From an uncultured Nitrosospira sp. (GTDB lineage: Bacteria; Nitrospirota; Nitrospiria; Nitrospirales; Nitrospiraceae): a stretch of 64,000 bases of DNA. Below the pieces are notes generated by a model. The model was not told the origin of the DNA. It saw only the letters and a program-made list of their open reading frames with translations, and did not search any database. Below are positions 1 through 64,000 of the stretch, piece after piece. Position numbers and translations under genes: made by a program. Positions within the stretch are counted from its first letter, which is position 1. Every line of letters begins with the position of its first letter. The stretch covers positions 1-64,000 of the forward strand of contig CAADGK010000015.1 in NCBI GenBank assembly GCA_900696515.1, in the 5' to 3' direction.

Positions 1-8
1 AGCACGTC

Positions 9-773
9 GTGCATCCGCTTGCCCTTCATATCCAAGCCGTCAAGCGGCGATTGCTCATCATCGGGGCGACGATGGTGAGCGCACTGGTGCTTACGTTCAC
101 GTTTTCGTCGGAGATGGTGGCCTGGCTGAATCGACCGTTCCCGAACCAGCTGGCATTTTATGGGCCGACGGAAGCGCTCTTTGCGTCGATCAAGGTTTCG
201 CTATTGGCGGCGGTGATCCTGAGTCTGCCGGTCATTTTCTACCAATGCTGGAAGTTCATTGAACCAGCGTTGTTGCCGACCGAACAACGCTGGGCCATTC
301 CGCTGTTTATGGTTGCCGGTGGGTTGTTCGCATTAGGATTGGTGTTCTGCAATGTGGTGATTCTGCCGCTCGTAATCGAGTGGTTTGTGAGTTTTGGGCT
401 GGATCGCGACATTACCCCGGAACTGAGCGTGGGGACCTATATTGATTTCAATGTGAAGTTCTTGCTGATCTTCGGGTGTGCGTTTGAATTGCCGTTGGTC
501 ATGACACTTGCGGCGATGACGGGCTTTGCTTCTGCACACACGTTCTCCCGCTACCGTAAGCATGCGATCTTGCTCTGTCTCATCGTCTCGGCGGTCGTCA
601 CGCCAGACGCCACACTGTTCACGATGCTCTTGATGGCCGTTCCGTTGATGGCGCTGTATGAGGTCGGGATTCTCGGTGCGCGTTTGTTTGGACGGAATCC
701 GACTCACCGTGACGTTGATTTGCCGATTGACCCGGATCTGCCGATCAATACTGCGGGAACGAGGGTGCGATGA
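9..773 (+). CDS. tatC: Sec-independent translocase subunit TatC
   Basis: Polytopic inner-membrane protein of the twin-arginine translocase, which recognises RR signal peptides and exports folded proteins. The 254 residues show six hydrophobic segments and the family layout, including the loop IEPALLPTEQRW, whose Glu matches E103 of E. coli TatC. The N-terminal cytoplasmic motif is odd: E. coli HLIELRKRL is here HIQAVKRRL, so the Glu15 equivalent is Ala and Arg17 is Lys. The start used is a GTG at the window edge, so a few upstream codons may be missing. The stop overlaps the next gene by ATGA, implying translational coupling. Family assignment is firm; whether this is the main TatC or a second copy cannot be judged here. 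Confidence 0.9.
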   Translation: MHPLALHIQAVKRRLLIIGATMVSALVLTFTFSSEMVAWLNRPFPNQLAFYGPTEALFASIKVSLLAAVILSLPVIFYQCWKFIEPALLPTEQRWAIPLFMVAGGLFALGLVFCNVVILPLVIEWFVSFGLDRDITPELSVGTYIDFNVKFLLIFGCAFELPLVMTLAAMTGFASAHTFSRYRKHAILLCLIVSAVVTPDATLFTMLLMAVPLMALYEVGILGARLFGRNPTHRDVDLPIDPDLPINTAGTRVR

Positions 774-1864
774 CGGCTCAATGTGTGAAAGTTTGCCGGA
801 CCTCTCTTGTTGCGCTGATCATGTTCGTATGGAGTGGCGCTCTGTCCTCGGAGAGAGGAGAGGCCTTTCAGGCGCATCTCGCGTCGTCACCGACTCTGAT
901 CCCGGCGGCAGATCCCTCATCATCGCCTGGTCCGTTTGAACAATCCGTTGCGAGCGTGCAAGCGCTCGTGATGGACGGCCATGGGGCGATTTACGCCGGG
1001 TCATTTGGACATGGCATCTTTCGTAGCGCCGATCGCGGTTCAACATGGGTTCGAGTGGGGGGGGGAGTGAGCGATCCGTTTATATTGAGCCTGTCCTCCA
1101 CCAAGGATGGCGCGGTCTATGCCGGGACGTTCCGTGGAGGGGTGTTTCGCTCGCGAGACGACGGCCACTCGTGGCAGCCGGTCAGCACCGGGCTCAAACA
1201 GCTGGAGGTGAAGGCCCTGCTGGCGGTCGATCAGGAACTCTTTGCCGGAACGGGTGATGGAGTGTATCGTCTGAGGCACTCGGACGATCGTTGGATTCCC
1301 GTCACGACGGGATTGGACGATATTTTGGTTCATGCCCTGGCTCGCTCGGCTGATGGGACATTATTCGCCGGGACATCGGGGAAAGGTCTCTTTCGCTTCA
1401 GCCCTCGGTCATCAGGGTGGGTGCGGTTGCATCATGGCTTGAAGGATCATGAAGGGATGATCGAAAACTTTATTCGCGTCCTCGTCATTGATCACGATCA
1501 GAACATCGTCGCCGGAACGTTCGACGGCGGAGTCTTCCGCAGTGCCGATGGTGGACTGACCTGGCGACCGATCAGTCGGGCATTGCCCAATGATTCCATC
1601 CGGGGTATTGTGTCGAGCGATCGGACGTTGGTTGTGGCGACGGGGAACGGAATTTTCAAGACAGTGGATCAAGGGAAGCAATGGACTCCCTTGAACAAGG
1701 GATTGACGAACCAGTCGATCCAGGTATTGATCGGATCCAAAGAAACAGGACTCTATGCCGGAACAAGTTCCGGAGTGTTTCGGAGCGATGACGGGGGCTC
1801 ATGGATTGCCGTAAATGAGGGGCTGGAGGCCGGAGTTGCGCCACCGCCGTTTCTCTTTCGATAA
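770..1864 (+). CDS. Secreted BNR/Asp-box repeat protein
   Basis: Predicted exported beta-propeller protein of 364 residues. A basic N-terminus and hydrophobic stretch (about residues 11-24) look like a signal peptide. The rest is at least six repeats of the type (Y/F/V)AGT..G(V/I)F(R/K)S.D.G..W, with Asp-box motifs SADRGSTW, SRDDGHSW, SADGGLTW and TVDQGKQW. This is the YCF48/sialidase-like repeat fold, common in assembly factors and uncharacterised surface or periplasmic proteins; the repeat does not imply sialidase activity. It overlaps tatC by 4 bp, so the two are probably co-translated, but its substrate is unknown. ppiB-type cyclophilin follows 20 bp downstream. Confidence 0.75.
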   Translation: MTAQCVKVCRTSLVALIMFVWSGALSSERGEAFQAHLASSPTLIPAADPSSSPGPFEQSVASVQALVMDGHGAIYAGSFGHGIFRSADRGSTWVRVGGGVSDPFILSLSSTKDGAVYAGTFRGGVFRSRDDGHSWQPVSTGLKQLEVKALLAVDQELFAGTGDGVYRLRHSDDRWIPVTTGLDDILVHALARSADGTLFAGTSGKGLFRFSPRSSGWVRLHHGLKDHEGMIENFIRVLVIDHDQNIVAGTFDGGVFRSADGGLTWRPISRALPNDSIRGIVSSDRTLVVATGNGIFKTVDQGKQWTPLNKGLTNQSIQVLIGSKETGLYAGTSSGVFRSDDGGSWIAVNEGLEAGVAPPPFLFR

Positions 1865-1884
1865 TGTGAGAAAGGATACATCGA

Positions 1885-2397
1885 ATGGCTGAGAAAAATC
1901 AGAACGTTCACGCGACCATTGCCGTGACGAGCAAGGGACAACCGATAGGCGACATTGTGCTCAAGTTTTTTTCGGATGTGGCGCCCGGTCATGTCACGAA
2001 CTTTATCAAGCTTTCCAAAGAGGGATTTTACGATGGGACGACGTTCCACCGAGTGATCCCTGGATTCATGATTCAAGGTGGAGACCCGAACAGTAAGAAC
2101 CCAGATCGTTCCTCGCATGGCATGGGCGGGCCCGGGTACAAAGTGAAGGCGGAGTTCAACAGTACTCCCCATAAGCGGGGCATCGTCTCCATGGCCCGAT
2201 CGAATGATCCAGATAGCGCCGGGTCGCAGTTTTTTATCTGTGTCGCCGATGCAAACTTCCTTGATTGGCAATACACCGTCTTTGGAGAGGTGGTGAGCGG
2301 TATGGACATCGCCGATAAGATTGTTGCCATGAAACGTGACGGCAGGGACAATCCATTGGAGCGTGCTGAAATGACCGTCACGATCAGCGAGGGGTGA
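1885..2397 (+). CDS. Cyclophilin-type peptidyl-prolyl cis-trans isomerase
   Basis: Catalyses cis-trans isomerisation of prolyl bonds during protein folding. The 170-residue protein carries the cyclophilin active-site segment FHRVIPGFMIQGGDP and the downstream SQFFIC and TVFGEV strands. There is no signal peptide, so it should be cytoplasmic. The ATG start follows a purine-rich GAGAAAGGA. It lies 20 bp after the BNR-repeat gene and may be the third gene of the tatC transcription unit. Family call is secure; assignment to ppiA or ppiB is not attempted. Confidence 0.93.
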   Translation: MAEKNQNVHATIAVTSKGQPIGDIVLKFFSDVAPGHVTNFIKLSKEGFYDGTTFHRVIPGFMIQGGDPNSKNPDRSSHGMGGPGYKVKAEFNSTPHKRGIVSMARSNDPDSAGSQFFICVADANFLDWQYTVFGEVVSGMDIADKIVAMKRDGRDNPLERAEMTVTISEG

Positions 2398-2461
2398 AAA
2401 GGACAAGGGGGAAGGAGGGGTGAGCTACCGGAGGACGCACGATCAAACGCTGCACAGGTTG

Positions 2462-3187
2462 ATGTTGAGTATCGTCTTATTCGTAACTCTTTCCCCCGTA
2501 TGGTTGGTTGGTTGCGCTGTACCACATATTCCCTCACGGATCGTGTACGAAGATCCTGTGAACTATGTGCGACTCGAAGAAGATGCCGATGTGCTCGCTG
2601 AATGGCCACCTACTCATCATACCCATCCTTTTTTAATCGAGCCGGAAAAGATACGGACGGTATTGACAGGTCTGAAGGTACAGGAACACCGGACCGCCCT
2701 GCAGCGGTGGTTTTTGGGTGAGTCTCCACTGGTTCCAGCCTTCACGGATGAGGAGATCACGCTCTTGTCGGCTCATCTGGCCGGAGCGTTCGCGGAGGCA
2801 ACCTATAACGAGCGCGTCACGTTTTATCTTAGCCAACCGCAGACATTTGCTCGGCGCATTATTACGACGGGCGGATTATATATCCATGGTACGGAGTTGC
2901 ATTTTCTTCTGGGGAACTGGCGGATCATTTACGGTATTCCAGCCTATGGCATGATCTACGATCGCCGTTACCCCATGAGGCCGACTGCGGCCAAAGGCTT
3001 TGATCTCCTCTTTCAGCCTGCTGAAGCGGTCATCCCTCTGAAGAATAGCGTGATTGACGGGATTTTTGCCAACGCCAAAGACGAGCTGGTTGTTGATTTG
3101 ACCAAGCTCGAATCTTCTGAGCCGGTTACTTTGCTCATGAGGACCTGCATGAATGGTCAGCCCCTCTGCTCGCGGGATCCCAGCTGA
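2462..3187 (+). CDS. Putative lipoprotein of unknown function
   Basis: Starting at this ATG gives a short lipoprotein signal (MLSIVLF...) with lipobox LVGC, so Cys would be lipidated at about residue 18. An upstream in-frame GTG at 2420 is possible, but it sits only 2 nt from the strong AAGGAGG and would extend the signal by 14 polar residues. The mature part (about 220 residues) has no domain I recognise; it holds a segment FLLGNWRIIYGIPAYGMIYD. It follows the cyclophilin gene by 64 bp and ends convergently with the glycosyltransferase. Envelope localisation is inferred from the signal only. Confidence 0.6.
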   Translation: MLSIVLFVTLSPVWLVGCAVPHIPSRIVYEDPVNYVRLEEDADVLAEWPPTHHTHPFLIEPEKIRTVLTGLKVQEHRTALQRWFLGESPLVPAFTDEEITLLSAHLAGAFAEATYNERVTFYLSQPQTFARRIITTGGLYIHGTELHFLLGNWRIIYGIPAYGMIYDRRYPMRPTAAKGFDLLFQPAEAVIPLKNSVIDGIFANAKDELVVDLTKLESSEPVTLLMRTCMNGQPLCSRDPS

Positions 3188-3253
3188 TCTCTCCGGTGGT
3201 GTCTTCAGAAGGGAGACGAGTGTGCAGGCGTACAAGTTCGGGAGGCGAGAACT

Positions 3254-4249
3254 CTAGCGCCTGGCCGGTCCTCGCAAAAACATCTTGGGTACTTCCATCA
3301 GCCCTTCGATGATCGATGGCCATCCAAGCTTACTCTGCCCCAAGACCCGGTCGCTAAATCGAATCGGGAGTTCGCTCACCTTCGCGCCCAGCTGAACGGC
3401 CCGCCAGGCTAGCTCGACCTGGAAAATATATCCCTTGGCTTGCACGGTCGACAAGGCCATCTTCTCCAGCAGTCCGCGGCGATAACATCGAAACCCTCCG
3501 GTCCAGTCCCGGATGAGTGAGCCTAGAAAGAGGCGTACGTAGCCATTGCCGCATCGGGAGATGAGGCGTCGACGGGCATTCCAGTTTTCGGTTCCCCCAC
3601 CTGGGACATAGCGACTGCCGATAACCAAGTCGGCTGTACGGCTTCGGTGAACCAATCGAGGAAGATCCCACGGAGCATGGCTGAAGTCACAATCCATCTC
3701 AATGATTCGATCATACGGTCGCTGGAGGGCCCACTGAAAGCCCGCGATGTAGGCCGGCCCGAGCCCTTCTTTTCTTGGCCGATGGAGCACATGAACATAC
3801 GGGTAGCGGGTGCTGAGCTGATCAGCCAGTTCGCCGGTCCCGTCCGGAGAGTTGTCGTCCACAATCACAATATCGGTTGCGAGATATTGGCCGATTGCGG
3901 TCACAAGCGCCTCAAGGTTGCTGCGTTCATTATAGGTCGGAAGCACCACGATGATGGACTCATCAAACGTAAATGGTGAGGCTGGCACGAGTTGAAGTTG
4001 TCCTGCCAGTTGAGGGTATTCCGCACTATGAGCACTGACTGCGGCGCGATTACTGATTGCCACGCGAGCGCTATTGACACCTTGCGCGATGAGTACTTCT
4101 GCCTGATCAAAGTCCGGTACAAGATAGGCTTCGTCCGGGTGCAAGTGCCCGGGAGAGAGAGACTGACCATCCCTGCACGCTGGATGGAAGTGAATAGAAG
4201 TCGGTTGGGGGCCAGTATCTGATGGGGCAGCCGTCGGGTGCGAGGGCAT
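3254..4249 (-). CDS. Family 2 glycosyltransferase, polyprenol-phosphate mannosyltransferase (Dpm1) type
   Basis: Transfers a sugar from a nucleotide sugar to a polyprenyl phosphate carrier at the cytoplasmic face of the membrane. The GT-A core is clear from about residue 97: VVLPTYNERSNL, IVDDNSPDGTG, MDCDFSHAP (metal-binding DxD region), VIGSRYVPGG and DWTGGFRCYRR, ending near FSDRVLGQSKLG. It is the Dpm1-like short form without C-terminal membrane segments. The first 90 or so residues are poorly conserved in appearance and may include a start called too far upstream. It is convergent with the lipoprotein gene and divergent from the oxidoreductase at 4550. The donor sugar cannot be read from the sequence. 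Confidence 0.85.
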   Translation of the reverse strand: MPSHPTAAPSDTGPQPTSIHFHPACRDGQSLSPGHLHPDEAYLVPDFDQAEVLIAQGVNSARVAISNRAAVSAHSAEYPQLAGQLQLVPASPFTFDESIIVVLPTYNERSNLEALVTAIGQYLATDIVIVDDNSPDGTGELADQLSTRYPYVHVLHRPRKEGLGPAYIAGFQWALQRPYDRIIEMDCDFSHAPWDLPRLVHRSRTADLVIGSRYVPGGGTENWNARRRLISRCGNGYVRLFLGSLIRDWTGGFRCYRRGLLEKMALSTVQAKGYIFQVELAWRAVQLGAKVSELPIRFSDRVLGQSKLGWPSIIEGLMEVPKMFLRGPARR

Positions 4250-4465
4250 GAAGAACCTTGTCGAGTCTCGCTGGTTGTGATGGATCTGCCTATCCAGAAC
4301 GAGAGAGGCACCGGAGATCCTGGATGTCTAGGAAGCAAGACCGAAACGAACATTGCGGGTGACCCGCAGCGCTTCTCCGTAAAAGCCGGTGAATTGTAGA
4401 CGACAGGCGAGAACTCTGCAAGTAGTGGGCGGCCTTTCCTATTAGCCGTCAATACTCCACTCGTT

Positions 4466-4495
4466 TTGACAGTGCGGGAATCGCTATGTTACAGT
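4466..4495 (+). promoter_or_regulatory. Sigma-70-like promoter for the 4550 oxidoreductase
   Basis: TTGACA (4466-4471), an 18-bp spacer and TACAGT (4490-4495), preceded by TGT to make an extended -10. The start codon of the flavin oxidoreductase lies 54 bp downstream. The -35 core, CGCTATGTTAC context and spacing are nearly repeated at the 56815-56844 promoter. The surrounding 4250-4549 interval holds no gene that I can support. Confidence 0.55.
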
Positions 4496-4549
4496 CCGCC
4501 GATCGTTGATAATCAAGGATTTTCTACGTTTATCGAAGGACGAGTGAAT

Positions 4550-5902
4550 ATGAGCGGATCGCAGACACATGTGGTTATCGTAGCAGGAGCGGGACCGGCT
4601 GGTATGGCCGTGGCGGCAGCCCTTTCAAAAGCCGGGCGTGAGGTTATCATTCTGAATCGCGACATAAAATTCGGCGGGTTGGCGGAATATGGGATCTTCC
4701 CATCCAAGTTGAAGCTCCGTGGCGGCCTGAAAAAACAGTACTGGGAACTCCTTCAACAGAAGAACGTCCACTATTTAGGGAATGTCACGATTGGCAACGG
4801 AAAGGATCTCACCGTTGAAGAGGTGTGTGGGCTAGGAGCGAGCGCGGTTGTTTTTACCATCGGTGCTCAGGGGACCAAAGCTATCGGTGTGGAAGGGGAT
4901 TCCGCCCAAGGAGTGTTTCACGCAAAAGACGTCGTCTATCACTTCAATCGCCTTCCGGGGTTTGGGGATCGTCCGTTTGACATGGGAAAACACGTTGCGG
5001 TAATCGGGGCGGGAGATGTCATGGTGGATATTGCCCACTGGTTAATCCGCTATAAACAGGTCGAACGTGTCACGGCGATCGTGAGACGCGGACCGGTCGA
5101 ACGAAAATATAATCCCAAGGAGATTCGGAGCATCTGCGCCAATATGGACCTTGACGGGATCAGCGCCGAGTTTGCCCGCATCAAGGACCGCCTCACCAAG
5201 GTCGGACAGAATCCCGATGAAGTCCTGAAGGCATTTACCGACGAGTTTACCAAGTGCGAGCCAAAGGTGTCTGAGACGAAGATGGGTTTTCGTTTCCTTG
5301 CTTCCCCCAAACGGATTCTCGTCGACGGCAATAATCGGGTTCGCGGACTCGACATGGAAGACAATCGGCTGGATCCCAAGGGAGAGGATACAGTCGCTGT
5401 CGGCTTGAAAGAGCATTACGAGTTCCCTTGCGATTCAGTGGTGTTTGCTGTCGGTGATAGGGTCGATGAGACAGTCGGGCTTCCCTATAAGAATGGGGTG
5501 TTTACCACCAATCCGAACAAGACGGGGAATGATCCTGATGATGCGCTGTTCCAGGCTTATGATGAATCGACGGGCAAGGTAATGGAGGGAGTCTTCTTAG
5601 CGGGTTGGGCTCGAAAGGCCAGTGAAGGCCTTGTTGGTGTTGCGAAACGCGATGGAGATTGGTGCGCGGAGGTCGTTGAACGGTACTTGGGCGCGAAGAC
5701 TGGCGGGGGAGGTGTGAACAACGTCCTGGACCGTCTGCATGCGCGCTTAAAGCAACGACAGAGTCGACCGGTTGATGTGAATGGACTGCGGGCTCTGGAT
5801 GTGGCCGAACGTACATTCTCCGAGAAGACCGATTGTATCGGTGAGTTCAAGTTCTCGGCGAATCAGGACATGCTGAAATATATCGAACAGACAAGCATCT
5901 GA
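4550..5902 (+). CDS. FAD/NAD(P)-dependent oxidoreductase, glutamate-synthase small-subunit / ferredoxin-NADP reductase type
   Basis: Flavoprotein of 450 residues with two dinucleotide-binding folds: the FAD site near the N-terminus (AGAGPAGMAVA) and the NAD(P) site in the middle (AVIGAGDVMVDIA). The segment LAEYGIFPSKLKLR matches the GltD/adrenodoxin-reductase-like group, in which electrons pass between NAD(P)H and a partner protein. No iron-sulfur cluster motif is seen. The ATG at 4550 is preferred over upstream in-frame codons because GAAGGACGAG precedes it and the Rossmann fold starts 8 residues later; the far-upstream start at 4466 is the -35 box itself. It stands alone, convergent with nadK. 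The physiological electron partner is unknown. Confidence 0.8.
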   Translation: MSGSQTHVVIVAGAGPAGMAVAAALSKAGREVIILNRDIKFGGLAEYGIFPSKLKLRGGLKKQYWELLQQKNVHYLGNVTIGNGKDLTVEEVCGLGASAVVFTIGAQGTKAIGVEGDSAQGVFHAKDVVYHFNRLPGFGDRPFDMGKHVAVIGAGDVMVDIAHWLIRYKQVERVTAIVRRGPVERKYNPKEIRSICANMDLDGISAEFARIKDRLTKVGQNPDEVLKAFTDEFTKCEPKVSETKMGFRFLASPKRILVDGNNRVRGLDMEDNRLDPKGEDTVAVGLKEHYEFPCDSVVFAVGDRVDETVGLPYKNGVFTTNPNKTGNDPDDALFQAYDESTGKVMEGVFLAGWARKASEGLVGVAKRDGDWCAEVVERYLGAKTGGGGVNNVLDRLHARLKQRQSRPVDVNGLRALDVAERTFSEKTDCIGEFKFSANQDMLKYIEQTSI

Positions 5903-5926
5903 ATCCGGTAGACCGCTCTCCCGTCC

Positions 5927-6787
5927 TTAACTATGCCCCCACTTTAACTTTTCACGCAACACTTCATAATAGTGGCTTTCCGGAAATCTGATGAGCCGAG
6001 TCCGGCTCTCTGAAGCTCTGATGGAGGCGGTGTCGCCCTGTGTCATGGCTACGCCGACTTGGCCATCCAGCGTCGCCATTGATCCATCATCTTTACTGGT
6101 CAGTGTCACTTCAATGACGGCATTGCTGGGCACGATCAAGGGTCGATGAGTCAGGGTGTGTGGACATATCGGGGTCAGGATGAGTGCTTGGAGGCCTGGA
6201 TTCATGATCGGGCCCCCGGCGGAGAGTGAATAAGCGGTAGAACCTGTGGGTGTTCCGATAATAAGGCCATCTCCGCGAAGGTTCGTCACGAATTGGCCTC
6301 CAATCGCCACGTGCAGCTCAATCATGCGAGCCAAGGTGCCTTTGCTGATGACTACATCGTTGAGCACGACGCCTTGCGCGACCGTTTCTCCATGCCGGTG
6401 GATATGTGTGGCAAGCATCAGCCGTTCATCAAGGGCAAAATCGTTGGCGAAGACTCGTTCAAGAGACGGATAGAGATTATCCAGCCGGACCTCCGTCAGG
6501 AACCCGAGCCCTCCCATATTGACCCCTAAGATCGGAATGCTTCGGTCAGCCGAGAGTCGTGCCGCACTGAGAATGGTTCCGTCTCCTCCCAGTACCAGCA
6601 GAACATCGGCTGTTTGAGCTAGCCGAGTTTTAGGGATTCCTCCTGCCTCGTTCAGCAACAGCGCGGAAGTTGTATCGAGCAGCACGTCGATATGACGTTC
6701 ACGAAGCCAGGCCACGACGCCAAGCAGGGTGGCCTTTACTTCCGGGAACTTTGGCTTCGTCAAGATCCCAATGCTTTTACTTTTCAT
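5927..6787 (-). CDS. nadK: NAD kinase
   Basis: ATP-dependent phosphorylation of NAD to NADP. The 286-residue form shows the family hallmarks: GGDGT in VLLVLGGDGTILSAAR, GVNMGGLGFLTE, NDVVISKG and TPTGSTAYSLSAGGP. I choose ATG 6787 (MKSKSIGILTK, the usual start of the fold). A more upstream ATG at 6841 lies between the -35 and -10 boxes of the promoter at 6825-6854, so it cannot be on that transcript. It is monocistronic by appearance and convergent with the flavin oxidoreductase. Confidence 0.95.
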   Translation of the reverse strand: MKSKSIGILTKPKFPEVKATLLGVVAWLRERHIDVLLDTTSALLLNEAGGIPKTRLAQTADVLLVLGGDGTILSAARLSADRSIPILGVNMGGLGFLTEVRLDNLYPSLERVFANDFALDERLMLATHIHRHGETVAQGVVLNDVVISKGTLARMIELHVAIGGQFVTNLRGDGLIIGTPTGSTAYSLSAGGPIMNPGLQALILTPICPHTLTHRPLIVPSNAVIEVTLTSKDDGSMATLDGQVGVAMTQGDTASIRASESRTRLIRFPESHYYEVLREKLKWGHS

Positions 6788-6824
6788 GAATGCCAAGCCT
6801 ATGGTTGGGGGAATGGGGCGGGTG

Positions 6825-6854
6825 ATTGTATCGGGATGCATAATTTTGTGTCAA
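6825..6854 (-). promoter_or_regulatory. nadK promoter
   Basis: On the minus strand, TTGACA (6849-6854), an 18-bp spacer and TACAAT (6825-6830): five of six -10 positions match consensus. It is about 38 bp upstream of the preferred nadK ATG and decides that start. The 6855-7072 interval between this promoter and that of clpC holds no gene I can support. Confidence 0.75.
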
Positions 6855-7072
6855 CGGAAAGGCCGATGGGTTGCTCGCTTAGAGAGGAGGGGGGAGGACT
6901 GCTTCCTTGCTCCATTGGTGAACACTTCGCCACGACCGATTCGACCACGAAGAGCCGGAGAGCACGTTGAGGTTATGGAGGGCTGTAGATCAATCGGGTT
7001 CTCCTGCGGCCTAATGAATAATGAGAGTCGAGAATCAGGACCCACCTTTACCGGCTTGTTCTCCGCTCAATC

Positions 7073-7101
7073 TTGACTCTCAAAGATACTGTGGTTAGAA
7101 T
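7073..7101 (+). promoter_or_regulatory. clpC promoter
   Basis: TTGACT (7073-7078), a 17-bp spacer and TAGAAT (7096-7101), a near-consensus sigma-70 site. The 5' leader to the clpC ATG is about 60 nt. An apparent TTG start at 7073 is just the -35 box. I see no CtsR-type direct heptad repeats or CIRCE element around it. Confidence 0.8.
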
Positions 7102-7168
7102 CACAGCAAGGTTTTTCAAGGGTTTGCTTGAATGCGGCCGGGGTCTCACTCACCGAGAAGGAGGCAGG

Positions 7169-9595
7169 ATGTTTGAACGATTTACGGATAAAGGTCGGAA
7201 GATCATCATCCTTGCGCGTGAGGAGGCTGAGCGGCATCAGAATGACTATCTGGGCACCGAGCATCTGGTCTTGGCGATCCTTCGGGAGTCCGACGGAATT
7301 GCCCTTATGATTCTGAAGAAGATGGGGTTATCGACCGAACAGATCCGGCTGGAAATTGAAAGGAACTTGCCGGGTGGCGGTACGACCATGACGTTTGGGG
7401 AGATTCCCTTTAGCCCGCGGGTCAAGAAAGTCATTGAATATGGGGTTGAGGAGGCGCGGCTGTTGGGCCACAACCACATCGGAAGTGAACATCTGCTTCT
7501 TGGGCTGTTGCGCGAAGAAGAAGGAATTGGAGGGAAAATTCTCCGAAGTCTGGGAGCGAACTTATTGACCGCCCGTCAACTGACCGTGACATTTTTGCGG
7601 AAATCTGCTCCTCGGGAGCGTGACCGGAAGAGCAATACCCCGGCGTTGGATGAGTTTGGTCGTGACCTCACCCAACTGGCGCAAGAAGGTCAGTTGGATC
7701 CGGTGATCGGCCGCGCCGACGAAATCGAACGGGTCTTGCAGATTCTCAGCCGGCGAAGCAAGAACAATCCGGTGCTCATCGGAGAGTCGGGGGTCGGGAA
7801 GACAGCCATTGTCGAAGGGCTTGCCCAAAGAATCATCCAGTCGGAGGTGCCCGACAATCTGCTTTCTCGACGAGTCATCGCATTAGATCTAGGCTCTCTT
7901 GTCGCGGGGACCAAATACCGTGGACAGTTTGAAGAGCGCCTGAAGGTTGTGATGAAGGAAATTGTCCAGGCCGGCAACATCATTATATTCATCGACGAAC
8001 TTCACACACTCGTGGGAGCTGGAGCGGCCGAGGGTTCTATTGATGCATCGAACATGCTGAAACCGGCGCTCTCGCGAGGGGAGATTCAGTGTATTGGGGC
8101 CACGACGTTGGACGAGTACCGCAAGCATATTGAAAAAGATGGAGCGCTGAAGCGGAGGTTCCAGCCGATTTATGTTCAGCCGCCGAACATGGATGAAACC
8201 ATCCGTATTATTCAGGGTCTTCGTGACCGGTATGAAGAACACCACGGAGTAGAGATTACAGAGGATGCGATCGTGGAGGCCGTCAAGTTGTCCGATCGGT
8301 ACATCACCGATCGGTTCTTGCCCGACAAGGCGATCGACTTGATTGATGAAACCGGATCGCGTGCCAAGCTGCAGACCTATGCGCTTCCCTCCGAACTGAA
8401 GGCCATGGAGCAAGAGCTGAAGAAAGTCGCACGCGAGAAAGAGCTCTCAATTTCCACGCAGAATTTCGAGGAAGCGGTTCGGCATCGCGAAGAAGAAGAG
8501 CGTCTCCGGAAATTGCTCGATGAATCCAAGCGAGAGTGGAAAAAGAATCAGGAGAAAAACAAACCCGTCATTGGGAAGGAAGATGTTGCTTACGTTGTCT
8601 CAAAAATGACGGGCATTCCTCTTTTCAAGCTGGAAGAAGAGGAGTCGAATAAGCTTCTGAGGATGGAAGAGTTCCTTCACAAGAGGGTGGTTGGCCAAAA
8701 CGAGGCGATTTCAGCTGTTGCGAGAGCGATTCGCCGTTCTCGGGCCGGTTTGAAGGAGACAAAGAAACCGATTGGCTCCTTTATTTTCCTTGGACCGACC
8801 GGGGTTGGAAAGACGGAACTTGCCAGAACGTTGGCGGAGTTTCTGTTCAACAGTGAAGACGCCTTGATTCGCGTTGATATGTCCGAATACCAAGAGAAGT
8901 TTACCAGCTCTCGACTTTTCGGTGCTCCTCCGGGATATGTGGGATATGAGGAGGGGGGACAGTTGACGGAAAAGGTTCGTCGTCGGCCTTATTCGGTTGT
9001 CCTGTTTGATGAAATCGAGAAGGCCCATCCTGACGTATTCAATGTGCTGCTCCAGGTGTTAGATGACGGAGTTCTGACCGACAGCCTCGGACGAAAAGTT
9101 GATTTTAAGAATACCGTGGTCATTATGACGTCCAACATCGGGACGAAGATGATTCAGAAGGGTGTGTCGCTTGGGTTCCAGAGCACCGAGGGTGAAGTTG
9201 CACGTCGGAAAAAAGAAGAGGTGCTCGGCGAGCTTCGGAAGTCATTCAGTCCAGAGTTCTTGAACCGGATTGATGAAATCGTTATCTTCCATCAACTTGA
9301 GAAAGAGCAGCTCTACAACATTCTGGATATTCTGCTTCGTGAGTTGAACCTGCGGTTGGTTGATAAGGGGATTGAGATCGAGATTGATGATGAGGTCAAG
9401 CAGTGGCTTATTAAGGAAGGGTATGAGCCGCTTTATGGGGCTAGGCCGATGCGCAGGGCCATCCAACGTGCCATCGGTGACCCCCTCTCTGATGAACTGA
9501 TCCGGGGACGCTTTAAGGAAAGTCGCAAGGTGAAGGTCGTCTTACGGGATGGGGCTCCGGCTTTTATCGAGCAGGAGGCGATGGCCGGCGTATAG
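7169..9595 (+). CDS. clpC: AAA+ unfoldase ClpC
   Basis: Hexameric ATPase that unfolds proteins and feeds them to ClpP. The 808 residues contain two N-terminal Clp-N repeats (about 1-145), a first AAA+ module with Walker [10 protein letters not shown] near residue 205, a short middle segment with a UVR-like [17 protein letters not shown] (about 430), a second module with GPTGVGKTE near 544, and a C-terminal D2-small domain. The short middle domain marks ClpC rather than ClpB. ATG 7169 follows AGAAGGAGG with 6-nt spacing. No mcsA, mcsB or ctsR lies beside it. A strong terminator follows, so it is a single-gene unit. Confidence 0.95.
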
Positions 9596-9636
9596 CGCCC
9601 TTCCGTGGTGATTCAGCGATGTAATACGATGGACAA

Positions 9637-9674
9637 GGCCTCTGTGGCATCCGGCTGCAGAGGCCGTTTTTTTT
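9637..9674 (+). terminator. Rho-independent terminator of clpC
   Basis: GGCCTCTG ... CAGAGGCC perfect 8-bp stem with a 13-nt loop, followed by G and eight T. It ends 31 bp before tsaD, so tsaD must have its own promoter or depend on read-through. Confidence 0.92.
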
Positions 9675-9705
9675 CGACAGGCCGTGGGGGATTCCTCGGG
9701 GCATA

Positions 9706-10809
9706 ATGGTGGGGATTCGTTCTGCAAAGCCGGAGGATTCTAGGCAGAAGGGCTGGAAGTCCGGGCCTCTCCTCGGCATTGAATCCTCATGCGATGAAAC
9801 CGCCGCCGCAGTTCTTGGTTCTGACGGGACGGTACTCTCCAATATTGTCGCCTCGCAGCAGGCTGTCCATGAGAAATTCGGTGGAGTGGTTCCCGAATTG
9901 GCCGCTCGGGCTCATCTTGGGAAAATTGATCTGGTTGTGATGCGCGCGTTAGAAGAGGCTCGGGTTTCGAAAGGTGATCTTCAGGCTATCGCGGTTACAC
10001 AAGGACCTGGACTGGCAGGGGCGCTGCTCGTCGGAGTGAATTATGCCAAAGCCTTAAGTTACGGGCTGGGCATTCCTCTCGTTGGCGTCAATCATTTGCA
10101 GGGCCATATCGCTTCCGCATGGTTGGCGGATCCGACATTTCCCCTCCCCTGCATCGTTCTGGTCGTGTCGGGAGGCCATACACATCTTTATCGTCGCGAG
10201 GCGAATGGGGAGTGTCTTTTACTCGGGCGCACTCGTGATGATGCAGCCGGTGAAGCGTTTGACAAGGGTGCTCAGATGCTTGGTCTCGGCTATCCTGGAG
10301 GACCGGCGATGGACTTGATTGCCAGAATAGGAGATCGACAGGCCATTCCATTTCCGCGCTTTCATGGGGCACGGAGTAGCCTTGAGTTTAGCTTCAGCGG
10401 GCTCAAAACGTCGCTACTGTACAAGTTGCGCGGAATGGCAACCCCGCTCAATCAACGGCAGATTGCCGATCTTGCAGCCGGCTATCAAGAGGCGATCGTA
10501 CAGGTTCTGGTGACCAAGGCCTTGTCGGCATTGAAACAGTCGAACCTATCTGCGATCGCAGTCGTAGGCGGTGTATCAGCAAACTCACGGTTGCGTGCGG
10601 TGCTGAGTGAACGAGCGGAGCATGGGCAGATCCGATTATCGCTCCCCTCGATGGAGTTTTGCACGGACAATGCGGCCATGATTGCGTCGGCAGGACGCCA
10701 GCGGCTGATGCGCGGAGAGCCATGGTCGCCGATTCTGGACATTTGTCCGACAGACGGGTCGATGACTTCCGTCGGGGCCAGGCCGGTCACTACGAGTTTC
10801 CAGAAGTAG
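9706..10809 (+). CDS. tsaD: tRNA N6-threonylcarbamoyladenosine transferase TsaD
   Basis: With TsaB and TsaE, transfers threonylcarbamoyl from TC-AMP to A37 of ANN-decoding tRNAs. The 367-residue protein has GIESSCDETAAAVL, the metal site GVNHLQGH (HxxxH), VSGGHTHLY and the late CTDNAAMIA motif. The first 20 residues are not conserved in the family, so the true start may be slightly downstream. It is the first gene of a run reaching at least to nth; the hflX Shine-Dalgarno sequence overlaps its stop codon region. Confidence 0.95.
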   Translation: MVGIRSAKPEDSRQKGWKSGPLLGIESSCDETAAAVLGSDGTVLSNIVASQQAVHEKFGGVVPELAARAHLGKIDLVVMRALEEARVSKGDLQAIAVTQGPGLAGALLVGVNYAKALSYGLGIPLVGVNHLQGHIASAWLADPTFPLPCIVLVVSGGHTHLYRREANGECLLLGRTRDDAAGEAFDKGAQMLGLGYPGGPAMDLIARIGDRQAIPFPRFHGARSSLEFSFSGLKTSLLYKLRGMATPLNQRQIADLAAGYQEAIVQVLVTKALSALKQSNLSAIAVVGGVSANSRLRAVLSERAEHGQIRLSLPSMEFCTDNAAMIASAGRQRLMRGEPWSPILDICPTDGSMTSVGARPVTTSFQK

Positions 10810-10822
10810 AAGGAGACGCGTC

Positions 10823-12517
10823 ATTTCCAATATTCGCGGTCAAATTTCAGGGCTTCGTGCAAGCCAGCTCGTCGCGCTTGAACGACTGTATCGTCGTCGC
10901 GTGGCCTGTGACATGATTCTTTCGCCGGACCTGGCCAAGGTGATGGGACAACTCACGCTCGAATTACGACGACCGGTGGGTGTGTTATTGACCCGCCGAG
11001 GTCAGGTACAGGAAGTGATCGTGGGGACGGAATTGACGCTCTCGTCGACCACACTTACGCTGTTCCGTGCCGGTACTCGGGCGCTTCGTGGTTTGCGATT
11101 TATTCGAACGCAGTTGCATGATCAGCCGTTGAACCAGGAGGTGCTCACGGACCTTGCCTTTCTGCGTCTTGATCTGATTGGCGTCCTCAGCGTCGCCGAT
11201 GATGGCCAATTGGGGCACCTGTACATGGCCCATTTGCTACCGCCCAAAGTCGCCGGCCAGTTGTTCAAGGTATGGCAGTCGATCCCCTTTCACCGTATGA
11301 GGGTTCCGTTCGACGAGTTTATTCGGGATCTCGAATCCGAAATCCAACTCGCTTGTGCGCAGTACGCGGTTGCACATGGACAGGAATCGGCAATCCTTGT
11401 GAGCGCGTCCGTGAAAAGCCGGGCGGAGCAGGAGGAACGCCTCACTGAATTGGCCGAATTGGCGGCGTCGTCTGATGTCGCGGTTATTGATCGAATGGCT
11501 CAACGGACGTCGGATGGACACCAGCGATACTTGTTGGGGAGCGGAAAAATGAAGGACGTCTTGATCCAGACCCTTCACCGTGGGGCCGATATGGTCATCT
11601 TTGATCAGACGCTCTCGCCGGCCCAACTACGAGCAATTTCAGAAATGACCGATATCAAGATCATTGACCGCACACAACTGATTCTGGATATTTTTGCTCG
11701 GCGTGCGCATAGTCGTGAGGGGAAAATTCAGGTCGAATTGGCGCAACTTCGTTATCTGTTGCCGAGGTTGTCAGGACGGGGCACCCAGTTGTCGCGTTTG
11801 GGCGGAGGCATCGGCACGAGGGGACCAGGGGAATCAAAGCTTGAGACGGATCGGCGACGCGTTCGTGAGCGGATCACGCATTTGGAGAGAGAATTAGCAA
11901 GGTTTGCGCGCCACCAAGACCGGCGACGATCCCGACGAGGACGATTCGGGCTTCCTGTGATTTCGCTGGTTGGGTATACCAATGCCGGGAAGTCTACTCT
12001 GCTCAATGTCTTGACCAAGAGTCAGGTTTCAGCCCAAAACCGACTGTTTGAAACACTGGATACGACAAGCCGACGGTTGCGATTCCCCGAAGACCGTGAA
12101 GTCATCATTACGGACACGGTGGGCTTTATTCGCGATCTTCCGCAGGAACTGGTGGGTGCGTTTCGGACGACGCTCGATGAGCTTCGCGAGGCGGATCTCC
12201 TGCTCCATGTCGTCGATGCCAGTGCCGTCGATATCGAGGTGCAGATCACCGCAGTGGAAGCCATCCTGGAAGAGCTTCAGCTGACGGCAATTCCGAGAGT
12301 GCTTGTCTTCAACAAGTGTGACCGTGCGTTGCCCCAACAGGTGGAACAGCTCTGCCGACGGTACAGTGCCGTCGGGATCTCGGCGCTTCACCCTGCCACG
12401 CTTCGTCCTCTGCTTGCTCGGCTGGAGGCGCACGTGAAAGCCTTGGTGTCCGTCGATGAGCATACGTCACAGATACCTCAGGACAACGACGCGGTTGCTC
12501 TTGCAACTTATGAGTAG
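10823..12517 (+). CDS. hflX: GTPase HflX, probably starting at an ATT codon
   Basis: Ribosome-associated GTPase that splits stalled 70S particles. It has an N-terminal HflX domain, the basic linker with GGIGTRGPGESKLE, and a G domain with GYTNAGKST (P-loop), DTVGF and NKCD. No ATG, GTG or TTG lies in frame before GTG 10901, yet the upstream frame reads ISGLRASQLVALERLYRRRV, typical of the HflX N-terminus. That frame runs back to ATT 10823, placed 7 nt after AAGGAG (10810-10815). I therefore infer an AUU start, giving 564 residues; GTG 10901 would remove conserved sequence. Stop is 21 bp before nth. Confidence 0.85.
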   Translation: MSNIRGQISGLRASQLVALERLYRRRVACDMILSPDLAKVMGQLTLELRRPVGVLLTRRGQVQEVIVGTELTLSSTTLTLFRAGTRALRGLRFIRTQLHDQPLNQEVLTDLAFLRLDLIGVLSVADDGQLGHLYMAHLLPPKVAGQLFKVWQSIPFHRMRVPFDEFIRDLESEIQLACAQYAVAHGQESAILVSASVKSRAEQEERLTELAELAASSDVAVIDRMAQRTSDGHQRYLLGSGKMKDVLIQTLHRGADMVIFDQTLSPAQLRAISEMTDIKIIDRTQLILDIFARRAHSREGKIQVELAQLRYLLPRLSGRGTQLSRLGGGIGTRGPGESKLETDRRRVRERITHLERELARFARHQDRRRSRRGRFGLPVISLVGYTNAGKSTLLNVLTKSQVSAQNRLFETLDTTSRRLRFPEDREVIITDTVGFIRDLPQELVGAFRTTLDELREADLLLHVVDASAVDIEVQITAVEAILEELQLTAIPRVLVFNKCDRALPQQVEQLCRRYSAVGISALHPATLRPLLARLEAHVKALVSVDEHTSQIPQDNDAVALATYE

Positions 12518-12538
12518 TCGCTGCACAATCGGGCGTCC

Positions 12539-13204
12539 ATGAAGCTGACCAGTCGCAGCAGGGCGGGATCCGGGTCAGGTCGCGCGGAACAGATCGCGTT
12601 ACAGCTTCGTCAAGCCATCCCGGTGACACGGATCGAGTTAGCGCATCGTTCGCCCTGGGAACTGCTGGTTGCGACGATTCTTTCTGCACAGTGCACGGAC
12701 CAGCGGGTCAACCAGGTGACACCGGCATTGTTTCAGCGATATCCAACCCCACAGTCCATGGCGATGTCGGAAAAGACCGAGCTGGAGATACTGATCAAAC
12801 CGACAGGTTTCTACAAAAGTAAGGCAAAGCACCTGGTCGGTTGTGCACAGGCCGTCTCGACCCGATTTGGGGGTCTCGTGCCGAACACCATGGACGAACT
12901 GACGTCGCTCCCCGGTGTCGGACGGAAGACCGCAAACGTACTTCTTGGAGGAGTATTTGGAAAACCAGGACTTGTGGTTGATACCCATGTGAAGCGTACG
13001 GCGAACCGATTGGATCTCAGTCGCTCGCAAAACCCTGAGCAAATCGAGCGGGATCTTCAGACGGTCTATCCGCAAGCCGCATGGACGGATATTTCACAGC
13101 GTTTATTGCTTCATGGACGATACGTGTGTCTCGCCAGGAAGCCGCGTTGTCGTGCCTGTTCTCTGTATGCTGTCTGCAGGTGGGAAGGAAAATTGACGCG
13201 ATGA
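12539..13204 (+). CDS. nth: Endonuclease III (DNA glycosylase/AP lyase)
   Basis: Base-excision repair enzyme removing oxidised pyrimidines. The 221 residues include the helix-hairpin-helix LPGVGRKTANVLL with the catalytic Lys, the Asp in VDTHVKRTANRLDL, and the 4Fe-4S loop C-x6-C-x2-C-x5-C near the C-terminus (CLARKPRCRACSLYAVC). It follows hflX by 21 bp and overlaps yicC by ATGA at the stop. The first 15 residues are serine/arginine rich and probably unstructured. Confidence 0.95.
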   Translation: MKLTSRSRAGSGSGRAEQIALQLRQAIPVTRIELAHRSPWELLVATILSAQCTDQRVNQVTPALFQRYPTPQSMAMSEKTELEILIKPTGFYKSKAKHLVGCAQAVSTRFGGLVPNTMDELTSLPGVGRKTANVLLGGVFGKPGLVVDTHVKRTANRLDLSRSQNPEQIERDLQTVYPQAAWTDISQRLLLHGRYVCLARKPRCRACSLYAVCRWEGKLTR

Positions 13205-14079
13205 TCACGAGTATGACCGGGTTTGGCCGACGCCAGGGGACTTATGCGGAAACGACTGTCACGATCGAGGTGCGATCTGTCAACCATCGCTTTCTAGAAA
13301 CATCCATTCGTCTGCCAAAATCGATGGGAGGGATGGAAGAGTTTTTCAAGAAAACCGTCCAACAACACTGTGCCCGTGGGCGAGTCGATCTCACCGTGGC
13401 TCTCCAGGGGGGGCGTGGGAATGGGCGATTACCTCAGTTTGACGAGAATTTGATCAAACACTACTGTCAAAACCTTCGCACCTTGCAGCGCACGCTGAAA
13501 CTGAAAGGATCCATAGACATTGCCCTGTTGGCAGGACTTCGTGATGTCATTGTGCTGTCTGATCAGGCAGCCGATGATCCTAAACTGGTCAAATTTATCC
13601 AACAGTTGGGAGCAAAGGCGGTAGGTGATATGGCCGCCATGCGCAAGAAGGAGGGCGGGTTGCTGGCGAAGGATCTGCTGGATCGACTGGCTTGTGTCCA
13701 GACATCCAAAACGGCGATTTCCAACCGTGCTCCATCGGTTGCGCAAGAGACCTTCGATCGGATGAAACTTCGTGTGGAGAAGTTGCTGGGAGATGCCATT
13801 CCGGATCTTCCGCGACTCAATCAGGAACTGGCCACTTATGCCGATCGGTGCGACATCACAGAAGAATTGGTCAGACTGGATGCGCATATGGTACAGTTTG
13901 GACAAGCGGTCCAGCACAGCGAACCAGTCGGGAAGACGTTAGATTTTCTTCTTCAAGAGATGGGCCGGGAAGTGAATACGATCGGTTCAAAGGCGAATGA
14001 TTCGGCGATCGCCGCGGAAGTTGTTCGAATGAAAGCGGAGCTGGAACGTTTGCGAGAGCAGGTTCAGAACGTCGAATGA
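13201..14079 (+). CDS. yicC: YicC family endoribonuclease-like protein
   Basis: Conserved 292-residue protein with the family N-terminus MITSMTGFGR, the central VRSVNHRFLE and the C-terminal DUF1732 signature QEMGREVNTIGSKAND. YicC proteins have been linked to RNA turnover in E. coli; that role is taken from the family. ATG 13201 overlaps the nth stop (ATGA), and the stop overlaps the gmk ATG in the same way, so nth, yicC and gmk are tightly coupled. The yicC-gmk-rpoZ-coaBC order is widely conserved. Confidence 0.92.
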   Translation: MITSMTGFGRRQGTYAETTVTIEVRSVNHRFLETSIRLPKSMGGMEEFFKKTVQQHCARGRVDLTVALQGGRGNGRLPQFDENLIKHYCQNLRTLQRTLKLKGSIDIALLAGLRDVIVLSDQAADDPKLVKFIQQLGAKAVGDMAAMRKKEGGLLAKDLLDRLACVQTSKTAISNRAPSVAQETFDRMKLRVEKLLGDAIPDLPRLNQELATYADRCDITEELVRLDAHMVQFGQAVQHSEPVGKTLDFLLQEMGREVNTIGSKANDSAIAAEVVRMKAELERLREQVQNVE

Positions 14080-14771
14080 GTCGTCCGTCAACCACAGACC
14101 ATCTGCCGTCCAGCCCGGTTGAGCAGCAACCTGCCCCTGGGCGTCGGGGGATTTTGTATATTGTTTCCGCCCCTTCAGGGGCTGGAAAAACGACGTTGTG
14201 TAAGCAAATTGTGACTTCAATATCCGGGGTGTGGCATTCCATATCTGCGACAACAAGAAAACCTCGTCCTGGGGAGGAGCATGGACGAGAGTACTTCTTC
14301 CTGGAAGAACAAGCGTTCCATGACATGGTGACGCGCGACGAATTCTTGGAATATGCCCATGTCTATAGCCACTGGTATGGTACCCCTCGTGGGCCGCTTA
14401 TGGATAAGATTCAACAGGGCGTCGACGTTCTGCTTGAGATTGACGTCCAGGGTGCGCTCCAAATCAAGAAACAGTTTGTCGATGCCGTTTCGATTTTCAT
14501 TCTTCCGCCATCCATGGAGATTCTCCGCGCCAGGTTGCAGGGGCGGGCGTCGGATTCTGAGGAGGAGATCCTGCGCCGACTTCGCAAGGTGAAGGACGAA
14601 GTCTGGTGCGTGCGCGAGTACTCCTATATCGTTCGAAACGACGACCTCGGCCAGTCGCTTCGTGAGTTGCAGAGTATTTTTCACGCGGAACGCCTCAAGA
14701 CCCATCGGATGAACATGCAGTGGCTTGAACGGAGTTTTGTCGCCGAGACGGACGCAACGCCGAACGGTTGA
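14076..14771 (+). CDS. gmk: Guanylate kinase
   Basis: Phosphorylates GMP to GDP using ATP. The P-loop is SAPSGAGKTTL, followed by the GMP-binding TTRKPRPGEEHGREYFF and the lid segment RLQGRASDSEEEILRRL. The 231-residue length includes about 25 extra N-terminal residues, Pro- and Ser-rich, before the kinase fold, so a later start is possible, although the ATGA overlap with yicC favours this one. rpoZ follows after 43 bp. Confidence 0.95.
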   Translation: MSRPSTTDHLPSSPVEQQPAPGRRGILYIVSAPSGAGKTTLCKQIVTSISGVWHSISATTRKPRPGEEHGREYFFLEEQAFHDMVTRDEFLEYAHVYSHWYGTPRGPLMDKIQQGVDVLLEIDVQGALQIKKQFVDAVSIFILPPSMEILRARLQGRASDSEEEILRRLRKVKDEVWCVREYSYIVRNDDLGQSLRELQSIFHAERLKTHRMNMQWLERSFVAETDATPNG

Positions 14772-14814
14772 GCGTGTTTACTCACACTTTATCCTACAGG
14801 GAGAGAGCCATATT

Positions 14815-15174
14815 ATGATCGACATGCTGAATTTGTTGCCGCAGTACACGTCCAATGAATTTGATTCCAGGCACCGGTTGGTGATTGTAGCCTCGCAGAG
14901 GGCCAAACATTTGACCCAGGGCGCCAGGCCCGGGGGGCCCTCTCGGTTTACAAAGGAGACCACCGTTGCGCTGGATGAGGTTTTGAACGGGCAGGTGAAG
15001 TATCTGATCGGGAAGGAAGCGCGCGATGCGATGAAGGAAGCAAAGCGCGGGAAAGAAGGCGAAACCGAGCGTATTGCGATGATGACCGGGGAAGACGCCC
15101 GAGAGATCAAGAAAGAGCTCAGCGTGTATGTGGATGATACGGCTCAGCCGGCGGTAGTCCCAACCGAGGAGTAG
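14815..15174 (+). CDS. rpoZ: RNA polymerase omega subunit
   Basis: Small subunit that assists assembly of beta-prime into RNA polymerase. The 119 residues begin MIDMLNLLPQ and include the family core with SRHRLVIVASQRAKHL-like sequence and the TVALDEVLNGQVKY segment. ATG 14815 is preceded by GGGAGAGAG; upstream in-frame codons run into gmk. The stop is 3 bp before the coaBC GTG, whose ribosome binding site GAGGAG lies within the rpoZ end. Confidence 0.9.
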   Translation: MIDMLNLLPQYTSNEFDSRHRLVIVASQRAKHLTQGARPGGPSRFTKETTVALDEVLNGQVKYLIGKEARDAMKEAKRGKEGETERIAMMTGEDAREIKKELSVYVDDTAQPAVVPTEE

Positions 15175-15177
15175 ACC

Positions 15178-16422
15178 GTGGACGACGCGAAGCCCACGGC
15201 GGATCTTGGCGGCAAGCACATTGTCTTAGGGGTGACCGGGAGTATTGCCGCCTATAAAGCCGTCGGGGTGCTTCGTGCGTTGCGGGATCATGGGGCAACC
15301 GTGTCGGTGATTATGACCCGTGGAGCGGCACAATTCATGACGCCGCTGACGTTCGAAGTACTGTCCGGTCGTCGCGTCGTCACCGATCTCTTTGAGGGGC
15401 ATGAAACCATGCCGCATTTGACGATGTCGGAGGATGCCGATGCGGTGCTTGTGGCTCCGGCGACCGCGCATTTTCTGGCGAAGGCGGCGTTGGGCCTTGC
15501 GGACGATCTCTTGAGCACGATGCTGTTGAACGTTCGAGGCCCTATCATTGTTGCGCCTGCTATGGATGGCGACATGTGGACTCATCCGACAGTCGCTCAA
15601 CATGTGGATGCTCTTCGAGCGCGTGGAGTGGTCGTCATGGATCCTGAGGTGGGGCCGCTCGCGTCGGGTCGCGTGGCGCAGGGGAGGCTTTCATCGGAGA
15701 TCAAAATTCTGGAGGCTGTCCAGGTCGCGTTATGTCCTCAGACGGATTGGCGCGGCCAGCGCGTATTGGTATCCGCCGGACCGACCCAAGAGCCTCTTGA
15801 TCCGGTGCGGTTTCTCTCCAACCGTTCGTCTGGGAAAATGGGGTACGCCATTGCAGAAGCGGTACGTGCTAGGGGAGGGGAAGTGGTCTTAGTCACAGGA
15901 CCTTGTGCGTTGGCACCTCCTTCAGGGGTCACGACCGTTCAGGTGAATACCGCGAGCGAGATGGCCGACGCCTTATCGCAACGCTTTGCATCCTGCACCG
16001 TCTTGATTATGGCGGCGGCCGTTGCCGATTTTCGTCCACGGGTTACGGCGTCAGGAAAGCTGAAAAAACAGGGAAAACATGAAATCGAGCTGGCTCTGGA
16101 GGCGACTCCAGACATTCTTGGGATGCTCTCTGCGAGACGTACGTCACAGGTTGTTGTCGGGTTTGCAGCAGAAACAGAACAGGTCTTGCCCCATGCCAAG
16201 GAGAAGCTGAGAGGAAAGGGACTGGATCTTATCGTCGCCAATGATGTGACGCAAGCCGGCGGCGGGTTCGGCAGTGACGACAATGCGGCGGTGATTCTAT
16301 CGGCCGCAGGAGAGCAGAGAGTGTTCGGTCTGATGCCCAAGCGGCGGTTGGCGGACGAGATTCTGAATGCCGTGCGCGACATGTGCTTGATGGCACCGCG
16401 TGGTGCGTCTCTTGTGGAGTAA
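15178..16422 (+). CDS. coaBC: Bifunctional phosphopantothenoylcysteine decarboxylase/synthetase
   Basis: Catalyses two steps of coenzyme A synthesis: CTP-dependent ligation of cysteine to phosphopantothenate (C-terminal CoaB) and FMN-dependent decarboxylation (N-terminal CoaC). Visible are GVTGSIAAYKAV, the CoaC PAMDGDMW region (the common PAMN.M motif with Asp replacing Asn), the CoaB start VLVSAGPTQEPLDPVRFLSN, and AAAVADFRP. Length 414 is normal. Start is GTG with GAGGAG 9 nt upstream. Confidence 0.95.
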   Translation: MDDAKPTADLGGKHIVLGVTGSIAAYKAVGVLRALRDHGATVSVIMTRGAAQFMTPLTFEVLSGRRVVTDLFEGHETMPHLTMSEDADAVLVAPATAHFLAKAALGLADDLLSTMLLNVRGPIIVAPAMDGDMWTHPTVAQHVDALRARGVVVMDPEVGPLASGRVAQGRLSSEIKILEAVQVALCPQTDWRGQRVLVSAGPTQEPLDPVRFLSNRSSGKMGYAIAEAVRARGGEVVLVTGPCALAPPSGVTTVQVNTASEMADALSQRFASCTVLIMAAAVADFRPRVTASGKLKKQGKHEIELALEATPDILGMLSARRTSQVVVGFAAETEQVLPHAKEKLRGKGLDLIVANDVTQAGGGFGSDDNAAVILSAAGEQRVFGLMPKRRLADEILNAVRDMCLMAPRGASLVE

Positions 16423-16430
16423 CCTTGGCT

Positions 16431-17162
16431 ATGGCTTCCGGTTCTAAGAAAACGGACAACGCGGCTGAGATCGACCGGTTGGCCTTGGCGCTGGCCAAAG
16501 AGCCCGGATCAAAAGTCTTTATCCCATTAGCGGAAGAATATGGGAAGGCGGGACGATGGGAAGAGGCTGTGTCTGTGCTGGAAGATGGTCTGAAGGCCTA
16601 TCCTGGTTTCATTACGGCCATGGTGGCATTAGGGCGTGCCTATGAACAGGTGAACCAACCGGTTAAGGCAAAGGCCATTCTTGAAGAGGCGGTCAAGATA
16701 AGTCCTGATAATCTCCGTGCGCATCGCACATTGGCCAAACTCTATGCGGTTCAAGGGGCCAAGGATGCCGTGATCCGTTCCTGTAACGCTATTTTGGCCG
16801 TGAACCCACAGGATCAAGAGGCGTTGGCCTTGCGGGCAAGTCTTGATCACATCGTGGTGCGGGAATGTGTTTCGACAGTGAACCGGCCAGGGGAGCAACT
16901 TGAGAGGCCTCAGTCTGATCGTCCTAGTCGAGATCTCATGTCAGTAGCCGTGGGAGAGGTAGCTCAGGTTACAGAGCATGGTGAAAATCGGGCGGCTCCA
17001 ACCTTAACCGACCTAGCCAAGGGCACTGAGCCGGCCGGTGCTGTCTTATCCATTCATCCTCGTGGAATCGGCAGATCGTCCGTCGCACGACTTGAGCAGT
17101 GGCTTCACATGATTCAGGCTCGCCGCCGTGATGGGTCAGGTTCTCCTCAGCTGATCCAGTGA
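16431..17162 (+). CDS. TPR-repeat protein
   Basis: A 243-residue soluble protein. From about residue 15 it has three to four tetratricopeptide units (LAEEYGKAGRWEEAVSVLE, ALGRAYEQVNQPVKAKAIL, TLAKLYAVQGAKDAVIRSC), which build a helical protein-binding scaffold. The C-terminal third is low-complexity and likely disordered, ending in a short basic helix. ATG 16431 is 9 bp after the coaBC stop; upstream alternatives lie inside coaBC. Probable last gene of the tsaD-to-coaBC run, since a strong promoter follows. Partner proteins unknown. Confidence 0.75.
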   Translation: MASGSKKTDNAAEIDRLALALAKEPGSKVFIPLAEEYGKAGRWEEAVSVLEDGLKAYPGFITAMVALGRAYEQVNQPVKAKAILEEAVKISPDNLRAHRTLAKLYAVQGAKDAVIRSCNAILAVNPQDQEALALRASLDHIVVRECVSTVNRPGEQLERPQSDRPSRDLMSVAVGEVAQVTEHGENRAAPTLTDLAKGTEPAGAVLSIHPRGIGRSSVARLEQWLHMIQARRRDGSGSPQLIQ

Positions 17163-17184
17163 GCGTTTCCGTGACCGCAACGGT

Positions 17185-17213
17185 TTGACCCCCTGAAAGC
17201 AGACTGCTAGAAT
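17185..17213 (+). promoter_or_regulatory. Promoter of the aroQ-efp-accB-accC unit
   Basis: TTGACC (17185-17190), a 17-bp spacer and TAGAAT (17208-17213). The aroQ ATG is 55 bp downstream of the -10. Its form is almost the same as the clpC promoter. Confidence 0.78.
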
Positions 17214-17267
17214 GCCGGGCTCCAGGGTGAGTGTGGCGTGGTTGAGGGTGGAAGGGAGCAGCGTACC

Positions 17268-17768
17268 ATGCTCCGTATCTTGGTTCTGCATGGTCCCAAC
17301 CTGAATCTGTTGGGTAATCGTGAACAGTCTATTTATGGGACGACGTCTCTTGACACGATTGACTCGTCTCTCCACAGTTTGGGCACCGAACTTGGGGCTG
17401 AACTTGTCATTCGACAATCCAATCATGAAGGAGAGTTGGTGACGTGGATCCAGGAAGCCCGCCGAGATTATCAGGGCATCATCATCAATCCGGCGGCCTA
17501 TACTCACACCAGCATCGCGATACGCGATGCGTTGGCGGCCGTTGATCTTCCAACCGTCGAAGTTCATCTGTCGAATATTTATCGGCGGGAACCATTTCGA
17601 CAACATTCCTATGTGTCTGGAGTTGCTGTGGCGCAGGTGGCCGGGTTTGGCCCGCCCGGGTATTTGTTGGCCCTGCGCGGGTTATGCGAGTATGTCGCTC
17701 AGTCTTCGGCTGCGGGTTCCAAATCAGAGATCTTGCCTGCTGACAAACGTAGGACCGGCCTGACATGA
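17268..17768 (+). CDS. aroQ: Type II 3-dehydroquinate dehydratase
   Basis: Shikimate-pathway enzyme converting 3-dehydroquinate to 3-dehydroshikimate. The 166 residues show [13 protein letters not shown], the catalytic Tyr in [26 protein letters not shown] and [17 protein letters not shown] with the catalytic His. ATG 17268 gives the standard family N-terminus ([11 protein letters not shown]); codons upstream of it to GTG 17238 are not conserved. First gene of a unit with efp and the acetyl-CoA carboxylase biotin subunits, a common arrangement. Confidence 0.95.
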
Positions 17769-17816
17769 GTTCGTTCGTGGACCAGGTGAGTGTCTTCTCA
17801 TTGAAGGGAGTTCAGA

Positions 17817-18377
17817 GTGATTTCCACGGTTGATTTTCGTGGCGGTGTTCGTTTGATGGTCGAAGGGGAACCTTTCTACATTGTTGAATTTCAACACGTC
17901 AAGCCTGGAAAGGGCGGGGCATTTGTACGTACCAAGTTGAAAAGCTATCTCTCGGGAAATGTGCTGGATCGTACGTTTCGATCTGGAGAGCGATTTGAAG
18001 AGCCCGATCTTGAAGAGCGCGACATGCAGTTTCTTTATGCGGCCGGCGAGGCCTATACGCTCATGGACACCGAAACCTATGAGCAACTGACGTTTGAGAA
18101 ACAGCAATTGGGAGAGAATGCCGACCTGTTGAAAGAGAACATGGTCGTCAAGATTCTTATCTATGAGCATCGTCCGATTGCGGTGGAATTGCCGAACTTT
18201 ATCGAACTCAAGGTCGTCGATGGAGAGCCGGGTGTGCGGGGCGACACCGCATCCGGAGGAACAAAACCGGTCATCGTGGAAACAGGCGCCACCATTAAGG
18301 TTCCGTTGTACCTGGAGGTTGGCACGGTGATTCGAATCGATACTCGTACGAGATCGTATGTGGAGCGTGTTCGGTGA
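17817..18377 (+). CDS. efp: Translation elongation factor P
   Basis: Relieves ribosome stalling at proline stretches. The 186-residue protein has the KOW-like domain I with the exposed loop KPGKGGAFVRTKL (the modified Lys or its equivalent), then two OB domains ending with the signature GATIKVPLYLEVGTVIRIDT. Start is GTG, reading MISTVDFRGG. Its TGA overlaps the accB GTG (GTGA). The modification route (EpmA, EarP or other) is not encoded in this window. Confidence 0.95.
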   Translation: MISTVDFRGGVRLMVEGEPFYIVEFQHVKPGKGGAFVRTKLKSYLSGNVLDRTFRSGERFEEPDLEERDMQFLYAAGEAYTLMDTETYEQLTFEKQQLGENADLLKENMVVKILIYEHRPIAVELPNFIELKVVDGEPGVRGDTASGGTKPVIVETGATIKVPLYLEVGTVIRIDTRTRSYVERVR

Positions 18378-18928
18378 AGGGTCGTCGGTCAAGGCCAAAA
18401 GCGCGGCGCATTGTGTTACCGGAGAGGCAGGGGCCTCCGCTTGGTGAAGCCGGGTCTGCCATCGGTTCAAGCAAACATCTCCAGGAACTGATCGATCTCC
18501 TCCGCCGGAATAACCTGACCGAGCTGGAGCTTGAGCATCAGGGTGTTCGAATACGCCTGCGGCACGAGATTATCGCCAGGGTTCCCGTGCCGGTTCATCA
18601 GGAATCAGTTGCGACCGTTCCTCAGCAACCGTCGCAGGTTGTTTCTCCAGCGACGCCGATGATCGAAGGAACCGCCGGATTTGTGACGGTGACCTCACCC
18701 ATCGTCGGTACGTTCTATCGCTCCCCTTCTCCAGATGCGGATTCGTACGTCGACGAAGGTGATTTTATCAAGAAAGGGCAAGTGCTCTGCATCGTTGAAG
18801 CGATGAAGCTCATGAATGAGATCGAGTCTGAAATCGACGGGCGAATCGTGAAGATCCTCGTGGAGAACACGAAGTCGGTTGAATATGGTCAACCTCTGTT
18901 CCTTATAGACCCCAAAGCCACCCCATAG
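18374..18928 (+). CDS. accB: Biotin carboxyl carrier protein of acetyl-CoA carboxylase
   Basis: Carries biotin between the carboxylase and transcarboxylase sites in fatty acid synthesis. The C-terminal biotinyl domain has VEAMKLMNEIE with the biotinylated Lys and the thumb-like region GTFYRSPSPDADSYV. An N-terminal basic stretch, the helical LIDLLRRNNLTELELEH and a Pro/Val-rich linker precede it. GTG start overlaps the efp stop, so translation is coupled. accC follows 43 bp downstream. Confidence 0.93.
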   Translation: MKGRRSRPKARRIVLPERQGPPLGEAGSAIGSSKHLQELIDLLRRNNLTELELEHQGVRIRLRHEIIARVPVPVHQESVATVPQQPSQVVSPATPMIEGTAGFVTVTSPIVGTFYRSPSPDADSYVDEGDFIKKGQVLCIVEAMKLMNEIESEIDGRIVKILVENTKSVEYGQPLFLIDPKATP

Positions 18929-18971
18929 GTCGTGCTCGCAGTGATTCTCTCCATCATGTCGGAGACAAGGC

Positions 18972-20312
18972 GTGTTTAAGAAAGTTCTGATTGCCAATCG
19001 TGGAGAAATCGCGCTGCGGGTGATTCGCGCCTGCAAAGAGCTCGGCATTCAGACCGTTGCGATCCATTCCGAGGCGGATGCGCTTGCCATGCATGTCCGG
19101 GCGGCCGATGAAAAGGTCTGTGTCGGACCGGCTGATTCCGCGCTCAGTTATCGGAACATTCCCAATGTCCTGAGCGCAGCGGAGATTACCGGAGTCGATG
19201 CGATTCATCCCGGGTATGGGTTTCTCTCCGAGAACGCCCATTTTGCCGAAGTCTGCGAATCGATCGGGATCAAGTTCATCGGGCCCAGCTCTGAAAATAT
19301 TGCCATGATGGGGGACAAAGCGAAAGCCCGAGAGATCGTTGCCAAACGAGGGCTCCCTGTCACCCCAGGGAGCCCCGGTGAAGTGCGGAGCGAGGAGGAG
19401 GCGTTACAGGCGGCCCAGAAGATCGGGTTTCCGGTTATCATCAAAGCCACGGCCGGTGGGGGAGGCCGTGGGATGCGCGTCGTCAATCGAGCCGAAGACT
19501 TGGGGCGAGCCTTTCAAGCCGCTCAAGCCGAAGCCAAATCGACGTTCGGGAACGACGGCGTGTATCTTGAACGCTATTTTTTGGAGCCGCGGCATATCGA
19601 AGTGCAGGTCTTGGCCGATCAGCAGGGCCGCGTGATTCATCTTGGGGAACGCGACTGCTCCATCCAGCGGCGGCACCAAAAGCTGGTCGAGGAAACCCCC
19701 TCGCCCGTGGTCGACGCCAAACTTCGTCGCGATATCGGACGAGTGGCGGTGGAGGCCGTCAAGGCCGCGCACTATCGCAATGTCGGGACGGTGGAGTTTC
19801 TCCTGGATAAGGAACGAAACTTTTACTTCATGGAGGTCAATACCCGTATTCAAGTGGAACATCCGATTACCGAAATGGTGACGGGTGTCGATTTGATCAA
19901 GGAACAGATTCGGCTTGCAGCCGGACATCCGCTCTCACTGCGCCAACAGGACGTCGTACTCACCGGCCACAGTCTGGAGTGCCGCATCAATGCCGAAGAT
20001 CCTGAGAAGTTTACCCCGTCCCCAGGAACCATCACCAAATACAGTCCTCCAGGGGGATTCGGCGTGCGAGTGGATTCTGCGATGGAGTCAGGCTCGATCG
20101 TGGTGCCGCATTACGATTCGATGATTGCGAAGCTGATTACCCATGGCCGTGATCGACAAGAGTCCATGGCGCGGATGCGGCGAGCCCTTGGCGAATTCGT
20201 GATCGAGGGGATCAAGACGACGATCCCGCTTCATCGCCGAATCCTTGATGACCCCGATTTTCAGAAGGGCCATGTTTCGACCACATTCTTGGAGCATTTC
20301 TTGGCACGGTAG
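18972..20312 (+). CDS. accC: Biotin carboxylase subunit of acetyl-CoA carboxylase
   Basis: ATP-dependent carboxylation of biotin on AccB. It is a 446-residue ATP-grasp enzyme starting [16 protein letters not shown], with the ATP-binding loop [12 protein letters not shown], the [11 protein letters not shown] motif and the catalytic [18 protein letters not shown] start, preceded by GGAGACAAG. It is the last gene of the aroQ unit; no clear terminator is seen in the 205 bp before the exporter operon. Confidence 0.96.
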
Positions 20313-20517
20313 CCGGTAATTGTTCCTTCCTGATCCTTCCGTGTTTGGATATCCCCCTTGGGCGCGTGCTCATTCCCGCAGTTCGGTACAGTCTATCTGT
20401 GTGCCGAGTTGAGTCGGTGTGCCGGCAAGTCGCTCTGTCTCAGGACGGGGGGAACGTGATTATTGGCAGTCTTCCTGATAGGATGAAAAGATGTCTGGGA
20501 GCGAGTGTGTGTGACCT

Positions 20518-21771
20518 ATGCGACGAATCGGATTGATGCTTAGTGTCCTCGCTGTCGGCATCGGCATCGGAGGCTACGTGTTTTTTAACGGAGAGCGGAA
20601 GCCTCCTGTTCGATACCGAACGGCATTGGTTGAGCGTGGGCAGGTGATTTCCGTCGTCAGTGCGACCGGGACGATCAATCCCGTGGTATCCGTCCAGGTG
20701 GGGACACAAGTATCGGGCATGATCAAGAGCCTGCACGCCGACTTCAATTCGCGCGTCAAGGTCGGGGATATTGTGGCGGTCATTGATCCGGAGCCCTTCA
20801 AGGCTCGTCGGGAACAGGCTGCGAGCAATCTGGACATGGCGCGGGCGAGCGTCGCGCGTGCGAGGGCCGAATTGGCCCAACGAAAACGAGAACTCAGTCG
20901 TGTGGAAGTGTTGTTGCCGGAGCAGTTTGTATCGCAAAATGATGCTGATGTGGCCACGACGAACTACCAAAATGCAGAGGCGCAACTCCGCGTGACTGAA
21001 GCACAGGTCAAGCAAGCAGAAGCGGCGGTGAATGCCGCGGATCTCGAGCTGAAATATACGGTGATCCGTTCTCCGGTCGAAGGGATCGTGGTGGCCCGCA
21101 ATATCGAGGTTGGACAGACGGTGGCGTCCAGTTTTGCCACGCCCAATCTGTTTCTCATCGCGCTGGATTTGACCAAGATGCAGGTCGATACCAATGTCAG
21201 CGAATCGGATATCGGCGGGATGGCGGAGGGGAAGGAAGCGATCTTTACCGTCGATGCCTATCCGGGGATGTCGTTTACGGGCATTGTGAAGCAGGTTCGT
21301 CTCGCACCGATCAGTGTGCAGAACGTCGTGACATACAATGTTGTGGTGAGTGTGGACAACGCGGACCTGAGACTCAAGCCAGGCATGACCGCGAATGTGT
21401 CGATCGTAGCCTCGCAGCGAGACCAGGTCATAAAGGTTCCCAATGCCGCTCTCAGATTTGTGCCTCCCAAAGGTGAAGGGAGTGCGCGGGACGCCGCCGG
21501 ACGATCGCCGAAAGGAGACTCGGCTCGGCCGGTCGCACTCGAGGGGAGAGCCATGGTGACGAGAACCGTCTGGAGGCATACCGACAACGGCGAGCTTGTC
21601 GCGGTGCCCGTGCAAACGGGTATCTCGGACGGCTCTTCAACGGAGATCATGTCCGGGGGGCTGGCGGAAGGTGATGTGATCGTGATCGGAATCGAACAAT
21701 CAGCGGACGAGAGAAGACGCAACGAACTCCCTCCAGGATTCGGCAGCCCACCACGTCCTCGCAATCGCTGA
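20518..21771 (+). CDS. MacA/HlyD-family periplasmic adaptor of an ABC efflux system
   Basis: Links an inner-membrane exporter to an outer-membrane channel. A single N-terminal membrane anchor (about residues 5-23) is followed by a biotinyl-lipoyl-like half (SVQVGTQVSGMIKSL), a coiled-coil hairpin (about 100-175, Ala/Arg/Glu rich), the returning lipoyl half (VIRSPVEGIVVARNIEVGQT) and a beta-barrel domain. The 417 residues match MacA. It is followed by a separate ATPase and permease, so the set resembles MacAB with MacB split in two. No TolC-like gene is next to it. Confidence 0.9.
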   Translation: MRRIGLMLSVLAVGIGIGGYVFFNGERKPPVRYRTALVERGQVISVVSATGTINPVVSVQVGTQVSGMIKSLHADFNSRVKVGDIVAVIDPEPFKARREQAASNLDMARASVARARAELAQRKRELSRVEVLLPEQFVSQNDADVATTNYQNAEAQLRVTEAQVKQAEAAVNAADLELKYTVIRSPVEGIVVARNIEVGQTVASSFATPNLFLIALDLTKMQVDTNVSESDIGGMAEGKEAIFTVDAYPGMSFTGIVKQVRLAPISVQNVVTYNVVVSVDNADLRLKPGMTANVSIVASQRDQVIKVPNAALRFVPPKGEGSARDAAGRSPKGDSARPVALEGRAMVTRTVWRHTDNGELVAVPVQTGISDGSSTEIMSGGLAEGDVIVIGIEQSADERRRNELPPGFGSPPRPRNR

Positions 21772-21904
21772 GGCCATTCCCGGAGACCGGAGGAATGGCG
21801 ATGACAGGGCCCCGTTCTCGGTGGACAAGGGATGGGATCGTGACATGCCTTGCGGCGTTCATTCTTCCGATCTTCCTCCCAGATCAGTAGGATTGTGTAG
21901 AGCA

Positions 21905-22603
21905 ATGGTCCCACTCATCGTCTGCGAAGACCTCTGGAAAGTGTACCGAGTCGGTGATGTCGAGGTACAGGCATTACGAGGCCTCAGCGTGACGATCAAA
22001 GAGGGTGAGTTTGTCGCCATTATGGGGACGAGCGGGTCAGGGAAGTCGACGTTGATGAATATTCTCGGATGCCTGGATCAGCCGAGCAAGGGACACTATC
22101 GGTTAGGCGGGGTCGAGGTGGCAGGGTTGCAACCGGATCAGCTGGCGGAGATTCGGAATCAGAAAATCGGCTTTGTCTTTCAAAGCTTCAATCTCATTCC
22201 TCGAACCAGCGCGCTGGAAAATGCCCAATTGCCGCTCTTGTACCGGGGCCTGTCCTTGAAGGAACAGCGAGCCCTTGCGTCAGTCGCACTCGAACGAGTC
22301 GGCCTGAAAGGCCGTGAACATCATACCCCTACGCAATTGTCAGGCGGGCAACAGCAACGGGTGGCGATCGCCAGGGCCCTGGTGACGTCACCATCGTTGT
22401 TGCTTGCCGACGAACCGACCGGCAACCTTGACACACAGTCAAGCGATGAAATTATGGCGATTCTTAAAGGCCTGAATCGTGATGGGATCACGGTCATTCT
22501 GGTGACGCATGAAATCGATATTGCCGCTCACGCCGCACGTGAAATCGTGATCAAGGACGGACAAGTTTTGAGTGACCGTACCGTTCAGGATCGGCTTAGT
22601 TAG
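21905..22603 (+). CDS. MacB-type ABC transporter ATPase
   Basis: Energises the exporter with the permease at 22616. Walker A GTSGSGKSTLMN, the Q-loop, signature LSGGQQQRVAIARAL, Walker B LLLADEPTGNLD and the H-loop VTHE are all intact in 232 residues. ATG 21905 starts directly at the domain (MVPLIVCEDLWKVYRVG); upstream in-frame starts add 28 non-conserved residues. It is 12 bp ahead of the permease gene. Confidence 0.93.
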   Translation: MVPLIVCEDLWKVYRVGDVEVQALRGLSVTIKEGEFVAIMGTSGSGKSTLMNILGCLDQPSKGHYRLGGVEVAGLQPDQLAEIRNQKIGFVFQSFNLIPRTSALENAQLPLLYRGLSLKEQRALASVALERVGLKGREHHTPTQLSGGQQQRVAIARALVTSPSLLLADEPTGNLDTQSSDEIMAILKGLNRDGITVILVTHEIDIAAHAAREIVIKDGQVLSDRTVQDRLS

Positions 22604-22615
22604 TGGGGGGGACCG

Positions 22616-23851
22616 GTGACGACGTTTGTGTGGCTGACAATCGTGACCGCGCTCCGAATCCTGCAGCGAAACCGACTGCGTGCCGGATTGACGATGTTGG
22701 GGATCATCATCGGGGTCGGTGCGGTCATTGCCATGGTGAGTATCGGGGAGGGGGCCAAACTCGCCGTGCAGAAGCAGATCGCCTCCATGGGAGCGAATAG
22801 CATCCTCATTTGGCCGAATTATTCGATGGTGAGCGGCGTGCGCGGGGGGCAGGGGGCCGTCATTACCTTAACCGTGGCCGATGCAATCGACTTAAAAAAG
22901 AAGATTCCTCTGTTGGCTGAAACGGGCTGGTCTCGCTCAGGTTCAATGCAGGTGATGAGCGGAGGCCGTAATTGGAACACCAACGTGATTGGGGCATCGC
23001 CGAGTGTGCTGACGATCAGAGACTGGGCTTACAGCAGCGGAGGTCCCTTTACACAAACGGACATGGATACTGCCGCTCGTGTCGCGTTGATTGGTCAGAC
23101 GGTAGTGGACAATCTATTTGAATCGGGAGAGGAACCGGTTGGGGCGGTGCTTCGTCTGAAAAATGTTCCGATCCGCATTATCGGAGTTCTCAGTCCTAAA
23201 GGGCAGAGTCCTTCCGGCAGTGACCAAGATGATGTGGTGATTATCCCGTTTACCACTGCTGAGAGAAAGGTGTTGGGGACATCCTTCCTTGGGTCCGTCA
23301 ACGGCATCCATGTCTCTACGGATCGGACTGAAGATGTATTTGATGCGGTGGAGCAAATTCGGGAGGTCTTGCGGTCACGTCATCGATTACAAGGGGACCG
23401 ACCCGATGACTTTACTATTCGTACGCAGATCGATGTAGCCAAGGTTCAAGAGGGGACCAGCGAGACGTTGACGGGCATGTTGCTCGCGATAGCTTCCGTC
23501 TCGCTGCTTGTCGGAGGCATCGGTATCATGAATATCTTGCTCGTGTCGGTGACCGAACGCACGAGGGAGATCGGGATTCGTATGGCAGTCGGCGCCAAAC
23601 GGCTCCACATCATGATGCAGTTTCTGATTGAGGCCATGACGCTCAGTATGGTTGGGGGAGGGGTCGGTGTCCTCTTCGGCGTGGCCGCAGCGAGGCTGAC
23701 CTCCATTATTGCCGGTTGGCCGACCGTGATCTCAGGACAGACGATCCTGACCGCATTTGGATTTTCTCTCGTGGTCGGGTTGTTTTTCGGGCTCTATCCT
23801 GCCAATAAAGCAGCACGACTGAATCCCATCGAGGCCTTGCGCTACGAATAG
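22616..23851 (+). CDS. MacB-type ABC transporter permease
   Basis: Inner-membrane protein of 411 residues with the MacB layout: one membrane helix near residue 25 (MLGIIIGVGAVIAMVSIGEG follows), a large periplasmic MacB-PCD domain to about 265, then three helices including ASVSLLVGGIGIMNILLVSV and the FtsX motif TREIGIRMAVGAK. GTG start. In E. coli MacB the ATPase and permease are one chain; here they are two genes. Substrate unknown; macrolide or peptide export is only a family possibility. Confidence 0.9.
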   Translation: MTTFVWLTIVTALRILQRNRLRAGLTMLGIIIGVGAVIAMVSIGEGAKLAVQKQIASMGANSILIWPNYSMVSGVRGGQGAVITLTVADAIDLKKKIPLLAETGWSRSGSMQVMSGGRNWNTNVIGASPSVLTIRDWAYSSGGPFTQTDMDTAARVALIGQTVVDNLFESGEEPVGAVLRLKNVPIRIIGVLSPKGQSPSGSDQDDVVIIPFTTAERKVLGTSFLGSVNGIHVSTDRTEDVFDAVEQIREVLRSRHRLQGDRPDDFTIRTQIDVAKVQEGTSETLTGMLLAIASVSLLVGGIGIMNILLVSVTERTREIGIRMAVGAKRLHIMMQFLIEAMTLSMVGGGVGVLFGVAAARLTSIIAGWPTVISGQTILTAFGFSLVVGLFFGLYPANKAARLNPIEALRYE

Positions 23852-23887
23852 GGCCGCAGATTGGTCGTGTGCGCTGCCCTTCCGCTT

Positions 23888-25126
23888 TCAGAGTTCGATG
23901 ATCGCTTCAATGGCACGGGTCTGCGACCCATCGGGTTGGTCGGCCAGATTGACGGTGAACGGATCCGGGTAGGTCGTGCCTTCCGGCTGATGCGTGATGG
24001 TGACGATCGGCTGGTGCAGTGTTTCTTGATTCAGCGTCGTGACCACGCCTCGTTCCTTCGTATTGAGCCGCACCTGACTGTGTACGGGGTAGATACCCAC
24101 GAGTCCGATGAATGCCGACAGCAGTTGCTGGTCGAGCTTATTCTGTCGAGCTTCCTGGTAGAGCCGTTGAAAGGTCCGGTGCGGAGGCTGCGGTATGGCT
24201 CCGCCGAATCCGGTGAGCAGTTCATCATACCGATCGACGATCATGAGGATCCTGGTTCGGTCCGAGGTAAATTCTCCGCGCGCTTCTTTCGGATAGCCGC
24301 TCTCATCGAGATAGGCATGATGATTGGCAATGAGATGGAGAATGGCCGCTTCGCTGTTGCCTGCCTGCTGTACGGTGCGCACACTGAGACGTGGATGGCT
24401 CTCGAACTCTCGCTGCTGAGACGGAGAAAGGCCTCGGTCGGCATGCGCATGACGAACGAGTGAGGGGGAAAGCTGCAGCAGTCCGATATCATGCAAGAGT
24501 GCGGCTAGCGCCAGCTCTTGCAGCTCCAACGGGTTGAACTGAAGGGTCTGTCCGAGGATCAGGGCTAAGGTACAGGTGGTGAGGGCATGCTGGCTGAGCA
24601 TGGGGTCACCGGCTCGATTCTGGCTCAGCGCCATGAACATGGATGAAGGGGTGAGCGTTCTGGTCACAATCGTGATTTCGTGGACGGCATCGGCCGCTTG
24701 TTGATGATTGACCGTTCCGGTACTCGCAATTCTTGACAAGACAGACTGAACTGATTGGGCCAGCTGCTGCTTCGCCAGCGTCGCCTGAGCATATTCTTCA
24801 TTGAGTTGAGCGAGTGTTTTGACCGGTTTCTTCTCCTGTCCCGATGGCGCATGGTGTGTTGGCGGTTCTCGGTCTGTCGTAGGGTGCTCCGGAGGGGGGG
24901 CAATCCCGCGGTCAAGATCAATCTCGACCGTCTTGACTCCGGCGCGGAGCAATTTCTCGATTTGTGCACGGCGCTCCACCTTGAAGGAGTGGCGTAGGAA
25001 GGGGGAGCGGTACCATGGGAGGTCCAGGGCCGCGACGTACATGCCGATCTGAAGGTCACCGACGGGAACGCGTATGGTCGGCATAGAAACAGAGCTTCCA
25101 GACAATCCTGACGTGGATGGCTTCAT
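23888..25126 (-). CDS. DUF3391 plus HD-GYP-like phosphohydrolase, motif degenerate
   Basis: About 412 residues from ATG 25126; an alternative at 25084 starts right at the DUF3391 domain (MPTIRVPVGDLQIGMYV). The N-terminal DUF3391 is followed by a coiled linker and an HD-GYP-like domain. HD-GYP proteins hydrolyse cyclic di-GMP using HDIGK and HHExxDGxGYP; here these read HDIGLLQL and HHAYLDESGYP, so the Lys, the Glu and one Gly are replaced, while the metal-binding His and Asp residues remain. Activity is therefore uncertain. It is the last gene of the leftward HTH-mraZ-rusA block, separated from RusA by 276 bp without a gene. Confidence 0.8.
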   Translation of the reverse strand: MKPSTSGLSGSSVSMPTIRVPVGDLQIGMYVAALDLPWYRSPFLRHSFKVERRAQIEKLLRAGVKTVEIDLDRGIAPPPEHPTTDREPPTHHAPSGQEKKPVKTLAQLNEEYAQATLAKQQLAQSVQSVLSRIASTGTVNHQQAADAVHEITIVTRTLTPSSMFMALSQNRAGDPMLSQHALTTCTLALILGQTLQFNPLELQELALAALLHDIGLLQLSPSLVRHAHADRGLSPSQQREFESHPRLSVRTVQQAGNSEAAILHLIANHHAYLDESGYPKEARGEFTSDRTRILMIVDRYDELLTGFGGAIPQPPHRTFQRLYQEARQNKLDQQLLSAFIGLVGIYPVHSQVRLNTKERGVVTTLNQETLHQPIVTITHQPEGTTYPDPFTVNLADQPDGSQTRAIEAIIEL

Positions 25127-25402
25127 GACATATCGGCAGAAAGGGGACGGAGCTGTAGCTGGCTCGCAGTACTCCTGGACGCTTGTACTGCACCCACCGA
25201 TACGCTGCTGCGACAAGCCTGGGCTCAGAAAGTTGTGAATGATGAATGTTGAACGCTCGCCTTGCAACGTCGGCGAAGCGGGGTGAGTTATCCGGATGGG
25301 ATGATCGCCCAACGCCGGACAAACCAGATAGACAAGACAGACCATCTGTGCCGCAAACCGTCATGAAGCATGCACGGGTTAGGCGAATGATGACGGCCGT
25401 TC

Positions 25403-25903
25403 TCAGGACTCGGGCGACGAGGCTGGCAGGCAAGACAAGGAGACTTCAATTCGCGGGTTGGTCCTGTCGACGTGTTTGTAGAGGTGCGTCTCCATGATGC
25501 GATTGTCGTTGACGCCGAGGCCTTCACAGATTGCATCCTGGGCGATCTTGAGCCCTCCGTCAAGGTCGCGCCGCAATGACGTGGGGAAAAAGAACCGGAT
25601 TGAGAGGGCCAGTGGACCGGAGCGGAGCCGCGCTCGAAAAGAGGGTGTGCATGGTGACTGAGCCAGAAGGACCCACACCTGCTGGCCTACCTGCGTTTTA
25701 TAGGCGCGGCCGGTGGAGGAGAGCAGCCGCCGTCCATTCACTGTGGCATATTGATGATTGATGCTGGGAGGGACCGGCAGCGTGATCGTCAGGTTGTCTT
25801 CGGTGACCGTTGCCGGATGGGATGGAGTGAGACTGTTGGCGTTGGAGTTCAAGTGAACGGGCTTTGGAGCATCGGTGGAGGCCTTCACGTGAACTGAAGA
25901 CAT
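25403..25903 (-). CDS. RusA-family Holliday-junction resolvase
   Basis: Small (166-residue) endonuclease of the RusA fold. The domain begins ITLPVPPSINHQY and carries the acidic signature RRDLDGGLKIAQDAICEGLG followed by VNDNRI, matching the metal-binding Asp residues of RusA. RusA is often prophage-borne, but no phage gene adjoins it here. ATG 25903 is chosen because the 32 codons upstream are Arg/Ser-rich and non-conserved; the exact start is uncertain. It lies 100 bp downstream of mraZ on the same strand. Confidence 0.8.
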   Translation of the reverse strand: MSSVHVKASTDAPKPVHLNSNANSLTPSHPATVTEDNLTITLPVPPSINHQYATVNGRRLLSSTGRAYKTQVGQQVWVLLAQSPCTPSFRARLRSGPLALSIRFFFPTSLRRDLDGGLKIAQDAICEGLGVNDNRIMETHLYKHVDRTNPRIEVSLSCLPASSPES

Positions 25904-26003
25904 GACTCGGGGCCGTGACCTTGTCCCTCTGCGTTGGCGGATTTTTGAGAAAACAGCGCTGGAAGAGAATGTGTTGCCCCGTCGCTGGCGTGATGGCATG
26001 GGG

Positions 26004-26447
26004 CTAGAGAAGGTTCATGATCTTGGCCATGTTTTGTTCGTATCGATTCTCCGTACGAGCGATATACCGACGCCAGTCACTCGGATTCCAGAGTTCCATA
26101 CGGTGGTAAAGACCGACCAGGATGATCTCCTGATCCTCATCCACCGGGACCAGCTTTCGCAAGCGGCCAGGGATCAAAATCCGTCCGGTCTTGTCGATAT
26201 CCGATGACCCGGCCTCCGAGACGACAAAGTGCATGAACAGTCGGCTTTGGTCTTCGTCCAGGGACGACTTCGTTCGGTCCAAGACCTTTTCCCATTCCTT
26301 CATCGAATAGATCAGGAGCGACTGTTCCGGGCCTTTCAAAAACATGACGGCCTGACCCTCGGCCTCAACTTGCTCGCGGATCGGAGAGGGGACGATAAAT
26401 CGACCTTTTTCATCCACTTTGCACAGATATTCGCCGGCGAACATCAT
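26004..26447 (-). CDS. mraZ: MraZ-like transcriptional regulator
   Basis: DNA-binding protein with two SpoVT/AbrB half-domains: MFAGEYLCKVDEKGRFIVP at the N-terminus and DIDKTGRILIPGRLRKLV in the second half (147 residues). In most bacteria mraZ opens the division and cell-wall cluster and represses it. Here no rsmH, ftsL or other cell-wall gene adjoins it; instead it sits between an HTH gene and RusA. Two ATG codons are adjacent at the start. I see no clear TGGGN repeats upstream. Confidence 0.85.
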   Translation of the reverse strand: MMFAGEYLCKVDEKGRFIVPSPIREQVEAEGQAVMFLKGPEQSLLIYSMKEWEKVLDRTKSSLDEDQSRLFMHFVVSEAGSSDIDKTGRILIPGRLRKLVPVDEDQEIILVGLYHRMELWNPSDWRRYIARTENRYEQNMAKIMNLL

Positions 26448-26458
26448 AATCCCTTAAC

Positions 26459-26659
26459 TCAGGAATTGACCGGAGAGCTGGTTTGGCTGTCTTGGATCCA
26501 CTCTTCGAGATCCGAACGGACGAACCGCCATTCGGCGCCGAGCTTGAACGCGGGGATCTGCCGGCTCCGAAGATGTCGAGAGAGCGTATGCGGTGTAATC
26601 TTGAGGAAGCGGCAGGTTTCCGTGGCCGTCATTAGCGCACTCTCGGGAGTTTTGCCCAC
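26459..26659 (-). CDS. Excisionase-type (MerR-like) helix-turn-helix protein
   Basis: A 66-residue DNA-binding domain: MTATETCRFLKITPHTLSRH, then RQIPAFKLGAEWRFVRSDLEEW, the standard winged-helix excisionase family pattern. It lies 11 bp upstream of mraZ on the same strand behind a strong promoter, so the two are co-transcribed. Despite the family name, no integrase is nearby and a chromosomal regulatory role is as likely as a mobile-element one. Confidence 0.85.
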   Translation of the reverse strand: MGKTPESALMTATETCRFLKITPHTLSRHLRSRQIPAFKLGAEWRFVRSDLEEWIQDSQTSSPVNS

Positions 26660-26712
26660 CGCTCCACCTCATCCTAGAGCTCACAGACTGCTGCTCCCTC
26701 TAGCATGAAGGT

Positions 26713-26740
26713 ATTCTAGATGGCAGGGGAAGAAAGTCAA
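26713..26740 (-). promoter_or_regulatory. Promoter of the HTH-mraZ unit
   Basis: Minus strand TTGACT (26735-26740), a 16-bp spacer and TAGAAT (26713-26718), 54 bp upstream of the HTH gene start. Same hexamers as the clpC promoter. Confidence 0.78.
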
Positions 26741-26764
26741 GCGAAAACTCGGTGACGGAACGTT

Positions 26765-27106
26765 TCAGAGATCATCCGTGTGGTCGAACGCCGGGCTGTC
26801 TCCATCCGGCTCATCCAGCATGGCTTCGACGTCGCTGACGTCTTCACCCAGCTCCTGGCCCATTTTCTTCATGAGCCGGGCGACGCTACGAGGATCCGAC
26901 TCATCGAGTCCGCCAAGAGTAGAGGGGTCGGCAAGCGACTCGAGTCTGGCTTCTTCTGATTTTGGAGCGGCAAATCTGGAGAGGAGCCGGTCCATCTTTG
27001 CGCTGCCGCAGTACCGGCATTGCACGGGATCAAGCCGATGAGGGTTCAATGTCAGGAGGGCATTGCGTTTCTTGCAGGCTTGGCACAGGTACTCATAGAT
27101 GGGCAT
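26765..27106 (-). CDS. FmdB-family zinc-ribbon protein
   Basis: A 113-residue protein opening MPIYEYLCQACKKR with a second Cys pair (CRYCGSAKMDRL), the FmdB/CxxC regulatory-type zinc ribbon. The tail after residue 50 is acidic and likely disordered. Two more codons pairs upstream (ATG 27115) are possible, but MPIYEY is the family start. It follows comF by 12 bp. Function in this family is not established. Confidence 0.88.
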   Translation of the reverse strand: MPIYEYLCQACKKRNALLTLNPHRLDPVQCRYCGSAKMDRLLSRFAAPKSEEARLESLADPSTLGGLDESDPRSVARLMKKMGQELGEDVSDVEAMLDEPDGDSPAFDHTDDL

Positions 27107-27118
27107 GACGGTCACCTT

Positions 27119-27922
27119 TCAATGGCTTGAATAGGGATAGGGAGTTGGAGATTGCGCGTGATCAGGAATCAGGTTCTGATCGATAGTCCGTGCCAGGGTG
27201 AGGGCGAACACGTCGGCCGAACCGGATCGGCGCAAGGCCTTGGCGCATTCGTTGACCGTCGTGCCGGTTGTGAAGACATCATCAATGAGCAAGATGCGTT
27301 TGTTCATGACTTGAACGGGGTGCCGTACGACAAACGTACGGCGAAGATTGGTGAGACGATTTTTACGAGACAGGGAGGTCTGGGGTGGCGTGGAGGTGGT
27401 ACGGACCAGATTGGTGTAGGAGAGGGGAATGTTCAGATGTCGTCTGATCCGGTCCGCGAGCAGCAGTGCCTGGTTGAACTCTCGCTGGCAGAGCCGTTCG
27501 TGGTGCAACGGGACCGGGATAATCAGATCGATGGTATCCAGCCGTGGAAGTGTCGTGAGCATCAGATTCGCGAGCGGCGCCACCAGGGAAACCTTACCCT
27601 GGTATTTCAGCAGGCGGATCGCGTCCTGGAGCGGAGGGGTATAGGGATACAGTGTCCAGGCTCTGGTATAGGAAGGTGGGCGCTCAATGCAGGCGTAACA
27701 GAGGTGCTGCGGGCTGTAGGTGGTGGCCACGGGAGAAACAAACGGTCGATCACAACGCGCACATCGAGCTGCGGGCATCGGCCGGAGCATGCTCCAGCAG
27801 CCGGTGCAAAAATGAGGAATGGGATCATCTGCCAACGGCGAGCCACACACCACACATTCAATCGGGAGGAAAAACCGAGCGGCACGACGGAAGAGTGCTG
27901 GAATCGGAGGAAAAGCGGCCAT
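27119..27922 (-). CDS. comF: ComF-family phosphoribosyltransferase-like protein
   Basis: The 267 residues have an N-terminal zinc ribbon (CVVCG, CTGC, CARCDRPF, CYAC) and a C-terminal PRTase fold with ILLIDDVFTTGTTVNE. ComF is needed for DNA uptake in competent bacteria, and a role in recombination or repair is suspected elsewhere. A promoter lies just upstream on the minus strand. It is divergent from the ABC transporter gene at 28068 and co-directional with fmdB. Confidence 0.92.
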   Translation of the reverse strand: MAAFPPIPALFRRAARFFLPIECVVCGSPLADDPIPHFCTGCWSMLRPMPAARCARCDRPFVSPVATTYSPQHLCYACIERPPSYTRAWTLYPYTPPLQDAIRLLKYQGKVSLVAPLANLMLTTLPRLDTIDLIIPVPLHHERLCQREFNQALLLADRIRRHLNIPLSYTNLVRTTSTPPQTSLSRKNRLTNLRRTFVVRHPVQVMNKRILLIDDVFTTGTTVNECAKALRRSGSADVFALTLARTIDQNLIPDHAQSPTPYPYSSH

Positions 27923-27954
27923 GGCAGATGGAGATGAGATCGTGTGATGGTTTC

Positions 27955-27982
27955 ATTATGGCGAAGCGGCGGTCCCTGTCAA
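27955..27982 (-). promoter_or_regulatory. comF-fmdB promoter
   Basis: Minus strand TTGACA (27977-27982), a 16-bp spacer and CATAAT (27955-27960), 32 bp from the comF ATG. Confidence 0.65.
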
Positions 27983-27984
27983 GG

Positions 27985-28014
27985 TTGTCCTGCTCTGAAG
28001 GGTTGTGTTATAGG
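27985..28014 (+). promoter_or_regulatory. Possible promoter of the ABC-pyrD unit
   Basis: TTGTCC (27985-27990), an 18-bp spacer and TATAGG (28009-28014) preceded by TGT (extended -10). It is back to back with the comF promoter, the two -35 boxes being 2 bp apart. Confidence 0.45.
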
Positions 28015-28067
28015 AGTACGAATTTAAGAGGATTCCGTACTGGGTTCTCTAGGAGCATGTAGAGTCG

Positions 28068-28769
28068 GTGGTGACGATCAGGCAGCTTTCAAAGACGTAC
28101 TCCCGTGGTGAGGCCATGGTGATGGTCTTGCACGGGGTGGATCTTGAGGTCCGGCAGGGAGAATTTTGCGCCTTTGTCGGTCCGAGCGGGTGCGGGAAAA
28201 GCACGCTCCTCAATCTTGTGGCAGGGCTGGATCATCCGACGTCGGGGGACATTGTGATTGACGGGCGGTCGACGAACACGTTGAGTAGTCATGACTGGAC
28301 GACGATGCGGCGTGAAATAATCGGGATCGTGTTTCAGGCCTTCCATCTGGTTCCTGGCTTGACGGCTGAAGAGAACATCGCGCTGCCGTTGATGTTGCGG
28401 GGAGAACGGCAACGTGATATCGCCGTACGGGTCGACGAACTTCTGCAGCAGGTTGGCATGAGTCACCGTCGCCGCCATCGCCCGGGTGAACTCTCGGGTG
28501 GGGAACAGCAGCGAGTGGCACTTGCGCGGGCATTGGCTCACCGGCCTCGGTTGCTGTTGGCTGATGAACCGACCGGCAATGTCGATTCACATCAAGGTGC
28601 GGAGATCATGTCGCTGATTCGGGGCCTCGCACAGGCTGGAGGGCAAACGGTGTTGTTGGTGACCCATAGCGCCCAGGCTGCGTTGGCAGCTGATTATACA
28701 TGGACGATGTGTGACGGCAGGCTGGTTTCACGTACGACCCCTTCGACTCAGGCGGTTCGTCCATCATGA
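28068..28769 (+). CDS. LolD/YbbA-type ABC transporter ATPase
   Basis: Intact ABC ATPase of 233 residues: Walker A GPSGCGKSTLL, signature LSGGEQQRVALARAL, Walker B LLLADEPTGNVD and switch VTHS (usual His is the H of TH). Starts with tandem GTG codons. The most likely membrane partner is the large FtsX-type permease at 30137, two genes downstream, as in YbbA-YbbP pairs. Its stop overlaps the pyrD ATG by ATGA. Confidence 0.9.
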   Translation: MVTIRQLSKTYSRGEAMVMVLHGVDLEVRQGEFCAFVGPSGCGKSTLLNLVAGLDHPTSGDIVIDGRSTNTLSSHDWTTMRREIIGIVFQAFHLVPGLTAEENIALPLMLRGERQRDIAVRVDELLQQVGMSHRRRHRPGELSGGEQQRVALARALAHRPRLLLADEPTGNVDSHQGAEIMSLIRGLAQAGGQTVLLVTHSAQAALAADYTWTMCDGRLVSRTTPSTQAVRPS

Positions 28770-29692
28770 ACCTTACCACGACGATCGCCGGAGTGACGTT
28801 TCCCAGCTGTTTTATGAACGCAGCCGGGGCGCTCTGCGTCACGAAAGAAGAACTGGAGGCTCTGGGGCGGTCCGCCTCAGGGGCGATCATTACCAAGTCG
28901 ATGACGATCGAAGCGCGTCACGGCAATCCGGAACCCCGGTATTATGGATTTCCCGGGGGCTCCATCAATTCAATGGGGCTTCCGAATCTTGGCTTTCGGG
29001 CCTATGCGGAACTGATTCCCCAACTCAAACGATTCGGCAAGCCGATCATTGCCAGTGTTGCCGGATTGACCGAGGAAGATTTCCCGACGATCGCCGAACT
29101 GATCAATGCCGCACAGCCGGACCTGATCGAGGTGAATTTGTCCTGCCCGAACATTCCCGGTAAGCCTCAGATCGGGTATGACCCGGATGCCTCCGAGCGG
29201 GTGCTCAACAAGGTCCGTCCCAAGATCACGGTTCCCATGGGGGTCAAACTTCCGCCGTACTTTGACCCGGCCCATCATCATGTCATGGGGACCATGCTGG
29301 GGCGGTGCGGAGTCGACTTTCTCAACCTGATCAATTCGGTGGGCAATGGATTGGTCGTTGATCCGGAACAGGAAACCGTCGTGATCAAGCCGAAGGGGGG
29401 ATTTGGTGGATTGGGCGGACGGCTGATCAAACCTGTGGCTTTGGCGAACGTCCGTGCCTTCTATAAGTTCTTTGGAGAGAAGATGCCCATCATCGGCACG
29501 GGTGGCGTGATGGACGGCGGTGATGCGTTTGAGCACATTCTCTGTGGTGCCTCGGCGGTGCAGGTTGGGACGGTGCTCGTGGAGGAAGGGTTAGACGCGT
29601 TCCGTCGCTTGGAGATCGAACTTGGGGAGGTGTTGACCAGAAAGGGCTACCGATCGATTCAGGATTGCCGCGGCCGTCTCAAGGAACTCTAG
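28766..29692 (+). CDS. pyrD: Dihydroorotate dehydrogenase, class 1A type
   Basis: FMN enzyme oxidising dihydroorotate to orotate in pyrimidine synthesis. The 308 residues contain EVNLSCPNIPGKPQIGYD, with the catalytic Cys and the PGKPQ context of class 1A (fumarate-using, cytosolic) enzymes, then NSVGNGLVVD and the FMN-phosphate site GTGGVMDGGDAFEHILCGA. No PyrK-type electron-transfer subunit adjoins it, which fits class 1A rather than 1B. It is embedded between an ABC ATPase (ATGA overlap) and a LuxR-type gene on the other strand ending 2 bp away. Confidence 0.9.
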   Translation: MNLTTTIAGVTFPSCFMNAAGALCVTKEELEALGRSASGAIITKSMTIEARHGNPEPRYYGFPGGSINSMGLPNLGFRAYAELIPQLKRFGKPIIASVAGLTEEDFPTIAELINAAQPDLIEVNLSCPNIPGKPQIGYDPDASERVLNKVRPKITVPMGVKLPPYFDPAHHHVMGTMLGRCGVDFLNLINSVGNGLVVDPEQETVVIKPKGGFGGLGGRLIKPVALANVRAFYKFFGEKMPIIGTGGVMDGGDAFEHILCGASAVQVGTVLVEEGLDAFRRLEIELGEVLTRKGYRSIQDCRGRLKEL

Positions 29693-29694
29693 AT

Positions 29695-29973
29695 TCACTT
29701 GGTGCCGAAATTGCGCGGCAGGAGGTTTTGCTGCAAGGCTTGACGCAGCAGCTGGGCCACGTTTCGAACATTCAAGCGACGCATCAAGTTGAAGCGATGG
29801 ACTTCCACCGTCCTGACGCTGATGTCCAACGATCCCGCGATTTCGCGGTTCGTGTGTCCGAGCGAGACGAGTCGCAAGATCTCACGTTGTCTGGGCGTGA
29901 TGAGCACAGCGGATTTGGAGTGGCGGGATGTCCGTGCGAGATGTTTCGTCGCTGTGGTAGAGTGTCTTGCCAT
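29695..29973 (-). CDS. Small LuxR/GerE-type helix-turn-helix regulator
   Basis: A 92-residue protein that is almost only a GerE domain: LTPRQREILRLVSLGHTNRE-like start (ITPRQREILRLVSLGHTNRE), then IAGSLDISVRTVEVHR and the C-terminal helix. No receiver domain is attached, so it may be an orphan regulator or act with a separate kinase. AAGGAG lies 6 nt before the ATG. It is divergent from the FtsX permease gene, whose expression it may control. Confidence 0.85.
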   Translation of the reverse strand: MARHSTTATKHLARTSRHSKSAVLITPRQREILRLVSLGHTNREIAGSLDISVRTVEVHRFNLMRRLNVRNVAQLLRQALQQNLLPRNFGTK

Positions 29974-30136
29974 TGGTGCTCCTTCCCTAGTAAGTACGCG
30001 TCACTCTAGCAAACGACCTACTTCATGTAAACGAAACTCAAAAAATGTGCAGTGTGCGCGTGGGCTGCCGGTGTGGGGTGGTTAGTCGCCGGTGCAGGTT
30101 CCGCGCTGCCTGTTTTCTACCTCCATGCCGTCCTTC

Positions 30137-32740
30137 ATGAAAATCGTTGTGCTGATCCTGGTCTCCCATCTGAGGCAGTGGCCGCTGCGGACCGTGCTCA
30201 CGATCGGCGGTGTGGCGCTTGGCGTGTCAGCATCGGTGGCCGTGCGTACGGCCAATGTGGATGTGCTGAGTTCATTTGAGCAAGCCGTGTTGACCGTGGC
30301 CGGTCCGACCACGTTGGAAGTGACAGGAAGTGAGTCGGGACTTGATGAACAGCTTATGACGCGTGTGCGTGCCGTGCCCGGTGTGACATCCGTTTCCCCA
30401 GTGATCCTCCAAACAGCCGTTCAGATGAAAGGAGGTCAACCCGGACAGGCCATACAAGTGCTTGGGTTGGATCTGTTGGCAGAATTCAATACTCGGGGAT
30501 TTCGCGTGAGTCAGCCGACGACGGAACGCCAGATGATCGACATGATCCATCCGCGATCCGTGTTTGTGGGAGACAAGTTGGCGACCGACTGGAATCTGTC
30601 GGTAGGGGATGAGGTTCATCTTCTTATCGGAACCGGCGGCTGTCGCTGTCGAGTCGCAGGAATTCTGCACGGCGAATCAGCTCAACGATCGTCCTGGGAA
30701 CGACTGGCGGTCATGGATATCGCTGCCGCTCAGGTGACCTTCGGCATGGTCGGTCTGGTCGACCGGATTGATCTCGTGACCGCGCCACATCTGTCTGTTG
30801 ATGCGGTGGCGGACAAGGTTCGAACGGTCCTGCCTCCACATGTGACGGTGGAACGGCCTACGAGCCGGACCAGTCAGGTCGAGCAAATGATCAGCGCGTT
30901 CCGTCTGAATCTCACGGTGCTCAGTTGGGTCGGCCTGCTGGTGGGGATGTTTTTGATTTACAACACGATGGCCTTCGCCGTTGCACAGAGACGACGGGAA
31001 ATCGGTATCTATCGAGCCGTGGGGATGACGCAGGGGCGGGTGGCTCTCCTGTTTCTCATTGAGGCTGGACTGTACGGTATTGTGGGAGGGCTTGTCGGAA
31101 CGGTTGCGGGAATGGTGTTGGCGCAACAGCTGATCGCGCTGCTGAGTCGAACCATCTCAGACCTCTACGTTCCGGTGAGCGCCGGTGGAGCAGCATCGTT
31201 GTGGACCGGGCCATGGTTCACGATGGGGGTGGAAGGCGTCCTCATCGGCTCTGTGGTGTCGATGATCGGGGCCATCGGTCCCAGTGTCGATGCCGGCCGG
31301 ACGACGACGGTTCGTGCGCTCGCCCCGGGCGACTATGAAGCGAGTCAGCAGTTGCGGGTGGGCCGTCTCGCTCTTACGGGCTGCGCACTGCTTGGCGTGG
31401 CAGGACTCCTGAGTTGGCCGGGGCCGATTCAGGGGATTCCGGTTTTAGGCTATATGGCCACGCTCTGTCTCTTGGCCGGGCTGGCCTGTCTTGCCCCGTT
31501 GTGTGTGACGGGAGGAGGAGGTCATCGCCGATCGATCGGCTCGACAGTCGGATTGTCTGGGGTGATGAGAACGATTGCGGTGGAGCATGCGTCCAGAAAT
31601 CCAGGTCGAAACGGCGTCACGGTCTCGGCCTTCATGGTGGGGTTGGCTATTATGATCGGGGTGTTGGTCATGGTTCGCAGCTTTCGGCATACCGTGGAAG
31701 TCTGGGTTGCCGATACGGTGTTGGCCGATGTGGTCGTGGCGCCGTCACTCTGGTTGCGAGGCACGGAGATCGGCGCGGTCGGACGGAGCCTGCCGCAGTC
31801 CTGGACGAGCCTCCTGTCCTCAATTCCTGAGGTGGCGGCGGTCGATACCTATCGCGATGTACGGATGACGGTGAACGGACACCGCGTGGCGGTGGTTTCC
31901 CGGGATTTGCGCTTACATGCCCGGTGGAGCCGATACCTGGTTCGACGAGGCGATTCATCCGAACAGCTCAATCGGGCGGCTGAGATCGGTGGCCTTCTCG
32001 TTTCGGAAGTGTTAGCTGATCGCTTGGGCGTGCAGGAAGGATCTATCCTTGAAATCATGACACCCAGCGGTGTGAGACCGTTTCCTATCGTGGCGGTGTT
32101 TTATGACTATTCAACGGACGGGGGCAAGCTTCTGATGGATCGAGCCCTCTATCAGTCGCTGTGGCACGACGAGTTGGTGACCGTCTTTCCTGTGTATCTG
32201 CGCGAGCGAGCCAGTCTGGATCGTGTACGAGATCGGATCACGGAACAATTGAGTATCGTCACGAATGGAGGGCTTCCTCCATTAGTCATCAGTAATACCG
32301 AGCTACGGAAAGAGATTCTCGAGATTTTCGATCGGACGTTTCTCCTCACCTATGTCTTAGAGGCCATCGCCGTCGTCATCGCCATGCTGGGGATTGTGAA
32401 CACGCTCATCACCTCCGTGCTCGAACGCCGCCGGGAGTTTGCCACCCTCCGGGCCATCGGCGGCAGCGCAGCACAAATCCAGCAGTTGGTACTCTGGGAA
32501 GCCATCTACCTGGGTGCGATCGGAATCGCATTGGGACTCATTGGGGGAGGGTTGCTGTCGCTGTTGCTGATCAAGGTGATCAATCGGCAGTCGTTCGGAT
32601 GGACCATTCAAATGATTCTTCCGATCGGCTCGCTTGTCCAGGCCGTGGCGCTTGCCGTCTTGGCCACCGTGGTGGCCGGCTACTTTCCTGCCCGATGGGC
32701 CGCGCGGCAACCGGTCGTTGAGGGACTGCGGGACGAATAA
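30137..32740 (+). CDS. FtsX-domain ABC transporter permease (YbbP/LolCE type)
   Basis: Large inner-membrane protein (867 residues) with an N-terminal helix, a MacB-PCD periplasmic domain, three helices with the FtsX motif REIGIYRAVGMTQGRV, a central membrane pair, a second periplasmic domain, and a C-terminal FtsX unit (ERRREFATLRAIGGSAAQIQ). Two FtsX units in one chain imply a complete permease working with a dimeric ATPase, probably that at 28068. ATG 30137 is preferred because upstream codons are not hydrophobic. Substrate may be lipid or lipoprotein; that is family-level inference. Confidence 0.88.
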   Translation: MKIVVLILVSHLRQWPLRTVLTIGGVALGVSASVAVRTANVDVLSSFEQAVLTVAGPTTLEVTGSESGLDEQLMTRVRAVPGVTSVSPVILQTAVQMKGGQPGQAIQVLGLDLLAEFNTRGFRVSQPTTERQMIDMIHPRSVFVGDKLATDWNLSVGDEVHLLIGTGGCRCRVAGILHGESAQRSSWERLAVMDIAAAQVTFGMVGLVDRIDLVTAPHLSVDAVADKVRTVLPPHVTVERPTSRTSQVEQMISAFRLNLTVLSWVGLLVGMFLIYNTMAFAVAQRRREIGIYRAVGMTQGRVALLFLIEAGLYGIVGGLVGTVAGMVLAQQLIALLSRTISDLYVPVSAGGAASLWTGPWFTMGVEGVLIGSVVSMIGAIGPSVDAGRTTTVRALAPGDYEASQQLRVGRLALTGCALLGVAGLLSWPGPIQGIPVLGYMATLCLLAGLACLAPLCVTGGGGHRRSIGSTVGLSGVMRTIAVEHASRNPGRNGVTVSAFMVGLAIMIGVLVMVRSFRHTVEVWVADTVLADVVVAPSLWLRGTEIGAVGRSLPQSWTSLLSSIPEVAAVDTYRDVRMTVNGHRVAVVSRDLRLHARWSRYLVRRGDSSEQLNRAAEIGGLLVSEVLADRLGVQEGSILEIMTPSGVRPFPIVAVFYDYSTDGGKLLMDRALYQSLWHDELVTVFPVYLRERASLDRVRDRITEQLSIVTNGGLPPLVISNTELRKEILEIFDRTFLLTYVLEAIAVVIAMLGIVNTLITSVLERRREFATLRAIGGSAAQIQQLVLWEAIYLGAIGIALGLIGGGLLSLLLIKVINRQSFGWTIQMILPIGSLVQAVALAVLATVVAGYFPARWAARQPVVEGLRDE

Positions 32741-32807
32741 TTCTCGTGATGGAATGGATTGCAATCGGCGAGCGAGTGAAATATTCACATGAGGTATGCA
32801 AACTTAT

Positions 32808-33167
32808 TTATTTCATTGCATTAGGTCCATAGTGATCAAGGAGTACTTGAAGTTCATGTGAGATAGGCATCGGTTTGAACGGAGGCACTCGAGCGCCTCC
32901 GGTATTGCCGATTGGAACCCAGATCCTCGAGAAGAGCAACGCCCCCAGAATTCGTGGAATCTGACCAAGAATCTCTACGATATCTCGATTTCGCAAACCA
33001 ACCCTCAACATCCACCAGTGCGTTCGCGCATGGGCGATCGAGAACGATTGTCCCAAGATATGTGCCCGCTCAAGATGGGAAAATGCGAGAGGGAGATTGC
33101 CGGCATGATAGAGCCTGGCTGCGGTTGCCATCTCAATATCATAGGCTCGTCGGAGTTCGGGGTGCAT
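32808..33167 (-). CDS. DUF3703 family protein
   Basis: A 119-residue protein with the DUF3703 pattern: YHAGNLPLAFSHLERAHILG, ARTHWWMLRVG, SRIWVPIGNTGG and PFKPMPI. The family is uncharacterised and often found in environmental proteobacteria near metal-resistance genes. The His- and Trp-rich centre could bind a metal, but this is not shown. It is convergent with the FtsX permease and marks the last backbone-like gene before the repeat-rich island edge. Confidence 0.8.
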   Translation of the reverse strand: MHPELRRAYDIEMATAARLYHAGNLPLAFSHLERAHILGQSFSIAHARTHWWMLRVGLRNRDIVEILGQIPRILGALLFSRIWVPIGNTGGARVPPFKPMPISHELQVLLDHYGPNAMK

Positions 33168-33279
33168 ATCGTCCGTTCAGAGGGGAAACTTCCATCAGTG
33201 TACCTGAGGAATACATGCGAAACCAGCATGCCAACTGGATGACGACGAGACGAGAAAGTTCACCCACCTACGCAGGAAG

Positions 33280-33400
33280 CCACAGCTGTCAAGCTGTGGA
33301 GGAATGCGCAGTGGGTGTCCTCCGAAGCCTTGGCGAAGGAGGACACGCTTCGGCGGGTTCCGCCGAAGACACACCAGGGACCACGGCTGTCAAGCCGTGG
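33280..33400. repeat. REP-like cluster of four hairpins
   Basis: Two outer hairpins share the loop GTCA: CCACAGCT/AGCTGTGG (33280-33299) and CCACGGCT/AGCCGTGG (33381-33400). They differ by a compensated base pair. Between them lie GTGTCCTCC/GGAGGACAC (33315-33346) and CTTCGGCGG/CCGCCGAAG (33348-33368). The element sits in the 33168-33731 gap, where I find no gene. It resembles BIME-type repeats or a mobile-element end. Confidence 0.8.
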
Positions 33401-33616
33401 GGCTCCACCTGTTACCGATATCCAGCGAGCGCATTTCTCCCCGAAGCTTTTGTATTGCAAACTCTATGGCAAGTGAGAACGTCGTTTCTCGCCGACCGAA
33501 GAAGCGAATAACCTATTGGCAGGAGGATCAGTAGACATGATCCCACGTTTGTTCCATCGCTTCGAAGAGGCCCGTGCCATCCGCTCCCTCTCCCGAGAGG
33601 GAGGGTGATTTCTCGC

Positions 33617-33695
33617 GGGGAAAGGGGTAAGCTTCGGCGCATGGGTCGATCGTAGGCTTTTGCAGAGAGTCAAGACATAAAAGTCTGACCCCGGA
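33617..33695 (+). repeat. 79-bp direct repeat, copy A
   Basis: Matches copy B (34253-34331) over 79 bp with two mismatches; ends in AAAAGTCTGACCCCGGA. The similarity continues less exactly on the left into CTCCC(T/C)CTCCCGAGAG. The two copies flank the DUF2283 gene. Confidence 0.9.
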
Positions 33696-33731
33696 CCCCG
33701 GACATCCCCAACTGAAACCAGGAGAGCGGCT

Positions 33732-33944
33732 ATGGCCGACAAAGTAAAGGTCTGGTTTGATTCGGAAGCGGATTATCTCGAAGTCCAGTTCCGGGAGGCT
33801 CCGGGCTTCATGCGGCCGACTGCGCATGATGCTGTTATGGAGCGCGTAGACGAGAAGGGACAAATTTTGGGGTTCACGGTGCTTGGGGTCAGTCAGTTTC
33901 GCAAAGGCCACCCGCTGGAAGCCGAACTCGCCGTCGGGGAATAA
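33732..33944 (+). CDS. DUF2283 family protein
   Basis: A 70-residue protein beginning MADKVKVWFDSEADYLEVQF with the later GQILGFTVLGVSQF, the DUF2283 pattern. Members are small, often encoded in toxin-antitoxin-like or mobile contexts next to DUF4258-type partners; no such partner is seen here. CCAGGAGAG precedes the ATG. It sits alone between two copies of a 79-bp direct repeat, so it may have moved as a cassette. Function unknown. Confidence 0.85.
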   Translation: MADKVKVWFDSEADYLEVQFREAPGFMRPTAHDAVMERVDEKGQILGFTVLGVSQFRKGHPLEAELAVGE

Positions 33945-34252
33945 TCCAGCTCCAGAGCTGTGCCTACCATCCGCCTGTCCTGCCTGTGGCAAGGGTAATC
34001 GAGCCGAGCATGTCGAAGGGCCATCAGCTCTTCGGCCAGTCTCAGCCCATTTCTTCCCTCTCGTCTTGTGACTCGAAACTCAGTCCTCAGCACTCATAAC
34101 TCAGCACTTCCGGATGCCCTCACGTCTCGGCACTCAGCACATGGTCCCCAGCACTATTCGACCGCCCTCAGTCCTCATCCTCAAGTTCTTACAACTCAGC
34201 TCTGCCAGTCTCGCCCGTCCCGCTCCCCCCTCCCGAGAGAGTGATTTCTCAA
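33945..34252. other. Low-complexity spacer without a gene
   Basis: No supported gene. From about 34070 to 34200 the DNA is built of short CTCAGCACT/CTCAGTCCT-like units (for example at 34080-34110 and 34133-34155), giving open frames without coding character on both strands. It joins directly to repeat copy B. Confidence 0.6.
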
Positions 34253-34331
34253 GGGGAAAGGGGTAAGCTTCGGCGCATGGGGCGATCGTAGGCTTTTGCA
34301 GAGAGTCAAGATATAAAAGTCTGACCCCGGA
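34253..34331 (+). repeat. 79-bp direct repeat, copy B
   Basis: Partner of 33617-33695. Immediately after it the terminal unit AAAAGTCTGACCCCGGA occurs again (to about 34355), so the motif is present twice here and once in copy A. Similar GGGGTCAGACTTT blocks are known around IS200/REP-type tyrosine transposase elements; no transposase is present in this window. Confidence 0.88.
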
Positions 34332-34393
34332 TACGGACAAAAGTCTGACCCCGGACACTCATGCCAAGCATGTCCACTCTCTGCTCGTGAGCG

Positions 34394-34410
34394 TATCATT
34401 AAATATGATA
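34394..34410 (+). promoter_or_regulatory. Putative ParD operator over the -10 region
   Basis: TATCAT-taaat-ATGATA, a perfect 6-bp inverted repeat 34 bp upstream of the antitoxin ATG, overlapping a TATGAT -10-like hexamer. Autorepression at such a site is usual for ribbon-helix-helix antitoxins. No good -35 box is visible. Confidence 0.5.
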
Positions 34411-34444
34411 AAGTAGGACTTATGAGTCACGCAAGGAGGGCGAC

Positions 34445-34720
34445 ATGTCGAGGATCGAACGCATGACCATTACCATGCCGGCTGATATGGCGGCGCTTGT
34501 CAAAGCTGCCGTTGATGGTGGTGACTACGCCTCGACCAGTGAGGTGGTGCGCGAAGCCCTGCGCGAATGGAAGCTCCGACGTGGGGTCCAAGAGCGAGAA
34601 CTCGCCGCACTGAAAGCGGATATCGACAAGGGGCTGGCGGATCTTGCTGCTGGGCGCGTCACCGACTTTAATCTCAAAACAATCATCGCGCGCGGGAGGA
34701 AGCTATTAGCCAAACCCTGA
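34445..34720 (+). CDS. parD: ParD-like ribbon-helix-helix antitoxin
   Basis: Antitoxin of a type II module. The N-terminal RHH domain reads MTITMPADMAALVKAAVDGG, then YASTSEVVREALREWKLRR, as in the CC2985/ParD group; the C-terminal half (Asp/Ala/Leu rich) should wrap the toxin. 91 residues. AAGGAGG lies 7 nt before the ATG. Its TGA overlaps the inferred CTG start of the toxin gene. Confidence 0.9.
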   Translation: MSRIERMTITMPADMAALVKAAVDGGDYASTSEVVREALREWKLRRGVQERELAALKADIDKGLADLAAGRVTDFNLKTIIARGRKLLAKP

Positions 34721-35025
34721 CCCTTCGTCTCACGGACACGGCGGAGGCCGACCTCGCAGAAATCTGGGCGTACCTCGCGACGGAGGCGGGTGAACCCGTG
34801 GCAAGCCGTTTTCTGGAGCGGGTGGGCGCGACGCTGGACGTGGTGTGGCAATCTCCCTTGATGGGATCTAGCCGCGAGCAGTTGAGTGTGGGACTGCGCG
34901 TGACGTTTCATCATCCCTACGCCATCTACTACCACGTGACCGACCGCGAACTGATCATCGTGCGCGTGTTGCATGGTGCACGCGATACCGTCGCGATCGC
35001 GGAACAGGGCGGGTTTCTCCAGTGA
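34717..35025 (+). CDS. parE: ParE-like toxin with a non-standard start codon
   Basis: RelE/ParE-fold toxin, 102 residues from CTG 34717: LTLRLTDTAEADLAEIWAYL, the core VWQSPLMGSSREQL, and the C-terminal IIVRVLHGARD typical of ParE. The first ATG/GTG/TTG in frame is GTG 34798, which would delete the first 27 residues, including the conserved first strand and helix. Possible real starts are CTG 34717 (CTGA overlap with parD) or ATT 34705 (4 nt after GGAGGA). Alternatively the original start was lost and the toxin is weak or silent. Gyrase is the known target of ParE; untested here. Confidence 0.8.
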   Translation: MTLRLTDTAEADLAEIWAYLATEAGEPVASRFLERVGATLDVVWQSPLMGSSREQLSVGLRVTFHHPYAIYYHVTDRELIIVRVLHGARDTVAIAEQGGFLQ

Positions 35026-35062
35026 TGCACACACAAGAGAGCGTGCCCGATCAGGGAGAGAT

Positions 35063-35083
35063 ATTCACCTACGTGTGGTGAAT
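35063..35083 (+). promoter_or_regulatory. Inverted repeat, possible AbrB-type operator
   Basis: ATTCACC-N7-GGTGAAT, perfect 7-bp arms, 120 bp upstream of the AbrB antitoxin start and 38 bp after the parE stop. Confidence 0.4.
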
Positions 35084-35202
35084 GTGCAGGGCCAATCAAC
35101 AAGTGATCCCGTTCGACAGAGGAAACGCGGGGCGCTTGCGTTTTCTGCATGACGGGTCTACACAAGATCCTGCCTGATTATCAGACGCGTCGTGGAGGCG
35201 TC

Positions 35203-35499
35203 ATGCCCGCAGAAATGAGCAAGGTCGGCAAACGGGGGGCGGTGGTAATTCCGGCCGCGCTGCGGCGCCGTTTCGGCATCACCGAGGGCTCGCTCGTGAT
35301 GGTCGAGGAACGGGCCGACGGTGTCCTGATTCGACCGGCCGCCGCTTTTCCCCTGGAGATGTACACCCCGGAACGGCAGGCAGAGTTCCTCCTCTCCAAT
35401 GCGGTCGGCCCGAAGGACTATGCGCGAGCCAAAGAGGCCGTGCGGAAGATGGGCCTCGACGTCCGAAAGATCCCTCATGACAAGCCGGTTCGTTCCTAA
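35203..35499 (+). CDS. AbrB/MazE-family antitoxin
   Basis: A 98-residue protein: swapped-hairpin DNA-binding domain MSKVGKRGAVVIPAALRRRF then GSLVMVEERADGVLIRPA, followed by a helical tail that would bind the toxin. ATG 35203 is preceded by TGGAGG; an upstream ATG at 35149 adds 18 non-conserved residues. Its usual PIN-domain toxin partner starts 3 bp later but is cut short (35503-35574), so this is probably an orphan antitoxin. Confidence 0.88.
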   Translation: MPAEMSKVGKRGAVVIPAALRRRFGITEGSLVMVEERADGVLIRPAAAFPLEMYTPERQAEFLLSNAVGPKDYARAKEAVRKMGLDVRKIPHDKPVRS

Positions 35500-35502
35500 T
35501 CC

Positions 35503-35574
35503 GTGGACCGGGTCTTTCTTGATACCAACGTGCAGTTCTCTGCGGACTATCGCCTCGAGACTCCGCTTTTCGAG
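35503..35574 (+). pseudogene. PIN-domain toxin, 5' remnant
   Basis: GTG start reading VDRVFLDTNVQFSADYRL, the first strand and metal-binding Asp of a VapC/PIN ribonuclease. After about 18-24 residues the homology stops and the same frame runs into relaxase-like sequence with a stop at 35608-35610. A full PIN toxin would need about 130 residues, so activity is not possible. It is the broken partner of the AbrB antitoxin upstream. Confidence 0.75.
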
Positions 35575-35847
35575 GCTGATACAGATCAGAACCCCTCACC
35601 ACATCTGTAGGTGCACTTGACGGTGAAGGTCGCAGGTTTCAATGGGATCCGCTTGAATCCGAGAAAGGCGGATCTGCAGCGGGGACGAGAGGGGTTTGTG
35701 GAGGCCTTGCGAGAGCAGGGAATTGAGGCGACGACGACGAGCCGGATTCATCGGACGACGCATGAACGCTGGACCGTGCGGCATCTGCATGATGTGAGCA
35801 GGAAAGGGGAGAGGCTGGAGCGGCTGAACCGCACCACGCGCCAATAG
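35575..35847 (+). pseudogene. MobA/VirD2-type relaxase fragment
   Basis: The frame reads ADTDQNPSPH, a stop, then VHLTVKVAGFNGIRLNPRK and ADLQRGREGFVEALREQG. This matches the third motif (HxH metal site) and following region of plasmid/ICE relaxases of the DUF3363-linked type. The extra CTGTAG between the two His residues destroys the motif, and both ends are missing. It is evidence of a former conjugative or mobilisable element. Recognition is by memory of the family pattern, so moderate confidence. Confidence 0.55.
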
Positions 35848-36335
35848 GGACAAGCCTAAGACGTCAAGCGGAATGATGAGCAGGTGATGAGGACGTGAGC
35901 CCGGTCGGATCGGGGGGAGGATCGGCAACTCGCCGCAGACCTGGTCCGTTACTTGAGTGAGCGGTCGCGGGACGTTTCGAAGACTCGTTCGCCGGAGCGC
36001 GATCGGTTTTCCTGAGGTCCTCCACTGTCCGATTCTTGACCATCAATTCATTGTTGCATGTGCTGTGTCACAGACCGGAGATCTCTGGGGCTGCAGGCCG
36101 AACCTTGATATTGTGGCAGCGCAAGGAATTGGGGTTAGCCCTCGGAGACGTTTCCCTGAATGGAATCGTGTTGGGTCAAGTGTCCAATGTGAATATGGTG
36201 GACCGATACAAGAGGGTGTGTTCATCTAGAAAGGTAGAAATCTGGTTATCCTCGATGATTTTTCAGACAGAAACGGGTAAGCTTCCGCCGGGCAAGCACC
36301 CTTCCTGCACCCCCATAGGTTAACGCGGGTTCTAA
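35848..36335. other. Gap before the defence cluster, no supported gene
   Basis: Short open frames only. One stretch (about 35910-36015, plus strand) reads like decayed coding sequence (EDRQLAADLVRYLSERSRDV) and may be more of the lost mobile element. A weak promoter candidate, TTGGGT-N17-TATGGT near 36173-36201, could serve the restriction gene, but I do not rely on it. Confidence 0.4.
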
Positions 36336-39300
36336 ATGAGTGCTGACTTCTTCTCTAAACCCATTCTGAATTCGCCCTATGCATATCCTTCTCGCCACTG
36401 GGAACTTGATGAACAGGGGCAACCGACCCAGAAAATTATAGAAATCCGTCGCCCCGCCGAATTTATCACACCGATTCCAAAGCCCAAGAAACGAAAATCC
36501 TCAGAGAAACAGTCCTCGATTGTCTTCGATGAAGGGAAGGGCCTCTCAACACAAGAACAGCAGTATGATGTCACGGCTATCATCAACGGCGTGCGGGACC
36601 AAGTAGAAGCATGGCGAAGGTTACTGAATCCCAACGACTGGCAGGTGACTCCAGAAACCGCGCGGCTGCTCCAACACTGGCGCCATCACAAATTCAACAG
36701 CACGAGACCATTTTTCTGCCAAGTCGAGGCGGCTGAAACGGCCATTTGGTTAACGGAGGTGGCTTCGAGTACCAAGGCAGGCAAGGGGTTTCTTGAGCAC
36801 CTTGCGAACGCCAACAACGACGCCAATCCAGGACTGTCGAGACTGGCGTTGAAGTTGGCCACAGGCGCTGGCAAGACCACCGTCATGGCCATGCTAATCG
36901 CGTGGCAGACGATCAACGCCGTGCGACGCCCCAACAGCAAGAAATTCACTCGCGGTTTTCTCGTTGTGACGCCTGGCCTCACGATCAAAGACCGCCTGCG
37001 TGTCCTCCAGCCGAATGATCTAGACAGCTACTATGCCAGCCGCGAGCTAGTGCCCAATGACATGCTTGGCGATGTGACTCACGCGAAGATCATCATCACC
37101 AATTTCCACTCGTTCAAATTGCGAGAACGAATCGAACTCTCAAAGGGTGGTCGGTCGTTCCTTCAAGGGCGAGGCGAAGAGTTATTGACACTCGAAACCG
37201 ATGGCCAGATGCTTCAAAGAGTGATGCCTGATTTGATGGGCATGAAGAACATTCTCGTCCTCAATGACGAGGCGCACCATTGCTACCGAGAGAAGCCGGG
37301 AGCAAAAATCGATGATGAAGACCTTAAAGGGGATGAGAAGAAAGAGGCCGAGAAGAATAGTGAGGCGGCTCGCCTCTGGATTTCTGGCCTCGAGATCGTC
37401 ACTCGAAAACTTGGTGTCACGCAGGTTGTCGATCTATCGGCCACACCATTCTTTCTGAGTGGCTCGGGCTACGCCGAGGGCACGCTCTTTCCCTGGACTA
37501 TGAGCGATTTCTCCCTCATGGATGCGATCGAATGCGGCATTGTGAAATTGCCGCGCGTGCCAGTGGCGGACAATATCCCAGGGGAAGACATGCCCAAGTT
37601 TCGCAACCTCTGGGAGCATATCCGGACAAGGATGCCGAAGAAGGGGCGTGGAAAGGCTGCAACCCTCGATCCTCTTAGCTTGCCAGTCGAGTTGCAGACC
37701 GCCCTTGAAGCGCTCTACGGCCACTATCAAAAGACCTTCGACCTCTGGAAAGAGAGCGGCATGCGGGTGCCGCCCTGTTTTATCGTGGTCTGCAACAATA
37801 CGTCTACATCTAAGTTGGTCTACGACTATATCTCAGGCTTTCAGCGCGAGAACGAAGATGGATCGAGTACGTTAGAGAACGGCCGACTTGAGCTATTTAG
37901 GAACTTTGATGAACACGGGAACCCTCTTCCTCGACCGAACACACTTCTCATTGATAGTGAGCAGCTCGAATCAGGTGAAGCCTTGGATGACAATTTCCGT
38001 GGAATGGCTGCCAATGAAATCGAGCAATTCCGGCGAGAGATTATCGAGCGCACAGGCGATCAACGGCAAGCGGAGGGGCTCACCGACCAAGACTTGCTAC
38101 GGGAGGTCATGAATACAGTCGGCAAGCACGGGCGGCTAGGCGAGTCGATCCGCTGCGTGGTGTCTGTATCCATGCTGACCGAAGGATGGGATGCCAACAC
38201 GGTCACGCATGTACTGGGCGTGCGAGCCTTTGGCACACAACTGCTGTGCGAACAGGTCATCGGCCGAGCCTTGCGGCGTGAATCCTACGATTTGAACAAT
38301 GAGGGTCTCTTTGATGTCAGATACGCGGATGTCCTTGGCATCCCGTTCGATTTCACGGCAAAGCCGGTGATCGCTCCGCCTCAGCCGCCAAGAGAAACCG
38401 TCCATGTCAAAGCGATGCGTCCCGAACGGGATGCGCTCGAAATCACCTTTCCTCGTGTCGAAGGCTATCGCGTCGAGCTGCCCGAAGAACGGCTCACTGC
38501 CAAATTCAATGAGGATTCCATTTTGGAGCTGACACCAGATCTCGTTGGCCCTTCCAAAACGAAGAACGCCGGGATTATCGGAGAAGCTGTTGACTTGGAC
38601 TTGGAACACTTGGAGGACATGCGGCCCTCGACGGTGCTCTTCCATGTGGCCAAGCGTCTGCTTTATACCAAGTGGCGTGATCCGGGAGAAGAGCCCAAGC
38701 TCCACCTGTTCGGCCAGCTCAAACGCATTACGAAAGAATGGATCGATACCTGCCTCGTCTGCAAAGGCGGCACCTATCCGGCACAACTCATGTACCAAGA
38801 ATTGGCCGACATGGCCTGTGAACGCATCACTGCCGGCATTACACGAGCGCTGGTGGGAAAGCGGCCCATTAAGGCGCTACTCGATGCCTACAATCCGACT
38901 GGTTCAACAAGGCACGTGAATTTTAATACATCCAGACGGGATCGCTGGGAAACCGATGCCAAGCGGTCTCACATCAACTGGGTTATTCTCGACAGCGATT
39001 GGGAAGGTGAGTTCTGCCGCGTGGCCGAAGCTCATCCCAAGGTCAGAGCCTATGTCAAAAATCACAATCTCGGTCTGGAAGTGCCGTACCGGTATGGATC
39101 GGAGACCAGGCGGTATATCCCGGACTTCATCGTCCTGGTGGATGACGGTCATGGGGACCAAGACCTGCTCCACCTGATTGTGGAGATCAAAGGCTACCGG
39201 CGCGAGGATGCGAAGGAAAAGAAGGCCACCATGGAAAACTATTGGGTGCCTGGGGTGAACAACCTTGGTACGTATGGTCGCTGGGCCTTTGCCGAGTTCA

Positions 39301-39404
39301 CCGAGATCTACCAGATCGCGACTGACTTTGAAGCAAAGGTCGCGAGTGAATTTAACAAGATGATCGAGACGGCGGCAGTCTCGCCCGTGGTCGAAGGGAA
39401 GTAG
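36336..39404 (+). CDS. Type III-like restriction enzyme, helicase-nuclease subunit (BPTD_3080 family)
   Basis: The 1022-residue protein has an N-terminal family segment (PILNSPYAYPSRHWELDEQG), a superfamily 2 helicase core with Walker A ATGAGKTT at 175-182, DEAH at 311-314, and motifs V-VI in SMLTEGWD and EQVIGRALRRE. Near the C-terminus, IPDFIVLV (about 927) and IVEIKGY (about 949) give a PD-(D/E)xK nuclease. It thus resembles the Res subunit of type III systems: ATP-driven translocation or switching and cleavage of unmodified DNA. It starts the six-gene cluster; the methyltransferase follows after 2 bp. Complete, no frameshift. Confidence 0.88.
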   Translation: MSADFFSKPILNSPYAYPSRHWELDEQGQPTQKIIEIRRPAEFITPIPKPKKRKSSEKQSSIVFDEGKGLSTQEQQYDVTAIINGVRDQVEAWRRLLNPNDWQVTPETARLLQHWRHHKFNSTRPFFCQVEAAETAIWLTEVASSTKAGKGFLEHLANANNDANPGLSRLALKLATGAGKTTVMAMLIAWQTINAVRRPNSKKFTRGFLVVTPGLTIKDRLRVLQPNDLDSYYASRELVPNDMLGDVTHAKIIITNFHSFKLRERIELSKGGRSFLQGRGEELLTLETDGQMLQRVMPDLMGMKNILVLNDEAHHCYREKPGAKIDDEDLKGDEKKEAEKNSEAARLWISGLEIVTRKLGVTQVVDLSATPFFLSGSGYAEGTLFPWTMSDFSLMDAIECGIVKLPRVPVADNIPGEDMPKFRNLWEHIRTRMPKKGRGKAATLDPLSLPVELQTALEALYGHYQKTFDLWKESGMRVPPCFIVVCNNTSTSKLVYDYISGFQRENEDGSSTLENGRLELFRNFDEHGNPLPRPNTLLIDSEQLESGEALDDNFRGMAANEIEQFRREIIERTGDQRQAEGLTDQDLLREVMNTVGKHGRLGESIRCVVSVSMLTEGWDANTVTHVLGVRAFGTQLLCEQVIGRALRRESYDLNNEGLFDVRYADVLGIPFDFTAKPVIAPPQPPRETVHVKAMRPERDALEITFPRVEGYRVELPEERLTAKFNEDSILELTPDLVGPSKTKNAGIIGEAVDLDLEHLEDMRPSTVLFHVAKRLLYTKWRDPGEEPKLHLFGQLKRITKEWIDTCLVCKGGTYPAQLMYQELADMACERITAGITRALVGKRPIKALLDAYNPTGSTRHVNFNTSRRDRWETDAKRSHINWVILDSDWEGEFCRVAEAHPKVRAYVKNHNLGLEVPYRYGSETRRYIPDFIVLVDDGHGDQDLLHLIVEIKGYRREDAKEKKATMENYWVPGVNNLGTYGRWAFAEFTEIYQIATDFEAKVASEFNKMIETAAVSPVVEGK

Positions 39405-39406
39405 GC

Positions 39407-42307
39407 ATGGCCAAGAAGCAAGCGACTACCAAGACCGTTGAAGCGCTGAAGCACGACGAGGCGAAGCGAAAGAATATTCCCACGGCGGAATATCAGTCCA
39501 TCTTGCAAAAAGAAGAACAAAGCCCTGTCCGGATCGCCTACGAACGGCGCAATCGTGATTTGGACCCGCAACTGGTCTGGCGTGGGAAGGATGAGCAAGA
39601 TTGGTCCGATCTCGTCGTACACGCCTCGCCGCTCTACATCCAAGAGAAGGTCCACCCGAAGGCGCTGATTGACGACTTGTTGCGTGAAACCAAGGAGCGT
39701 GAGTACGAAACCGGGCAACTCACACCAGATCTCTTCGCTGACTTCAACGGCATCCCCAAGGGAGTAGACAAGACCGAGTTCTATCAGCATGACCAGAACT
39801 GGTCGAATCGCATGATTCTCGGCGATTCACTCCAAGTCATGGCCAGCCTGGCCGAGCGTGAGGGGCTGCGAGGCAAGGTGCAATGCATCTACTTCGACCC
39901 ACCCTACGGCATCAAATTCAATAGCAACTTCCAGTGGAGCACCACCAGCCGTGATGTGAAAGATGGAAACGCTGATCACATCACCCGCGAGCCGGAACAA
40001 GTGAAGGCCTTTCGCGATACATGGCGCGATGGCATTCATAGTTACCTGACCTATCTCCGCGACCGCCTCACGGTCGCCCGCGATCTCCTCACCGATTCCG
40101 GCTCCATCTTCGTGCAGATCGGCGATGAAAATGTCCACCGCGTTCGAGCAGTGATGGATGAGGTGTTTGGGGAAAGCAATTTTGCAGCACTTATATCTGT
40201 CAACAAAACCAGTGGGCTTGGCTCAACCTTGTTGGCTGGCACACAAGATTTTGTTCTCTGGTATTCCAAGAATAAAGTCTCGACGAAGTTCAGACGACTA
40301 TACAGTGACAAGATGGATCGTGCTGCATCAGACAGTCACTACCAACTCGATGAGGAGGGACGACTATTCACCCTAAGTGATCTCAGTGGGCAGAATAATA
40401 ATGTCGCGTCATGTATTTATACCTTTCGGTACCAAGGAACGGATTTTCCTACACCAACGGGTCGGCAGTGGAAAACAACTTTACTGGGACTGACCAGACT
40501 AGCCCAGGCAGGTCGAGTCCAAATATCCGGACGCTCCGTTCGGTACAAGAGGTTTGCGGCTGACCTGCCCGTTCTTCCCGTCACGGATGTTTGGAGCGAC
40601 GTTGGAGGAAGTGTTCAAAGTCGTAATGACCCAAAGATCTATGTTGTGCAGACAGGGACCACAGTAATTCAACGCTGTGTCTTGATGAGCACTGATCCCG
40701 GTGACCTTGTGCTCGATCCCACCTGTGGTTCAGGTACTACCGCTACCGTAGCTGAACAATGGGGGCGTAGGTGGATCACCATTGATACCTCACGGGTAGC
40801 GCTGGCACTGGCCCGTGCCCGAATAATGGGGGCGCGCTATCCTTATTATTTCCTCGCCGATTCTCGTGAAGGCCAACTCAAGGAGGCCGAAGCCAGCCGT
40901 ACGGTCCCGAGCTCCCAGCCAGTGTGTGGGAACATTCGCCACGGTTTCGTTTATGATCGCGTCCCACAAATTACTCTGCAGTCTTTCTCGAAGAACTCTG
41001 AGATCGATGTTATTTGGGACAAGTGGAAGGCGAAGCTGGAACTCTTGCGAGAGTCGTTGAACAGGGAGCTCGAGAAGACTTGGCAGGAATGGGAGGTTCC
41101 ACGAGAGGCCGAAGACCCATGGGATACCAAGACACGGGAGATGTTCTATGAACTCCAGGCCGAGCAGAAACGTGGAGATAAAGACAGCGCAGCTAGCATC
41201 GCCGAATGGCTCCAGGGAATTAACCGAAACCTGAAACGAAACTACACGCTCAAGACTCTACCTGAAAAGCCTGCCGATGCATGGCCCGAAGCACCTGCCA
41301 AATTGCATTCTGACTGGTGGCAGGCGCGCATCGCCCGGCAGCAGGAAATCGACAAGTCTATTGCTGCCAAGGCCGAGTTTGAATACCTCTACGACAAACC
41401 CTACGAGGATAAAAAGAAGGTCCGCGTGGCTGGCCCGTTTACCGTCGAGAGCCTTTCGCCCCACCGTGTGCTGGGCGTGGATGAAAATGATGAGTTGATC
41501 GATACGTCCAAAGAAAGCAGCCCAGAGTACGGGGCGAAACAAAGCTTCGCGCAGATGATCCTGGAGAATCTCAAGACTGCGGGGGTTCAGCAGGCGCATA
41601 AGGCAGACAAGGTAGACTTTACATCCCTGATACCGTGGCCTGGTGATCTCGTGTGTGCGGAAGGTCGCTACCTGGAAGGGGACAGGGAAAAGCGCGCCGC
41701 CATCTTCATCGGACCTGAATTTGGTACCGTCACTCGTCCAGATCTAGTGGAAGCCGCTAGAGAGGCTGGCGACGCCGGATTCGACGTGCTCATCGCATGT
41801 GCCTTCAATTACGAAGCCCATACCACTGAGTTCAGCAAGCTGGGACGCATCCCCGTGCTCAAGGCCAGGATGAATGCCGACCTACACATGTCCGACGACC
41901 TCAAGAACACCGGCAAGGGTAACCTCTTCGTCATCTTTGGCGAGCCGGATATCGATATCCTCAAAGAGAAAGACGGCAAGGTAAGGGTGAAGGTCAAAGG
42001 GGTGGACGTGTTCAAACCCCAAACCGGTGAAGTCATCAGTGATGGTGCCGATGGCATTGCCTGCTGGTTTATCGACACGGACTACAACGAAGAAAGCTTC
42101 TTCGTCCGCCACGCCTATTTCCTCGGCGCGACCGATCCCTACAGTGCGCTCAAAACAACCCTCAAATCCGAGATCGACCCCGAAGCCTGGGCCACCCTCA
42201 ACAGCGACACATCCCGTGCTTTTGAGAAACCTAAGTCAGGGCGAATCGCCGTGAAAGTCATCAACCACTTGGGTGATGAAGTGATGAAGGTGTTTAGAGT
42301 TAACTAG
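39407..42307 (+). CDS. DNA methyltransferase of the type III-like system
   Basis: A 966-residue amino-methyltransferase. The catalytic motif DPPYGIKFNSNF is at about 164, and the AdoMet motif LDPTCGSGTTATVAE at about 434, the beta-class order used by type III Mod enzymes and many N6-adenine methylases. The long C-terminal half (from about 520) has charged helical and unknown regions that may bind DNA or the Res subunit. The region between the motifs would hold the target-recognition domain. The start is 2 bp after the res stop, so they are co-translated. Base specificity and recognition site are unknown. Confidence 0.88.
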   Translation: MAKKQATTKTVEALKHDEAKRKNIPTAEYQSILQKEEQSPVRIAYERRNRDLDPQLVWRGKDEQDWSDLVVHASPLYIQEKVHPKALIDDLLRETKEREYETGQLTPDLFADFNGIPKGVDKTEFYQHDQNWSNRMILGDSLQVMASLAEREGLRGKVQCIYFDPPYGIKFNSNFQWSTTSRDVKDGNADHITREPEQVKAFRDTWRDGIHSYLTYLRDRLTVARDLLTDSGSIFVQIGDENVHRVRAVMDEVFGESNFAALISVNKTSGLGSTLLAGTQDFVLWYSKNKVSTKFRRLYSDKMDRAASDSHYQLDEEGRLFTLSDLSGQNNNVASCIYTFRYQGTDFPTPTGRQWKTTLLGLTRLAQAGRVQISGRSVRYKRFAADLPVLPVTDVWSDVGGSVQSRNDPKIYVVQTGTTVIQRCVLMSTDPGDLVLDPTCGSGTTATVAEQWGRRWITIDTSRVALALARARIMGARYPYYFLADSREGQLKEAEASRTVPSSQPVCGNIRHGFVYDRVPQITLQSFSKNSEIDVIWDKWKAKLELLRESLNRELEKTWQEWEVPREAEDPWDTKTREMFYELQAEQKRGDKDSAASIAEWLQGINRNLKRNYTLKTLPEKPADAWPEAPAKLHSDWWQARIARQQEIDKSIAAKAEFEYLYDKPYEDKKKVRVAGPFTVESLSPHRVLGVDENDELIDTSKESSPEYGAKQSFAQMILENLKTAGVQQAHKADKVDFTSLIPWPGDLVCAEGRYLEGDREKRAAIFIGPEFGTVTRPDLVEAAREAGDAGFDVLIACAFNYEAHTTEFSKLGRIPVLKARMNADLHMSDDLKNTGKGNLFVIFGEPDIDILKEKDGKVRVKVKGVDVFKPQTGEVISDGADGIACWFIDTDYNEESFFVRHAYFLGATDPYSALKTTLKSEIDPEAWATLNSDTSRAFEKPKSGRIAVKVINHLGDEVMKVFRVN

Positions 42308-42342
42308 TCATGAGTGCGAAACCATATGAGAAGACCTAGCAA

Positions 42343-43374
42343 ATGAAGGAATCAAGACCTAAACCAAGCGAACTTCTCAGTTCAGATAAACCAGTTGGTT
42401 CGGTTGCATCTTTCCCAGCTCTCGCATTGGAGCAAAATGAGCAAAAGTTTTACTTTGCCACAATTCCTAAAGAAGACATTTTCCCTTTCTGCTATGTAGC
42501 TGGTAGAGATGAGGATCCCAAGGATGGCTTCCAACGCACCCTTGATCGCAATCGTGCTCGGGACATCGCTCGTTACCTGGATGATTCAGTAGGATCCATT
42601 CCAACAAATGTGGTCCTTTCCGCCCAGCCAGAGGCTGAAGTCGAATACAACTCAAAGTCCAAGCTAATTAAATTCAAGCGCCAGCCAAAAGCCTTTTTGG
42701 TACTCGACGGGCAGCATCGACTGTATGGGTATGGTTTAACCAACAAGAAACATAGAATTCCGGTCTCAATCTATGTCGGGCTCAATAAGAAGGAAGAGGT
42801 TTCGCTCTTCATCGACATAAATACAACTCAGCGGGGAGTTCCGGCCGCACTCCTCTTAGACATTAAGCATCTGGCTGAAAAAGAGTCGCTGATTGAGGCG
42901 GAACTCAGAAAACTGTTTGATTATTTATCCACTGAGCCAGATTCTCCAGTTCATGGACTCTTAAGCCCTTCGCAATCTGCACGGGGGAAAATAGCCCGGC
43001 CTACGTTTAATCGTGCCGTCGAACCAGCTTTAAAGAGCCAGGTGATGGACCAATTGCCGATCGCCAAGCGATTCCTACTTTTCAAGAACTATCTCAAAGC
43101 AGTGGAAGGTTGCCTCAGTGACCCTCGACTTCTGTCACTTTCTGCATACTTTGAATCTTTCTGCGCACTGTTTGATGAAGTTCTTCGAATCGCTCGTGAG
43201 CGCTTCTCGAACTATAAGCCTGAATCACTCGCGAAAGTGTTGACGCCCTTAAAATCAATTGATCTTTCCAAAATTTCCAGTGGCGGAAAAGTCAAGATAT
43301 CCAAGGCGAACATCATCCCGATTCTCAAAGAGACGCTTAATGGTCAAATAGTGGTGGACGAGAACATGATATGA
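42343..43374 (+). CDS. DGQHR-domain (DndB-like) protein
   Basis: A 343-residue protein with DGQHRLYGYG at 122-131 and the preceding FQRTLDRNRARDIARYLD, both typical of the DGQHR/DndB family. DndB represses dnd genes in phosphorothioate systems; other members occur in defence islands with unknown roles. No dndC, dndD, dndE or ssp gene is present here, so it has been recruited to a methylation-type locus. It follows the methyltransferase by 35 bp and overlaps the next gene by ATGA. DNA binding is inferred from the family only. Confidence 0.82.
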   Translation: MKESRPKPSELLSSDKPVGSVASFPALALEQNEQKFYFATIPKEDIFPFCYVAGRDEDPKDGFQRTLDRNRARDIARYLDDSVGSIPTNVVLSAQPEAEVEYNSKSKLIKFKRQPKAFLVLDGQHRLYGYGLTNKKHRIPVSIYVGLNKKEEVSLFIDINTTQRGVPAALLLDIKHLAEKESLIEAELRKLFDYLSTEPDSPVHGLLSPSQSARGKIARPTFNRAVEPALKSQVMDQLPIAKRFLLFKNYLKAVEGCLSDPRLLSLSAYFESFCALFDEVLRIARERFSNYKPESLAKVLTPLKSIDLSKISSGGKVKISKANIIPILKETLNGQIVVDENMI

Positions 43375-44381
43375 TTCCGCGGGGGACAATTTATAGCGAA
43401 TTGCGTTCCCAAATGGTCAGAAATTTCCCTGAGGGTTCGAAGGCGCCGTACGGGGATTTCACCAGTGTTGGCGAATGGCTTTCGACAGGCTCCCTCGTTG
43501 TAAAGACCTCTACAAAGTGCAAAGTTACGTTTGAAGCTCCGGTGGTCGAATTTGGATCGAGACTTCTAACGGAAATCGAGAATCTTCTTAATCACTGCTT
43601 TGAGCACCTGCAGGAGCTCGGCTGCACAGCTGAGGACAAGAGGGTCAGAAGTGAGGCTTGGAATACAGTTACAGCGTATTACTTCGCGTTTTTCTCCGCA
43701 TCAGCCGTGTTGCGTCTGCTGGGACGGCCAGTTGTATTTCTGCACCGTAATCAGCTTCAGGCCTTCACAAAGATCTTGGGGAGTGGAATCGCACCAAGCC
43801 AGGGAGCCTTTGAGATTGTCCTTGTCAGCTCGATTTCAGCGACCCACGCAGAATTTAGTCTGCATCAAACGAACAAGGTTCATGAAGCTACTTGGCAACG
43901 ACTCTTTGGGATTTTCGATGACTTGCATCGAAAGCTCAGTGCCAAACTAGATGCAAAGGAACTACTCTTTTACGCTGCCCTATCTACCAAGGTCCTCTTC
44001 TCAGAGTATGTCAACTTCCAGTGGCCTTCTTCTGTACGTAATCGGGCAAATTATCGCCCCGGATATGCGTACAAGCTGCAAACAGCCCGTAGCCCACACT
44101 TCAAGATATTCAGCGAATGGGCACAGGCGGAATCACAGGAAACAAGCAATCTCCTTGATGCAGCGCTGAGAGCATGCAGTTCTGATGTCGCAAATTTTGG
44201 AAACCATGTTCAACTCATGACGGCAGTTGGAACCTCTCTTTTCCTTCTAGCTCGTGAGCTTTACTCCGACCTACTAACGCGGAAGAGATTGGATAAACGG
44301 TGGGAAAACCACCGTCGCTCATATGTGAACAAAATGTGCTTTGTGCGAGATGATCACAAGAGGCTTGCCAGGACATTTTAG
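43371..44381 (+). CDS. Unknown protein coupled to the DGQHR gene
   Basis: A 336-residue, mostly helical soluble protein that I do not recognise. A segment at about 96-120 (SEAWNTVTAYYFAFFSASAV, then LRLLGRP) recalls the YYxxFF..A..LL..G helix of HEPN or YaaC-like proteins, but no convincing Rx4-6H catalytic motif is seen. Its ATG overlaps the DGQHR stop (ATGA), so the two products probably work together. The start is well placed; A+T content is higher than in the flanking backbone, suggesting transfer. Confidence 0.7.
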   Translation: MIPRGTIYSELRSQMVRNFPEGSKAPYGDFTSVGEWLSTGSLVVKTSTKCKVTFEAPVVEFGSRLLTEIENLLNHCFEHLQELGCTAEDKRVRSEAWNTVTAYYFAFFSASAVLRLLGRPVVFLHRNQLQAFTKILGSGIAPSQGAFEIVLVSSISATHAEFSLHQTNKVHEATWQRLFGIFDDLHRKLSAKLDAKELLFYAALSTKVLFSEYVNFQWPSSVRNRANYRPGYAYKLQTARSPHFKIFSEWAQAESQETSNLLDAALRACSSDVANFGNHVQLMTAVGTSLFLLARELYSDLLTRKRLDKRWENHRRSYVNKMCFVRDDHKRLARTF

Positions 44382-44408
44382 AGGTTTGCTGCTATTACGG
44401 CTCTGACA

Positions 44409-46481
44409 ATGGAATTTCGTATTGCCGACACCTTCGCCGATAGCCTCTCCCGCCTGACTGGTGATGAGCAGAAGGCCGTGAAGACGACGGCTTTTGATCT
44501 CCAGCTCAACCCCGCCAATCCCAGTTTCAGCTTTCATAAGCTTGACAAAGCCAAGGACAAGAACTTTTGGTCGGTTCGTGTCAACAACGATATCCGGTTG
44601 ATCGTCCACCGGACGTCAGGGAGTTTGCTCCTCTGCTACGTCGATCACCACGATAAGGCCTATGATTGGGCTGAGCGCCGTAAGCTCGAAACGCATCCAA
44701 AGACCGGTGCAGCGCAGTTCGTCGAGATTCGCGAGAAGGTTCAGGAGATTGTCGTCCCCAAATATGTTGAAACGTCTAAGGCTCTGGCAAAGCAGCAGAG
44801 CCTGTTTGCTGACATGCCTGATGCTGAGTTGCTGAGTTTTGGTGTACCCCAAGAGTGGCTTTCTGATGTGCGACAGGCTACCGAGGATACGCTGTTGGCT
44901 TTAGCCGATCATTTGCCTGGGGAGGCCGCAGAGGCCCTTCTGGAACTAGCCACTGGTGGGAAACCCCGCCTGCCTCAGCCTATAGCCGCGTCGGCAAATC
45001 CCTTTGATCACCCAGACGCACAACGCCGATTCCGGGTGATGGCGAATGTCGAAGAGTTGGAGCGTGCCCTTGAGTTCCCCTGGGAGAAATGGACGGTCTT
45101 TCTACACCCAGAACAGAGGCAATGGGTGGAGCGGGACTACAACGGCCCAGCACGAGTGTCCGGCTCGGCAGGGACGGGAAAGACGATCGTGGCGCTGCAT
45201 CGCGCTACGTTCCTGGCGCGAACTAACCCTGATGCGAGAGTATTGCTAGCCACCTTTTCTGACACGCTCGCCCATGCGCTCCACACCAAGTTGCGCCGCT
45301 TGATCGGTAGTGAGCCACGCCTTGGAGAACGCATCGATGTCCACTCGCTGAATACGCTTGGAATACGCCTCCACAAGTCCTTGATTGGACCGGCCAAACT
45401 GGCAAGCCGGAATGATATCCGAAATAGCCTGAATTCGGCCTCCCAATCTGTCGGTGGTCATAAGTTCAGTCTGTCCTTCCTCCTCAGTGAGTGGGAACAG
45501 GTTGTGGATGCCTGGCAGTTGGAAAATTGGGAGGCCTATCGCGATGTCGCTCGCTTGGGACGGAAGACGAGGCTGCCTGAAGCCCAACGGGCTGTCTTAT
45601 GGTCGATCTTTGAACAATGTCGTGCCGGACTGAAGAAGCAAGGGCTCACCACACAAGCCGCGGTATTTACCAACCTCGCCTCCGAGTTGGCCACGACGAA
45701 CAAGCAGCCTTTTGACTTTGCTGTGGTGGATGAGGCGCAAGACATCGGTATTCCACAATTACGGTTCTTTGCTGCCTTGGGTGGAAATCGGTTGAATGCT
45801 CTCTTCTTCGCCGGCGACCTTGGCCAGCGGATCTTTCAACAGCCGTTCTCATGGAAGGCGCTAGGTGTTGATATACGAGGGCGATCACGTACGCTGCGAG
45901 TCAATTACCGAACATCCCATCAGATTCGCATGCAAGCTGATCGGCTGTTGGGGCCACAGGTCGCTGATGTTGATGGCAATGTTGATGATCGCCGAGATAC
46001 CGTGTCGATCTTCAATGGCCCGCCGCCTGTCGTTCAGGTTCACAGCAACGAACAGGAAGAGATCAAAGCAGTCGCGGCTTGGATATTAGAACACGCGAAG
46101 GCAGGAGTAGCGCCCCACGAGTTTGGGGTGTTTGTCCGTTCCGAGGCGCAGCTGCCCCGTGCACGTGCGGCAGTTGAGCAGGCGGGAATTCCTTTCAAGG
46201 TTCTCGATGAGCACGTCGAAACCACCAGCGGGTTTGCCTCAACTAGCACCATGCACCTTGCTAAAGGGTTGGAGTTCCGTGCCGTGGTCGTGATGGCCTG
46301 TGACGATGAAATCATTCCTCTACAAGAACGAATCGAAACTGTTGGTGACGACGCAGACCTGCAGGAGGTGTATGACACCGAGCGGCATCTGCTCTACGTT
46401 GCCTGCACCCGAGCGCGGGACTATTTGCTGGTAACCAGTGTGGAGCCTGCATCAGAATTCTTGGATGATCTGAAGCTATAA
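44409..46481 (+). CDS. RelE-like domain fused to a UvrD-type superfamily 1 helicase
   Basis: A 690-residue fusion. Residues 1-95 have a RelE/HigB-type fold signature (FWSVRVNNDIRLIVHR, then CYVDHHDKAYDWAERR). After a linker, the helicase carries Walker A GSAGTGKT at 252-259, DEAQDIGIPQ at 441-450, the LRVNYRTSHQIR motif, HLAKGLEF and the final YVACTRARDYL (motif VI). No separate nuclease domain is seen. RelE-fold toxins cleave mRNA on ribosomes; here the domain could instead be a DNA or RNA sensor. It starts 27 bp after the unknown gene, on the same strand, and is likely part of the same operon. Confidence 0.85.
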   Translation: MEFRIADTFADSLSRLTGDEQKAVKTTAFDLQLNPANPSFSFHKLDKAKDKNFWSVRVNNDIRLIVHRTSGSLLLCYVDHHDKAYDWAERRKLETHPKTGAAQFVEIREKVQEIVVPKYVETSKALAKQQSLFADMPDAELLSFGVPQEWLSDVRQATEDTLLALADHLPGEAAEALLELATGGKPRLPQPIAASANPFDHPDAQRRFRVMANVEELERALEFPWEKWTVFLHPEQRQWVERDYNGPARVSGSAGTGKTIVALHRATFLARTNPDARVLLATFSDTLAHALHTKLRRLIGSEPRLGERIDVHSLNTLGIRLHKSLIGPAKLASRNDIRNSLNSASQSVGGHKFSLSFLLSEWEQVVDAWQLENWEAYRDVARLGRKTRLPEAQRAVLWSIFEQCRAGLKKQGLTTQAAVFTNLASELATTNKQPFDFAVVDEAQDIGIPQLRFFAALGGNRLNALFFAGDLGQRIFQQPFSWKALGVDIRGRSRTLRVNYRTSHQIRMQADRLLGPQVADVDGNVDDRRDTVSIFNGPPPVVQVHSNEQEEIKAVAAWILEHAKAGVAPHEFGVFVRSEAQLPRARAAVEQAGIPFKVLDEHVETTSGFASTSTMHLAKGLEFRAVVVMACDDEIIPLQERIETVGDDADLQEVYDTERHLLYVACTRARDYLLVTSVEPASEFLDDLKL

Positions 46482-46515
46482 CTTTGGAATCTGGATCTTA
46501 GGTGGTAGCAGGAGT

Positions 46516-46974
46516 ATGGGAAAAGACGCTCGGCCACACTGGCATGAGAACGCTGATGCGATTGCGATCGTAACGAGCGCAACAGCTGCCATACGCGGTG
46601 TTCTTCGGTTGGGGCTGGATGTTTGTGAAGAGCACAAGAAATCTTTAATCTCTCGCATGCTCTGGAAAATCACAGAGGCGAATGGCAAATACAATACGAG
46701 ATATTATTCTGAGAAGGCTCTGAAAGCAGATAATTCAAATAGACGACATGATCACGTATGGACCCGCAAAGGCATGATTGAGCGTGTTCTTGAGAAGCCC
46801 GATAACCTTAAACATGAGGTTCAACGGGCGATCGGTTGCATCGTGACGAGATCTGAGCATGAGACCCTGGCGAGTTTCGATGCCCAGAGTGATGGATGGG
46901 ATCGGTATAAAAAGGCCAAGATTAAGGTGTGGGATCTAAAAGAACAACGACGAATATCAGATGATTGGCAGTGA
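46516..46974 (+). CDS. Small unknown protein at the end of the defence cluster
   Basis: A 152-residue, charged, soluble protein without a domain I recognise. The start context is AGCAGGAGT before ATG 46516, 34 bp after the helicase gene, so it may be the sixth gene of the operon. The central part is rich in His, Arg and Asn (NSNRRHDHVWTRKGMIE). Base composition is AT-richer than the backbone. It could be a modulator, or unrelated cargo of the island. Confidence 0.6.
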   Translation: MGKDARPHWHENADAIAIVTSATAAIRGVLRLGLDVCEEHKKSLISRMLWKITEANGKYNTRYYSEKALKADNSNRRHDHVWTRKGMIERVLEKPDNLKHEVQRAIGCIVTRSEHETLASFDAQSDGWDRYKKAKIKVWDLKEQRRISDDWQ

Positions 46975-47282
46975 AACCAGGACTGTACTTGCTTGTCCTC
47001 TCTACAGTCTGAAGAAGAAAGTGCGGCTTTGTAATTGTCTGCGGGGCGTGATGGGTCAGCCTTTGACATCTTAACGGTTCATGCAGCTTAGCAAACAAGA
47101 CCAATCTTCGGGAGTCTCTTGGGGAGTGGACATTCAGTCCTTTGTTTGCTGCATGTGACGAGCGAGCCGTACCAGCTGAGCTACATTACAGGTGAATGGC
47201 CCCAATCGTGTCAGCACCTGTTGCACGGTACTCTTCTAAGGCAGTACCATGTTGGCGGTCGATCCCTTTCGAAGAGGGTCTG
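46975..47282. other. Gap after the defence cluster; holds a long inverted repeat
   Basis: No gene. It contains the inverted repeat at 47080-47155 and, next to it, a 14-bp tRNA-like D-arm motif (47170-47183). Confidence 0.5.
47080..47155. repeat. Long-range inverted repeat
   Basis: Left arm CATGCAGC-ttagc-AAACAA type sequence (47080-47098) pairs with TTGTTTGCTGCATG (47142-47155); the left arm carries 5 extra bases. The 43-nt centre has no strong stem. It could be a recombination site, a terminator-like structure or the end of a mobile element. Confidence 0.6.
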
Positions 47283-47705
47283 ATGCCACTGCTTCTCCTC
47301 TTGTTCCTTCTCGTCCCTGTTTCTGCCTCCGCCAAAGACATCGGAGAACTGAGCGCGAATCCTTACCAACAGAACTCGACGGCCAATTCGTACGGGGCGG
47401 GGAGTCCCTTTGCGCCGGACGGCATCAACAATCTCTTTAGCCCCTACGGCAGTCCCTTCAGCAACCAATCGGCGAGGAATCCATTCGCGACCGACGCGCC
47501 ACGGCTCTACGATCAGCAGGGCAACTATCGCGGCAAGTTGAGCGCCAGTCCGTACGACTCCGAATCCACCAGCAACCCCTACGGCCGGTACGGGTCTCGG
47601 TTCTCGCCCGACTCCATCAACAATCCGTACGGCGCCGGCAGTCCGTTTCGCTCCGAGAGTCCCAGCAACCCCTACGGCCGCGGCTTGCGAATCGAAGGCC
47701 AGTAA
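47283..47705 (+). CDS. Secreted NPYG-repeat protein
   Basis: A 140-residue exported protein: signal peptide MPLLLLLFLLVPVSASA, then repeats of the type NPYG..GS.F..(D/E)S.(N/S)NPY and SPFSNQSARNPFATDAPRLYDQ. It is rich in Asn, Pro, Tyr, Gly and Ser and almost free of Cys, so probably extended or disordered. Similar proteins occur in many proteobacteria and Nitrospira with no known function. ATG 47283 is chosen as the start of the signal; an upstream in-frame ATG at 47196 adds 29 non-signal residues. Confidence 0.7.
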   Translation: MPLLLLLFLLVPVSASAKDIGELSANPYQQNSTANSYGAGSPFAPDGINNLFSPYGSPFSNQSARNPFATDAPRLYDQQGNYRGKLSASPYDSESTSNPYGRYGSRFSPDSINNPYGAGSPFRSESPSNPYGRGLRIEGQ

Positions 47706-47869
47706 TAGGGCCACACACCGCTTCGCATGCATCGTCAGAGCCAAAAAAATAATCCGTCACCGTCGGTGGCGCCGAGTTGCCGCTGTAGCCGGATCATAAA
47801 CCAGGGACATGGTCCCCTGGGCCTTCTTGTGGGTTCTGTGCTCAGAGGCAGATCACCGCTGTGGAGGTG

Positions 47870-48214
47870 TCAGGGCGCGAACAGTTCCGCGAGGAGCGCC
47901 AGCACGTGGCCTTGGGTGGTGGGATCGATTTTCCCCATCCGCTTGGCCAGCCGCTGTTTGTCTACGGTGCGGATGTGATCCAGCACGATCTGGCCGGATT
48001 TGCCTTTGAATCGGACCGGGACGCGGGTGGGATAGGGACGGAGTTTCGTCGACATGGGGGCGATGATGACGCTGTCAATGTGATGGTTCATTTCGTCCGG
48101 CGAGATGATGAGGCAGGGGCAGGTTTTTTGGATTTCACGGCCTTGGGTGGGATCGAGGCGGATGAGGTAGACGTCGAAGCGGGACGCTACCACGTCCACT
48201 CGCTCCGGTCCCAT
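47870..48214 (-). CDS. mazF: MazF/PemK-type endoribonuclease toxin
   Basis: A 114-residue toxin with the MazF core: VYLIRLDPTQGREIQKTCPC (beta hairpin and the conserved basic residue), LIISPDEMN and the later VDKQRLAKRMGKID. MazF cleaves mRNA at short motifs. The gene overlaps the upstream antitoxin by 28 bp, which is usual for translationally coupled pairs. A 14-residue N-terminal extension before the fold may mean the true start is the next in-frame codon. Complete. Confidence 0.9.
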   Translation of the reverse strand: MGPERVDVVASRFDVYLIRLDPTQGREIQKTCPCLIISPDEMNHHIDSVIIAPMSTKLRPYPTRVPVRFKGKSGQIVLDHIRTVDKQRLAKRMGKIDPTTQGHVLALLAELFAP

Positions 48215-48441
48215 GCGGATGGGGCAGCGGATTCCTGATCCGTCAAGCGATCGTCACCGTGGTGATGCATCTGCGCGAAGGCTTCGCCCCAGCCGGCGCG
48301 CGGTTTGACTGCCGGGCGAATGACCAGTTGCCCCTGCTGGATTTCCAGATCGACGGCTCCGTGCAGGTGGCATTGCTCAATCACGGATTTCGGAATCCGG
48401 ATGCCCTGGGAATTCCCGATTCGTACCACGCGCGTTTTCAT
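48187..48441 (-). CDS. mazE: MazE/AbrB-type antitoxin
   Basis: An 84-residue antitoxin: MKTRVVRIGNSQGIRIPKSV is the MazE swapped-hairpin DNA-binding domain; the tail (GWGEAFAQMHHHGDDRL) should bind MazF. It lies directly upstream of mazF and downstream of a TTGACA promoter on the minus strand. Confidence 0.92.
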   Translation of the reverse strand: MKTRVVRIGNSQGIRIPKSVIEQCHLHGAVDLEIQQGQLVIRPAVKPRAGWGEAFAQMHHHGDDRLTDQESAAPSAWDRSEWTW

Positions 48442-48482
48442 CCGTACTCCAATCTCTTCCCGATGGGGAGAACAACAATGAA

Positions 48483-48511
48483 ACTACAAATGGAGCTACG
48501 CGTCTTGTCAA
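48483..48511 (-). promoter_or_regulatory. mazEF promoter
   Basis: Minus strand TTGACA (48506-48511), a 17-bp spacer and TGTAGT (48483-48488), 41 bp before the mazE ATG. Confidence 0.6.
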
Positions 48512-48527
48512 GCGGTCCAGTGTATCC

Positions 48528-48555
48528 TTGAAAAAAGGACACCTGCGGTTATACA
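48528..48555 (+). promoter_or_regulatory. Possible promoter of the acetyltransferase gene
   Basis: TTGAAA (48528-48533), a 16-bp spacer and TATACA (48550-48555), 27 bp before ATG 48583 and back to back with the mazEF promoter. Confidence 0.5.
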
Positions 48556-48582
48556 TCATTGGTCAACAGGAGTTGGAATGCC

Positions 48583-48867
48583 ATGATAAGCAATGATCAC
48601 GTCACCTATAATGTGGCTGAAAAGCGCTATGAAATGCCGTTCGGCCACCTGATGGTGTACGCCAATGTCCGTAAGGATACGAACAGGCTGTATATCGATT
48701 ACGTATTCGCGCCGCCGGAGTTGCGTGGTACGGGTGCGGCCGGGCAGTTTATGAGGGAATTAATGGATGTGGTGCGTACAGAAAAGCTGAAGGTGGTGCC
48801 CATCTGCGGCTATGCCGCCAGTTGGCTCCGTCGGCATAGCGACTATCACGATCTGGTTTCTTGGTAA
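48583..48867 (+). CDS. YjdJ-type small GNAT acetyltransferase
   Basis: A 94-residue single-domain protein with IDYVFAPPELRGTGAAGQFM (acyl-CoA pyrophosphate loop) and the ending VVPICGYAASWLRRH, typical of the NAT_YjdJ group. The substrate is unknown. ATG 48583 gives the family start; eight more codons upstream (48559) are possible. It has its own promoter, divergent from mazEF. Confidence 0.85.
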   Translation: MISNDHVTYNVAEKRYEMPFGHLMVYANVRKDTNRLYIDYVFAPPELRGTGAAGQFMRELMDVVRTEKLKVVPICGYAASWLRRHSDYHDLVSW

Positions 48868-49428
48868 GTGCAGGTCATTGTCCTTCTTGAACGAGCCGAT
48901 CGGCTGGGCGCGATATACATGAGCCCTCCCTAAAATCGATCTGATATGAAGGCATCTATGATCGTCAGGTTTTGATAGGTATGATCGAGACGGGCCAGAA
49001 TTGATGGTGTTTGGTCCACCTCCTACTGCGTGATGTCGATATTTCTCTGCTGACTGAATAGTTCATGTAAGCCGCAGGTCAGAATCCAGTCGGCATGAAT
49101 TCGACTTCCTCTTTTTGCTACTTGTCAAGCTCAAGAGGAGAGTACTCTCAAGACATTCCGAATTTTGTCATGGTTCAAGCCTCAGGCTGCTCATAATTGG
49201 AGTGATGAGGTTGGATGTCTTGATAGAGGTTCAAAAACAAATCTTTGTGATCGCTACAAAAATCGTGAAGAGGCAGGCATGGGCCCAGCTCTTACAGAGT
49301 TGTTGTCAGGTGGACTAATGCCATTACATGTTGGTGAAACACCGCTGACGCTGGTAGTCTTGAGAGTCGACACATAGTTCTAGGCACTTATCGAGGTCAA
49401 ATGAACAAGCGAAGAAGGGACGGTGGAC
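48868..49428. other. Gap without a supported gene
   Basis: Two overlapping frames of 67-70 codons exist at 49115-49377 but neither has a good start context, codon use or recognisable protein. The rest shows only scattered short palindromes such as GCCGATCGGC near 48895. Confidence 0.5.
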
Positions 49429-49623
49429 ATGAGTCGAAGTCAGTTTAAAGGTTCACTGATTGAGGTGCGTCATTCAGTCATCGCCGCAACGGGGTTGGCT
49501 GAACTGTATGAAGAAGCGCATCCAGAACATGCCAAAGCCGTAGAACAATTTTGCGATAGCCTTCAAAATAGCTGTCGCGAGCTGGGAGATGTTATTTATC
49601 CGAACAATCAGCAGGTGGGATAA
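49429..49623 (+). CDS. Small unknown helical protein
   Basis: A 64-residue acidic helical protein (MSRSQFKGSLIEVRHSVIAA start; AEQFCDSLQNSCRELGDVIY-like end). Its TAA overlaps the ATG of the next gene (TAATG), so the two are translationally coupled and probably form a pair. I do not recognise either. A purine-rich GAAGGGACGG precedes the start. Confidence 0.55.
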   Translation: MSRSQFKGSLIEVRHSVIAATGLAELYEEAHPEHAKAVEQFCDSLQNSCRELGDVIYPNNQQVG

Positions 49624-50219
49624 TGATCCCCACGCTCCATATGATTCTCACAGGTTCGACGGCGGCGAAGGATCATGCCCGTCGTCTGCTCGGAGTTGGT
49701 AGCCACGAACACAACCAGGCGTTGATTCGGTTTACCGAGGAAGTCCAGCAGGCTGAAGATGCGCTGATCCACAGCATTGAGACACCATCATTAACTGAGA
49801 TCTTCAATGCCATCGATTGCGCGATCGGATGGGCTGAGAAGTTTGGCAAATTGCATGACCAAACCGAGGCAGCAAGAAAGTTTGGTCATGACCTCAACCA
49901 GGTCAGCCTCGAATTACAAACTGCCTGTCAGATAAAGAGATCTTCTCAACAGACGAGGGAGAGCATTCCGACGGACACGCATTTATACGATGTTCTTTCG
50001 TGGGTTACACAGGCCAGCTCATATGCCAGGTTTGTTTCTGTCCGACAGGAAGAATATGCGAGGCCATTAAGGCGGTTTCAGGAGGAAGTGCACCGGATTC
50101 AGGGAACGCTGCAAGAGACCGTTAATCCCAGCTCCATCTCGGAGGAAGAGGCGCGTCGCCGAGGGTGGCTTCACGCCTTGCCTAATCGAATCTCGATGGA
50201 GGGCTTAGAAGGACGATAG
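49623..50219 (+). CDS. Unknown helical protein, partner of the preceding gene
   Basis: A 198-residue soluble protein of predicted helices with many Gln/Glu (RFTEEVQQAEDALIHSIE, YARPLRRFQEEVHRIQGTLQ). No domain recognised. It begins inside the stop of the small gene upstream (TAATG). The pair sits between MazEF and two membrane genes in the island. A toxin-antitoxin-like or structural role cannot be argued from the sequence. Confidence 0.6.
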   Translation: MIPTLHMILTGSTAAKDHARRLLGVGSHEHNQALIRFTEEVQQAEDALIHSIETPSLTEIFNAIDCAIGWAEKFGKLHDQTEAARKFGHDLNQVSLELQTACQIKRSSQQTRESIPTDTHLYDVLSWVTQASSYARFVSVRQEEYARPLRRFQEEVHRIQGTLQETVNPSSISEEEARRRGWLHALPNRISMEGLEGR

Positions 50220-50415
50220 ACACAAAATGATTCAGTCGCTCAACACATCACAGTACTGCTCAGCAAAGTCACCAATGGTTGTTTTTGAGCTATCTCTAAA
50301 ATCGATCTGCCTCTCTTCTAATTTCAAACGCTTTGCGAACTGATCCTCATGACGTTTTGGGCACCTTTTCGAGGAAAACGCTTGCTATTTTGTGATCCTG
50401 AGATAACTGTGGAGC

Positions 50416-50934
50416 ATGCGCACAATCGGCATTGCCCTTTTCCTCGCCTGGATCACTTTGGAAATGACGCTATCCGCAATAAACCAGATGAGGCCGGAGC
50501 TAGAAGATTCTCCCATTTTGGGAATCCCCGAGGTCAAAAAACAAAACGATCGTTGGAAAAAGACTGTTGCCAATCCCACTCCTCTGCGAATAGCTCTCTG
50601 GACGAAATGGAGTGCGCTGTTCCTTCTCGTCACCTTTGGATTGTGGACTGCATATGCCGTCATCGGACGACACCATCACGCGATGACTCTCATGCTTATC
50701 GGAGCACTTCTATTTCTGGGAAGACGAGCAATATTTAATCCTGAATCCTACGAGCGTATGTTTACGGGTGTGGAACGAATCCCGTGGTATCTAGAAAACG
50801 GGTACTATCAGTACGCGGTCTCATTCGTCTGGTACATATGGATCTTGCCTCTATTTTTTCTATTTTTGACCGTATTTAGCTGCCTCCATTTGGTTCGGAA
50901 GAGGCTCGGGGGAGTCAGCCTATCCAGCCACTAA
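50416..50934 (+). CDS. Unknown membrane protein, four predicted helices
   Basis: A 172-residue protein with hydrophobic stretches at about 2-20, 73-90, 94-105 and 138-158 and a cytoplasmic-like charged end. No family recognised. Start at ATG 50416. The TAA overlaps the ATG of the following membrane gene (TAATG), so they are a coupled pair. Confidence 0.6.
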   Translation: MRTIGIALFLAWITLEMTLSAINQMRPELEDSPILGIPEVKKQNDRWKKTVANPTPLRIALWTKWSALFLLVTFGLWTAYAVIGRHHHAMTLMLIGALLFLGRRAIFNPESYERMFTGVERIPWYLENGYYQYAVSFVWYIWILPLFFLFLTVFSCLHLVRKRLGGVSLSSH

Positions 50935-51398
50935 TGAGTACTGACAGTCGGGGTATGCCTAAGAAGGCGCTGGGTGAATTGAAGTTAGGAAGGGCCACAC
51001 TATTCGCACCACTGGTGGCACCAGTACTGTATTTAGCAGGAGTCTATCTCTTTAGTCCCTCTTCATCGAATGAGCCAACAGACGTTTATGTAGGACTTAT
51101 GTTGGTTTCGGCATATGCGCTTCCGGTTAGCTATATTGGAACCGTCGCCATTGGTTGGCCTGTGCTGAAAGTTTTGCAAAGGACAAATAGGTTAACTGCT
51201 GGAAACTTGATTCTGACTGGACTTGTTGCAGGTGGTGTATTGTTCGAGGCTTTCGTATTGCTCATGGCTGGATTTCATTTTGAGGTCTTGGCAATCCCCT
51301 ATAGCGTTTGGTATTTCGCAGCAGGGGGGGTAATGGGGACTGGAGTAGCATACATATTTTCAGTAATCTCAGGCCTAACAAAGCCTTCTAGCGGTTAG
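50934..51398 (+). CDS. Unknown membrane protein, partner of the preceding gene
   Basis: A 154-residue protein with four hydrophobic segments (about 24-42, 52-75, 90-110 and 118-145). The starting part is polar (MSTDSRGMPKKALGELKLGR). No domain recognised. Coupled to the upstream gene by the TAATG overlap; last gene before the tRNA-flanked gap. Confidence 0.6.
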   Translation: MSTDSRGMPKKALGELKLGRATLFAPLVAPVLYLAGVYLFSPSSSNEPTDVYVGLMLVSAYALPVSYIGTVAIGWPVLKVLQRTNRLTAGNLILTGLVAGGVLFEAFVLLMAGFHFEVLAIPYSVWYFAAGGVMGTGVAYIFSVISGLTKPSSG

Positions 51399-51957
51399 CA
51401 GGTGCCAAAGGCTCGATTGATGGGCACGATCTGGGCATAGCTCTAGGCATTCCCAATCGCAATGGATGAATGAACGTGAAGCCAGAGCCGAAGTGTCCAG
51501 CGGACGCGCGTAAGATGCGCGCCGTTGATTCTTGGGCGTTAGACTGCATTCTAGGTTCGGAAACCTATATGCCATCCCGAAGCTACCAATCCAAGCGAAG
51601 AACATCACAACTGTGCTCACTTTGTGCTCAAGCCAGCCTCATCACACTCCCACTCATAGCTATTCCAATCCAACCGAAGTTTCGTTTTTGTAAGTCTGAA
51701 TAGTCCTGACAACCCGCAGGTCCAACCCTCAACGGTTTCCGATAGGTTTCTGTTTAGAGTCATCTGCAGATGATAACGGCCACGGAATGCCAACTTCCAT
51801 CGAGATAGGTACGGTTGGAACTGACCTGCGGCTTACCAACGGCAATTTCAAAAAGAATTTGAATAGGCGGTGGTGGGACACGCAATAACAGGGAGATCAC
51901 CGAAGGAGTTTATCCGTCGGTAGTAATAGGAGAGCCCCCCTCGACCAAACTCGGGGC

Positions 51958-52027
51958 ATTCGACTCGTTCAATTCATGGGTGGCTCGCCATGAGCGAGCC
52001 CTGATTTTGTTGAAGGGCGAGTCGAAT
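51958..52027. repeat. Long hairpin next to the tRNA fragment
   Basis: ATTCGACTCG (51958-51967) pairs with CGAGTCGAAT (52018-52027). Inside, TTCAA pairs with TTGAA and GGCTCG with CGAGCC. The right arm abuts the tRNA-end copy. Confidence 0.75.
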
Positions 52028-52051
52028 GGTGGCGGTGACCCGGATTGAACG
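52026..52051 (-). repeat. Duplicated tRNA-Met 3' end (attachment-site scar)
   Basis: 26 bp identical to 52283-52308, covering the 3' half of the T arm, the acceptor stem and CCA of the tRNA-Met gene, in the same orientation. Such duplications arise when tyrosine integrases insert elements at tRNA 3' ends. No integrase gene is in the window. Confidence 0.8.
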
Positions 52052-52129
52052 AGTTCCCTCGCCAGTTCGGGTCTGAAACTTCCCTCACAGGCTCTTACTG
52101 AAGGGGCCAGCCCCCTCGTACGCTCCCCA

Positions 52130-52151
52130 CGAAGGGGGCACACCCCCTTCG
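52130..52151. repeat. G/C hairpin
   Basis: CGAAGGGGG-caca-CCCCCTTCG, perfect 9-bp stem. No T-run follows on either strand, so it is not a canonical terminator. Confidence 0.7.
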
Positions 52152-52283
52152 GAACCCCCGGTCACCCGTTCAACAAGATCGGCGTATTGATGCCGTATGG
52201 AAATAGAAGAAAGTCGAAGGTGCTTATCCGACCGCACAATTGGAGAATATGATAATGAGCGGTCGGTACGAGCAAGCTTGCTA

Positions 52284-52359
52284 TGGTGGCGGTGACCCGG
52301 ATTGAACGGGTGACCCGCGGCTTATGAGTCCGCTGCTCTGCCAACTGAGCTACACCGCC
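52284..52359 (-). tRNA. tRNA-Met (CAT anticodon)
   Basis: 76-nt cloverleaf on the minus strand: acceptor GGCGGTG/CACCGCC, D arm GCTC...GAGC, anticodon loop CTCATAA, T arm ACCCG-TTCAATC-CGGGT, and an encoded CCA. The fully paired acceptor rules out the initiator. An elongator Met is likely; a tRNA-Ile2 read through lysidine cannot be excluded. The top anticodon pair next to the loop is A-G (A31/G39), a mismatch where A-T would be usual. The 3' end is the probable integration site for the island. Confidence 0.95.
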
Positions 52360-52383
52360 ACGTCAGAGCCGAACAGAGTCCCG

Positions 52384-52413
52384 ATGATAGCCGAAGTCGG
52401 ATGGTGGTGTCCA
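52384..52413 (-). promoter_or_regulatory. Possible tRNA-Met promoter
   Basis: Minus strand TGGACA (52408-52413), an 18-bp spacer and TATCAT (52384-52389), 24 bp before the tRNA 5' end. Confidence 0.5.
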
Positions 52414-52455
52414 CCGATTGGATGACACAATGTTCCACTCTGTCTGGATGCCATG

Positions 52456-52471
52456 ATACCAAACCTGGTAT
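52456..52471. promoter_or_regulatory. Inverted repeat upstream of the SDR gene
   Basis: ATACCA-AACC-TGGTAT, perfect 6-bp arms, 31 bp before the SDR start. Could be an operator; no matching regulator gene is adjacent. Confidence 0.35.
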
Positions 52472-52502
52472 GGTCCTTTGTTGAGAGGAGACAGGGAGCG
52501 GG

Positions 52503-53366
52503 ATGTCGATTGGAAGAGATCGTGCCGTAGTCATCACCGGGGCGTCGACTGGTATCGGGGCGGCCTGTGCGTTCCATCTTGATCGATTGGGGTTTACTGT
52601 TTTTGCCGGGGTGCGGAAGCCGGAGGACGGAGCGAGACTTCAACAGTCTGGCTCCAATCGACTTATCCCGGTCTTGCTTGATGTGACCGATCAGCCATCC
52701 ATTCAACGCGCGCGAGCAATCGTTTCAGAGCGATGTGGGGCGAACGGTGTGTATGGGCTGGTGAATAATGCCGGGATTGCAGTGCCGGCACCGCTCGAAG
52801 CCATTCCGCTTCCCGACTTTCGGCGGCAGTTAGAAGTAAATGTGATTGGACAGCTCGCCGTCACGCAAGCGTTTCTTTCGCTGATCCGCCAGGCCCGTGG
52901 TCGCATTGTCAACATGGGCTCAATCGCAGGCCGTTCCACGATTCCGATGATGGGAGCCTATTCTGCCTCGAAGTTCGCCCTGGAGGCGATGACGGATGCC
53001 TTGCGACTGGAGATGCAACCATGGGGCATCCACGTGTCGATTATCGAGCCTGGAGCGATCACGACACCGATCTGGACGAAGTCTGCCGACGATGCCGCCG
53101 GGCGGGAAGCGAGTATGGAGGCGGAGCTGAAAAGACTCTATGAACCGACGGTGGCGGCAGTGCGAAAGGTGGTGGACGAGGCGGCGACGCGAGCGATTCC
53201 GGCGGACGTTGTCGCGAAGGCGGTTGAGGATGCCTTGACGGCACCAGTGCCCAAGACCCGCTATTTAGTCGGTACGGATGCAAAGATTCGCGCGTTCATC
53301 GGGCAGATTCTTCCGGACCGGATCATGGACCGTCTCCTCACGGCCGTCCTCAAGCTCCCTCACTGA
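52503..53366 (+). CDS. Short-chain dehydrogenase/reductase
   Basis: Classical SDR of 287 residues: cofactor motif TGASTGIG near residue 14, NNAG in VNNAGIAVP, the Ser of NMGSIAGRSTI and the catalytic YSASKFALEA. The extension after residue 200 with a short-chain, 17beta-hydroxysteroid-dehydrogenase-like tail suggests a lipophilic substrate, which cannot be named. Strong GAGAGGAGA ahead of the ATG. Its 3' end overlaps the convergent outer-membrane-like gene by 7 bp. Confidence 0.9.
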   Translation: MSIGRDRAVVITGASTGIGAACAFHLDRLGFTVFAGVRKPEDGARLQQSGSNRLIPVLLDVTDQPSIQRARAIVSERCGANGVYGLVNNAGIAVPAPLEAIPLPDFRRQLEVNVIGQLAVTQAFLSLIRQARGRIVNMGSIAGRSTIPMMGAYSASKFALEAMTDALRLEMQPWGIHVSIIEPGAITTPIWTKSADDAAGREASMEAELKRLYEPTVAAVRKVVDEAATRAIPADVVAKAVEDALTAPVPKTRYLVGTDAKIRAFIGQILPDRIMDRLLTAVLKLPH

Positions 53367-54280
53367 CTCCCTGGCGTTGGTTTCGCGAGCCCAATCCCGA
53401 GATCTTGCTTTGAGATGTCGAATGAAAAGCGGAGCTGGAGCGCAAGATATTTTTGCACAAGTCCCGCTCGATCCAGCGGCTGATCCTGTTCGTGATAGAT
53501 AGCGAACTCCATGTTGCGCCAGCGTACGGCGAGGCCGATGATCCAATCCAATTCGGTCGGGCTGGCCTGGTTTCCCGCATCTCGATCCGTAAACATATTC
53601 ACGTCGCCATAGAGCACGAGCTTGTTCTTGTAGAGATCGAGGTCGGCATGGGCGACATACCGGAAGAGCGCTCGGCCGGTATTGTCGGGTCTGGCGAAAT
53701 AATTCCTGTTATGAAAGAGCCAGCCGGCCCCGGCGTAGACCGTCAGATTTTGATTGGGGAACATCCGCCTCCAGCCTGACATGTCCTGCACCGCCTGGAA
53801 TTTGGCGGTGACGAGACCGTCGGCATATTCTTGTGTGAGCCCTTTCCGGTCGATCGGCACATCGCGTTCGTATTGGAGACGCCAATTGACGTGGCCGAGC
53901 ACGCCGGTGAGCGCATAGGTCCCGTCCCATTCGCTCAGTTCGATCCACCCGTTCGTCCGGTCGGAGAAAAAATTCTGGTCCGTATAGAACGTCAGGTATT
54001 GCTTGTAGAGATCGGTTTCCAGATGGAGCATATGGCGCATTCCCACCAAACCGGTATTGTCGGGTCTGGCGGTAAACGTACGATTCGACGCGAAGGTGCT
54101 GGTGAGGAGATAGCCGGCGAAGAGCGATTCTTCGACTTCTCGACCATTGGGATCATCCATGGAGGGGAGCGGACGTCCGTACTTTTCCAAGGCCGATGCC
54201 TGTGGGACATCGATCACGAGGAGGATCAGTCCGAGGCTCAGGCTGAGGATCGTCGCGGTATGGATAGTGAGGGAAATCAT
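53360..54280 (-). CDS. Outer-membrane beta-barrel-like protein
   Basis: A 306-residue exported protein: signal peptide of about 30 residues with the cleavage motif ASA, then alternating amphipathic strands rich in aromatic residues. A segment FASNRTFTARPDNTGLVGMR recurs as FHNRNYFARPDNTGRALFRY, with LYKQYLTFYTDQNFFSDR and LYKNKLVLYGDVNMFTDR in parallel, so the protein is a tandem duplication of a barrel or half-barrel unit. Function unknown, perhaps a porin-like or assembly protein. Confidence 0.65.
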   Translation of the reverse strand: MISLTIHTATILSLSLGLILLVIDVPQASALEKYGRPLPSMDDPNGREVEESLFAGYLLTSTFASNRTFTARPDNTGLVGMRHMLHLETDLYKQYLTFYTDQNFFSDRTNGWIELSEWDGTYALTGVLGHVNWRLQYERDVPIDRKGLTQEYADGLVTAKFQAVQDMSGWRRMFPNQNLTVYAGAGWLFHNRNYFARPDNTGRALFRYVAHADLDLYKNKLVLYGDVNMFTDRDAGNQASPTELDWIIGLAVRWRNMEFAIYHEQDQPLDRAGLVQKYLALQLRFSFDISKQDLGIGLAKPTPGSQ

Positions 54281-54319
54281 GGAGTGCCGTGACGGTGACG
54301 TATCAGCCGGAGGCCGCCG

Positions 54320-54706
54320 CTACTGACAGGAATCAAAAATGTCTTCACAGTCGTTCGAGGCATCAAATGTCGGAGGGACAAAACGGTAGTGAACATCCAC
54401 GACGCGATCATCGGTCAGGGTGACGGTGGCCCAACAGCCATGGCGAATGGTTGCAAAGCTCCCCTTCCCAACCGGCCGAGATTCTTCCAGTATCGGGGCT
54501 TCTCGGTAGTATCGTAAGAAGGTCTGTCTACCCTCGGTGGTCTCTTTTTGAGGCGTCCCGGCACAGGTGAGGATTGCTGACTTGGATTTCCCCACCATGC
54601 GTTGCTGATTGGGATACTCGCCGACATGTGCGGGGGCGCTACAACTTGCCAGTGATATCAGCACGATCCCCACCGGCATCAATATGAACAGATTCTGGCG
54701 CATCAT
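54320..54706 (-). CDS. Small lipoprotein
   Basis: A 128-residue protein from ATG 54706 with a lipoprotein signal (LISLASC lipobox) and a mature domain containing MVGKSKSAILTCAGTPQKET, a short BamE/SmpA-like opening, and paired Cys residues near the end (DCEDIFDSC). Thirteen more upstream codons are possible but lie before the signal peptide. It follows the OB-fold gene on the same strand and precedes the barrel gene; all are envelope proteins. Confidence 0.6.
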   Translation of the reverse strand: MMRQNLFILMPVGIVLISLASCSAPAHVGEYPNQQRMVGKSKSAILTCAGTPQKETTEGRQTFLRYYREAPILEESRPVGKGSFATIRHGCWATVTLTDDRVVDVHYRFVPPTFDASNDCEDIFDSCQ

Positions 54707-54799
54707 GGCACCCATTGTCGGCTGAGAACCATGGAAACGCAACCAGTTCCAATGTGTACTCGAAACATGGCCCCAATGGGGTGAGAACGAACGGGGTGA

Positions 54800-55240
54800 T
54801 CAGCCGACGAGGTCTGGATTGAGGCGGGTCATGGGCTTGACCGAGATGGCCTTAATTTCATTATAGACGACGGTGCGACCGACTTGGCGGAGGCGGCTGA
54901 AGACACCTTCCACGATCACTTGATCACCTTCATGCACTTCAAGTTGGCCAAGGCTCACGACCTTGAGGGTACCGGCTTGATCCTGGAGCAGGAATCCATA
55001 GGCCGGTTGTCCTTGACGATTGGTCGCCAGCTGGACATTCATGACCTTTCCCGTGACGACGACATCCTGATGATCATACTGTTCCGGGTGTGCCAATAGT
55101 TCCGCAATCTCGATCAGACCATTTGCAAGGGCCGGCGTCGTGCCGGTTAAGCCGGGCGCACATACGCACAGCATGAAGAGGAATAAGAAAAGTTTCAGCA
55201 CGCTCGTAAACGGGTGTGGGGTGCCGGTGGGTAGTGTCAT
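54800..55240 (-). CDS. Exported OB-fold protein
   Basis: A 146-residue protein with a signal peptide (cleavage near ALA-NG) and one OB-type beta barrel: VVVTGKVMNVQL, GFLLQDQAGTLKVVS and GDQVIVEGVF. Similar periplasmic OB domains are found in CcmE-like and nucleic-acid-binding-like families; the ligand is unknown. It is the middle member of a leftward series of small envelope genes. Confidence 0.65.
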   Translation of the reverse strand: MTLPTGTPHPFTSVLKLFLFLFMLCVCAPGLTGTTPALANGLIEIAELLAHPEQYDHQDVVVTGKVMNVQLATNRQGQPAYGFLLQDQAGTLKVVSLGQLEVHEGDQVIVEGVFSRLRQVGRTVVYNEIKAISVKPMTRLNPDLVG

Positions 55241-55289
55241 GGTTGGAGATAATTATACCGAACCGCCGGTGATTGGCAAGGTCGAAAGT

Positions 55290-56474
55290 TCACCATTTGT
55301 CGGATGATCTTCCACTGACGTCTTCTCCGATAAAGTTATGGAGAATATGCCGCTGAAAGTCGGTGAGTTCCCCCTGACCGGACTCTTGGGCCGGAGAAGG
55401 AAGGTCGCCGGCTTTAGGTGTGGGCATCGATCGTTTCAGTAACTCCTCATCCAACGCGGCGTTGCTGGTGTCCAGATCCTTTTGAATCGAGACCAGCCGT
55501 TGGAGTCCGAACAAGGTTCGGGTCGTTTCGGTATGGACCGCATTGGAACTGGCTCCGTACACGAGCGAGTTCCAGAATTTGGTTTCCGTCGATTCCGGGA
55601 TGCCAATCAGTGCATAGGCCCCCAGCTTTTCAATCAGCGCGGTTTCCGTTCCCTCCAGTCCATCGTAGGTTGCAATGGACCGCTCAATCTGGGTTTGAGA
55701 AAGCGCACGGAGGGTGGCTTGCCACATCTCAGGTGACGGAACAGCCGCCGATCCGTTTGCCGGAGAGTCTGAACACCTCGCTTGGGTTGCCAGCAGATAC
55801 TGGGAGAGAAATTTGACCTTGCGCGCTGCAAGGGTACCGGCCGGGATACCCCAGATGTGGCCGATCTCATGGTCTTGCAGTGTGGTCGAGTCGGAGGTCC
55901 GGCGCTCGCGTTCTGCCAAGGCCAGGCGTTTTCTGAATCGCTCAACAAAGCGAAGCTGAGTCTGCAGTTCAACGACCAACCGATGCTTCAGGTACTCCTC
56001 GGCGCCGATTTCATCCTTCTCCCACTGTTGTTCCAGGATCCGTAACGTCGTGGACGGGACTGCGGTACGAGCCTGTGCGCTGAGCGCCGCGATCGTTTCC
56101 GATGAGACGCCTCGATCGGAGAGGAGCACGGAGGCACGGGCGGCGAATGCGCTGGCCGTCTTGATGAGGTGTTCGAGGGCGACACATTGCAGCCAGGTTC
56201 GCTCTCGTCGGAGTCTGGCTCGTCGGCGGTATTCATCCCGGCGGTCGACCATGGCTTTGATGGATTCCTGGGTCATGGTCGTCACGGGTTTCTTGCCGGA
56301 GACACAGCGGGGGTCCGGTCGATCCGCCACCATGAACAGGATTTCGTCCTGTGTCACGTCGAGATATTGCAGCAACAGGAGGCGGAGGATAAGGCGTCCC
56401 TGAATCGGCAGGTTGGCAATGGCTTCCTCAATGATGTCGACGGTGAGAGGAGCAGATGCGAGTGTTGGTGTCAT
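55290..56474 (-). CDS. Unknown cytoplasmic helical protein
   Basis: A 394-residue protein with several charged helical regions (REYRRRARLRRERTWLQCVA-like, RFVERFRKRLALAERERR) and no signal peptide or membrane segment. I do not recognise a domain. An N-terminal segment (IANLPIQGRLILRLLLLQYL, DVTQDEILFMV) reads like a helical DNA-binding or sigma-region-like fold, but this is speculation. Starts at ATG 56474 and precedes the OB-fold gene by 49 bp. Confidence 0.55.
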   Translation of the reverse strand: MTPTLASAPLTVDIIEEAIANLPIQGRLILRLLLLQYLDVTQDEILFMVADRPDPRCVSGKKPVTTMTQESIKAMVDRRDEYRRRARLRRERTWLQCVALEHLIKTASAFAARASVLLSDRGVSSETIAALSAQARTAVPSTTLRILEQQWEKDEIGAEEYLKHRLVVELQTQLRFVERFRKRLALAERERRTSDSTTLQDHEIGHIWGIPAGTLAARKVKFLSQYLLATQARCSDSPANGSAAVPSPEMWQATLRALSQTQIERSIATYDGLEGTETALIEKLGAYALIGIPESTETKFWNSLVYGASSNAVHTETTRTLFGLQRLVSIQKDLDTSNAALDEELLKRSMPTPKAGDLPSPAQESGQGELTDFQRHILHNFIGEDVSGRSSDKW

Positions 56475-56561
56475 GGTGTTCCGGTTAGTCGATACAGAAA
56501 AAAGGTGATGACCTCGTGGGGCGGTGTCCTGTCGTGGCCCGTTGATCCGCCAGCCATGTTG

Positions 56562-56783
56562 CTATGCCGTACCGGCTTTCTGCTGAGACGCCTGCTCCAG
56601 CTGACGTGCGACATATTCCCGAACATCCTGGATCGTCCCGCTAATGAACATCTCGCGAGGGATTTCTACCCGGACAAGTCGGGAAGGATCGATTCCTCGA
56701 TCCTGGGCATATTGTTCATCGATATAGAGGCTGACTGAGCCATCCGGAAAACGCAGGGCATACAGGGATGTCGTATCAGACAT
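56562..56783 (-). CDS. Small unknown conserved-type protein
   Basis: A 73-residue soluble protein (ALRFPDGSVSLYIDEQYAQD, then VRVEIPREMFISGTI). A strong extended -10 promoter lies 31 bp upstream, so it is very likely expressed. No domain recognised. It begins the leftward series down to the barrel gene. Confidence 0.6.
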   Translation of the reverse strand: MSDTTSLYALRFPDGSVSLYIDEQYAQDRGIDPSRLVRVEIPREMFISGTIQDVREYVARQLEQASQQKAGTA

Positions 56784-56814
56784 GGCAGCTCAGCTTTGTG
56801 ATCAACGTACCGTA

Positions 56815-56844
56815 CAGGTAACATAGCGGTTGTTGAGCTGTCAA
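56815..56844 (-). promoter_or_regulatory. Promoter of the small gene at 56783
   Basis: Minus strand TTGACA (56839-56844), an 18-bp spacer and TACCTG (56815-56820) preceded by TGT. The CGCTATGTTAC context repeats that of the 4466 promoter. Confidence 0.55.
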
Positions 56845-56930
56845 AACTATGAGACGGGCGCTTGTCAACTGACGCGGAGAGATGCGGTAAGGCGCACTCA
56901 CCCTTCCTGTTACCCGTGTGGACAGCGCTG

Positions 56931-56966
56931 AAAACAAAGGGCCTTCGGTCGGATGACCGAAGGCCC
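56931..56966 (-). terminator. Rho-independent terminator of the HemQ-like gene
   Basis: Minus strand: perfect 12-bp stem GGGCCTTCGGTC/GACCGAAGGCCC with a 4-nt loop, followed by TTTGTTTT. It lies 26 bp after the stop of the gene ending at 56992. Confidence 0.9.
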
Positions 56967-56991
56967 TCGTCCATACTGATATTTCCGGCAC

Positions 56992-57714
56992 TTAGCCGCC
57001 GAGCGTATCGAGCGTTTCTTTCAGGCTTCTGCGGACGCAGGTGAAGATCGGGGTATCCCGCAGGGTATAGCGTGATCCTTCCGTCTCCCGTAGGGCCATC
57101 ACCAGGTCAAGGAAATCTTCAGGCTTGTCGCTTTCAAACGCGACGACCCATTCCTGATCATCCAGCCCAAACGAATAGGTGGTATTCAGCTTCACTGAGG
57201 GAAACCGATGCCCCACTTCAATATGCTCGTCCATCATGCCCTGGCGAGCCGCCTTGGTCAGGAGGAACCACTCTCTGGTTTTGAGAAAGGGATAGACAAA
57301 GATGTACTTGCTCTTTCCCGGCACGACCGTGAGCCGCTTCCCTTCCTGTCCCGCATGTGAATGATTGTCGACATAGATGGATCGCTTGGTCATAGCCAAA
57401 TACGAGTAGGGAGTCGAGAGATACTGCCCAAGACCGGAAGCCAGCATCTTGGCGCTCATATCCTGAAACAGGTCGAGATCGTAGCTGATGCGCCACAGCA
57501 TAAAGTCACAATCCCCTCGGATTCCGACGGTGGAATAGGGGACGACCAGCACTTTGCCGTTAAAATCTTCGACCGCACGCAAGAACTCCTGTTTGCCCTG
57601 GGTGCGCACATCCTCTGGGAGCCGTCGCCAGGCCGGGTCCACTTTGTAGAACGCAAAATTGACGAACTGACGCCGAGGTGCCGGCGTAGAAGGGGGGGTC
57701 TCCGGAGTCGACAT
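56992..57714 (-). CDS. hemQ: HemQ-like chlorite-dismutase-family protein
   Basis: Heme or coproheme-binding protein of 240 residues. It shows FVYPFLKTREWFLL (the Tyr and Lys linked to coproheme decarboxylation), the proximal His in GMMDEHIEVGHRF, SFGLDDQEWVVAFE and RDTPIFTC. The Arg that chlorite dismutases need (Arg173 of N. defluvii Cld, two residues after Lys of TVKRKLY) is Leu or Asn here (SVKLNTTYS), so chlorite dismutation is unlikely. By family it would convert coproheme III to heme b. AAAGGAG precedes the ATG; single gene with its own promoter and terminator. Confidence 0.88.
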   Translation of the reverse strand: MSTPETPPSTPAPRRQFVNFAFYKVDPAWRRLPEDVRTQGKQEFLRAVEDFNGKVLVVPYSTVGIRGDCDFMLWRISYDLDLFQDMSAKMLASGLGQYLSTPYSYLAMTKRSIYVDNHSHAGQEGKRLTVVPGKSKYIFVYPFLKTREWFLLTKAARQGMMDEHIEVGHRFPSVKLNTTYSFGLDDQEWVVAFESDKPEDFLDLVMALRETEGSRYTLRDTPIFTCVRRSLKETLDTLGG

Positions 57715-57765
57715 TACAAAGCTCCTTTAGTAAATTGAGAGGCAGTACTCTTTGTAGTTTTCTTT

Positions 57766-57795
57766 CGTTTAGCATTTCCCCTTCCGTGTTGTCAA
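57766..57795 (-). promoter_or_regulatory. hemQ-like gene promoter
   Basis: Minus strand TTGACA (57790-57795), an 18-bp spacer and TAAACG (57766-57771) preceded by TGC; about 52 bp before the ATG. Confidence 0.5.
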
Positions 57796-57858
57796 CCGGA
57801 GGACCAGGCGAGGAGGCCTCCATTGACAAGGGCGAATCGTTCTGTTACCCGCTGACAG

Positions 57859-58455
57859 ATGGGGGTTTGGACTCATGCGGTGCTTGGACAGACCGTCGCA
57901 GCCCTGCTGAGTTTCGTCGGTCTTGCGGCTGCGATCGAGGTGAATCCGACGCCGATCCAAATTCAACTCGCACTGGATCGGGGAAAACAAGCCGCGGCGC
58001 AACAACGTTCGCCCGAAACCTTATACGCCCGCTTCGGAAATACCGATCCCGCACAGCCCGAAGGCTTTCTCCTGACGAAGCTCGGAGGGTTGTCGGTGTT
58101 GGCCGCTCATATGGCGTTACGAGGTCTTGAACCGAGCGCGGCTGATGTCGCCCATGTGATCGAGGCTTCAAGCATGCTCGTCGGCGCGACGATCGTCGGA
58201 GAGCGTCCGGACTTTGCCGTGAACAGTTACCTGGTGCTCGATCAAGGGGGGAGAACGATCAAGCCGCTCACGGTACGAGCCGATGGCCAAGCCGAGCGGC
58301 GGGCAACGTGGCCTGAGGCGCAAAAATTTCACGCCAAAATCGTTGCGACATTCCGCTACAATGATTTCGACCCGCACGCCAGGACGACGATCACGATCTT
58401 TCCGGCCGGTGGGGGAGAGGTTCATCTCCCGCTCAATTTCAAGGACATTGAGTAA
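57859..58455 (+). CDS. Unknown exported protein
   Basis: A 198-residue protein with a short signal peptide (hydrophobic VAALLSFVGLAAA, then IEVNP). The mature domain is mixed alpha/beta (IQIQLALDRGKQAAAQQRSP, FRYNDFDPHARTTITIFPAG) with no family I recognise. ATG 57859 has only a weak ribosome site. Its stop is 3 bp before cinA, so the two are co-transcribed. Confidence 0.65.
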   Translation: MGVWTHAVLGQTVAALLSFVGLAAAIEVNPTPIQIQLALDRGKQAAAQQRSPETLYARFGNTDPAQPEGFLLTKLGGLSVLAAHMALRGLEPSAADVAHVIEASSMLVGATIVGERPDFAVNSYLVLDQGGRTIKPLTVRADGQAERRATWPEAQKFHAKIVATFRYNDFDPHARTTITIFPAGGGEVHLPLNFKDIE

Positions 58456-58458
58456 TCT

Positions 58459-59745
58459 ATGACAAGAGTATCCACAGCTCCTCTCTATTCCGCCGAAACG
58501 ATTGCCATCGGCTCGGAGTTGCTGGTCGGGGGGCGGAGCGATAGTAATTCACTATTCATTGCGGATGCCCTTGCCGCGATCGGTGTGGAAGTCCGGTTCA
58601 AGTCCATCGTGGGCGATGATGAGGGCGATATCGGCCATGCGTTGAAGATTGCTCGGCACCGGGCCGGTATTGTGATCATGACGGGAGGGCTTGGTCCTAC
58701 GGTTGATGATTGCACTCGAGAGGCCGTTGCAGCGACGACGGGTTCCCGTCTGGCTCGTCGCAAAGAAGCGCTTGAGGGCATGGCGGCTCGCTTGGCGCAG
58801 TGGGGGAGAGTACCGAATCGTGGGCAGTTGCGACAAGCGCTGATTCCCGCCAAAGCCATGGTCTTGCCCAATCCCGTCGGTTCTGCGCCGGGGTTTATGC
58901 TGAGGTGGCGAGGAACACAGATCGTGGCGTTGCCCGGTGTTCCGAGCGAGATGCGCGCGATGATGGAACAGTCGGTCATCCCGCTCATGCGCGCTCACCT
59001 CGGACGGTCGAAGGGCCCTCGTCCGCAGCCGGTGACACGGATGGTCTTTCATACCTGGGGGCTGCCGGAGGCGGAGATCGACACCAAATTAGAAAGACTG
59101 ATTCCAAAGCGCGGGCCGATCGCCCTGGGGTTACTCGCGTCGCCGACTGGTGTGCTGGTGTCGTTGACGACGAAAGCCGCTGGTTCCAAGAAGGGAGATC
59201 GACTGCCATCATTGGTCGAAGCGGTGCGACAGCGATTGCGTGAGTGGATCTATGCGGAGGGGCACGACACCATGGAAGAGGTCGTCGGCCGATTATTGGT
59301 CGAACGGAAACGGACGATTGCGGTTGCCGAGTCGTGCACCGGCGGGCTGATCGGTCATCGGCTCACCATGGTGCCGGGATCTTCTGCCTATGTCGATCGC
59401 GGCGCGATTTGTTATAGCAACCGAGCCAAGACGGACATGCTCGGGGTACCGGCAAACCTCATCGCCCAACATGGAGCCGTCAGTCGAGAAGTGGCGCAAG
59501 CCATGGCGACCGGGATGCGTGAGCGTGCCGGGGTGTCAGTGGCCTTGTCGGTCACGGGGATAGCCGGACCTGGTGGGGCGACGGACACAAAACCGGTCGG
59601 CCTGGTCTATATCGGACTCGATGGAGGTCCTGGCGAGACCAGGACCAAAGAGTGTCGCTTCCACGGCGATCGTTCGGTCATTAAACAGCGTGCGGCGCAA
59701 GCGGCACTGGATATGCTGCGTCGATGGTTGATCCAGAGAGGGTAG
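58459..59745 (+). CDS. cinA: CinA-family protein (nicotinamide-nucleotide amidohydrolase)
   Basis: A full-length 428-residue CinA: N-terminal molybdopterin-binding-like domain (IAIGSELLVGGRSDSN, MTGGLGPTVDDCTREA, ALPGVPSEMRAMM) and C-terminal PncC amidase domain (AVAESCTGGLIGHRLT, VTGIAGPGGATDTKPVGLVY). The amidase recycles nicotinamide mononucleotide; the N-terminal half may have ADP-ribose pyrophosphatase activity. The link to competence is from Gram-positives only. Follows the exported gene by 3 bp. Confidence 0.95.
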   Translation: MTRVSTAPLYSAETIAIGSELLVGGRSDSNSLFIADALAAIGVEVRFKSIVGDDEGDIGHALKIARHRAGIVIMTGGLGPTVDDCTREAVAATTGSRLARRKEALEGMAARLAQWGRVPNRGQLRQALIPAKAMVLPNPVGSAPGFMLRWRGTQIVALPGVPSEMRAMMEQSVIPLMRAHLGRSKGPRPQPVTRMVFHTWGLPEAEIDTKLERLIPKRGPIALGLLASPTGVLVSLTTKAAGSKKGDRLPSLVEAVRQRLREWIYAEGHDTMEEVVGRLLVERKRTIAVAESCTGGLIGHRLTMVPGSSAYVDRGAICYSNRAKTDMLGVPANLIAQHGAVSREVAQAMATGMRERAGVSVALSVTGIAGPGGATDTKPVGLVYIGLDGGPGETRTKECRFHGDRSVIKQRAAQAALDMLRRWLIQRG

Positions 59746-59857
59746 CCCGCATTATTCGTAAACGCTCCTGCGATAACAACATTCGTCGCTGGTCGTTCGC
59801 CCTTCGAGAACCCTCAGGGCCATGAGCCTACCGAATGGTGAAGCGTCTCGGTCAAGG

Positions 59858-59927
59858 GTTTCAAGTTTGAGGTTTCATGTTTCAGGTTGTCCGGAAACGT
59901 GGAGCCTGAAACTTGGAACTTGAAACT
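59858..59927. repeat. GTTTCAAG-type inverted repeat
   Basis: Left side repeats GTTTCAAGTTT, GGTTTCATG, GTTTCAGG; the right side, CCTGAAACTTGGAACTTGAAAC, is its imperfect reverse complement. It sits in the cinA-thpR gap. Short GTTTCAxG units of this type look like a genome-wide spacer family, which the window cannot prove. Confidence 0.6.
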
Positions 59928-59974
59928 CCCCCAGGCAATTTCACTACGAACCGTTATGAATAATGAGGGTAAAC

Positions 59975-60574
59975 ATGATTCGAACGTTTCTTGCCGTCGA
60001 ACTGAGTGAGGACCTTCGCAAGCAGATCGCAGTGGTTCAGCAAGACTTGCAATCACGGCTCGGCGGCGAGTCGTCAAAAGCAGTCAGGATCGCCTGGGTG
60101 CAGCCGTCGTCTATCCACCTCACCATGAGGTTTCTCGGCGATACAGACGAAAAACTGCTCGATCCGATGCGCGACGCCATGGCCGCCATTAGACGGTCCC
60201 ATCCGACCATTCAGATTCCCCTCGATCGACTCCAGGCCTTCCCCAATCTTCGGCAGCCTCGCGTACTGTGGGTCGGCCCATCAGAATCATGGCTGAAGAG
60301 TGATGCAGCCAAACAGTTGACGGCACTGCATCGGGCGATCGAAACCTGCTGTCGGTCCCTCGGGTTTGTGACGGAGGACAAACCTTTTACACCACATCTC
60401 ACCGTGGCACGGATCAAGGCCGGCGATCGAGAGGTCGGGCAGCGACTTGCTCAAAGCGGAGCATGTGATCGTGCACTCTCTGTCGGAGTCATCACCGTTG
60501 GGCCACTGGTCTTGATGAAAAGCAAACTCCGCCCGACCGGACCGGTCTATACGAAGCTGTGGGAAGTGGAGTGA
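59975..60574 (+). CDS. thpR: RNA 2',3'-cyclic phosphodiesterase (2H family)
   Basis: A 199-residue 2H phosphoesterase: first motif SIHLTMRFLG (HxT) and second motif TPHLTVARIK (HxT). ThpR-type enzymes hydrolyse 2',3'-cyclic RNA ends and were first seen as 2'-5' RNA ligases. ATG 59975 begins the fold (MIRTFLAVEL); four upstream codons from 59963 are also in frame. It is downstream of a palindromic repeat and has no visible operon partner. Confidence 0.92.
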   Translation: MIRTFLAVELSEDLRKQIAVVQQDLQSRLGGESSKAVRIAWVQPSSIHLTMRFLGDTDEKLLDPMRDAMAAIRRSHPTIQIPLDRLQAFPNLRQPRVLWVGPSESWLKSDAAKQLTALHRAIETCCRSLGFVTEDKPFTPHLTVARIKAGDREVGQRLAQSGACDRALSVGVITVGPLVLMKSKLRPTGPVYTKLWEVE

Positions 60575-60740
60575 GGGAGCTGCCCCTTCTGCTTGTCGGA
60601 TGGGGAGGCGTCAGGTTACTCATTCGCAGGTTCGTGACATCGGAGGGTTTGGACCTGCAATCCGGCGAGATGGGTTACTCTTCGCCGACCTGGCGGTGAT
60701 CCCACCATGGCGATGGGTGCAGGTTCCGGCGCCACCAAGG

Positions 60741-61112
60741 CTACCGCACTCTATTTTTGTCGACCAGATTGCGCAGTCGTGTTCGCTGGACCGGTCGCAG
60801 ATTCAGGAATTCCACTCCGAACGCTTGTCCGCGAACCCACCGAACGACTGCCTGGTCAATATGCATGCGCCAGTTAGAGTTTGGGGAGAAGATCCATAAG
60901 TCGAGGGTCACGTCAGGGCGGACGGTGGTTTCGGACTCAGCGGCACAGCCTGTGGTGGATAGGTCCAAGAGTGTTGCATCAGCCTCGACCAGGTCGTGAC
61001 TGGAGAAGAAGAGCCGGCAGTCGAATGGAATACGAAAAGAGGTTCGTAATTCTTCTTGCTCGGTTTGTCTCTCACTGTGTAGGAGGTTTTCCACCGGACG
61101 TCGGTTCTTCAT
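60741..61112 (-). CDS. PilZ-domain protein
   Basis: A 123-residue protein built on one PilZ domain: RTSFRIPFDCRLFFSS, DLSTTGCAAES and QAFGVEFLNL. In canonical c-di-GMP-binding PilZ domains the N-terminal motif is RxxxR and the second D/NxSxxG; here the second is DLSTTGC (kept) and the first is RTSFR (kept), so binding is plausible. It may work with the c-di-GMP-related HD-GYP-like protein, but the two genes are far apart. Confidence 0.8.
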   Translation of the reverse strand: MKNRRPVENLLHSERQTEQEELRTSFRIPFDCRLFFSSHDLVEADATLLDLSTTGCAAESETTVRPDVTLDLWIFSPNSNWRMHIDQAVVRWVRGQAFGVEFLNLRPVQRTRLRNLVDKNRVR

Positions 61113-61271
61113 GAATGGCTTTCTTCGGACGGGTGCTCTTTCTTGATGTCACCTCGCTTGTGCATCGACCGGGGCTACTTCCGGTTACATTGATCACTCT
61201 CTCTCCAGTTCCTGTCCGGATTGTTCGATGAGGTTGTCGACGATCCTCTATCTGTGACCAAGTCGCGTGAG

Positions 61272-61277
61272 TATAAT
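61272..61277 (+). promoter_or_regulatory. Isolated consensus -10 box
   Basis: Perfect TATAAT, 39 bp before the ATG of the 45-codon frame at 61316. No good -35 box is 16-18 bp upstream. Confidence 0.3.
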
Positions 61278-61315
61278 TGACCGAAGCGCTTCCTCTCATC
61301 CTGTAGGAGATACGT

Positions 61316-61453
61316 ATGTCTGAGAAAGATGAGGGATGGTACGGAGTGGGGTACCTCGTCATGAGACTCTCGTTGATCTGTTCCCGGGGCTCTCTGTTTT
61401 CTCGCACCTATCACTCTGAGACATCGGTACTTCTGTCTGATGTGGGAAAATAG
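61316..61453 (+). CDS. Possible 45-residue small protein
   Basis: ATG preceded by AGGAG at 5-6 nt and by TATAAT; the frame reads MSEKDEGWYGVGYLVMRLSL and ends in LLSDVGK. No homologue known to me. The 61113-61671 gap has no other supportable gene; longer frames near 61483-61770 overlap the membrane gene's antisense and lack coding character. Confidence 0.35.
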   Translation: MSEKDEGWYGVGYLVMRLSLICSRGSLFSRTYHSETSVLLSDVGK

Positions 61454-61671
61454 TACAGATCGGATCCCTTTTATTCATTTTATTGGCGACGCAGACGAGG
61501 CAATCAATGGCCAACGACGCGTCCCAGGACGACATTGACGGTCGAGTTGGTCGACGTTCGAATGGGAACCTCGAGGTCGTGCAAAGACGGGCGCACGTAT
61601 TCCGCTCTGCGATTAAGAAAACCAGGCGCCTTCTCAACGCACTCGAACTCCCTTCAGACTCACGATCTCCT

Positions 61672-62424
61672 CTATTCGGAGTAGAGGAGGAGCAGCACAC
61701 CAAAAAGAATCTCGGATCCGGCCCAGGCGACTTCCCATCGGGTCGTTACATGGGGGGACGCGCCGGGTAGCCAGGATGCAAGACCTTTCGACAAGGCGGC
61801 GCCAATCCCGACGAGCCCCAACAAGGAATGCTGAAACTGGATCTTTGCAAAAGCGGGGTGATCGCTGTGTGAATGGACGAACAGCCACAGCGAACCGGCC
61901 AGGGTCAACAGGACGAGAGGGGCTGCCGCCAGAGGTTGCCAGCCCCTTCCGCTTCGACGGAGCGCCTCACAGAAAGCGATGACGAGGGCCAGGACTCCGT
62001 AGAGTTTATGTTCAATCAGTTCCCGGTCTTGGCTCCGCACGGTGTCGAGAACATCAAGCGAACGAATCGGCCAGGCACCATGGTCATTCCCGAACAGTAC
62101 CAACAGGCCAATCGCCGTGAGCGCACCAGGGAGCATGAACCTGGTCCACAGTGGCAGCGGGTATCGGAGCGCATGGCCCAGCTCGGCCAGGCCAAACAGG
62201 ACAATAAAGCAACCGGCGACGTGATGGTGAAACTCTGAGAAATCCGTTCCGTCGCGGGATGCTTCTCCCTGCCCACTGAGATGCCCTTGGGGAGAAACGG
62301 TCGAAACGGTTCTGTCAGCGGCGCCATGCTGATGGACGGGAGCTTGGGCCTGAGCATCGGACATGCCGGCCGACAAAATGATGACGAGGAGGAGGACCGA
62401 CAGCCGATAACGCCACCAGTTCAT
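61672..62424 (-). CDS. Membrane protein with histidine-rich exported N-terminus
   Basis: A 250-residue protein: signal peptide (cleavage near AQA), a His-rich periplasmic segment (VHQHG, FHHHVAG), then five to six membrane helices with further His (LWLFVHSHSDHPAFA). The pattern recalls metal- or copper-related membrane proteins of the CopD/PcoD type, but no clear family is seen. It stands alone, antisense-free, upstream of the ankyrin genes. Confidence 0.6.
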   Translation of the reverse strand: MNWWRYRLSVLLLVIILSAGMSDAQAQAPVHQHGAADRTVSTVSPQGHLSGQGEASRDGTDFSEFHHHVAGCFIVLFGLAELGHALRYPLPLWTRFMLPGALTAIGLLVLFGNDHGAWPIRSLDVLDTVRSQDRELIEHKLYGVLALVIAFCEALRRSGRGWQPLAAAPLVLLTLAGSLWLFVHSHSDHPAFAKIQFQHSLLGLVGIGAALSKGLASWLPGASPHVTTRWEVAWAGSEILFGVLLLLYSE

Positions 62425-62549
62425 GGACGAAGAAGCACTGATCAGAAGAGTTCGGGTAAAGGCGTCGTGGTGAAGACGGCCGGCAATTCTAGCCTCACGC
62501 GGCGGTTGGGCACCCGGCGTATCCCTTCAGAGTATTGTGATCCTGCTCG

Positions 62550-63098
62550 TTATGGCTCAAGGAGTGGAACCAGCGCCTGGTGGCCTTGCTGCTGAGCCAA
62601 ATCGACCGGGCGTTCTCCGGATGTCATTCTCGCCTGCTTGTCTGCGCCATGTCGAAGGAGGAGGCTGACGATCTCCTGATCGCCCCGATAGGCTGCGACG
62701 TGCAAGAGCGTTGCGCCACCGATCTGCACCTGCTCATTCACCTGAGCGCCTTTTGCTAAGAGCAACGCCACCATCTCTTGCCGTCCCTCTTGGACCGCAA
62801 TGGAAAGCGGCGTGATGCCGTCCTGGCTTCGGGGATTCACGGACGCACTTCGTTCGAGCAGAAGCGTCATCACGTTTTTGTGCCCATGCTTCGCCGCGAG
62901 ATGGAGCGGGGTAATCCCACGCGCGTTGGCTGATTCTGCATTGACGCCCTGTCCAAGAAAGGTCTCCACTCGGAGCAGATTCCCGTCCGCCGCGGCTTGG
63001 CGCAACATTTCTTCAGGCGCAGTGCCACAGCCGCTGATAACAAGGAGTGTGAGTATAGAGAGAACTCGCCTCCAATTGTGAACCTTGGATCGTTCCAT
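62550..63098 (-). CDS. Ankyrin-repeat lipoprotein
   Basis: A 182-residue lipoprotein (lipobox LVISGC, Cys at about residue 24) with four to five ankyrin repeats: ITPLHLAAKHGHKNVMTLLL, ITPLSIAVQEGRQEMVALLL, ATLLHVAAYRGDQEIVSLLL and a degenerate last one. ATG 63098 puts the signal at the N-terminus; 32 upstream codons are non-hydrophobic. The last 48 residues are clearly paralogous to the ankyrin gene at the window edge. A protein-binding role at the membrane is likely. Confidence 0.85.
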   Translation of the reverse strand: MERSKVHNWRRVLSILTLLVISGCGTAPEEMLRQAAADGNLLRVETFLGQGVNAESANARGITPLHLAAKHGHKNVMTLLLERSASVNPRSQDGITPLSIAVQEGRQEMVALLLAKGAQVNEQVQIGGATLLHVAAYRGDQEIVSLLLRHGADKQARMTSGERPVDLAQQQGHQALVPLLEP

Positions 63099-63132
63099 AC
63101 AACAGGCAGTGGCGAGGAATAGCGGCCAAGCG

Positions 63133-63402
63133 TTAGGCACGGTGAGCTTCGAGACGATCCATTCTAGCTTTGAGTGTGGAGATGTCCGTTTCAAGTGTGC
63201 GGATTCGTTGGTCGAGCTGTGAAAAAGAAAGCCTCATGAGGGCGCGCATTTCTTTGAATTCTTCCCGGACTTCGTTCCTCATCTGACGCAGTTCATGTCC
63301 GATGACTGAATGGCCTTCAGCGATTTGACGAACATCACTTCGGAGTGCCTCTGCGACTACGCCAAAGTGTCGTTTGATTTCTTCAACCTGCGCATCAGTC
63401 AT
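63133..63402 (-). CDS. Small coiled-coil protein
   Basis: An 89-residue protein that is nearly all heptad repeat (EVREEFKEMRALMRLSFSQL, RIRTLETDISTLKARMDRLE). Twelve upstream codons from 63438 are possible but not helical in character. It sits between two paralogous ankyrin genes, same strand, and could be a partner. No domain recognised. Confidence 0.6.
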   Translation of the reverse strand: MTDAQVEEIKRHFGVVAEALRSDVRQIAEGHSVIGHELRQMRNEVREEFKEMRALMRLSFSQLDQRIRTLETDISTLKARMDRLEAHRA

Positions 63403-63598
63403 GACCGTCTGTATAGACTGATCAAAAGGGAAAATCAATGCCGAAGGGAGCCTGTTCAGAGAAAGACAATTCTATAGTTGCTCCGTTCGTCCTGAGTTCA
63501 TCAAAAAATGAACGGAGAGAGTTTCTGCGGCCTGCCGGAGATTGGCCGGTTCTGTGGCCGGCGTTCTGCACTCGAGAATCGAATGTGTGTACAGATGT

Positions 63599-64000
63599 CT
63601 ACAGTTTCAGAAGAGCATAGAGTGTGCGGTGGCCTTGTTGACGTGCAAGATCGAGAGGGTGTTCTCCTGATTGTGTCTTCGCACGTTTGTTCCCTCCATG
63701 CTTGAGCAGGAGCGACACGAGATCGCGATTGCCATGATAGGCACCCAGATGCAAGGGGGTCTTCCCGTCCGCGGTCTGCGCGTTGATGGCGGCCCCTTTT
63801 TTTAAGAGGAGGGCGGCCATCTCGCGATAGCCCGCCGCAGTGGCGATGTGGAGGGGGGTCGCCCCATCAGGCGTCGACTGGTTTACCGAGGCGCCTTTTT
63901 CTAAGAGCAGTGTCGCGACGTCCCGATGGTTATTTTGCACGGCGAGGAAGAGGGGCGTTGCACGGTTTCGTGCCTGTTGATTGATGGCGGCCTTCTTTTT
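63599..64000 (-). CDS. Ankyrin-repeat protein, 5' end beyond the window
   Basis: Partial: 133 codons visible, the frame stays open to the last base. Repeats read NRATPLFLAVQNNHRDVATL, ATPLHIATAAGYREMAALLL and KTPLHLGAYHGNRDLVSLLL, ending in a degenerate unit. The C-terminal 48 residues align with the lipoprotein at 62550 (HPLDLARQQGHRTLYALL vs RPVDLAQQQGHQALVPLL), so the two come from a tandem duplication. Confidence 0.85.
   Translation of the reverse strand, partial: KKKAAINQQARNRATPLFLAVQNNHRDVATLLLEKGASVNQSTPDGATPLHIATAAGYREMAALLLKKGAAINAQTADGKTPLHLGAYHGNRDLVSLLLKHGGNKRAKTQSGEHPLDLARQQGHRTLYALLKL

What the first reader, a model, noticed from the sequence alone, without database searches (positions are those of the whole stretch)
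42343..44381. DndB-like DGQHR protein coupled by ATGA to an unknown 336-residue protein, without dnd genes
The DGQHR motif (122-126) is intact but no dnd, dpt or ssp gene is present. The unknown partner begins within its stop codon, so they are likely made in fixed ratio and interact. A DndB family member serving a methylation-based system would be a new role.
Basis: partly seen in the sequence, partly recalled or inferred. Interest (0 to 1): 0.55.

Follow-up and report, generated by a model that had tools for sequence, protein, structure and literature searches.

The report
Candidate DGQHR two-gene defence cassette
A DGQHR gene and its unnamed partner gene travel together as a small mobile cassette, seen inside phage defence sites and inside several different restriction-modification operons; it is probably a built-in second line of defence against viruses, but nobody has tested it here.

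Summary
In detail: an intact DGQHR motif (42706-42720), an ATGA overlap (43371-43374), an unnamed 336-residue partner, and no dndC in the genome. The pair is a portable two-gene cassette, not DndB serving one methylation system. Partner-only searches found the partner in 9 further genomes, always behind a DGQHR gene. Of 107 loci fetched by DGQHR, 94 carry it. Genes are at most 29 nt apart and co-inherited (r 0.84). In 10 of 27 viral loci it lies between gpA and gpQ of P2-like phages, a published defence hotspot. It also occurs in an inovirus, on plasmids, and beside several unrelated methylation/restriction genes (NotI, HsdS, C5, D12, DUF1156, BPTD_3080). Here it sits inside a BPTD_3080 operon whose relatives lack it. 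DGQHR proteins have a ParB-CTPase fold; the partner is helical, with invariant W97, Y103, Y104, H171, W175, R223, Y228, resembling HEPN proteins with an alternative histidine, but unproven. Best reading: NTP-dependent switch plus toxic effector, an abortive or back-up defence. The partner family has no name in Pfam, NCBIfam or PADLOC. A DGQHR-HEPN fusion and ParB-HEPN-methylase operons are already described, so this is a new variant of a known kind.

The parts
36336..39404 (+). BPTD_3080 family restriction endonuclease (host operon)
   Evidence: NF046055 1396.5 bits, cut-off 800
39407..42307 (+). large type III-like DNA methyltransferase (host operon)
   Evidence: PDLC03632 1403.8 bits; PF01555 120.6 bits
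42343..43374 (+). DGQHR protein, gene 1 of the cassette
   Evidence: TIGR03187 125.2 bits, cut-off 58.85; PF14072 42.3, cut-off 29.1
42706..42720 (+). DGQHR motif, residues 122-126
   Evidence: read directly; invariant
43371..43374 (+). ATGA start-stop overlap
   Evidence: read directly
43371..44381 (+). 336-residue partner, gene 2, candidate effector; invariant W97 Y103 Y104 H171 W175 R223 Y228
   Evidence: model pLDDT 88.6, pTM 0.91
44409..46481 (+). UvrD-like helicase with RelE/HigB-like N-terminus (host operon)
   Evidence: PF13361, PF00580, weak PF05015; accompanies BPTD_3080 on plasmids

Best explanation
The DGQHR gene and its partner are a mobile two-gene defence cassette. Shown here: fixed pairing, tight coupling, co-inheritance, a ParB-CTPase fold for the DGQHR N-terminal half of a family member, residence in the P2 defence hotspot and inside or beside unrelated RM operons. 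Inferred: the DGQHR protein is an NTP-dependent switch that senses infection (DNA state, nucleotides, or failure of the neighbouring RM system) and restrains or releases the partner; the partner is the toxic effector, most likely a divergent HEPN-like RNase whose R223/N224 and H171 form the active site, stopping growth of the infected cell. Inside the Nitrospira BPTD_3080 operon it would be a second line behind restriction, as PrrC is behind its type I system.
For: Partner-only searches: 9 non-own, non-seed genomes, all with DGQHR just upstream, one cut by a contig end (checked in 65, 73, 79). 94 of 107 DGQHR-fetched loci have the partner. Spacing <=29 nt in 92 of 92, 47 abut or overlap, distance correlation 0.84 against a shuffle maximum of 0.11 in 88 pairs. 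gpA upstream and gpQ downstream in 10 of 27 viral loci (Pfam), the hotspot of PMC9122126 (passages). Repressor-adjacent in inovirus PfAC19 (HMM). RM neighbours of many kinds. ParB/Noc/KorB fold, Z 8.8-7.4; a DndB-like protein binds ATP and GTP (PMC12704722, passages). Partner never alone while DGQHR sometimes is, as expected of toxin and restrainer. Best structural match of the partner is HepS, Z 5.2. A DGQHR protein on pNL1 ends in a weak Swt1-like HEPN match, E 7.9e-4.
Against: No phage or toxicity data exist here. HEPN is unproven: Z 5.2 is below the level that means much for helical proteins, Foldseek gave nothing at E<=0.001, hhalign against a set of PF05168-derived proteins gave probability 0.3%, and the window protein lacks the histidine of Rx4-6H. 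The fused model shows no confident interface (pTM 0.63). Many chromosomal copies lie among ordinary genes. 7 of 107 DGQHR loci really lack the partner.
Confidence: 0.5

Rival explanations
1. The pair is a toxin-antitoxin or addiction module that stabilises plasmids, phages and RM operons, with no direct role against phages.
For: Two small overlapping genes, on plasmids and phages; the partner is never seen without DGQHR.
Against: Sits in the P2 defence hotspot and near RM genes; DGQHR proteins are larger than usual antitoxins (general knowledge).
Confidence: 0.2
2. The DGQHR protein is a DndB-like transcriptional regulator of the neighbouring RM genes, the partner its co-regulator.
For: DndB represses its own operon through TACGN10CGTA (PMC4507180, passages); the pair lies inside an RM operon here.
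Against: Most copies have no common neighbour to regulate; the operator is not enriched in the window (10 found, 9.6 expected with one mismatch) and absent from 120 bp upstream of 90 relatives; no shared palindrome spacing stands out there.
Confidence: 0.12
3. The pair are accessory subunits of restriction or modification that work with whatever methyltransferase is next door.
For: Overlapping or near-abutting methyltransferase or specificity genes in L013, L041, L081, L015, L031 and NotI operons.
Against: P2-like phage copies and stand-alone copies have no methyltransferase beside them; the window's nearest relative L011 lacks one of this kind.
Confidence: 0.13

Closest known systems
DndB (TIGR03233) and other DGQHR proteins
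   Same: DGQHR motif, ParB/Srx superfamily
   Different: Scores 15.6 against a cut-off of 328; no dndC in the genome; different partner
ParB-HEPN-DNA methylase operons and ParB-HEPN fusion Saro_3948 (Anantharaman 2013, PMC3710099, passages)
   Same: A ParB-fold protein coupled to a HEPN protein near methylase genes; the pNL1 DGQHR protein here has a weak Swt1-HEPN tail
   Different: Our partner matches no HEPN model; separate overlapping gene; own conserved pattern. That the pNL1 protein is Saro_3948 is inferred
PrrC / EcoprrI anticodon nuclease
   Same: An NTP-regulated toxin nested inside an RM operon as a second line (PMC3710099, passages)
   Different: PrrC is one ABC-ATPase-HEPN protein; here two genes and a ParB-type fold; nuclease not shown
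SspE / DndI / GmrSD (DUF262)
   Same: ParB-like NTPase domain coupled to an effector; DGQQR motif in GmrS (PMC4619093 and PMC11662687, passages)
   Different: Effector there is HNH in the same protein or a partner; here an unnamed helical protein
HepS (Gifsy-1 prophage, PDB 9oik; title only)
   Same: Top structural match of the partner, Z 5.2, rmsd 5.6, 133 aligned
   Different: 10% identity; match too weak to assign the fold

Membership tests
DGQHR domain (TIGR03187) | score above curated cut-off | tested here: met
   125.2 against 58.85 bits
DndB equivalog (TIGR03233) | score above curated cut-off | tested here: not met
   15.6 against 328 bits
DndB equivalog (TIGR03233) | dnd genes in the genome | tested here: not met
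   TIGR03183 dndC: no match in the own genome; other dnd genes not searched genome-wide
DpdB (NF041060) | score above curated cut-off | tested here: not met
   47 against 300 bits
DGQHR_dnd_1 (TIGR04172) | score above curated cut-off | tested here: not met
   60.4 against 450 bits
ParB-CTPase fold | fold of the N-terminal half | tested here: met
   residues 19-155 of relative L067 match ParB, Noc, KorB, PadC, Z 8.8-7.4; tested on L067, not on the window protein
ParB-CTPase fold | NTP binding | not testable with these tools
   needs purified protein
HEPN superfamily | Rx4-6H motif | tested here: not met
   window has R223-N-x3-Y228 and P230; 41 of 81 members have H at 230 (Rx6H); invariant H171 lies upstream
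HEPN superfamily | profile similarity | tested here: inconclusive
   hhalign 0.3% with PF05168 proteins; PF01934 and PF05168 each hit 1 of 81 members at E 0.09-0.13
HEPN superfamily | helical-bundle fold | tested here: inconclusive
   HepS Z 5.2
anti-phage defence system | protects cells from phage | not testable with these tools
   needs plaque assays

The most novel reading that the evidence does not exclude
A widespread, unnamed defence system in which a ParB-type NTP switch gates a new, highly divergent HEPN-like RNase encoded by an overlapping gene, and which repeatedly inserts itself into unrelated restriction-modification operons as a guard that fires when restriction fails.
Probability: 0.3. 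Interest if true: 0.78.

Novelty: new variant of a known kind. Interest (0 to 1): 0.58.

Why it matters
DGQHR proteins have been read as parts of DNA-sulfur systems. Here one belongs to a portable cassette with an unnamed partner family of about 320 residues, present in many phyla, in a phage defence hotspot and nested in several kinds of RM operon. If the switch-effector reading holds, it gives the ParB-CTPase fold a role as a gate of phage defence, adds a new effector family, and makes testable the idea that RM operons recruit back-up suicide modules.

Tried and rejected
Rejected: DndB orthology; dedicated regulator of this RM operon; chance ORF.

Led nowhere: sequence search of solved structures with partner and DGQHR profiles; Foldseek of the partner against PDB and viral models, nothing at E<=0.001; Pfam and PHROGs scans of 81 partner members, scattered mostly chance-level hits; hhalign against HEPN proteins (its set was picked by mutual similarity from ORFs at the match sites and was not curated further); PF07751 search, no match in 39 genomes; no match of a P2-type cassette in E. 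coli genomes; no plasmid match by tblastn with the window's partner, although profile relatives are there. Foldseek of the fused model listed RnlA and RNase L at E near 1, which means little.

The near/far count of RM genes (17 of 226 genes under 2 kb, 0 of 223 over 4 kb) is biased: the 12 search seeds were picked from RM genes mostly found near cassettes (two are the window's own, one, MmeI, lies at 3.4 kb), and the near count includes seeds themselves. The less biased check is PADLOC at E<=1e-10: 266 models hit by 123 near genes, many of them methyltransferase models (the best-populated ones hit by 3 proteins), against 17 models, none a methyltransferase or restriction enzyme model, by 106 far genes. 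Genes over 900 residues were dropped from both sets (4 of 127 and 3 of 109), and only genome loci with a called partner gene were used.

Full report
What is there. The window is from a Nitrospira genome (nearest named relatives of the pair are Nitrospira). Five genes run on the + strand: BPTD_3080 restriction endonuclease, a 966-residue type III-like methyltransferase, the DGQHR gene, the 336-residue partner, and a UvrD-like helicase with a RelE/HigB-like start. DGQHR is intact at residues 122-126 and the partner starts within the stop codon as ATGA. The pair has 47.4% G+C against 54.0% for the endonuclease-methyltransferase part and 55.4% for the helicase.

The pair is inserted in a known operon. 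The same endonuclease, methyltransferase and helicase occur on plasmids without it: on a Pseudomonas avellanae plasmid the methyltransferase and helicase genes abut, and on Gemmobacter, Sphingomonas and Rhizobium plasmids other small genes lie in that gap (homology). A second Nitrospira genome (L012) has the full arrangement with the pair, while the nearest relative of the window's pair, L011 (89-90% identical DGQHR), has no match to the methyltransferase, endonuclease or helicase in its 9.4 kb contig, which ends about 0.5 kb after the partner.

Fixed pairing. Searching whole genomes with the partner alone or its profile gave, besides the own genome and genomes already known from seeds, nine genomes (G007, G027, G055, G146, G285, G471, G795, G886, G904) out of 59, 295, 369, 369 (largely the same genomes as the search before) and 296 searched. 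At least G007 and G027 are genomes also reached by the DGQHR search, and G146 looks like L012's genome. In all nine a DGQHR gene lies just upstream; in G886 only its tail, because the contig starts there. The cassette is rare: 5 of 295 Nitrospirota genomes including the own, 1 of 368 besides the centre, 3 of 295 besides the centre. In reverse, of 107 loci fetched by the DGQHR alignment (80 from genomes, the best of 161 relatives, and 27 viral), 94 hold the partner by profile and 13 do not: 3 end at a contig edge (L028, L062, L099), 3 are remote (L115-L117), and 7 lack it (five in Methylocystis/Methylosinus relatives, one Bacillus, one viral contig). Over all 132 sequences then held, some overlapping or duplicate, 111 had the partner and all 111 had DGQHR. 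In 92 loci with called genes the spacing never exceeds 29 nt, 47 abut or overlap, 27 by exactly 4 nt; distances of the two proteins correlate at 0.84 over 88 pairs, shuffles reaching 0.11. The partner evolves faster (mean identity 21% against 42%).

Where it lives. In 10 of 27 viral loci, eight groups at 90% identity, gpA lies upstream and gpQ downstream (families checked on L106). Rousset et al. describe exactly this gap as a hotspot of anti-phage systems (PMC9122126, passages). In the Pseudomonas inovirus PfAC19 the pair follows the repressor gene. In an Acinetobacter phage a repressor, an RsrI-type methyltransferase, a DGQHR gene and a 294-residue gene follow each other; that last gene only weakly resembles the partner (E 0.007 in a 10-sequence search), keeping HxxxW and RNxxQY by eye. 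Plasmid copies: beside a methyltransferase and NotI-type endonuclease in Acinetobacter, between umuD and umuC in Providencia, and in Burkholderia glumae, where an annotated DNA methyltransferase lies about 7.4 kb off. Among genome loci, RM neighbours are C5 methyltransferases (L014, L015, L031), N6 methyltransferases with NotI (L067, L068, L079), an N6 methyltransferase (L030), DUF1156 (L013, overlapping), a D12 methyltransferase (L041, overlapping), HsdS (L081, 20 nt) and MmeI (L066, 3.4 kb). On the DGQHR tree of 98 rows the RM-associated rows that I labelled fall in several separate places. Many other copies lie among ordinary genes.

What the proteins are. For a fused model of relative L067 (pLDDT 92.7) DGQHR residues 19-155 match ParB, Noc, PadC and KorB at Z 8.8 to 7.4, the top hits. 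That DGQHR corresponds to the ParB GERR box is recalled, not tested. Kaljevic et al. report that a DndB-like ParB-fold protein binds ATP and GTP (PMC12704722, abstract and passages). The partner model of the window protein is confident (pLDDT 88.6, pTM 0.91): mostly helical with a few beta strands. Over 81 members W97, Y103, Y104, H171, W175, R223 and Y228 are invariant, R115 is R in 77, N224 is N in 76, S220 is S in 73. [quoted passage not shown] H171 and R223-N224 fit that description; 41 of 81 members also have a histidine at 230, an Rx6H. The best structural match is the prophage protein HepS, but weakly, and sequence profiles do not confirm HEPN. The same review lists ParB-HEPN fusions (Saro_3948) and HEPN genes in operons with ParB and DNA methylase. 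The pNL1 DGQHR protein, probably that fusion, matched Swt1-like HEPN at E 7.9e-4, below the curated cut-off, and does not match the partner profile.

Mechanism. Shown: pairing, coupling, mobility, ParB fold in a relative. Inferred: an NTP switch restrains and releases a toxic effector. That the partner never occurs alone while DGQHR sometimes does is what a toxin and its restrainer would give; it is not proof. A complex is not shown: the fused model's pTM of 0.63 means the two halves are not placed confidently against each other, and the fusion has only a short linker, so this says little either way.

Literature. The word DGQHR occurs in 6 papers of the held library; I read passages of two of these, neither of which describes this pair, and saw only listings of the other four. 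Searches with ParB, DndB, two-gene and phage-defence terms and passages of PMC10853773 and PMC11662687 did not show it either. Supplements, subscription papers and preprints were not searched, so the pair may be in print elsewhere.

Noticed in passing
36336-46481; L125-L129, L131: BPTD_3080 endonuclease, large methyltransferase and RelE-UvrD helicase recur together on plasmids, with differing small genes in the gaps: the operon may have cargo slots.
   Followed up: partly
L168:3275-5584: pNL1 DGQHR protein of 769 residues with an N-terminal extension that looks nuclease-like by eye and a weak Swt1-like HEPN tail.
   Followed up: partly
L166:1084-5051: A BglII-type RM system with a DGQHR gene behind a hydrophobic 207-residue protein on an Acinetobacter plasmid.
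   Followed up: no
L165:3229-5140; L167:3791-5484: Other DGQHR genes overlap or abut HNH or GIY-YIG nuclease genes: DGQHR proteins may be general switches with exchangeable effectors.
   Followed up: no
L003:6811-11307: The pair lies between umuD and umuC on a Providencia plasmid.
   Followed up: no
L078, L080, L085, L038, L090: Methylocystis/Methylosinus-type DGQHR genes of 366-394 residues without the partner.
   Followed up: partly
L074:9971-11904: Both cassette genes appear interrupted in Kosakonia arachidis.
   Followed up: no
34445-34720, 35149-35499, 52284-52359: Two small antitoxin-like ORFs (by eye) upstream of the operon and a tRNA-Met downstream; possible island borders.
   Followed up: no
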